Virus record (IMG/VR): IMGVR_UViG_3300025108_000348
Span: 1-25,401 of that record
Direction: 5' to 3' (one strand)
DNA length: 25,401 bases
Origin: a virus
A program made the translations under genes and the position numbers. The notes under the pieces are model-generated. The model worked only from the letters and a program-made list of their open reading frames with translations. It searched no databases and was not told where the DNA came from. Shown one piece after another: positions 1-25,401 of this stretch. Positions within the stretch are counted from its first letter, which is position 1, and each line of letters starts with the position of its first letter.

Positions 1-1085
1 TTATTTGTTAAGTCATCATAATCACCTGAGAATGCGTCTGTAATTCCGTAACCTGCAACGGTTGTTGGTTTACTGGTTAAACTAGCAAACACTCCATCAA
101 ATGCGTCTGTAATTCCGTAACCTGCAACTGTTGTTGGTTTACTGGTTAAACTAGCAAACACTCCATCAAATGCGTCTGTAATTCCGTAACCTGCAACGGT
201 TGTTGGTGTTGATGTAATTGAACTAAATGCCAAAGAGGTTGTCTTCAATGATGTAAGGTCTACACTATTTCCATTTGAAATAGTTAGGTCCGGTGTGCTA
301 AAACTTAGCGTTTGGCTGTCTGTTTCACTTGTGATATAACCTGCGTCATTGCTGAATGTTGATACCGGTAATGCATCAGTTTGTGTTTTAGTGTAATAAG
401 GTGTCAATGCAGCTGCTTTTAGATAAGCTTCATCATTTGTCCACTGTGAATTTGATCCACTTTTGTTTGTGAGTGTGTCTGTTGAATCTGCTTTTATAAA
501 ACCTTCTGTGTTGGCAGTGATTACAGTTTGTGCTCTGGCATCAGTAAAATATAAATTACTTCCTTCAGTTAAATCATCTGTATCTTTGGTAGCTAATCTA
601 CTATCAAACCTGCTGTCTGTGTAATAAAGATTGGTGCCTTCAGTTAAATCATCTGTATCTTTGGTAGCTAATCTACTATCAAACCTGCTGTCTGTATAAT
701 AAAGGTTAGTGCCTTCAGTTAAATCATCTGTATCTTTGGTTGCAAGGTCTGTGTTGAATTGAGCTGAGTCTCTAGCAGTTGTGTAATATAAATTAGTAGG
801 ACCTTCTGCTAAATCATCTGTGTCCATAAAACTTAAATCTAAGTTGGCGCCGGTTTCTAAATCAACTCTGGCATCAGCACGTGCATCTGTGTAATATTGA
901 TTTGTGCCTTCACTAATTTCTGTAGTTGTCAGCGTAACATTACCAACCAAACTGTTTACGCTAATAACCGCTGAAGTTACATTGACACTGGCTGGTGTAA
1001 TATTTAATTCTACTAAATCAGGATCATCAATTACAGTGACAGCTAAATTAAGATCTGATGTTGGTAAGGTTGTGTAAACACTCAT
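1..1085 (-). CDS. Tail fibre protein, N-terminal part (runs off left edge)
   Basis: Open minus-strand frame from ATG at 1083-1085 to the window edge, 361 codons without a stop, beginning MSVYTTLPTSDLNLAVTV. It is built of repeats usual in phage tail fibres: about 25-residue units of the TEGTNLYYTDSR type (residues about 60-180), a TNKSGSN/NDEAYLKAAALTPYYT block, and 23-residue units of the PTTVAGYGITDAFDGVFASL type at the visible end. Such proteins form trimeric fibres that contact the host surface. The start overlaps the stop of the 109-residue gene by ATGA (1082-1085), so translation is probably coupled. The C-terminus is missing. The fragment at 24872-25401 carries the same modules and is probably its continuation across a circular junction, but a direct join is out of frame, so bases are missing. 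Fibre assignment is firm; the receptor is unknown. Confidence 0.85.
   Translation of the reverse strand, partial: MSVYTTLPTSDLNLAVTVIDDPDLVELNITPASVNVTSAVISVNSLVGNVTLTTTEISEGTNQYYTDARADARVDLETGANLDLSFMDTDDLAEGPTNLYYTTARDSAQFNTDLATKDTDDLTEGTNLYYTDSRFDSRLATKDTDDLTEGTNLYYTDSRFDSRLATKDTDDLTEGSNLYFTDARAQTVITANTEGFIKADSTDTLTNKSGSNSQWTNDEAYLKAAALTPYYTKTQTDALPVSTFSNDAGYITSETDSQTLSFSTPDLTISNGNSVDLTSLKTTSLAFSSITSTPTTVAGYGITDAFDGVFASLTSKPTTVAGYGITDAFDGVFASLTSKPTTVAGYGITDAFSGDYDDLTN
31..207. repeat. 69-bp (23-residue) tandem repeat in fibre gene
   Basis: Units start at 31, 100 and 169, exactly 69 bp apart. The first two are almost identical (one visible C/T difference in GCAACGG versus GCAACTG) and the third is partial, diverging after about 207. 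In the encoded fibre each unit reads as GYGITDAFDGVFASLTSKPT with flanking residues. Near-identity at DNA level suggests recent unit duplication and makes this a likely assembly break point. Confidence 0.9.
310..430. repeat. Exact 121-bp repeat, copy 1 (copy 2 at 25281-25401)
   Basis: Bases 310-430 match 25281-25401 exactly, in the same orientation, and copy 2 ends precisely at the window edge. Both copies encode the fibre segment containing AYLKAAALTPYYTKTQTDAL and SNDAGYITSETDSQT. Upstream flanks are similar but not identical (position 309 is C, 25280 is T). A contig that stops at the last base of a repeated word is what a de Bruijn graph assembler produces at an unresolved repeat. Confidence 0.9.
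562..786. repeat. 75-bp (25-residue) tandem repeat in fibre gene
   Basis: CCTTCAGTTAAATCATCTG starts at 562, 637 and 712, so the period is exactly 75 bp. The unit encodes 25 residues containing TEGTNLYYTDSRFDSRLATK. The first two units are almost identical; the third decays after about 740, and more diverged units continue to about 930. The repeat is in frame, so gain or loss of units changes fibre length without a frameshift. Confidence 0.88.
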
Positions 1086-1411
1086 GGCGTGACTCCTTGC
1101 TTGACAAACGCATTACCTTGAATAAGTCTTGTTTTGTCAGATGCGGCGTCAGTCATTATAATGTCATAAACCCAAGTGCCAGGATCCATGTCAGCTGTAA
1201 CAGTGTCTACCAATAATAATGAAAATGTTCCTGCAGGTCCGTCTGTGACCGTTGCAGTAAAATCTACATAACTGGTAGCGTTGAAACTTTGTTTTAATCT
1301 TCCGCTGAAACTGTAGTTAGTAATATCTAGTATTACATTGTCTTCTTTAACCTGAAAGCTTCTGCGGAAGTCTGCGTTCTGGTTAATTGTTATGTTGTAT
1401 GTGGCTGCCAT
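1082..1411 (-). CDS. Virion-associated protein upstream of fibre, 109 aa
   Basis: Start chosen at ATG 1409-1411 (MAATYNITINQNADFRRSF); a longer frame reaches 1459 but this ATG follows the stop of the 40-residue gene in a TAATG overlap, typical of coupled translation here. The sequence has a beta-rich pattern with ITNYSFSGRLKQS, a GTFSLLL strand, a DPGTWVYDIIMTD strand and a closing RLIQGNAFVKQGVTP. This resembles small Ig-like or BppU-N-terminal-like proteins found beside fibre genes in marine phages, where they probably attach or support fibres. No catalytic motif. The C-terminal stop overlaps the fibre start (ATGA). The family assignment is by pattern memory and is tentative; existence as a gene is secure. 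Confidence 0.75.
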   Translation of the reverse strand: MAATYNITINQNADFRRSFQVKEDNVILDITNYSFSGRLKQSFNATSYVDFTATVTDGPAGTFSLLLVDTVTADMDPGTWVYDIIMTDAASDKTRLIQGNAFVKQGVTP

Positions 1412-1533
1412 TAGTTTATAAAACTCCCAAGTAAGAATACTAACCCTTGATAGCCCCACGTAATTGTAAGGTAAAGTAATATCAGGTTAGAGAGGGTTGT
1501 TAAACTTCTGATTAATTTATCTAGATCATTCAT
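1411..1533 (-). CDS. Small membrane protein, 40 aa
   Basis: ATG at 1531-1533 preceded by ACAAGGAAGCATCTT, a good ribosome-binding site, and ending in TAATG shared with the next gene. The protein is MNDLDKLIRS followed by a hydrophobic stretch, residues about 12-38, rich in L, I, F and W, so it is one or two short membrane passes with the charged N-terminus probably cytoplasmic. It is the first gene of the fibre operon. Candidate roles are holin, holin regulator or another lysis accessory, but nothing in the sequence decides. Real-gene status rests on the ribosome-binding site and the overlap on its 3' side. Confidence 0.6.
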   Translation of the reverse strand: MNDLDKLIRSLTTLSNLILLYLTITWGYQGLVFLLGSFIN

Positions 1534-1551
1534 AAGATGCTTCCTTGTTTT

Positions 1552-1581
1552 ATTTGTATACAAGTTTATTTATCTGTTTTG
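1552..1581 (-). promoter_or_regulatory. AT-rich late-gap motif, copy 3
   Basis: On the minus strand this reads AAAACAGATAAATAAAC followed by TTGTATAC. It resembles the motifs at 21385-21408 and 18964-18988 (AAAAGGATAAATAA then ATATAG). It lies 20-50 bases upstream of the first start codon of the fibre operon. It may be a promoter element used late, but no sigma70 -35/-10 pair of good quality is seen, so function is inference. Confidence 0.3.
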
Positions 1582-1596
1582 AAATCAACAGAAAAT

Positions 1597-1630
1597 GCTC
1601 AGGCGTTCCACAAGGAGAGAAAACCTGAGC
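1597..1630 (-). promoter_or_regulatory. 5' leader hairpin with Shine-Dalgarno-complementary loop
   Basis: GCTCAGG (1597-1603) and CCTGAGC (1624-1630) are perfect 7-base inverted repeats separated by 20 bases. In the minus-strand transcript the loop contains UCCUUGU (1610-1616 complement), which is exactly complementary to ACAAGGA (1542-1548 complement), the ribosome-binding site of the 40-residue gene. A leader structure controlling that start is possible. The pairing is only 7 bases and could be chance. Confidence 0.35.
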
Positions 1631-1658
1631 TACCATGCCTTACAGAACCCTCACTGTT

Positions 1659-1690
1659 TGGTTGGTATAGTATTTATGGCTTTTTTGTGA
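1659..1690 (-). promoter_or_regulatory. Weak candidate promoter for fibre operon
   Basis: The minus strand reads TTCTCA, an 18-base spacer and TATACC, each box matching sigma70 consensus at about four of six positions. The region lies between the terminator at 1730-1766 and the 40-residue gene, where a new promoter is needed if the terminator is efficient. The match is poor compared with the four early promoters, so this is only a candidate. Confidence 0.25.
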
Positions 1691-1729
1691 GAATTAACGG
1701 CATAATGAATTAATGATTAATTAGCCATT

Positions 1730-1766
1730 AAAAAACCCCACATAGCTTTAAGGGGGCTATGTGAGG
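1730..1766 (-). terminator. Intrinsic terminator ending the early region
   Basis: In the minus-strand transcript CCUCACAUAGC (1766-1756) pairs with GCUAUGUGGGG (1746-1736) through 11 consecutive pairs, one of them G-U, around a 9-base loop, followed directly by six U residues (1735-1730). This is a textbook Rho-independent terminator. It closes the early operon that ends at 1858 or 1908 and separates it from the fibre operon. Confidence 0.88.
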
Positions 1767-1771
1767 CTAGT

Positions 1772-1791
1772 GTTTACTAGCTCTAGTAAAC
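1772..1791. promoter_or_regulatory. 20-bp palindrome GTTTACTAG-CT-CTAGTAAAC
   Basis: Perfect 9-base arms around a 2-base centre, immediately upstream (in transcription sense) of the intrinsic terminator. The centre is too short for full hairpin pairing, though a shorter stem could form in RNA. The form is that of a binding site for a dimeric DNA-binding protein, or of a second transcript-end structure. No partner is identified. Confidence 0.5.
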
Positions 1792-1857
1792 TATTGCATC
1801 TCTGCAAATCCAATTGTAACAAGGTTCAACTAAAACCTTTTATTTTGGTAACAGTAT

Positions 1858-1911
1858 TTATAAGTTATAAGCAACAATCATTAGTATTATACCTATAATT
1901 AAATAAATCAC
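1858..1911 (-). CDS. Tiny hydrophobic peptide, 17 aa (GTG start)
   Basis: GTG at 1909-1911 overlaps the TGA stop of the 95-residue gene (GTGA) and is preceded by GAGGAGACAGC, a strong ribosome-binding site at good spacing. The product would be MIYLIIGIILMIVAYNL, a single short membrane span, ending TAA at 1858-1860. The same GGAGACAGCGT sequence precedes the gene start at 2195, so the site is used elsewhere. Its size makes it uncertain: it may be translated as a lysis-related or host-membrane peptide, or be chance. It lies before the palindrome and terminator as the last frame of the early operon. Confidence 0.4.
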   Translation of the reverse strand: MIYLIIGIILMIVAYNL

Positions 1912-2195
1912 GCTGTCTCCTCATAAATCATCCAGTTTGGAAACATGTATGGAAAAGTAACGTCTTCATTGCAATCTAATTTAAATTTTTCTTTACTTGT
2001 TGGATCTTGCCATACAACTTCACGTGGATATTCACAATAAATGTTTATCCGTTCATTGTCAGGATACTTTTTATGTAATCTGTTTACTGCATTTAGAGCC
2101 GCGCCAGCATTAACATACTTTTTGTGAAAAGCGTATTCACTGTGGCCTTTTTTCTCATTCCACTCTAACATAGTGACTACTACTTTATTTTCCAT
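1908..2195 (-). CDS. Hypothetical early protein, 95 aa
   Basis: Start set at ATG 2193-2195 (MENKVVVTMLEWNEKKGHSEY), ten residues inside the longest frame, because GAAGGAGACAGCGTA lies just upstream and the ATG shares a base with the previous stop (TAATG). The protein is acidic at its C-terminal half with aromatic residues (VTFPYMFPNWMIYEETA) and has no membrane segment or motif I recognise. It lies in a short operon with the 58-residue gene, driven by the promoter at 2418-2446 and ended by the terminator at 1730-1766. Position in the early region suggests a host-takeover or replication accessory role, by context only. Confidence 0.72.
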   Translation of the reverse strand: MENKVVVTMLEWNEKKGHSEYAFHKKYVNAGAALNAVNRLHKKYPDNERINIYCEYPREVVWQDPTSKEKFKLDCNEDVTFPYMFPNWMIYEETA

Positions 2196-2371
2196 TACGC
2201 TGTCTCCTTCAACTGTATATTCCATTGTTCACTGTAAGGTGTTAATTTCAAGTGAAGAAACACCAATGAAATTTTACTCCAACTTAACCCACAATCTCTA
2301 AGATCCAAAACAAGTCTTTGTTCTTTGCCATCATCCATTGGATATTCTTTATAAAATTCTTCTTGTGTCAT
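2195..2371 (-). CDS. Hypothetical small early protein, 58 aa
   Basis: ATG at 2369-2371, stop TAA at 2195-2197. GGAGCAAATACA precedes the ATG, the same GGAGCAAA ribosome-binding site used by the polymerase gene and the 80-residue gene. The product starts MTQEEFYKEYPMDDGKEQRL and has an acidic N-terminal half and a hydrophobic centre (SWSKISLVFLHLKL). No family recognised. It is the first gene after the promoter at 2418-2446 and is coupled to the 95-residue gene by a TAATG overlap. Both boundaries fit neighbours closely, which supports a real gene despite its size. Confidence 0.68.
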   Translation of the reverse strand: MTQEEFYKEYPMDDGKEQRLVLDLRDCGLSWSKISLVFLHLKLTPYSEQWNIQLKETA

Positions 2372-2417
2372 TGTATTTGCTCCATTTTTTTTGTCATAAC
2401 TTTATTGTTATACTTAT

Positions 2418-2446
2418 AGTATACACTAAGATGTCTTACTTGTCAA
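2418..2446 (-). promoter_or_regulatory. Early promoter P1 (TTGACA-17-TATACT)
   Basis: Minus strand: TTGACA (2441-2446), 17-base spacer, TATACT (2418-2423). The -35 box is perfect and the -10 box matches five of six. The spacer contains TAAGACATCTTA, a 12-base palindrome, and the sequence CTTAGTGTATA also occurs in promoter P4. It sits just after the stop of the 51-residue gene and drives the 58- and 95-residue genes. Confidence 0.88.
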
Positions 2447-2449
2447 CCG

Positions 2450-2605
2450 TTATTTGTATTTTTCTGCGTATCTTATTACAAATTCACGTAATTCTTCTTG
2501 TGTTGGAGCCCGTAATTCAAAGGGTTTTTCCAACATCTCATAAACTTCTGCCCAAAATTCAAATTTAGATGTGCAACGTTCTATGATATCTTGTGCGTCT
2601 GTCAT
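2450..2605 (-). CDS. Hypothetical small early protein, 51 aa
   Basis: ATG at 2603-2605 overlaps the TGA of the 103-residue gene (ATGA), stop TAA at 2450-2452 directly before the -35 box of promoter P1. The product MTDAQDIIERCTSKFEFWAE... ends APTQEELREFVIRYAEKYK and looks helical and acidic with a basic end. No family recognised. It is the last gene of the polymerase operon. The exact ATGA overlap and clean 3' boundary make it credible. Confidence 0.65.
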   Translation of the reverse strand: MTDAQDIIERCTSKFEFWAEVYEMLEKPFELRAPTQEELREFVIRYAEKYK

Positions 2606-2913
2606 TTTTGCAACCGGGATTGATCTGCAACACTTTCAAAGAATGCCGCACTTGCCAACAATCTTTCACGTCTTTGATTTAGTGTGGGATGTGTTAATCT
2701 CCACAAGAAATACGCATCAGCTTTGGAGAGTCTTTTGTGTTCACCTGAATTGTATCTTTTCATTACACTTTTTGCATGATCAAATTGCTCTGGTGCAATA
2801 TGATAATTGTGTATGCATCTTTTGGTGTGTTTAATCAACCATCTGTGTGCTAGTTTATAGTGATGATTTGTTTTCCACCAACTGTTAAATTTTCTGTGTC
2901 TTTCTTTGTTCAT
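2602..2913 (-). CDS. Hypothetical basic early protein, 103 aa
   Basis: ATG at 2911-2913 overlaps the previous stop (ATGA); AGGAGCAGGAAA is the ribosome-binding site. The protein is strongly basic and aromatic at the N-terminus (MNKERHRKFNSWWKTNHHYK, then RWLIKHTKRCIHNYH) with a helical C-terminal half containing NQRRERLLASAAF. The charge suggests nucleic-acid binding, but there is no recognised domain. Its place in the polymerase operon fits a replication or transcription accessory. Function is unknown. Confidence 0.7.
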   Translation of the reverse strand: MNKERHRKFNSWWKTNHHYKLAHRWLIKHTKRCIHNYHIAPEQFDHAKSVMKRYNSGEHKRLSKADAYFLWRLTHPTLNQRRERLLASAAFFESVADQSRLQK

Positions 2914-3152
2914 TTTCCTGCTCCTATATATGCCGCTTTATCAAATACAGCTTTGCAATCTAAATTGTTGCGTTGTGTTTCACTTAGACGGTTAAACTCA
3001 GATATTGGCATATTATAAACTTTGTGACCCACCCAAGTTCCAGCTAATTTGCGTAGCACTAGATCTTTGTCTAATGCTGTTTGATTTTCATATTCAAATT
3101 TATCTATAACTCTAAAACCTGAATTGAAACTGTATATTTCAACTGTAATCAT
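2910..3152 (-). CDS. Hypothetical early protein, 80 aa
   Basis: ATG at 3150-3152 follows TTAGGAGCAAAATAA, the stereotyped early ribosome-binding site. The protein (MITVEIYSFNSGFRVIDKFEYE...) has a beta-like N-terminus and a middle segment ALDKDLVLRKLAGTWVGHKVY; no motif recognised. Its start overlaps the end of the 58-residue cysteine/histidine protein by 14 bases, and its stop overlaps the next start by ATGA. Part of the polymerase operon. Confidence 0.7.
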   Translation of the reverse strand: MITVEIYSFNSGFRVIDKFEYENQTALDKDLVLRKLAGTWVGHKVYNMPISEFNRLSETQRNNLDCKAVFDKAAYIGAGK

Positions 3153-3315
3153 TTATTTTGCTCCTAATAGTATTTATTTTAATTGCTTGCCTGTTGTTTA
3201 CCCATTGAATGTGTTTGTTGCACACTAAACACCATAATTGAAATGCATGTGGGCCTTTGCCTCTGCGTAATTCTACAGGATGATTTGCACAATTTGCCGC
3301 TATTCCTTTAATCAT
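3139..3315 (-). CDS. Small zinc-ribbon-like protein, 58 aa
   Basis: ATG at 3313-3315 overlaps the TGA of the polymerase gene (ATGA); stop TGA at 3139-3141 lies 14 bases inside the next gene. The product begins MIKGIAANCANHPVELRRG and continues GPHAFQLWCLVCNKHIQW. Cys9, His12, His23 and the CLVC pair with a following His are spaced as in a small zinc-binding fold. Basic residues between the pairs suggest nucleic-acid or protein contact. Directly downstream of and coupled to the polymerase, it may be an accessory to it. Metal binding and function are inferred only from residue spacing. Confidence 0.65.
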   Translation of the reverse strand: MIKGIAANCANHPVELRRGKGPHAFQLWCLVCNKHIQWVNNRQAIKINTIRSKINDYS

Positions 3316-4850
3316 AACATATATCCTTGTTCTTTTAGTATTTGTGTTAATGCAACATCTTCATCTTCACTGTAGTGTTTACTGCTACCTGAATATTTGA
3401 TTTGTGCAATACGTTCTTGTTCTGCCATACGCATTTCATGTTCTAGCTGTTCTAATTCAACAGCATCATTTAAATAGGTGTATTTGTTAATTTGTTTACA
3501 ATCTATTTGTGCCCAAGGATTAATCTGTTGTATGTCATGCAACACTACACTTGTATCTGGACGCTTACGCACATAAACACCATCATGCACCCACAACAAC
3601 AGTTTGTATCTGTCTAAGTTACTCATTACAGTCATCATTTGCCTTGTTTCATAGTCTTGATATAGATATGCTAAGAAACTACCTATGCTGTATTTCTTGT
3701 CTACACCTACACAATACTTTTTGTATGCACTGATTTCTTTGGCGTATTGTTTGTTAACAATTTTAGTAACCTCTGTTTTTATACTTTTAAGGCCTAACCA
3801 CAGTGGATGTTTAAACATTTCTGCACGGTCTTCTGAGTTCCATATAATCTTTTGAATACTACCGTATAAACTGCTTTTTGCACCAAAACCCATTGCTGTT
3901 ATGGCTTCTTTTACCATAGCAATTTTGTGCTCTTCACTTGTATTTGTGTTTACTAGCGTTTTGGCTAGAGTTTTACGGAATTGTGCTTTATCAAACATTA
4001 ATTCTGTTAACACACTTGTATCTACTGAATGTCCATCCAACAACATCTTATAAAATGAAAATACACTTGTGCGTAAATCAACTTCAAAACAACTACCTAA
4101 TGCCGCTTCTCTTACAACACTGCTCATGCCTTGAAGTGCAAAACTACCTCTGTAATATATGCGTCCGCTTAATGTTGTAGTGTAGTATTGTGGTATTTCA
4201 TGCCAAGTTTTACCACTTAATTTACAAGTTACAGTTTGATTGAAGCCAATTGCAAGTTTTTGTATTGCAAGAGCATCAATAATGTATCTCTTTAGTTTTT
4301 CATTACGGGCACCATCAGCTGTCCAGTTTTTGTATGTTTGTTTGATGTATCTTTCTAAGTTTTCTACATCAATTTCAATGTAGTCTATGTTATCACCAAT
4401 ATCTTGTGCTTTGGCTTGAAATTCATCACCAAATGCTTCAGTAAACTTTTTTGGTTCTGCTTTCATTAAACTATCTACAATATGTATGTTTGGAATACCA
4501 TAACTTTTTTTACCTGTCATACTGTTTCCTTGTTGTGTAATAATGTATAGTGGATAGTTGTCTTGAAACCAATTAAACCAGTAATGCAGTTTATTATCTT
4601 TTTTGTATCTGTATAGAAATGCATCTCTTATTTCATCAAGACTCAATTGAATTGCATTGTCTTTTCTTGGAAACATTCTATACTTCAAAACCTTAAAGGG
4701 TATTACATACAACCAAACATAAGCAATTTCTTCATAACTTGCACCTCTACTCATTTTACTTGGTTTATGTTTCAGTGTCATGGCGTCAACAATTTCACTT
4801 AAATTAAATTTATTAACTTCCATTCCTTCTGTTAGATGTTTGTATTGCAT
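3312..4850 (-). CDS. Divergent palm-domain polymerase (PolA / T7 RNAP superfamily)
   Basis: 512 residues, ATG at 4848-4850 behind AGGAGCAAACAA. Residues 228-241 read SGRIYYRGSFALQG, similar both to TGRLSS...LQN of family A DNA polymerases and to RGRVYAVSMFNPQG of T7-type RNA polymerase. Motif A is probably FEVDLRTSVFSFYKML with Asp258; motif B is a GFGAKSSLYGS block with Tyr329-Gly330; motif C is LLLWVHDGVYV with His422-Asp423. Spacing between these (about 71 and 94 residues) is nearer to Klenow than to T7 RNA polymerase. The enzyme is short for either family, has no recognisable 3'-5' exonuclease, and departs from consensus in motifs A and B. It could copy phage DNA or transcribe late genes. 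It heads an early operon from promoter P2. Superfamily assignment is moderately firm, DNA versus RNA polymerase is open. Confidence 0.7.
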   Translation of the reverse strand: MQYKHLTEGMEVNKFNLSEIVDAMTLKHKPSKMSRGASYEEIAYVWLYVIPFKVLKYRMFPRKDNAIQLSLDEIRDAFLYRYKKDNKLHYWFNWFQDNYPLYIITQQGNSMTGKKSYGIPNIHIVDSLMKAEPKKFTEAFGDEFQAKAQDIGDNIDYIEIDVENLERYIKQTYKNWTADGARNEKLKRYIIDALAIQKLAIGFNQTVTCKLSGKTWHEIPQYYTTTLSGRIYYRGSFALQGMSSVVREAALGSCFEVDLRTSVFSFYKMLLDGHSVDTSVLTELMFDKAQFRKTLAKTLVNTNTSEEHKIAMVKEAITAMGFGAKSSLYGSIQKIIWNSEDRAEMFKHPLWLGLKSIKTEVTKIVNKQYAKEISAYKKYCVGVDKKYSIGSFLAYLYQDYETRQMMTVMSNLDRYKLLLWVHDGVYVRKRPDTSVVLHDIQQINPWAQIDCKQINKYTYLNDAVELEQLEHEMRMAEQERIAQIKYSGSSKHYSEDEDVALTQILKEQGYML

Positions 4851-4900
4851 TTGTTTGCTCCTATTGATCTATGTTGTATGATATATGTATTATATCTATT

Positions 4901-4929
4901 AGTGTAACACACAACCGTGTTTTTGTCTA
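4901..4929 (-). promoter_or_regulatory. Early promoter P2 (TAGACA-17-TACACT)
   Basis: Minus strand: TAGACA (4924-4929), 17-base spacer, TACACT (4901-4906). The spacer and box edges carry AACAC-N6-GTGTT, an inverted repeat also present in promoter P3 with a 7-base centre, which suggests a shared operator. It lies in the gap upstream of the polymerase operon. Confidence 0.75.
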
Positions 4930-4964
4930 CATAGCCATCACACGCAATGTTGTTTAAAAAAAGT

Positions 4965-5342
4965 CTATTCATCTGCCATACCCCAATATCCTGCTTCTAT
5001 CATTGAAGTAAGACATCCCCAAATAAGAGTTTGTGCTTCTCTTTGTTGTGATGTGTTCATTGCGGCTGCCATTATGTCTGAAAAACTGTATGCACTTACG
5101 CCGTTGTCAATTGCCCATTGTTCAAATTTATCAAATTTTTGTTGTGCTGAATTGCGTAAATTTACAGGCATATCCCAAAATCCAGTGCATGCAAAATCTT
5201 TAAGATCTTCTATGTCTGCATCTGTTAGGTTATCACGTAGTTTGTGAAGGGTTCTTGTTTTTGTGAATTTACCAACCCAATGGTTAGGTCTGACTTGTTC
5301 ACAAGTGTAGTTGTCTAAAAATATTTGAATAGTTTTATTCAT
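4965..5342 (-). CDS. Hypothetical early protein, 125 aa
   Basis: ATG at 5340-5342 with AAGGAGACTGAT as a strong ribosome-binding site; stop TAG at 4965-4967. The product begins MNKTIQIFLDNYTCEQVRP and contains NHWVGKFTKTRTLHKLRDNL, an acidic stretch DADIEDLKDF and a C-terminal segment rich in alanine and methionine (IMAAAMNTSQQREAQTL). It looks soluble and mixed alpha/beta. No family recognised. It is the only gene between promoters P3 and P2, so probably monocistronic, with a long leader from P3. Early or regulatory function is guessed from position alone. Confidence 0.75.
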   Translation of the reverse strand: MNKTIQIFLDNYTCEQVRPNHWVGKFTKTRTLHKLRDNLTDADIEDLKDFACTGFWDMPVNLRNSAQQKFDKFEQWAIDNGVSAYSFSDIMAAAMNTSQQREAQTLIWGCLTSMIEAGYWGMADE

Positions 5343-5395
5343 ATCAGTCTCCTTAGTTTATGTAGAAATACACTTTTTCTACATTTGTATTTATC

Positions 5396-5424
5396 ATAAT
5401 AACACAAAAACGGTGTTTTGTCAA
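5396..5424 (-). promoter_or_regulatory. Early promoter P3 (TTGACA-17-TATTAT)
   Basis: Minus strand: TTGACA (5419-5424), 17-base spacer, TATTAT (5396-5401). Like P2 it contains AACAC...GTGTT inside the spacer. It begins immediately downstream of the terminator at 5441-5487 and drives the 125-residue gene. Confidence 0.87.
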
Positions 5425-5440
5425 GTTTTTGAAGTCAAAG

Positions 5441-5487
5441 AAAAACCCTATGCACCATAGTTTTTGAGAAAACATGCATAGGGTTTT
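5441..5487 (-). terminator. Intrinsic terminator with long loop
   Basis: AAAACCCTATGCA (5442-5454) and TGCATAGGGTTTT (5475-5487) are perfect 13-base inverted repeats separated by 20 bases. In the minus-strand transcript the stem ends in CAUAGGG followed by five U residues. The mirrored A/T runs mean it could also work in the plus direction. It would end the transcript from promoter P4, and read-through from the HTH gene. Confidence 0.82.
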
Positions 5488-5684
5488 AATTGATAACCAT
5501 ATCAAAGATACGCTGTATACAGTAAGGGCAACTAACTGCGGGCACATGAAATGTTTCATTCTTGTTTGGAGCTGTGCTATGAAATAAACACAAATAACCC
5601 GTATACAACTTTAAGTTAAAAATTTGTAGGCTTTTAATGAACATAGTTTGAGTAAAGAGATACAAAATATTTTTTTAACTTACA
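5441..5684 (-). ncRNA. Putative small regulatory RNA, about 240 nt
   Basis: Promoter P4 (5691-5719) directly faces a region of about 200 bases with no credible reading frame, ended by the intrinsic terminator at 5441-5487. The predicted transcript starts near 5684. Its 5' part can form AAGUUAAAAA with UUUUUAACUU (about 5681 to 5613), and further in are AUGAAACAUUUCAU (self-complementary), GUAUAC twice, and CCCGC/GCCC segments. It could be an antisense, sponge or host-RNA-polymerase-modulating RNA; I do not recognise a family. The 68-codon frame at 5353-5559 runs through the terminator into P3 and has no ribosome-binding site, so I do not accept it as the product. Confidence 0.55.
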
Positions 5685-5690
5685 ATACTA

Positions 5691-5719
5691 TTTATACACT
5701 AAGAAACGTTAATTGTCAA
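5691..5719 (-). promoter_or_regulatory. Promoter P4 (TTGACA-17-TATAAA)
   Basis: Minus strand: TTGACA (5714-5719), 17-base spacer, TATAAA (5691-5696). It starts four bases after the stop codon of the HTH gene. It shares CTTAGTGTATA with promoter P1, at the same distance from the -35 box. No gene follows; the transcript would be the putative small RNA. Confidence 0.85.
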
Positions 5720-5722
5720 CCT

Positions 5723-6208
5723 CTAATTGTCAAACTCTAATTCTTTGGCCATACGTTCATTGTATTTCTTTCTGTGGTAATATACGTTTGCGGCTGTGCA
5801 ACCTAATTCATGTGCAATACTTGTGAGTGTTGCACCATTTTCTAATCTATACACAATTTCTGCTTGTAGTGTTTCAGTGTTTACCATTGCATCTTTACTA
5901 AAACCTTGACTGTATCCGTTTTGTCCAGATTGTTGTGTTTGTTTACCTGACTTATTCAATATTATTTCTTCTGGTAATCTTGGCTCAAGTCCGTGTAAAA
6001 CTAACCATTCATCTATATTTGGTTCACTTGTTGCAACAGCCGTTACATTATGATACCATCTATAACAAACATACTCTCCTGGGCATTCTGCTAGTAATTT
6101 TTTAACTGCTACAAAATGAACTAATTTGTTGAATTGGTGCAATGGCAGTGCTCTGTTAAAGCCGCCTTTAAGGCGGTCTATAGTGTATTTCTGATTGGAT
6201 TTGGGCAT
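5723..6208 (-). CDS. Helix-turn-helix DNA-binding protein, 161 aa
   Basis: ATG at 6206-6208, stop TAG at 5723-5725. The C-terminal third (residues about 123-152, ENGATLTSIAHELGCTAANVYYHRKKYN) has the form of a helix-turn-helix with a basic recognition helix. The N-terminal part (residues 1-95: RLKGGFNRALPLHQFNKLVHF, then ECPGEYVCYRWYHN) is of unknown fold; residues 88-110 are a Q/N/S/G-rich linker. Upstream lie palindromes with GACGC half-sites, suggesting self-regulation; downstream its stop abuts promoter P4. It probably is the regulator of this phage's early or late switch, or a non-classical terminase-like HTH protein. Regulator role is inferred from the motif and operator; the target is unknown. 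Confidence 0.72.
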   Translation of the reverse strand: MPKSNQKYTIDRLKGGFNRALPLHQFNKLVHFVAVKKLLAECPGEYVCYRWYHNVTAVATSEPNIDEWLVLHGLEPRLPEEIILNKSGKQTQQSGQNGYSQGFSKDAMVNTETLQAEIVYRLENGATLTSIAHELGCTAANVYYHRKKYNERMAKELEFDN

Positions 6209-6228
6209 TTGGTAGTCCTGTGATTTTT

Positions 6229-6265
6229 GACGCTATATATAGCCCTTGTTGAGCGTCTAAGACGC
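6229..6265 (-). promoter_or_regulatory. Operator cluster upstream of HTH gene
   Basis: GCGTC-TAA-GACGC (6253-6265) is a perfect inverted repeat. A further GACGC lies at 6229-6233, running into the 12-base palindrome GCTATATATAGC (6232-6243), which may hold the -10 region. TTAGAC on the minus strand (6255-6260) stands 17 bases from TATAGC, a weak promoter overlapping the repeats. The arrangement fits autoregulation by the HTH protein starting at 6208. Confidence 0.55.
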
Positions 6266-6284
6266 CTTAATTGACTATATGTTG

Positions 6285-6602
6285 TTAGTATGTTCCACCG
6301 TCTATGGAGTTAGCTGTAATGTCTCTATTCTCCCATTGACTGGTAGTGCTGTTGTATTGTAAACTTTGTCCGTCTGACACGGCTGTTATAGTGACATCAC
6401 TTAAACTATCTAGGGTTGTAATTGCACCACTTGATGTGTTGATCCACTGTGATGTTGTGCTGTCATATTTTAGTATTTGATTGTTTTGAACAGTTGTTAG
6501 AGTAACGTCTTTTAATTTATTTAGGTTAACGTCAGCTTGAACGTCTGTTCCGCTTGGGGTGTATTGATGTTGTGTTCCTGAATTTAGTGTAATTACGCTC
6601 AT
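6285..6602 (-). CDS. Small fibre-like tail protein, 105 aa
   Basis: ATG at 6600-6602 with GGAG about 12 bases upstream, inside the end of the hub gene. It consists of two copies of a unit of about 37 residues (KDVTLTTVQNNQILKYDSTTSQWIN and SDVTITAVSDGQSLQYNSTTSQWEN), a repeat common in phage tail tip and fibre proteins. The protein ends in DGGTY, the same five residues that end the fibre fragment at 24872, which hints at a shared assembly or docking signal. Last gene of the structural operon. Probably a tail-tip or fibre-attachment protein. Repeat family is recognised, exact role inferred. Confidence 0.75.
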   Translation of the reverse strand: MSVITLNSGTQHQYTPSGTDVQADVNLNKLKDVTLTTVQNNQILKYDSTTSQWINTSSGAITTLDSLSDVTITAVSDGQSLQYNSTTSQWENRDITANSIDGGTY

Positions 6603-6604
6603 GT

Positions 6605-8113
6605 TTATAACTCCAATGCACTGTCATATGTTGTAGCAATTATTTCAACTGTATTATCTTCAGTTAATTTTAATTCTTGCACTCTAAAGTATTTACGTGT
6701 TTGTCCTGCGCCAGTTCCCCAACCCAAGTCATCAAGTCTTACTTCAATTACATCACCACTGGCTAATAACAATGCTGTGTGAGCCGCTATAAAACTTAAT
6801 TGATATAAATCTCTACTTTGCTCTACTATTTGTGTAATCAACTCTTCAACTAACGTTGCGTCAGTGATCAATGTATAATCATCTTTTGTTTCTAATATAG
6901 CGCCACCGTCTTCAGCCTTATATGTAAAATTTTGATATACAACTAAGTCATCATTCCACTTTTCATTAGCATTATTAAAATGTCCTGTAATTTTATTTAG
7001 TTTAGCTGCTTTGGCTGGAAGTGCCAATGAAACTTCACCAAGGATATTATCTTTGTTAAATATTCTACTGCTTGGAATACTCAACTCTTCATCTTTCTTA
7101 CGGATACGTAATTCATACTTACCATCAACAAACAATAACATGCCGTTGCAAGTTTCTAATATTTCACTGATGTTGTCAAATATTTGTTTGTCTGTTTGTA
7201 AAAATCCATTCAATGGATATCCTGCACCACCACGGACAGCACTTATATTGCCTGGTTGACACTGATTTCTTGCAATTTTAAAACTATCTAAGTTGATATT
7301 TGTTCCTGCAACCCAAGTTCCATTACCTAATCTATCCAGGCCTTTTCCGTAAAATGGGTGTATCAAATAGTCATACAACACATTTGCAGGGTTTTGATCA
7401 GCACCACTTGTATAACTACTTGCTGAAAGATCACCCGCTTCATCACCATCAGTTAACTGAATCACGTCTATAATTTCTTTGCCTTTTAGTGTTGCATTGA
7501 ATGTTGGTAACTGTCCACCAAACCTTTCATCTGCTTGAAGTTTTATTGCCAAATAACTTATAGCTTGTAATCTGTGCATAGAACCCCAAACACTACTACC
7601 AACACTAGCAGTCAATGTTGCATCAGTTAATTGACCTGATATTCCAGGATACCATGCAATGTAAAAACTTATACCTGTAAATTTTGTGCCAGACATAAAG
7701 TTTTGTAATTGATATCCACCACTGGCTAACTGAGTTTTGGTTCCATTAACAGCACTGTCCCAAACAACTGTATCATTGAACCATAGCTGTGTTATATCAT
7801 CAATATTACCTTCACACATAGCAATAGCCATATTTAAATATTCTGTATTTGTTGCTTTACCTTCTGCATCAATGCCTTGCACATTACCTGCACCATCACT
7901 GGCTTCAACAAATACTCTTGTTCCACCCATGCGTTGTTCACCATACAATGCGTAAATTGGATCATTATTTGATTGTTTATTAACCATAACGTTAGGACGG
8001 ACACTTGCAACTACTTGCTGTTGTTGTGTCTTTTCAGCTCTACGTTGCTGGCTGTTTGAGAATGCACCTTTAAACGCCTCACCAATTAATTTTCCTATTT
8101 GTTCTTTACCCAT
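6605..8113 (-). CDS. gpJ-like tail hub / central tail protein, 502 aa
   Basis: ATG at 8111-8113, overlapping the previous stop by 8 bases. The N-terminus (GKLIGEAFKGAF) is short and helical, then VNKQSNNDPIYALYGEQRMGGTRVFVE resembles the opening of the lambda gpJ / GTA hub family. Middle residues hold a domain with ISYLAIKLQADERFGGQLPTF and YDYLIHPFYGKGLDRL; the C-terminal part has ILETCNGMLLFVDGKYELRIR and closes with RKYFRVQELKLTEDNTVEIIATTYD, typical of the tip-attachment domain. It is shorter than lambda gpJ (about 1130 residues), lacking long fibre-like extensions. It lies at the end of the tail module, after the DUF6950 gene, as in gene transfer agents. It likely closes the tail tube and starts genome delivery. 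Confidence 0.8.
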   Translation of the reverse strand: MGKEQIGKLIGEAFKGAFSNSQQRRAEKTQQQQVVASVRPNVMVNKQSNNDPIYALYGEQRMGGTRVFVEASDGAGNVQGIDAEGKATNTEYLNMAIAMCEGNIDDITQLWFNDTVVWDSAVNGTKTQLASGGYQLQNFMSGTKFTGISFYIAWYPGISGQLTDATLTASVGSSVWGSMHRLQAISYLAIKLQADERFGGQLPTFNATLKGKEIIDVIQLTDGDEAGDLSASSYTSGADQNPANVLYDYLIHPFYGKGLDRLGNGTWVAGTNINLDSFKIARNQCQPGNISAVRGGAGYPLNGFLQTDKQIFDNISEILETCNGMLLFVDGKYELRIRKKDEELSIPSSRIFNKDNILGEVSLALPAKAAKLNKITGHFNNANEKWNDDLVVYQNFTYKAEDGGAILETKDDYTLITDATLVEELITQIVEQSRDLYQLSFIAAHTALLLASGDVIEVRLDDLGWGTGAGQTRKYFRVQELKLTEDNTVEIIATTYDSALEL

Positions 8114-8522
8114 GGGTTTTATGTCTCCATATGCTGTAAGGCTGATTAGGTTTTTCTAATGGAAATCTTTTCATTCTATTAAATCCATCTACGTTTGTCC
8201 ATGCTGTATTCATACAAACAATATATCCACTTGGATATAACTGTGTATCTACTATAACTATATCACCTGTTTGTGGATCTTCCACACGTTTATAACCATG
8301 CTTTGGTAACCATTTACCTGTTATATTAAATTTACGGGCAGTTCTAATAGCGCCTGTTTTATTAGTGTATTTATTATAAATTGATTTGAGTGTATCTGTG
8401 CCGTGCATGTAGTCATGATATTCCATAAACAATGTGCAACAATCATTCTTGCCACGCACATATGCTTGCTGTTGCTTTTCAGCTAACCACAGTCCTACTT
8501 TCATTTGTGTAGCACCATCCAT
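8106..8522 (-). CDS. DUF6950 (NlpC/P60-related) tail protein, 138 aa
   Basis: ATG at 8520-8522 in a TAATG overlap with the preceding stop. VGLWLAEKQQQAYVRGKNDCCTLFMEYHDYMHGTD fits the DUF6950 pattern with an invariant Asp-Cys pair (Asp27-Cys28 here); TGAIRTARKF, TGDIVIVDT and GYIVCMNTAWTNVDGFNRM match the later blocks, ending with an SIWR tryptophan-arginine. Relatives sit beside tail hub genes and are thought to cut peptidoglycan or act as hub adaptors. A clear catalytic histidine at the usual place after the GDIV block is not visible, so hydrolase activity is doubtful. Family match by pattern is fairly strong. Confidence 0.75.
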   Translation of the reverse strand: MDGATQMKVGLWLAEKQQQAYVRGKNDCCTLFMEYHDYMHGTDTLKSIYNKYTNKTGAIRTARKFNITGKWLPKHGYKRVEDPQTGDIVIVDTQLYPSGYIVCMNTAWTNVDGFNRMKRFPLEKPNQPYSIWRHKTHG

Positions 8523-9091
8523 TAATCAGGTTCTCTCCAAGTAATTTCTTTTTGAATATCAACTGCGTATTGAAATCCAACATCACCTGTAAAATATGCC
8601 TGTTGACTTGTGTTGTTTGTATAACGTGTTGCCACTCTATCAAAATTTGTCCAGTGACTACTCATATCAATGCTTACAAGACTTTGATCACCTTGTGAAT
8701 TTTGTGTTACACTTAGCAAATCAATGTATCCTTTGAACAATACAATTTGATGTGCAACAGCATAATCTTCCATAAATGCTCTGTATATTGTTACCGGCTT
8801 ATCAATGTATTCTAAACTTTGTGCTTGAATCATTACTGAATCTTCAGTTGGATCCAATGGAACAATACCGGCTACAGTTATGTTAAGTTTGTCAATACTA
8901 AAGTTTGCGTTGTCAGTGTAGTCACTTATAGCAAGCAATCCACCTGCAGCTTTGTATGTGTTGCCGTCACTTAGTGTTAGGTCATATGGTGCTTGTGTTA
9001 TGTAGTAATTGTGCGTAGCATCAATGTTTATTGCTACGCAATCAAAGTATTGTATAGTTTCTTTTGCTACTATCTGTTCTAGGGTTGCCAT
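8522..9091 (-). CDS. DUF2163-like minor tail / baseplate protein, 189 aa
   Basis: ATG at 9089-9091, three bases after the previous stop. The chain has the typical order: an N-terminal strand region DGNTYKAAGGLLAIS, a central block with DKPVTIYRAFM and VLFKGYIDLLSV, and the C-terminal signature HWTNFDRVATRYTNNTSQQAYFTGDVGFQYA...ITW, which matches tail proteins that sit between the distal tail protein and NlpC-type protein in GTA-like siphophages. Length is normal for this shorter form. Placed in the tail tip. Confidence comes from the signature plus the gene order. Confidence 0.75.
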   Translation of the reverse strand: MATLEQIVAKETIQYFDCVAINIDATHNYYITQAPYDLTLSDGNTYKAAGGLLAISDYTDNANFSIDKLNITVAGIVPLDPTEDSVMIQAQSLEYIDKPVTIYRAFMEDYAVAHQIVLFKGYIDLLSVTQNSQGDQSLVSIDMSSHWTNFDRVATRYTNNTSQQAYFTGDVGFQYAVDIQKEITWREPD

Positions 9092-9094
9092 ATT

Positions 9095-12000
9095 TTATTT
9101 CCAATTATCTAAATCAAATGCTACAGTTACAGTATAGTAATTGTGTTCATCTACGCTGTATTCAAATTGATCTGAATTTAGTGTTACAACACAATTACCT
9201 GGATTTTTGTAAACTAAGTCTGTTTGTGCCACTGCTGCTCTTAATGGCCATGGCATTCTAACTTTAGCTTCACCAAACGCATTTGAAGCCGCAGCACCAA
9301 TTGATGTGTGTAATTTACCATTTTCATTTTCACTACTTAGAAACACTTCACCTTGACGGAATGCTTCTGGATCACTAGCAGTAAGTCCTTCTAGGAATAG
9401 CACTGTATCACCTATAGCTGATTGAGTAATTGCACTACCTGATAAACTACTATTTGTGTCCATCATATCTGCCCAAAGTATGCTAACACCATCTTTGTTT
9501 CTTAGGTTAAACATGAAAGGTGTGCTTTGTCCGTGGCCCGCCTGTGCAACTGCATGAAACTTTTGAAAGTCTTCTGCACTCATTGGTGGATATTCTACTT
9601 CTAGTATCCATTTTGTGTGTGCTGAACTGCGGGTGTATTTTAAACCACTTTGTGAATTGTTAACAATTGTTGGTGCATTATATAAAATGTTTGCACTGGT
9701 TGGTGATATGTGACTTGGCCAAAATTTGAGTGCATTGTATCCATCAGTAGTCCATTCATCATGTGTATCATAAATGTCTGCCTGTTCAGCTGTTGTTAAT
9801 ACTGGAGCTGTGTATGTGTCTGGTAATGCTTCAATAAACAATGCAATATCTTCTCCATCTGGGTATCTACCTTCTGCATCTGGTTCTTCTGTTAGTGTTA
9901 CACTTTGTAAATATCCATTAGTGTCAACTGTAGTATTAAATGTTGCTGACGTAGTTCCATTTGTATAATAACTAGGTGTAGTTGTGCCAGCTTTCCAATA
10001 TTTACTTGTGTTTACTTTACCACCTGGTGCGGTAGTTGATGCACCTGTCTGGTAAGTGAAAGTTTCATTACCGGGTAATAATAAACTAACTGTGTCAATT
10101 TCATATGGATTGTCATCAGCTCCAAATGGACCTACTTGACCTTGTGTGCTGTCTACCTGTGGTAATGTCATATCTATGTTTGGAAATAACTTAATCCAGT
10201 CAAACTTTAAGGTTGAGAATGATGTTGTTTCATTTCCATCTCCATCATACATAATTGACATACCTTCAGCTGCTGATCCTTCATCTGGGGCAAAACTATC
10301 AAAATCAAATACATCTTGACTGTTTGTTTGACGTGTAGCACTAGTTATTTCATCAACATGAACAACCTGCAATCCAAAACCAAATTGATGGTTTGGTGGC
10401 ACACTAAATGATGTAGGTGTTTGACTTGGTGGTTCTATAGTTAAAAATTGTAATTTTCCGTCACCGCCACTATTAATAAATGGTGCCCAATCAGTTGTAA
10501 ATGCTGAACTTGTATATGGATTTGTAAGTGCCGCATCAAAATAAAATTCAACTTCATTTCTGCCATAGACATTTGGCCCAAGACTCTTTATATAAACAGT
10601 TTGGCTTAGTGTTGTTGCACCATTAACTGCGTTACTCATAATAAGAGTTCCGCTTTGTGAATTTTGCCAATTAATTTCATCAACAGTCCACAATACATCA
10701 GTGCCGGTTAAATCTATTCTAAAAGGATAATTACCTTGAGTTGGTTCTACTGATGCTGTAGGACCTGTTGGTGTTCTGCTAGTAGTATCAAAGACTGGAA
10801 CTGTGCATGCAAAATCAGAGAAACATTCCCAATAATCATTGTGTCCTGTTATCTCTTTTATATACATTCCGCCTGTAGTTGTATAAGCTGTTGGGACGGC
10901 AGGTGTTGATCCAAATGAATTGTGGTATTCACTTCCGCTATTTTGTGCTGGTAATGTAGTTGGAATATTATGAACTAATACTTTTGGATAAGGTCTAGTA
11001 AGTCCACTAACTATTGCTGGTGGATTTTGAAGGTGTATTACATTAATGTTATTGTCAATAATGTTTGGGTTAAAACCTTCAAGTCCTGAAGGAAGTGGAT
11101 ATGCTTGTGCAATAGTGTCATATGTTATAGTTGAAGATTGAAATAATTTATGCGTGTTTTGAACTAATGATCCACTAGCTTGTCCAAATACTCCTAAATC
11201 AGTTAAAGTATTTAATGCTTGGCTGTTAATATGATCATTAACTGTTGGATTAACTGTTCTGTCCCAGGCAATTACATTACCATTTGTTGAATTAATTAAA
11301 TCTTCATTGCCAGAAACTGGAATCCAAAATCTAGGTTGTAATGGATCACCTGCTGAAATCAGTGCTGTGTCTAATTCACTTGGTGCATTTTCTTGTATTA
11401 TACCTGAATCTCTTTTATTAAATGTTCTAGTAGCTGCTGTATGACTTGTAACTACCCATTCAGTGCCATCCCAAAATGCATCAATTTGATCACCTGATGT
11501 AATGCCCCAACCGGAATAATCTGCGTTTGATTTCAGTTTAGCTGTTGTATATGGGTTGTTGGCATTAATTCTTATTTGAGAGAATCTATTTGTTCCAGCT
11601 CCACCGGCACCACTACCTTCTGCATAATATGAGCTTAAATTGTTTGTTGGATCACCGTAAAAACTTGAACCGTAAATAATTGTAAGAGCTGAGTCAGTAT
11701 AAACATCAAATATTCTATAAGTTGATGTTTCAAGTGATGAAACATTTTTTAAGTAATATGGATTATTTGAAAATTCTCCTTGAAACTGCCATCCACCGTC
11801 AATGTTTGTTGGATCTCCATCACTAATGCTTAACGCACTTGGTTTAGGCCATTTTATTCTAGCATTAGTAACTTGTGCCCATGGCTTTGTAGAAGCCAAT
11901 TGTGGCATAGGATAAAAACTTATTTCAAGGTTGTTAACTACATTCCCTCCACGCGGCATAAAGTCCATAGGAATACCGGAGCTGTATGACAGAGTATGTC

Positions 12001-13378
12001 TACCCGGAATTCCTGGAACTGGGTCAAGTGTAAATACATCTACTGTTCCATGCCTATTATAAGGATAGTTTACACTATTTGGTGAATTATGAGTTGTAGC
12101 TACAAGTGAATCTGTAGCAGGGTCATAATCTGGATAACCAAAGTTTTGACGTCCATCTGAGAAAGTTCTCATATACATCTTAGAAACAGTAACATATCTT
12201 TCATGTGGTTCAAGAGTTACAGGTGTAGTTGGAGAAACTATTGGCAGTCTGACATCAAACATAGCAGGATATGAATTTGGAACATAGTCCGCCCATAATT
12301 CTGGAATAGTTAAAAGATGAGAAATTTTTCCGTCTATGTAAAGACCACTTCCATTTGTATAATTTCTACCAGCATCAAAGTTTGGTGCGGTTGTTAGTGG
12401 ATACGCCAGATCAAATCTATTACTGTTAATAATAAACATATCAGCATCCTGAAGAACACCATTTGAATCATAAGTTCTATTATGAAAAAGCGGATATATA
12501 TAATCATTTCCTAATATTGTATCTTCTGTGTTTTGAATTGCAAATGTTTTAGTATTCAGCCAATCATTATCTTGATAATTCCAATTAAATGTTATTAAAG
12601 TTCCGTCAGATAGATTTAATGGAGTAGATGAATCTGCTGCTAACTCACTTAAATCTACACACACTATACCTGAATGTCTTGACCAAGAAGTATATGGAAT
12701 AGTATTATATGGTGCAACCTGTTGGCTTGGAACTGCATTAGGTCCTGCACCTTGATCAATTTCATTCAGTGTTTTTCCACCTGGATAAAACTTATCTGAT
12801 GATATCATAAAGTTTGTAACTGAACCGTTAACATTTATATAACCTGACAATGCGCCAGTGTTTTCATCTTTTTCTGTTGCAACTCTAAATGTAGTGCTGC
12901 TTTGAACATCAGCAAACATATTAGGAACTTGGCCAGCTGTAATAAGGCTACCCCATGATCCATTTACATTAGTTGTTGCTAATTTCATTCCGTCTTCAAA
13001 TTCATGATCAGTAGTTGTTGTAACTAACATTGGACCACCAGGTGAAAACCCTGGATCTAAAGCTGCTGATTGAATAGTTTCACTGTCAATTAATTTCTTT
13101 GTTGCAACAACCAATGGTTTATTCCAAAAGTCATAGCGTGATAAGTGTCCAGCATATGATTGATTTTCATAGTAGCTACCAAACTTTGAAATGTTTTGCA
13201 TCACTTCACTTGTGGTAGCTGTAATGCTCAATGGGTTTAACCAAGCCTTGTATGTTCCTGTTAACAGTTCATCTATTCTGCGTGTTAGTCCGCTTGTTGT
13301 ATTACCCCAATAACTTGGATCAATATAATCTGTTGTAAGTCCTGTTGGATACGTAAATATTTGTCTCATGTCAGCCAT
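9095..13378 (-). CDS. Giant tail protein with Dit-like C-terminal domain, 1427 aa
   Basis: ATG at 13376-13378 in a TAATG overlap with the tape-measure stop. Residues about 1247-1427 match the common phage distal tail / minor tail module: WILEVEYPPMSAEDFQKFHAV, a GDTVLFLEGL block, AFRQGEVFLSS, VRMPWPLRAAV, and a final YTVTVAFD. The preceding roughly 1240 residues are unusual, rich in T, S, N, P, G and aromatics, and contain several units of the form VYTDSALT..YGSSF (for example IFDVYTDSALTIIYGSSF, VEFYFDAALTNPYTSSAF, ECFSDFACTVPVFDTTS). This looks like a chain of beta domains displayed at the tail tip, so it may bind receptor or sugar. It is the largest gene here, far longer than the usual 200 residues for this position. 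Function of the extension is unknown. Confidence 0.8.
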   Translation of the reverse strand: MADMRQIFTYPTGLTTDYIDPSYWGNTTSGLTRRIDELLTGTYKAWLNPLSITATTSEVMQNISKFGSYYENQSYAGHLSRYDFWNKPLVVATKKLIDSETIQSAALDPGFSPGGPMLVTTTTDHEFEDGMKLATTNVNGSWGSLITAGQVPNMFADVQSSTTFRVATEKDENTGALSGYINVNGSVTNFMISSDKFYPGGKTLNEIDQGAGPNAVPSQQVAPYNTIPYTSWSRHSGIVCVDLSELAADSSTPLNLSDGTLITFNWNYQDNDWLNTKTFAIQNTEDTILGNDYIYPLFHNRTYDSNGVLQDADMFIINSNRFDLAYPLTTAPNFDAGRNYTNGSGLYIDGKISHLLTIPELWADYVPNSYPAMFDVRLPIVSPTTPVTLEPHERYVTVSKMYMRTFSDGRQNFGYPDYDPATDSLVATTHNSPNSVNYPYNRHGTVDVFTLDPVPGIPGRHTLSYSSGIPMDFMPRGGNVVNNLEISFYPMPQLASTKPWAQVTNARIKWPKPSALSISDGDPTNIDGGWQFQGEFSNNPYYLKNVSSLETSTYRIFDVYTDSALTIIYGSSFYGDPTNNLSSYYAEGSGAGGAGTNRFSQIRINANNPYTTAKLKSNADYSGWGITSGDQIDAFWDGTEWVVTSHTAATRTFNKRDSGIIQENAPSELDTALISAGDPLQPRFWIPVSGNEDLINSTNGNVIAWDRTVNPTVNDHINSQALNTLTDLGVFGQASGSLVQNTHKLFQSSTITYDTIAQAYPLPSGLEGFNPNIIDNNINVIHLQNPPAIVSGLTRPYPKVLVHNIPTTLPAQNSGSEYHNSFGSTPAVPTAYTTTGGMYIKEITGHNDYWECFSDFACTVPVFDTTSRTPTGPTASVEPTQGNYPFRIDLTGTDVLWTVDEINWQNSQSGTLIMSNAVNGATTLSQTVYIKSLGPNVYGRNEVEFYFDAALTNPYTSSAFTTDWAPFINSGGDGKLQFLTIEPPSQTPTSFSVPPNHQFGFGLQVVHVDEITSATRQTNSQDVFDFDSFAPDEGSAAEGMSIMYDGDGNETTSFSTLKFDWIKLFPNIDMTLPQVDSTQGQVGPFGADDNPYEIDTVSLLLPGNETFTYQTGASTTAPGGKVNTSKYWKAGTTTPSYYTNGTTSATFNTTVDTNGYLQSVTLTEEPDAEGRYPDGEDIALFIEALPDTYTAPVLTTAEQADIYDTHDEWTTDGYNALKFWPSHISPTSANILYNAPTIVNNSQSGLKYTRSSAHTKWILEVEYPPMSAEDFQKFHAVAQAGHGQSTPFMFNLRNKDGVSILWADMMDTNSSLSGSAITQSAIGDTVLFLEGLTASDPEAFRQGEVFLSSENENGKLHTSIGAAASNAFGEAKVRMPWPLRAAVAQTDLVYKNPGNCVVTLNSDQFEYSVDEHNYYTVTVAFDLDNWK

Positions 13379-15234
13379 TAATAAATCCCCTGTTTTCCAC
13401 GTCTGTTATATGCACGCTGGATAATGCCTTCTACTGCTTTTTTATTCTTAAGAAGAAATTCTGTTCCAGATTGTGTGTCTATTGCTTGTATTGTTATATT
13501 TACCGCTGGTGCTCTACCGCCAATTTGATCCATTGGAGTAATAGTTGCTGGTCCTGTAATAAGTTCTGGTTTTCCACCTTCACCTGCAATACCAAACTTA
13601 CCTGCGCCTAGTGTTCCGCCGTTTGCAAAGAAGCCACCAAACAAACTACCTAATCCGCCACCGCCAAATAGTCCACCTAGCATGCCACCAAGGCCGCCAC
13701 CGCCCATTCCGCCACCGCCAAATACTTGACCTAATATGCCGCCAAATCCACCAGCACCTTGTGACATTGAACCTAGTTTGTTTTGGAAGAAAGTTGCAAA
13801 GTTACTCAAGTCCATTTTACCTGTGTGTAATGCGTTACCTAATGTGCTGGCAAATACTTCTTCAAATGTTTGTGCACCCGTCATTGCTGATTGGTTAACT
13901 TGTGTTGCCATGCTGTTCATTTCACCAACACTTCCAAGCTTCATGTCTTTGAATGAGGCAATAACTGCATCACGTAAGTCTGGAAAAACACTGTTACCAA
14001 CTAAGTAATTCCACATATTATTTGCGCCATCTTTTACGCCGTTATACATACCACTTGCTTTGTTAACAACACCATCTTTCATATCACCAAATGCACCTAC
14101 TGTAGCATCTTTTAATTCTATTGCTTTTTGTTTGATTGCACTTAATGTATCAACAGCTTTTTGGAATACACCAACAACTGCATCAACAATAGTTTTTAAT
14201 CCTTCAAATCCTGCTTGTAGCGCCGGTAATGCAATCTCATAGACAGTTTTCATTATCTCCCACATGCTAGTGGCAACATCAACAATAAACTGGAATGCTT
14301 CTTTTAATAATGGTAACCAATCATCAACCAATGGTTGAATCTTTTCTGCTATAAATCCTAATGCTTCAAATAGTTTTGTCATTATTGGAACAATTACTTC
14401 TGTAAGTAATGTTCCTATCAATTCAAATACAGGTTGTAAATTACTGATTGCTGTTTGAACCTTTTCAATAATAGCAGGCATGTTTGCTAATATCTTTTCA
14501 CTTAGATCCAATAACATTGGCATCAATGGTTCAATTGCATCAGTCATCATTTGACCCAGGCCTTCTTTCAAGCGTCCAATGTTGTCATTGAATGCTTCTG
14601 CCTGTTCAGCTGCTTCTAATGGAATAATGTTTGTGTTTTCTGCAACATCATCAAGTGTTGCTTGTAAATCTTCAGCACTTTCATTCATGCTGGCAAACTG
14701 TTGTTGAATTAATGGACCTGCACGTCCACCAACAACTTTTGCAAAATCTTCTGTTGTAATCTTGCCTTCATTTAAGGCATTCATCATTTCTTGTAATAGA
14801 TCTGGACCTGACTTCAAATTGCCATTCAAGTCTAATATACTATCACCAAGTTTGTCAGTAACAGCGGCAAATGATTTTTGTCCTTCTGTTCCTGCTTTTA
14901 ATCTGCTTGTGGTTTGAAGCATAGCTCTATCAAATGTAGCAGCATCAATACCTGCTTCATTCATAGCTTGTTTCATTACTTGGAAGCCTTCAAATGCTTC
15001 CCCACTCATTGCTGATCCGGCTGCTCTTGCACTCTTGGCCAAGTCATCCATTGCTGTAATTTTATCACCAACAATTTTAACCGCGCCTAAGGCAGCAAAA
15101 GCGGCACCTGCCGCCCCCATTGCAACCTTAAATTTATTGGCACTTCCTGTAAGCCCGCCAAGTCCGCCTGAGATCTTGTTAATTGATCCACTTGCGTTGT
15201 CCTTGGCGTTAATATTAATATTATAATCTGCCAT
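13378..15234 (-). CDS. Tail tape measure protein, 618 aa
   Basis: ATG at 15232-15234 shares a base with the preceding stop (TAATG). N-terminal MADYNININAKDNASGSINKISGGLGGL is the classic tape-measure start. A helical region follows, then long hydrophobic helices around residues 240-390 (IIEKVQTAISNLQPVFELIG, LTEVIVPIMTKLF, MWEIMKTVYEIALPALQAGF) that are thought to enter the membrane during DNA delivery. Residues about 500-560 are glycine-rich (GGGGMGGGGLGGMLGG) and the C-terminus has FANGGTLGAGKFGIAGEGGKPELI, typical of Gram-negative siphophages. At about 1.5 Angstrom per residue it implies a tail of about 90 nm. Position after the frameshifted chaperone genes confirms the call. Confidence 0.92.
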   Translation of the reverse strand: MADYNININAKDNASGSINKISGGLGGLTGSANKFKVAMGAAGAAFAALGAVKIVGDKITAMDDLAKSARAAGSAMSGEAFEGFQVMKQAMNEAGIDAATFDRAMLQTTSRLKAGTEGQKSFAAVTDKLGDSILDLNGNLKSGPDLLQEMMNALNEGKITTEDFAKVVGGRAGPLIQQQFASMNESAEDLQATLDDVAENTNIIPLEAAEQAEAFNDNIGRLKEGLGQMMTDAIEPLMPMLLDLSEKILANMPAIIEKVQTAISNLQPVFELIGTLLTEVIVPIMTKLFEALGFIAEKIQPLVDDWLPLLKEAFQFIVDVATSMWEIMKTVYEIALPALQAGFEGLKTIVDAVVGVFQKAVDTLSAIKQKAIELKDATVGAFGDMKDGVVNKASGMYNGVKDGANNMWNYLVGNSVFPDLRDAVIASFKDMKLGSVGEMNSMATQVNQSAMTGAQTFEEVFASTLGNALHTGKMDLSNFATFFQNKLGSMSQGAGGFGGILGQVFGGGGMGGGGLGGMLGGLFGGGGLGSLFGGFFANGGTLGAGKFGIAGEGGKPELITGPATITPMDQIGGRAPAVNITIQAIDTQSGTEFLLKNKKAVEGIIQRAYNRRGKQGIY

Positions 15235-15443
15235 TAGTTCATCCTTTTATTTTGTTGCTGATACTGGTATTCATAATATTTAGCCCAGCCCTGCAACTCT
15301 AGTGTGCTTACATTGTGCAGGATCCATTCTACACTTTGTCCTATTTCTCCAGCAATTTTGAAGAGCAAGAGTGTATCAAGATCCTCTGTTAGTTTCCCAA
15401 GGTGCCGTTTGCTGCGTCCTTGGCCGCATTTAATTCTGTGCAA
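15234..15443 (-). CDS. Tail assembly chaperone T-type extension, entered by -1 frameshift
   Basis: This frame has no ATG; the only possible start is TTG at 15441-15443 without a ribosome-binding site, so it is probably translated only as a fusion. Ribosomes slipping on GGGAAAC (15392-15398) continue as LTEDLDTLLLFKIAGEIGQS to the stop at 15234-15236, giving a fusion of about 164 residues (112 + 52). VEWILHNVSTLELQGWAKYYEY matches the common T-domain pattern with a conserved Trp near the end. Location between the major tail genes and the tape measure is as in lambda (gpG-gpGT). Confidence 0.8.
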   Translation of the reverse strand: MHRIKCGQGRSKRHLGKLTEDLDTLLLFKIAGEIGQSVEWILHNVSTLELQGWAKYYEYQYQQQNKRMN

Positions 15444-15727
15444 ACACGGATGATAATATTAGGATCAACTTCACGCATCAGCACATCTTTGTCTGCTTGC
15501 TTGAATAACTTTTTACCATCTTTGTCTAATGCTTTTTGAATTAATGTTTCTACCAATGCGGCAACTAATTCACCTTTTGCATGTAATTCAAGAACTTTTT
15601 GTTCTTGTGCAAATGTTGATACATTCTTAAAATAGACTGTTGTTTCCCATTCAGGAACTTCAATACTATTAAGTTCTCCTGCTAGTTGGTCTCTAAAATG
15701 ACCTTTTGCTTTATTTAATACGCTCAT
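15389..15727 (-). CDS. Tail assembly chaperone, G-type, 112 aa
   Basis: ATG at 15725-15727 with CAAGGAAAAGATAATT upstream. MSVLNKAKGHFRDQLAGELNSIEVPEWETTVYFKNVSTFAQEQKVLEL is the usual opening of Gram-negative phage chaperones (a conserved substrate-like VPEWETTVYFK). It ends in AAKDAANGTLGN next to the slip site. G and the G-T fusion together hold the tape measure and recruit major tail protein. The gene is two bases from its upstream neighbour. Confidence 0.85.
   Translation of the reverse strand: MSVLNKAKGHFRDQLAGELNSIEVPEWETTVYFKNVSTFAQEQKVLELHAKGELVAALVETLIQKALDKDGKKLFKQADKDVLMREVDPNIIIRVCTELNAAKDAANGTLGN
15392..15398 (-). promoter_or_regulatory. Programmed -1 frameshift site GGGAAAC
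   Basis: Minus-strand heptamer G GGA AAC, in the zero frame of the upstream gene, lies immediately before its TAA stop (15389-15391). It satisfies the X XXY YYZ rule and differs from lambda GGGAAAG by the last base. The -1 frame is open from upstream through to 15234. The adjacent stop codon would itself favour slippage. Confidence 0.85.
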
Positions 15728-15729
15728 AA

Positions 15730-16026
15730 TTATCTTTTCCTTGTTGTTGTTTTGCGTAGAGCTACCTCAACTATCCCGTTGGGTGCTTGTCTACTTGTTT
15801 TTTCTGAATCCAATACTCCAATGTATGGGACTGTGTTTTTTGCCAATGGGGCAATCTTTCTTCCGTTCATTCCACGGAAAACATTTTGCCAACCTTGACG
15901 GGCTCTACCTGTATCAATTGGAGTGGTAGCACGTAGGTTTGCAACTAAATCACGTGAAAAAGCGGACAAGTCTTTGGATACTTCTGCATACAGTTCTTTT
16001 TTAATTCCTGCTTGTGTCTGAGCCAT
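15730..16026 (-). CDS. HK97 gp10-like head-tail protein, 98 aa
   Basis: ATG at 16024-16026 preceded by AAAAAAGGACAAGTTA. The motif block TTPIDTGRARQGWQN followed by NTVPYIGVLDSEKTSRQAPNGIV matches the HK97 gp10-like family (PVDTGRLR...YA..LEYGT..PAP). It is a joining protein between capsid and tail in most siphophages. Here it is found after the major tail protein, not before it as usual. No sign of truncation. Confidence is good for family, moderate for exact role. Confidence 0.78.
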   Translation of the reverse strand: MAQTQAGIKKELYAEVSKDLSAFSRDLVANLRATTPIDTGRARQGWQNVFRGMNGRKIAPLAKNTVPYIGVLDSEKTSRQAPNGIVEVALRKTTTRKR

Positions 16027-16044
16027 TAACTTGTCCTTTTTTCT

Positions 16045-16416
16045 TTAAGATGCAGTTGTAAGTGGACCGTCACCTGTAAATGACAAAGATGTAGTAATCA
16101 TATCTTCAACACCTACAGCGGTTTCTACTGAAGTAACAATTGCATTACCTGTATAGGTAGTAGTTCCTGCTATTTCATAAGCAACCAATGACACTTCTGC
16201 GCCAATAACTGGGTATGTTTCAGTTGTGTCAAACACAGCTTCCGCTGTTCCTTCCCAACTTGCCATACCTGGTTTGATGCATTTCCACTCAGCACCCATG
16301 TAAGATGCTTCAATTGTTTCTGCGTTTTGTGTAATAGTCCATGCAGTTAATTGAGCCACGTTTGTGGATCCACCATCAACTGACAAAGCACCATTTTTTC
16401 CTGATATACATGCCAT
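16045..16416 (-). CDS. Major tail (tube) protein, 123 aa
   Basis: ATG at 16414-16416; AAAGGAGATATTAC is a strong ribosome-binding site, as expected for an abundant protein. MACISGKNGALSVDGGSTNVAQLTAWTITQNAETIEAS and MGAEWKCIKPGMASWEGTAEAVFDTTE are typical of short TP901-like / small major tail proteins, which start with a substrate of beta strands, and VEDMITTSLSFTGDGPLTT is the usual C-terminal strand. The size (123 residues) matches the compact tube fold. It lies before the chaperones and tape measure. Confidence 0.85.
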   Translation of the reverse strand: MACISGKNGALSVDGGSTNVAQLTAWTITQNAETIEASYMGAEWKCIKPGMASWEGTAEAVFDTTETYPVIGAEVSLVAYEIAGTTTYTGNAIVTSVETAVGVEDMITTSLSFTGDGPLTTAS

Positions 16417-16428
16417 GTAATATCTCCT

Positions 16429-16869
16429 TTATGTATTATTTAATTGGTAACAATATTCTACAGTGAATATTATTCCACAACTTGCAAAAGGGGCACTTTC
16501 ACCCGTTGTGATAGTTTCAACTCTCGTGAGCCTAATATCTTCTACAGTTGAGTCTAGACTTCTATCTTCCATTAGTGTGTTTTCAATAGCTTCTACGGCA
16601 ATATTTCTTTGCGTATCACGTTCTCTTCCACCCACTACTAGCACAATGCTGACTTCCATTAACCCTTTACGCATTAACCCATCTGAACCCATTGACATAG
16701 TAATATCTTCAATTTCTTCATTTGTGGTTTCAATGTAAACGGCTGGAAAGGCAGTTGCGGCAAGTTCTTCAATCACAATAGGATCTCTTTGAACTACACC
16801 AAGTTTCACACTGCGTTGCGCCTTAAGACGCTCAACTATTTCTACTAATATATCTTCTCTGCGTGCCAT
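16429..16869 (-). CDS. Tail completion / terminator-like protein, 146 aa
   Basis: ATG at 16867-16869 shares a base with the preceding stop (TAATG). MARREDILVEIVERLKAQRS is an N-terminal helix; PAVYIETTNEEIED, GLMEVSIVLVVGGRERDTQRNIAVEAIENTL and IIFTVEYCYQL follow the alpha/beta pattern of tail terminators (gpU / HK97 gp10-region proteins). It probably caps the tail tube at the head end. Assignment is by pattern and by its place just before the major tail protein. Confidence 0.65.
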   Translation of the reverse strand: MARREDILVEIVERLKAQRSVKLGVVQRDPIVIEELAATAFPAVYIETTNEEIEDITMSMGSDGLMRKGLMEVSIVLVVGGRERDTQRNIAVEAIENTLMEDRSLDSTVEDIRLTRVETITTGESAPFASCGIIFTVEYCYQLNNT

Positions 16870-17285
16870 TATCTATACAACCTATTTTGACTTACTTGCT
16901 TGACATCTGAGTTGTCAATAGTTCCGTCATCTTCAAAATCATATTTTATTCCTACACCAAATTGTAGTTCCCATTCTTCAGTGAACCTATCTTTATAAAA
17001 AGATAATTGTTCTCTGTAGGGATCACCTTCTGGTCTGAATGTAGATAACCTTGGCAGAATATAGCCATACAAGGCTTGATATACTGTAGTTTTAGTCCAC
17101 TGTGCTTCAACTAATTTACTACTGTCAAATTCACTACGGCTATAGAACTTGTTCCACCATTTGAATTGAATCATGTTGATAACATCAGTCTGTGCTTTGG
17201 CCAGTTCTTCTGTCCAATCATCAACTCCTTGTTGGAAAACTTCTGGAGCGTATTCTTCTAAATTTGTATTTGTAGCAAATGCCAT
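16869..17285 (-). CDS. Head-tail connector protein, 138 aa
   Basis: ATG at 17283-17285 with CAGGAGAAGAAA upstream. Sequence MAFATNTNLEEYAPEVFQQGVDDWTEELAKAQTDVINMIQ is a helical start as in head-tail adaptors (gp6 / DUF-type 'head completion'); the C-terminal half has RPEGDPYREQLSFYKDRFTEEW. The gene follows the major capsid gene directly. Such proteins bind below the portal. Family match is by position and helical content rather than a diagnostic motif. Confidence 0.65.
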   Translation of the reverse strand: MAFATNTNLEEYAPEVFQQGVDDWTEELAKAQTDVINMIQFKWWNKFYSRSEFDSSKLVEAQWTKTTVYQALYGYILPRLSTFRPEGDPYREQLSFYKDRFTEEWELQFGVGIKYDFEDDGTIDNSDVKQVSQNRLYR

Positions 17286-17344
17286 TTTCTTCTCCTGTAA
17301 AATAACTGGAGCAGTTGCCCACTCCAGTTTGCTTTAAGCTATAA

Positions 17345-18193
17345 TTAAGCTGTTCCTACAACTACACCACGTGATGCGTCAAGGACTGAAACACCAAATG
17401 CTGCTGAAGCAACAATGTCATTACCTACAGCTGCTGCTCTGCGTTCTACTTCTAAGTTTACGCCGCCTTGCATTGCCATTCTTAGAGCGTCTTGTGAGAA
17501 CACTGCAAAGTTTGGAGTTGTAAGACCTGTGTTACCTGCGTCAAAGTGTGAAGATACATAACATGGAACGCCTGCAATCATACCAATGAAACCAGTTCTC
17601 ATTGCTGCGTTTTGTGTTTCACCACCTGCAAAAGCTGATGAACCAATTTTTTCCATAAAGTCTTTGTAAGAAGTTGCTGCAACTATACAGTTAAGAGCAC
17701 CTGTTTCACCGTTAGCACGGATTGTTCCAATTGCATCATAAAGGTCAGTTAACAAGTCAGATGATGGAGCTACTGCTGTGCCTAAGCCTGTGCCAATTGC
17801 TACTGAAACTTGCTTGTCAACTTCTGCTGCAATTGCGTTACCCATAACTCTACCCATTTCAGATGGATCAATTCCACCTAAGTCACGTAGGACTGTGCGT
17901 GCTGCAATCAAGTCTAAGTTGATTGATTTTTTAGTGTTAGTTGGAAGCGTTGAAGCAAAGTCTGCCTCAATTTCTTGTGTTCCGTCACCGTTGTTTGTTA
18001 CTACTGTTGCGTCTACTGAACCCATAACAGCCACTTGTGCTGATGCTGAGCCTGCCGCCACTGATACTGATGGGATGATTAATCCTGGTAGGTATAGTGA
18101 GTTTTCTTGTGCAGCAAATACTGTTGCTGCTTGTGTAGGGACCATTAAAGCGTCTAAGTTGATGCCTGATCCATATTCATTTGCGTATGCCAT
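17345..18193 (-). CDS. Major capsid protein, 282 aa
   Basis: ATG at 18191-18193; TAAAAGGAAAATATT is a strong ribosome-binding site. Fits the HK97-fold phage capsid class with no delta domain: N-terminal MAYANEYGSGINLDALMVPTQ, a beta-rich alanine-glycine middle (SVAAGSASAQVAVMG), a spine helix block EMGRVMGNAIAAEVDKQVSVAIG, and GALNCIVAATSYKDFMEKIG, then a closing FGVSVLDASRGVVVGTA. Its place directly downstream of the scaffold and upstream of the connector confirms the call. Alanine/glycine-rich composition and higher GC than neighbours fit a highly expressed protein. Confidence 0.88.
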   Translation of the reverse strand: MAYANEYGSGINLDALMVPTQAATVFAAQENSLYLPGLIIPSVSVAAGSASAQVAVMGSVDATVVTNNGDGTQEIEADFASTLPTNTKKSINLDLIAARTVLRDLGGIDPSEMGRVMGNAIAAEVDKQVSVAIGTGLGTAVAPSSDLLTDLYDAIGTIRANGETGALNCIVAATSYKDFMEKIGSSAFAGGETQNAAMRTGFIGMIAGVPCYVSSHFDAGNTGLTTPNFAVFSQDALRMAMQGGVNLEVERRAAAVGNDIVASAAFGVSVLDASRGVVVGTA

Positions 18194-18218
18194 AATATTT
18201 TCCTTTTATATTATAAAA

Positions 18219-18905
18219 TTAAACTTTGCCTTGCATTTTCATCTTTTTATAGATTTCTCTATGCTCAGGCTTGTTCATGTCAAGTTGTGCTAAATCAAAA
18301 TCTTTTTGATCAGCGTTAATTGTATTACCCGTAGAGCCTGCACCACTTGGGCCTGCACTCTTAAAATACTGGTTACTTGATAGGAACTCTTCAACTAAAT
18401 GGTGAACATTCATAGGATCAGCTGAATCCGTATATCTTTGTTTACCTTCTTTGTCAGTAACTATTACATTACCTTCTGTATCTAGTTTAATGCTCTTTCT
18501 CAATAGTTGAGCCACGTGATCAGGCGCAACACTTTTGGCTTTAGATGCCGCATCAATTAATGCACCATCAATTTTGATTGTCTCAAGTTCAGTTCTAAGT
18601 CTCAGAATTTCTCCTTCTGACTTTTCTTTCTGCTTCTTAAGAACACCATTAAAGTCTTCCTTCTTAATCAGTTGCTCTTCCTCAATCTGCTCTTTCAAGC
18701 CTTTGAGTGCTTTGTATTCATCCACGTCAACATTTTCATATTTCTTGTTAACTTGGGCAACACGTTTGCCAATTAATTCATTTACTTCTTCTTGAGTAAA
18801 TGTTTTAGTGGCTTCAACCTGGGATTCTATATTTTGGCCTGTTTCTGTATCCCCAGTGTCTACAGTGTCAGTTTGTGTTTCCACGCCATGAGTTTCAATT
18901 GTCAT
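18219..18905 (-). CDS. Capsid scaffolding protein, 228 aa
   Basis: ATG at 18903-18905 with AAAAGGAATATTGAC upstream. Acidic N-terminus (ETHGVETQTDTVDTGDTETGQ), a TFTQEEVNELIGKRVAQVNKKY block characteristic of phage scaffolds, a charged coiled coil (residues about 65-110, KGLKEQIEEEQLIKKEDF and GEILRLRTELETI), and a basic C-terminal tail (EHREIYKKMKMQGKV), which usually binds capsid. It guides procapsid assembly and is then lost. No protease is seen, so it is probably released intact or cut by an unknown enzyme. Confidence 0.88.
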   Translation of the reverse strand: MTIETHGVETQTDTVDTGDTETGQNIESQVEATKTFTQEEVNELIGKRVAQVNKKYENVDVDEYKALKGLKEQIEEEQLIKKEDFNGVLKKQKEKSEGEILRLRTELETIKIDGALIDAASKAKSVAPDHVAQLLRKSIKLDTEGNVIVTDKEGKQRYTDSADPMNVHHLVEEFLSSNQYFKSAGPSGAGSTGNTINADQKDFDLAQLDMNKPEHREIYKKMKMQGKV

Positions 18906-18935
18906 GTCAATATTCCTTTTATTAAGTTAGGGTTG

Positions 18936-18950
18936 GATGCAATATGCATC
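18936..18950. promoter_or_regulatory. Perfect hairpin GATGCA-ATA-TGCATC
   Basis: Six-base arms around a 3-base centre, in the 80-base gap between the F-like head gene and the scaffold gene. No U-run follows it, so it is not a usual terminator. It could be an mRNA processing or stability element ahead of the scaffold and capsid genes. Confidence 0.4.
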
Positions 18951-18963
18951 TACTTATATATTT

Positions 18964-18988
18964 CTATATACGTTTATTTATCCTTTTA
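18964..18988 (-). promoter_or_regulatory. AT-rich late-gap motif, copy 2
   Basis: The minus strand reads TAAAAGGATAAATAA then ATATAG, starting at the stop codon of the F-like gene. The 15-base block is identical to that at 21394-21408. No start codon follows, so it is not serving as an ordinary ribosome-binding site. It precedes the scaffold and capsid genes and may be a late promoter element. Confidence 0.35.
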
Positions 18989-19846
18989 CTCTTCTTCAAA
19001 GTTTTCTACAGGCACCCAATAGTGTTGGCAGTTGTATCCACCACGCACTACATACGGATCACCAGGCTCTTTTCCTGCCCAAGTTTCTCCATTCCAGATG
19101 TTCTGTATTTCTTCATCAGTCATTTGTAATCCCAACATACTTCTGCAAAATGGTCTTGATGTTGCCATCAATCCACCAGCATATTCAAAGCGTTCAATCT
19201 TCTGACGCTTTGCTCTGCTTTTTGCAAATGTTCCGTTGTAACTACCTACAACACTTTCTGCTTTTGTGCTCAACAACGTTGCTAATGCAGCCGCTGTGTT
19301 TACATCTCCTGGTAATTTACGTTTAATTTGTGCTACAAGATCTGCGTGTTGAGCTCCTGTTGCCTTACGTAATTTACGTTGCAGTTTCTTTACTTCAGGA
19401 TTATTAGAATCCATATGGACTCCGCTAATTCTTCCACGCACTTGATTAACCAAAGCCGCTGTAGTTACACCAGCAACTGTGGCAAGCACGGCTGTCTTAA
19501 TTACATCTTCACTAGCACTGTTGACAGTGTTAGCTAATTCATCTTGTGAACTTTGTAGTAATGCACTTTCTGCCACATAGTCTGCAGGTTCAACTGGCAA
19601 ACTACTTTGGTCTAATAAGTCTGTGCTTACATCTCTTAAACTGTTTGCACTGGCACGCACACTTTCAGCATGACGTCCAAATGCTTGATTTATCTGTGGT
19701 CTCAAAGCCTCAACTGGTAGACCTTGGGATACCAGTTCCGCTACTTCTGACTCTAATGCTTTAGCATTGTCAAACACACCAGCTTGAACTTCTTCTAATG
19801 TATTCTCCAAAACTTTGTCATGTTTTTTAACATTGAACTTTGCCAT
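18986..19846 (-). CDS. F-like minor head / head morphogenesis protein, 286 aa
   Basis: ATG at 19844-19846, five bases from the portal stop; GAAGGATAAAC is its ribosome-binding site. The chain is mostly helical (NALRDVSTDLL, QSSQDELANTVNSASEDVI), and residues about 233-280 carry the phage Mu F-type C-terminal signature: TSRPFCRSMLGLQMTDEEIQN, then GGYNCQHYWVPV. Cys239 and the NCQH pair match the conserved cysteine and histidine residues. Such proteins are minor components bound at the portal vertex and may be ejected. Position after the portal is standard. Length is normal. Confidence 0.8.
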   Translation of the reverse strand: MAKFNVKKHDKVLENTLEEVQAGVFDNAKALESEVAELVSQGLPVEALRPQINQAFGRHAESVRASANSLRDVSTDLLDQSSLPVEPADYVAESALLQSSQDELANTVNSASEDVIKTAVLATVAGVTTAALVNQVRGRISGVHMDSNNPEVKKLQRKLRKATGAQHADLVAQIKRKLPGDVNTAAALATLLSTKAESVVGSYNGTFAKSRAKRQKIERFEYAGGLMATSRPFCRSMLGLQMTDEEIQNIWNGETWAGKEPGDPYVVRGGYNCQHYWVPVENFEEE

Positions 19847-19848
19847 GT

Positions 19849-21330
19849 TTATCCTTCATGTGTGTAACCTTGTTCAAGAAGCAACAAATGTTCTGCTTCT
19901 GATTCTACAATTACACTTTTCCCTGTGCGTGGATCTACCATCACGTGTGTTTCAAACTCTTCAGTTGAATTCATGTCTGCAAGTATTTCACTTTGCAATT
20001 CTGCATCATCTACAGTTAGTGCAACAATTTGTCTGCTAATCTCATCTTGGAACTTAGCGTTTGTAACACCTGAACTGCGTGTTTTCATTAAGAAGTCTAG
20101 TTCTAAATGTTCATCTCTCATGTCAAATGTTTCTGGATATTCTAAACTAAAGTCTTCTGGCATACCTAATGCTTGCCAATCTAACCAAGTAATCCACATT
20201 TGATATTCTGTTTCTTTGAGTGTGTCAGCCATGTCTGATAGCTTTGCATTTAATAACTGACGCTCTACTTGGAGTGCTGTTCCTGACATAGGTGAACCTG
20301 TTGTAGCCTGAATGGCACTTGTATGCGTCATGCGTTGAATTGATTGCACACTGTTTGCTATTGCTTTTAGTATACTATCTGTTGTTGATAGACTTGGTGA
20401 AAGCAGATAAGGTTTCAATCCTGGATCAACGCTTTCATCTAAGTTAAGAACACTGCCTGCACCAGCAACTGCGTCAGTTGAAGTTGGTTTCACTAGTGTA
20501 GGATGTGAACTAATTCTTAAATGTTGTTCAATTTCACTTGCACAATTGTAAATGAATTTCTGTTGGTTAGCCACGTCTGCAACTAAACTAATTCCCACAC
20601 CTTTTGTAGGGCTTTTTAATGGAGCATGGAATATAAATGGAATGTAACCCAATGGATTCTCATGTTCTTCATAGCTTTCAATAGCACGGTAATCACCAGT
20701 GTTGGAATCTTTGCTTACTTTGTATTTGTGAACACTATCTTTATACCAACAAGTAAATGTAACATATTGATCATTTTCTGATTCTCTTACTTTGATATAT
20801 TCCAATTGCATTTTGCCTGCAATGTTTCTTTCCCAATAAAAATCTAAAACGTTTTGAGGAGTATACATTGCTGCATAAGCACGGATACCTAATTGAATTG
20901 CTTCAGCTTCTGTTTCTACTTTGTAACTTGGTTTGTCTACTAGTATCCAAGTTGATCCATGCACCATTGCCAAATCATTTGCATTCTTTAAGAAACTGTC
21001 TAGACTTTGTCCTTCTTGGTCAGTGTCATACAACCAGGCATTTACCAATGGATTGTTAATTAATAATCCAATATCACGCTTAGGTAATGTTCTGAACAAG
21101 AAGCTACGGTAAATGTCTACAGTAGTTTGCACATGGTTATCTAATGGAGTAGAGTTTAATCTCTTTCCATACTGGTCACCAGGCGCTTGATTTTCACCAA
21201 TGTATTGTGTTAAATAACTACCACTCTTATACAATTCACCACCCACGTATGATTTGTAATGATAGTTGGCCTGTTTTGCTACATCACTGTAACTTGGATG
21301 CGTTTGTTCTAATTGTTCTAATGTCAACAT
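19849..21330 (-). CDS. Portal protein, 493 aa
   Basis: A longer frame starts at 21363, but I choose ATG 21328-21330 (MLTLEQLEQTHPSYSDV) because AAAGGAAAATATAATT lies in front, whereas nothing precedes the first ATG. The protein has the portal order: N-terminal wing with DVYRSFLF-like TTVDIYRSFLFRTLPKRD, a NDLAMVHGSTWILVDKP segment, a KGVGISLVADVANQQKFIYNCASEIE stem region and a long helix with GSPMSGTALQVERQLLNAKLSDMADTL. The dodecameric portal forms the DNA channel and binds terminase. It follows the large terminase. Confidence 0.9.
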   Translation of the reverse strand: MLTLEQLEQTHPSYSDVAKQANYHYKSYVGGELYKSGSYLTQYIGENQAPGDQYGKRLNSTPLDNHVQTTVDIYRSFLFRTLPKRDIGLLINNPLVNAWLYDTDQEGQSLDSFLKNANDLAMVHGSTWILVDKPSYKVETEAEAIQLGIRAYAAMYTPQNVLDFYWERNIAGKMQLEYIKVRESENDQYVTFTCWYKDSVHKYKVSKDSNTGDYRAIESYEEHENPLGYIPFIFHAPLKSPTKGVGISLVADVANQQKFIYNCASEIEQHLRISSHPTLVKPTSTDAVAGAGSVLNLDESVDPGLKPYLLSPSLSTTDSILKAIANSVQSIQRMTHTSAIQATTGSPMSGTALQVERQLLNAKLSDMADTLKETEYQMWITWLDWQALGMPEDFSLEYPETFDMRDEHLELDFLMKTRSSGVTNAKFQDEISRQIVALTVDDAELQSEILADMNSTEEFETHVMVDPRTGKSVIVESEAEHLLLLEQGYTHEG

Positions 21331-21384
21331 AATTATATTTTCCTTTATAAAGGTAGTCATCACAATAATGATCAGTTATTGCTG

Positions 21385-21408
21385 CTATATCAGTTATTTA
21401 TCCTTTTA
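21385..21408 (-). promoter_or_regulatory. AT-rich late-gap motif, copy 1
   Basis: Minus strand: TAAAAGGATAAATAA (21394-21408), starting at the stop codon of the large terminase gene, then ATATAG (21385-21390). The 15-base part is identical to copy 2 at 18974-18988. No start codon follows at ribosome-binding distance. It lies before the portal gene. Could be a promoter element or an mRNA processing site. Confidence 0.35.
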
Positions 21409-22650
21409 GTAATGTCCAAACAACTGTGGTTTTTTGCCAAGCTCAGGCTGTGGCCTTCTTATAGGGTTTATCCAATGCACTAGATAACCCAGTGCATCAT
21501 TCATGTGGTCTAAGTTTCCGCTTTTGTCTGGAATTTGTGTTCCTTCACGGTAAACTTGACTGCTTATACATTTGATTAAGTTTCTACACCTAGGGTCCAC
21601 ACTTAATTTAACAGTTCCGTCCGTTGCTTTAAGACTTGCGTTCACCGCCGCTATTCTATCTTTCACTGGTGGATTGATATTCTTAACTTTAAGTGTGAAC
21701 CCTGAGTTTCTTAGTATGTGATGGTCACTAGTGTTTGAACTGGTCTTACGTGCTTGTCCACTTGCGTCCGGGTAGACCCATAACCTGTTATCTGGATAAC
21801 GGTTTATCAGTTCTTCTGCCATTTCAAATGTGTTTGATCCTTCCATACTGATTTCATCTATTACGCTTATTTCATTTCCGTTAATTCTAGCAATTGCGGC
21901 AACTAGCGGGCTTACGTTAAAGTCCATTGCCACGTGTAGTATTTCATTCTTCTTAAAGTCTAAGTCTTGTTTCTTAATATGAACTGCACTATCCCAATTG
22001 TAGTAAATGCTTCCACTGTATTGTTCAAAGCTGGCTTCATATTCTTGTCTAAAACTTTTCTCATCTAATTCATTGCGGGCTTGTTCTATTTCCTCTGGTA
22101 ACACATTGCCACCTTGCAGAGTTGTGTATTGAAAACTCTTCCAATTGTCTTGAGCGTGTGCACCTTGCCATAATTCATATATCCAACTGCCTTTGCCTTT
22201 TGGTGTTGTGATAAACAAGCCACTTCCTTGTTTGTCACTCAGTGCTGGTCTACAAACTTCTGTCCACATCTTTTTATCAATCATTGCCGCTTCATCCATG
22301 ATCAAATAATCCATACTCACACCACGTAAACTATCTGGGTTGTCTGCACTGCGTAAATAAATCTTTGAACCATTGATCAATGTAATACAAAGATCACTTT
22401 CATTTATTTTCTTTACCCATCTGCATCTAATAAACTTCTCTTTTAGATCATCCCAAATAATTTGTTTGGCTTGTCTATAACTTGGAAATACCGCAAAGAT
22501 GTTTGAGTTAGGAAAACGTGCATGTTTGGCAATTTCATGCATTGCCAAAAAACTCTTCCCCCAACGTCTGCCAGCAACTACAACTTTGAATCTGTTGATG
22601 TCATTGCTAACTTCTTTTTGAACATCACTTAGTGGCATTTGATTTTCCAT
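21406..22650 (-). CDS. terL: Terminase large subunit, 414 aa
   Basis: ATPase part: Walker A AGRRWGKS (residues 26-33), Walker B YLIMDE (115-120), coupling motif TTP (148-150). Nuclease part: Asp243 in MDFN, Asp295 in VYPDASG and Asp385 in HMNDALGYL, the three metal ligands of the RNase-H-like domain. It cuts the concatemer and drives DNA into the procapsid. The gene begins inside the holin-like gene (26-base overlap); the start is either 22650 or Met5 at 22638, and neither has a strong ribosome-binding site. The length is slightly short but all motifs are present. Confidence 0.95.
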   Translation of the reverse strand: MENQMPLSDVQKEVSNDINRFKVVVAGRRWGKSFLAMHEIAKHARFPNSNIFAVFPSYRQAKQIIWDDLKEKFIRCRWVKKINESDLCITLINGSKIYLRSADNPDSLRGVSMDYLIMDEAAMIDKKMWTEVCRPALSDKQGSGLFITTPKGKGSWIYELWQGAHAQDNWKSFQYTTLQGGNVLPEEIEQARNELDEKSFRQEYEASFEQYSGSIYYNWDSAVHIKKQDLDFKKNEILHVAMDFNVSPLVAAIARINGNEISVIDEISMEGSNTFEMAEELINRYPDNRLWVYPDASGQARKTSSNTSDHHILRNSGFTLKVKNINPPVKDRIAAVNASLKATDGTVKLSVDPRCRNLIKCISSQVYREGTQIPDKSGNLDHMNDALGYLVHWINPIRRPQPELGKKPQLFGHY

Positions 22651-22837
22651 TTACATAAAGACCAAACCAAGCCGCACCTGCACCAATCATTGTGCTAGTA
22701 AATGCTGCTTGAGCATTGTTTGGTTCTGGCAAATCCATAAACCAATTAATAACCAAATAGAAACTTATCATATAAGTTAGTATCAGCATTCTTGGAATTA
22801 TCCTCCATGCATCTAAATGTGCGGGGGTTAGTTTCAT
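22625..22837 (-). CDS. Holin-like two-span membrane protein, 70 aa
   Basis: Start set at ATG 22835-22837 (MKLTPAHLDAWRIIPRM); the frame continues upstream to 22945 but that part overlaps the two neighbouring small genes. Two membrane segments: MLILTYMISFYLVINWF (about residues 17-33) and FTSTMIGAGAAWFGLYV (about 46-62), then a short basic tail NGKSNATK. Very like the small holin-like proteins found next to packaging genes in marine phages. It starts two bases after the stop of the lysine-rich peptide and overlaps large terminase by 26 bases. Holin function is inferred from topology and size. Confidence 0.7.
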   Translation of the reverse strand: MKLTPAHLDAWRIIPRMLILTYMISFYLVINWFMDLPEPNNAQAAFTSTMIGAGAAWFGLYVNGKSNATK

Positions 22838-22838
22838 G

Positions 22839-22880
22839 TTACTTGCCGTATTTCTTCTTGCCTTTTTTCTTCTTAGCCAT
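22839..22880 (-). CDS. Lysine-rich 13-residue peptide
   Basis: ATG at 22878-22880 lies two bases after the stop of the upstream gene, stop TAA at 22839-22841, one base before the next gene's ATG. The product is MAKKKKGKKKYGK, nine or more positive charges. The frame fits exactly between two genes, without the overlaps that noise would give. It could be a DNA- or membrane-binding peptide, or only a spacer that carries ribosomes from one gene to the next. Translation is not certain. Confidence 0.4.
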   Translation of the reverse strand: MAKKKKGKKKYGK

Positions 22881-22881
22881 T

Positions 22882-23109
22882 TTACAGTCCGCCCTTTACC
22901 ATTCCTATAACAGTTGATACAACTAAGATAATAAGCACAGCCCAAATGCGTGTGTCTATCTTCTCAATTGCTTTTGATTGCTTTGCCATATCAGCCTCCA
23001 AGTGTTTCAAGTGATTATCTTTAATCACATCAATATTGTGTTTAATTTCAACAATATCTTTGCTGTTCTGCTCTGTGACTTCTGCCCACTTGTTTTCTTG
23101 TTTGCTCAT
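22882..23109 (-). CDS. Coiled-coil, single-span holin-like protein, 75 aa
   Basis: ATG at 23107-23109 (MSKQENKWAEVTEQNSKDIV) chosen over the longer frame from 23169, as AAAAGGAAAGCTACCA is directly upstream and the extra part overlaps small terminase. Residues 1-55 form a charged coiled coil (VEIKHNIDVIKDNHLKHLEADMAKQSKAIEKI), then one membrane span RIWAVLIILVVSTVIGMV and a short tail. This is the layout of XhlA-type hemolysin/holin accessory proteins. It may anchor lysis at the membrane with the 70-residue protein. Role is inferred. Confidence 0.7.
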   Translation of the reverse strand: MSKQENKWAEVTEQNSKDIVEIKHNIDVIKDNHLKHLEADMAKQSKAIEKIDTRIWAVLIILVVSTVIGMVKGGL

Positions 23110-23131
23110 TGGTAGCTTTCCTTTTATTAGT

Positions 23132-23479
23132 TTAGTCTGTCCAAGGTAGAATAGTTCCTGCCTCTTCATCTAATGGAGCATCTGTTTGGTTAAGAACGTT
23201 TTTACCTAGCCATATCTGCATAGTAACATTGTTCTTTTCCATAGCGTTTCTCCACTGTGCTCTGCGTAATGCTATCTTGCCTTGGCTTTTGCCTTCATCA
23301 ATAACATCTCTATAGTTTCTGTTTAGTGTATCTGTGCTTACACCTAAAACGTAGGCTATTTCTTTGATAGTGCATTGTATTTCACACAAGTTGCGTAATA
23401 CAGCTTTGTCTACTTTAATAGGTGGTCTTCCTTTGACTTTGCCCTGTTTGTCCTCAGTGTTGTCCGCATTTTCATTCAT
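23132..23479 (-). CDS. terS: Terminase small subunit, 115 aa
   Basis: ATG at 23477-23479; AAAGGAGTTCTACC is a strong ribosome-binding site. The N-terminus is acidic and basic-linked (NADNTEDKQGKVKGRPP), followed by a helix-turn-helix (CTIKEIAYVLGVSTDTLNRNY) and a helix RRAQWRNAMEKNNVTMQIWLGKNVLNQ typical of phage small terminases, which bind the packaging start and stimulate the large subunit. It is separated from large terminase by three membrane-type or tiny genes, which is unusual. Family assignment is good. Confidence 0.85.
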   Translation of the reverse strand: MNENADNTEDKQGKVKGRPPIKVDKAVLRNLCEIQCTIKEIAYVLGVSTDTLNRNYRDVIDEGKSQGKIALRRAQWRNAMEKNNVTMQIWLGKNVLNQTDAPLDEEAGTILPWTD

Positions 23480-23495
23480 GGTAGAACTCCTTTAC

Positions 23496-24872
23496 TTAGT
23501 GTAAGTCAACCCAAGTTCCGCTGCCGGTAACAATTGCGTAAACTTGTAGTTTATCATCTGTGCTGTTATAAATTACTGTTCCTGTGTCTACACTGCTTAA
23601 TGCATTTCTTTGAGTTGTAGTCATGTTTACAAACTTAAATGGCACAGTAGCAGTAGCCTGCTTTTGATTGATACTAAGTTCTGCTTCATCTGAACTATCA
23701 TGTGTTAGTGCAGCCAATTTCATTGTGCTTAATTCACCATTGTTTGCACTTTTGTATCTTGCACCAAAGTATCCAACTTTTAATTGACCTTGTGTATCAT
23801 CTTGAACTGAAAATTCCTGCCATGATTCAGCATCATTTGGTATTGTTCCACTGCCCCAATTTAGATTTGTTTTAACACCAGTTGACAAGTCACTAGTGGC
23901 ATTTGACATATCTGTTTGGATTTGCAATGCAGTGTTTGGCGTAGTTGAACTAGGTGCTAATTCTACTCTAACCTGTCCAGACATATTGTGTTTGACATCA
24001 CCAGTGTTGGTGTCTTTGCTCATCTGATAAATGGTTTGATTAAAAGTTCCATCATCATTCAGCACATCAAAGTATTGATATTTTAAATCACCATCTCTGT
24101 AACTACGCAATTGGTTGTTGTATGTTAAACTTCCAAAGCCTTGATCTGTTCCGCTTTTAATACTAACTGAATAATCATCATCACTTATGTTAAAGAACTC
24201 TGCCGCAACTGCATCATTATTATCCCAATCAGCTTTGACTACTAGAGGTGCTTCATCATCACCATTTTGGTTTTGAAGTGTTGCACTCTTTTGTGCCATG
24301 AATCTTCCGTAAATATATGCCCAATCTTTGTTGGCTTGAATTATATTATCTTGGCTCAAGTCATCCCAACTATAAGCTCTGAACCAAGCTTCAGGATCAG
24401 TGCCGTCATCATTGTTTGATTGAAACTGAATGCCGCCTTGGTATTGAGTTAAACCGCCATCATCACTGGTCATGTTAAAATCAATGGCAGGGCCTCTTGA
24501 ATCAAATCCACCGCCTAAGGTTTCTGTTCCCAAATCACGTTGAACAATTATACTAGCAACTCCACCAGACTTGTCTTCATCATTCTCACGGTTTGCATAA
24601 ATGTTTTGTCCGTAGTTGCCTGATTCATTTGTAAATCCACCCATGGTTGTGAGTGTGCTGTCTACATCAACACTTCCACTGAGTGTCAAACTTGATGCAT
24701 CTTCAATTGCCGTAACTGCATCACTGTCATCATATTTGTTTGCAAGTATTACCGCGTCAGATCCGTTTGAACTGACATAAAGTGTTTGTGCCGCAACATC
24801 CATTGCAACTTCATATTGTTCCAGGCTACCTGCTGGTGAACCCGTTCCTCTTTTTAATTTAATAGTTCCCAT
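23496..24872 (-). CDS. Tail fibre-like protein, 458 aa
   Basis: ATG at 24870-24872 shares a base with the previous fibre stop (TAATG). MGTIKLKRGTGSPAGSLEQYEVAMDVAAQTLYVSSNG is a common attachment-type N-terminus of marine phage fibres; the middle (residues about 60-400) is a beta-rich region with many N, D, T and G; the C-terminus MTTTQRNALSSVDTGTVIYNSTDDKLQVY...WVDLH is the usual trimerising end of such fibres. It may be a second fibre or a fibre subunit. It is followed by the terminase genes, so fibres and packaging are in the same transcript. Confidence 0.78.
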   Translation of the reverse strand: MGTIKLKRGTGSPAGSLEQYEVAMDVAAQTLYVSSNGSDAVILANKYDDSDAVTAIEDASSLTLSGSVDVDSTLTTMGGFTNESGNYGQNIYANRENDEDKSGGVASIIVQRDLGTETLGGGFDSRGPAIDFNMTSDDGGLTQYQGGIQFQSNNDDGTDPEAWFRAYSWDDLSQDNIIQANKDWAYIYGRFMAQKSATLQNQNGDDEAPLVVKADWDNNDAVAAEFFNISDDDYSVSIKSGTDQGFGSLTYNNQLRSYRDGDLKYQYFDVLNDDGTFNQTIYQMSKDTNTGDVKHNMSGQVRVELAPSSTTPNTALQIQTDMSNATSDLSTGVKTNLNWGSGTIPNDAESWQEFSVQDDTQGQLKVGYFGARYKSANNGELSTMKLAALTHDSSDEAELSINQKQATATVPFKFVNMTTTQRNALSSVDTGTVIYNSTDDKLQVYAIVTGSGTWVDLH

Positions 24873-25401
24873 TAGTAGGTTCCTCCATCTGTTAATGCTG
24901 ATAAATCTACACTGCTTAAACTGCCGCTTATAGTTAAGTCTGGTGAAAGGAAACTCAGCGTTTGATTATCAGTTTCACTTGTCAAATAACCTGCGTCATT
25001 TGTAAACATTGAAATGTTTCCTGATTTGTTTGTTAGCGTTTCTGTTGAATCAGCTTTTATGTAAGCCGCACCATTTGATAATTCATTGTTGTTTGTTGGT
25101 ATTGTAGGTTTATTTGTTAAACTAGCGTATGCGCCATCAAATGCATCTGTTATTCCATAACCTGAAACGGTTGTTGGTGTTGACGTTATGGCACTGAATG
25201 CCAAAGCTGTTGTCTTCAATGGTGTAAGGTCTACATTATTTCCACCTGAAATAGTCAATGTTGGTGTGCTGAAAGTCAGTGTTTGGCTGTCTGTTTCACT
25301 TGTGATATAACCTGCGTCATTGCTGAATGTTGATACCGGTAATGCATCAGTTTGTGTTTTAGTGTAATAAGGTGTCAATGCAGCTGCTTTTAGATAAGCT
25401 T
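24872..25401 (-). CDS. Tail fibre protein, C-terminal part (runs off right edge)
   Basis: Open without a start to the right edge; stop TAA at 24872-24874. An internal ATG-like TTG near 25378 is not the true start, as the frame continues to the edge with AYLKAAALTPYYT, the same sequence as in the left-end fibre. Repeats GYITSETDSQTLTFS, STPTTVSGYGITDAFDGAYAS and SNDAGYLTSETDNQTLSF occur; it ends SALTDGGTY. It is most likely the end of the fibre that begins at 1085, if the molecule is circular, or else a paralogue. The final DGGTY is shared with the small fibre-like protein at 6285. Confidence 0.82.
   Translation of the reverse strand, partial: AYLKAAALTPYYTKTQTDALPVSTFSNDAGYITSETDSQTLTFSTPTLTISGGNNVDLTPLKTTALAFSAITSTPTTVSGYGITDAFDGAYASLTNKPTIPTNNNELSNGAAYIKADSTETLTNKSGNISMFTNDAGYLTSETDNQTLSFLSPDLTISGSLSSVDLSALTDGGTY
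25281..25401. repeat. Exact 121-bp repeat, copy 2 (copy 1 at 310-430)
   Basis: Identical to 310-430 and ends at the window edge. The adjacent 24890-25280 region is similar but diverged from the corresponding part near 1-309. It marks an internal duplication in a fibre gene and probable assembly break. Confidence 0.9.

Follow-up and report, generated by a model that had tools for sequence, protein, structure and literature searches.

An apparently conserved structured small RNA with unpaired CUCC motifs in a group of uncultured phages

Introduction

What does a phage encode between a promoter and a terminator that enclose no gene? This arrangement lies in a 25.4-kb uncultured virus record, IMGVR_UViG_3300025108_000348 (positions 1-25,401; here called the window, meaning the whole stretch of DNA that was analysed), with every element on the minus strand between two genes. 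An earlier note, made from the sequence alone, had proposed that the interval encodes a small RNA of unknown family. Few structured small RNAs common to a diverse group of phages have been documented. The one described here shows strong covariation, its promoter is conserved, and it carries a motif from which a mode of action can be predicted.

Results

The features of the locus are collected in Table 1. The earlier note had reported a promoter beginning four bases past an HTH gene's stop codon and then a terminator, with no gene between them, and both claims held: the -35 box does begin at that distance, and the roughly 245 nt that follow contain no conserved frame and end in a 13-bp terminator with five U. 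The pattern TTGACA-N16-18-TATAAA occurs only once in the 25.4 kb, where 0.06 occurrences are expected, and is present in 6/100 shuffles. The terminator arms (5487-5475 and 5454-5442) are complementary at 13/13 positions and are followed by TTTTT at 5445-5441. A consensus terminator scan did not detect the terminator at 5442-5487 because its arms lie 20 nt apart, a gap that folding mostly closes with the inner 5-bp extension. With its 5' end inferred from the -10 box and its 3' end from the U-run, the transcript folds at -57.7 kcal/mol (z = -4.1), and 0/200 shuffles folded equally well. A 10-bp pairing that the note had described near the 5' end needs correction, as it is 11 bp long and part of a larger hairpin.

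Table 1. Features of the RNA locus and of the promoter that has a box in common with it, in window coordinates.
Feature	Position	Strand	Remarks
HTH protein gene	5723..6208	-	ORF ends at 5723; directly upstream of the RNA in every case found
RNA promoter, TTGACA-17-TATAAA	5691..5719	-	TTGACA 5719-5714, 17 nt, TATAAA 5696-5691
Small RNA transcript, ~245 nt (ends inferred)	5437..5685	-	kept in 27 distinct relatives
Module A, 5' hairpin UAAGUUAAAAA/UUUUUAACUUA	5612..5682	-	apical CU-rich stretch UCUCUUUAC at 5660-5652
Module B, core	5512..5609	-	P1 (5609-5599 with 5522-5512) enclosing Pa, Pb and Pc
Hairpin Pa, UUGUGUU/AGCACAG	5572..5593	-	pairs covary in relatives
Unpaired CUCC between Pa and Pb	5568..5571	-	invariant column; mean unpaired probability 0.86 in the window RNA (predicted)
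Hairpin Pc, GCAG/UUGC	5528..5539	-	invariant CC after it
Intrinsic terminator, 13-bp stem and inner 5 bp	5442..5487	-	loop UUUUCUCAAAA; UUUUCUCCAAAA in close relatives
Next gene's own promoter, TTGACA-17-TATTAT	5396..5424	-	serves the 125-aa gene
Second CTTAGTGTATA promoter	2418..2446	-	contains TTGACAA.TAA and CTTAGTGTATA, as the RNA promoter does; serves small non-structural genes

The note had also claimed that the promoter shares a box with another promoter, and this held. The box, CTTAGTGTATA, has exactly two sites in the window (5703-5693 and 2430-2420; expected 0.01), each sitting inside a TTGACA-17-TATA promoter. That the RNA is early and co-regulated, as the note went on to infer, is merely suggested by the shared box and the sigma-70-like promoters, without transcript evidence. 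In the leader of the 125-aa gene (5394-5340, minus strand), we observed a short perfect hairpin, ATGTAGAAA/TTTCTACAT, just before the Shine-Dalgarno sequence AAGGAGA.

We gathered relatives from viral contigs via the HTH protein and DNA patterns, and found the RNA unit in 27 distinct relatives, reaching approximately 26-30% HTH-protein identity. The unit runs in the order HTH gene, TTGACA-17-TATA promoter, RNA, usually a terminator, and a further promoter. In 27/27 relatives the RNA promoter has a spacer of exactly 17 nt and either overlaps the HTH stop or comes immediately after it; the terminator is present in 25/27 (absent from L055/L056), and a new promoter after the RNA is found in the relatives too, read by eye in L055/L056. 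The RNAs are about 180-275 nt long. Wherever a relative's contig continues beyond the HTH gene, the RNA comes next, except in L050/L051 and in contigs truncated inside the region. Linkage to this one HTH gene is established for the family, and the gene is the only constant neighbour of the RNA: the gene on the other side varies among relatives, being a member of the 125-aa family, a 181-aa gene, a 178-aa gene or others. In L004, the 181-aa gene (6908-7453, plus strand) is inserted before the 125-aa gene, and its product has, by eye, an ADP-ribosyltransferase-like YRG signature.

The family RNA consists of three modules. Module A, the 5' hairpin (GUAAGUUAA.../...UUAACUUA), is variable in length, down to 8 bp in L014, and its apical stretch is UUCUCCAAA in most of the diverged relatives. 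Module B is the core: inside an 11-bp helix, P1, lie Pa, a CUCC that never varies, the variable hairpin Pb, and Pc with an invariant CC after it; module C is the terminator. The core letters GGGU, CUCC, CCC and UACU are invariant and unpaired or oddly paired, and one P1 pair is G.U in 27/27 cores.

Pa was out of register in a MAFFT alignment, from which RNAalifold therefore derived a poor consensus; a covariance model and a manual structural alignment were used instead. Five core pairs of Pa are kept in essentially all 27 distinct cores, with four pair types at three positions, and P1 and Pc behave in the same way, their pairing kept while pair types vary. In L045, P1 has shifted from GUUGUAUACGG/CUGUAUACAGC to GAUUUGCAAGG/CUUUGCAAAUC. 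Along a tree of the adjacent HTH protein, which is independent of the RNA, pairing in P1, Pa and Pc together was preserved by 50 compensatory double changes and broken by 5 changes, with a further 20 single-side changes; with column partners exchanged, the mean was 5.6 compensatory changes (maximum 29), and breaks numbered at least 49. The covariation score of the model-fitted alignment was 0.316, versus 0.135 when shuffled and no more than 0.10 when the pairing was slid. The structural alignment of the 27 cores was hand-made and is biased towards structure, but chance is an implausible explanation for an effect this large. The earlier note had suggested a covariance search in related genomes as a check, and the excess of compensatory changes over breaks supports its proposal. 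The conserved promoter, fold and terminator are established for the family, and we conclude that a genuine conserved RNA family almost certainly lies between the HTH gene and the next gene, albeit without transcript data.

The core covariance model, R1, gave 50 matches over 59 sources, 29 of them distinct, with E-values from 6e-15 to 8e-4; the window scored 81.8 bits and was itself among the sequences used to build the model. R1 matched once per record in 15/17 full records. The two negative records were L029, with a contig that stops within the HTH gene, and L050, whose unit is rearranged. In L050 (5423-5720), and alike in L051, this rearranged unit follows the most diverged HTH gene; its order, read by eye and unquantified, is a simple hairpin with a GACUCCAAUC loop, then a UUCUCCAAA hairpin, then a terminator, and the core model does not recognise the reduced unit.

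As a specificity control, the model rejects pattern matches that are not the RNA. When the RNA was sought outside the HTH context, only two were recognised among pattern-found contigs not already collected, and both came from already known contigs. No match to the HTH protein or to the RNA's DNA was found in 50,697 known phage records, the RNA model gave no significant hit in HTVC202P, HTVC111P or DSL-LC06, and a related-locus search of bacterial and archaeal genomes found no HTH relative. Two loci in GTDB species genomes fitted the core pattern and failed the covariance model, leaving no convincing copy in those genomes. No family of Rfam 15 matched the RNA at gathering level; at permissive E-values there were only sub-threshold hits, the best being RybB, with 23.7 bits versus a cutoff of 40 and in the terminator region only. 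The note's description of the family as unknown is supported. As far as found, and as inferred from the searches run, the RNA is confined to one phage group and occurs once per record.

What the RNA displays most consistently is CUCC, the complement of the Shine-Dalgarno core GGAG. The core CUCC lies unpaired between helices in every member, with a predicted mean unpaired probability that is mostly 0.7-1.0 and is 0.38-0.52 in L032, L045, L055 and L056. The 24 non-redundant RNAs contain 46 CUCC, versus 8.3 in dinucleotide shuffles, and 20/24 have at least two, versus 1.06 expected; GGAG has 0 occurrences in the same RNAs. The second CUCC is nearly always in a hairpin loop (unpaired probability 0.66-1.0), and its place depends on lineage: the 5' hairpin (UUCUCCAAA, for example in L027-L039), the terminator loop (UUUUCUCCAAAA) in the window's close relatives, or the third hairpin position, Pb, in L055/L056. 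A single CUCC each is found in L006, L014 and L032. In the window RNA the core CUCC is intact, and the terminator loop has UUCUCA and the 5' hairpin UCUCUUU instead of a second motif. Conserved unpaired CUCC motifs that switch hairpins between lineages are an established property of the family. Because CUCC persists while changing hairpins, it is probably the working part of the RNA, a functional role that we infer from this persistence across lineages.

Shine-Dalgarno sites in the carrier phages differ between gene classes. GGAG sites precede 50/69 non-structural versus 86/232 structural genes, and the fraction is higher for non-structural genes in each of 10 genomes. This enrichment is shown, although the contrast was drawn post hoc, from simple gene calls in genomes that are related to one another. 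In the genomes sampled, AAGGAA-type sites precede portal and scaffold genes, and capsid genes have either type. Two pelagiphages without an RNA-model match had no GGAG contrast between gene classes. The contrast could fit repression of non-structural messages, on evidence that is indirect and post hoc. The brevity of CUCC and the generic nature of Shine-Dalgarno sites meant that no specific mRNA target was found for the RNA.

The neighbouring HTH protein is about 160 aa long, and its C-terminal HTH resembles LuxR/sigma-4 domains. This assignment rests on domain-level matches only (mean pLDDT 71.5), and the N-terminal domain has no assignment. The protein may conceivably control the RNA promoter or the shared-box promoters, a role inferred without binding data. 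The carriers are likely a small-genome, apparently aquatic/marine siphophage group. Isolates including DSL-LC06 and Pelagibacter phage HTVC111P have terminases 44-47% identical to the window's, and the window's tail protein is about 28-30% identical to pelagiphage proteins. On these identities the host is unknown, with an aquatic proteobacterium a plausible but tentative candidate.

Discussion

We propose that the locus is a phage gene for an independently transcribed small RNA, its transcription being inferred. The junction-shaped core and one or two hairpins would keep CUCC stretches single-stranded, and the RNA would act in trans as an anti-Shine-Dalgarno sRNA, with CUCC pairing to the GGAG of ribosome-binding sites. 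Initiation would thereby be blocked, the probable targets being GGAG-type non-structural messages of the phage itself and/or host messages; the latter may equally be the targets, in the absence of target data. Virion genes, which more often have Shine-Dalgarno sites lacking GGAG, would be spared more often. We consider this the best explanation, though it could as easily prove wrong as right; pairing with messages, repression and timing are all inferred. Against it stand an invariant junction (GGGU, CCC, UACU and the G.U pair) that exceeds what anti-Shine-Dalgarno display needs and could bind a protein, the lack of transcript or interaction data or of a specific target, the window's second motif, which is UUCUCA, the single CUCC of L006, L014 and L032, the less exposed core CUCC predicted for L032, L045, L055 and L056, and the post hoc nature of the Shine-Dalgarno contrast. 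A bolder reading, that the RNA mimics the anti-Shine-Dalgarno tail of 16S rRNA and moves the cell from host/early GGAG-type to virion messages, as an HTH-controlled translational early-to-late switch, is in our view unlikely.

The closest known parallel is AbcR1/AbcR2 (alpha-r15) of alphaproteobacteria. AbcR1/2 have one anti-Shine-Dalgarno motif in a 5' hairpin loop and one between stem-loops, translation is repressed through both, and mutating each motif relieves repression of its own targets (PMC8844928). Like AbcR, the phage RNA appears to be an independent sRNA with a terminator, and in most of its diverged members CUCC lies in the 5' hairpin loop and between helices; the window keeps the inter-helix CUCC only. 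Because the CUCC layout is the same as in AbcR1/2, trans-repression at ribosome-binding sites is the best supported reading. In contrast to AbcR, the phage RNA has an enclosed multi-helix core, is phage-encoded, carries CUCC/UUCUCC rather than CUCCUCCC/UUCCCCUC, and has no sequence or Rfam match to AbcR and no Hfq or target evidence. NfeR1, with three anti-Shine-Dalgarno motifs (PMC8844928), and Caulobacter SisA-D, for which a common 10-mer anti-Shine-Dalgarno motif is reported (PMC12559287), are likewise small RNAs with repeated or shared motifs that repress mRNAs, but they are bacterial and, by Rfam scan only, unrelated to the phage RNA in sequence or fold. LhrC of Listeria and RsaE-type C-rich-loop sRNAs pair CU-rich loops with Shine-Dalgarno sites; these are Firmicute RNAs with another fold, and the phage RNA has no Rfam match.

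Among RNAs that are also phage-encoded, a recent review covers OOP, sar, c4, CfrI, IpeX and 24B_1, and describes how c4 RNA of P1/P7, with complementary sequences in loops, blocks ant translation around the ribosome binding site (PMC12197685). Unlike the present one, the reviewed RNAs act as antisense to a single cognate transcript, arise by processing or are peculiar to other phages, and no sequence relation was found. The phi29 packaging RNA and 6S RNA are also structured phage or bacterial RNAs, which act through proteins, but they have another helix plan and Rfam scans gave no match; moreover, unlike the packaging RNA, the phage RNA does not lie beside the terminase, which is about 16 kb away in the window. 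Neither Rfam 15 nor the open literature searched contains the family, which to that extent is new, and no phage-wide anti-Shine-Dalgarno sRNA family with such a fold was found in that literature; anti-Shine-Dalgarno sRNAs as a mechanism are already known.

The main rival to the anti-Shine-Dalgarno reading is a protein-binding RNA, because the junction is richer than motif display requires; we rate it as less likely than that reading. Here the junction and CUCC loops would be a scaffold or decoy, like CsrB, 6S or packaging RNAs, with CUCC as the protein-recognition motif and a host regulator, a ribosomal protein or the adjacent HTH protein as partner. The elaborate core, with its invariant unpaired letters and P1 G.U pair, the repetition of an identical motif in several loops and the HTH gene adjoining the RNA in every case found all favour this possibility. 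Against it, CUCC exactly complements GGAG, which the RNAs themselves lack, the LuxR/sigma-4 type of HTH domain is a DNA-binding fold, and no Rfam family of such a kind matches.

Readings that deny the interval an independent RNA function fare worse. It could be a cis-acting leader or attenuator that regulates the downstream gene by premature termination, as its position upstream of a gene and the terminator at its end would allow; we find this improbable, since a separate promoter follows the RNA in relatives and the next gene varies while the upstream HTH gene is constant. Adjacency to the HTH gene on the same strand would also suit a processed 3' UTR or extension of the HTH mRNA without separate function, but a consensus promoter of the RNA's own at the HTH stop in 27/27 relatives, and a structure conserved independently by covariation, make this highly improbable. 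That the interval encodes a small protein is all but excluded. Frames of 59 and 68 aa are open in the window, but no reading frame is common to the relatives, where lengths, starts and frames differ, and changes concentrate in base-paired positions that keep their pairing; the earlier note had named a conserved translated frame in relatives as what would refute its proposal, and no shared frame was found.

If the anti-Shine-Dalgarno reading is true, these phages encode a general-purpose translational silencer like the alphaproteobacterial ones. The HTH gene and the covariance model together offer a sequence handle with which the RNA can be found and tested in metatranscriptomes.

Additional observations

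A second conserved structured RNA candidate lies at 1590-1690 (minus strand), upstream of the tail-fibre/structural gene run. It has a hairpin with a near-invariant loop, UGGGGGUU (UGAGGGUU in the window), followed by a second hairpin, and by eye L005, L014, L025, L072, L088, L090 and L092 appear to change both stem sides; RNAalifold gave no resolved structure for this candidate. It could be a leader or antiterminator RNA. Pairing of the small RNA with the GGGGG loop of this second RNA was considered and set aside; the window's loop is GAGGG. At 1728-1850 (minus strand), where the non-structural gene cluster ends, a non-coding stretch is predicted to fold strongly (z = -5.5); it comprises three hairpins and a terminator and is partly conserved in relatives.

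A 512-aa protein encoded at 3312-4850 (minus strand) is absent at the corresponding position in relatives such as L005, and had no match in Pfam, PHROGs, NCBIfam or PDB sequences. Motifs in it such as VDLR, YGS and WVHDG may recall polymerase A/C motifs. Finally, the two ends of the record (1-1080 and 24872-25401) fall within one repetitive tail-fibre-like gene, which suggests that the genome may be circular or permuted, about 25.5 kb long and broken at repeats.
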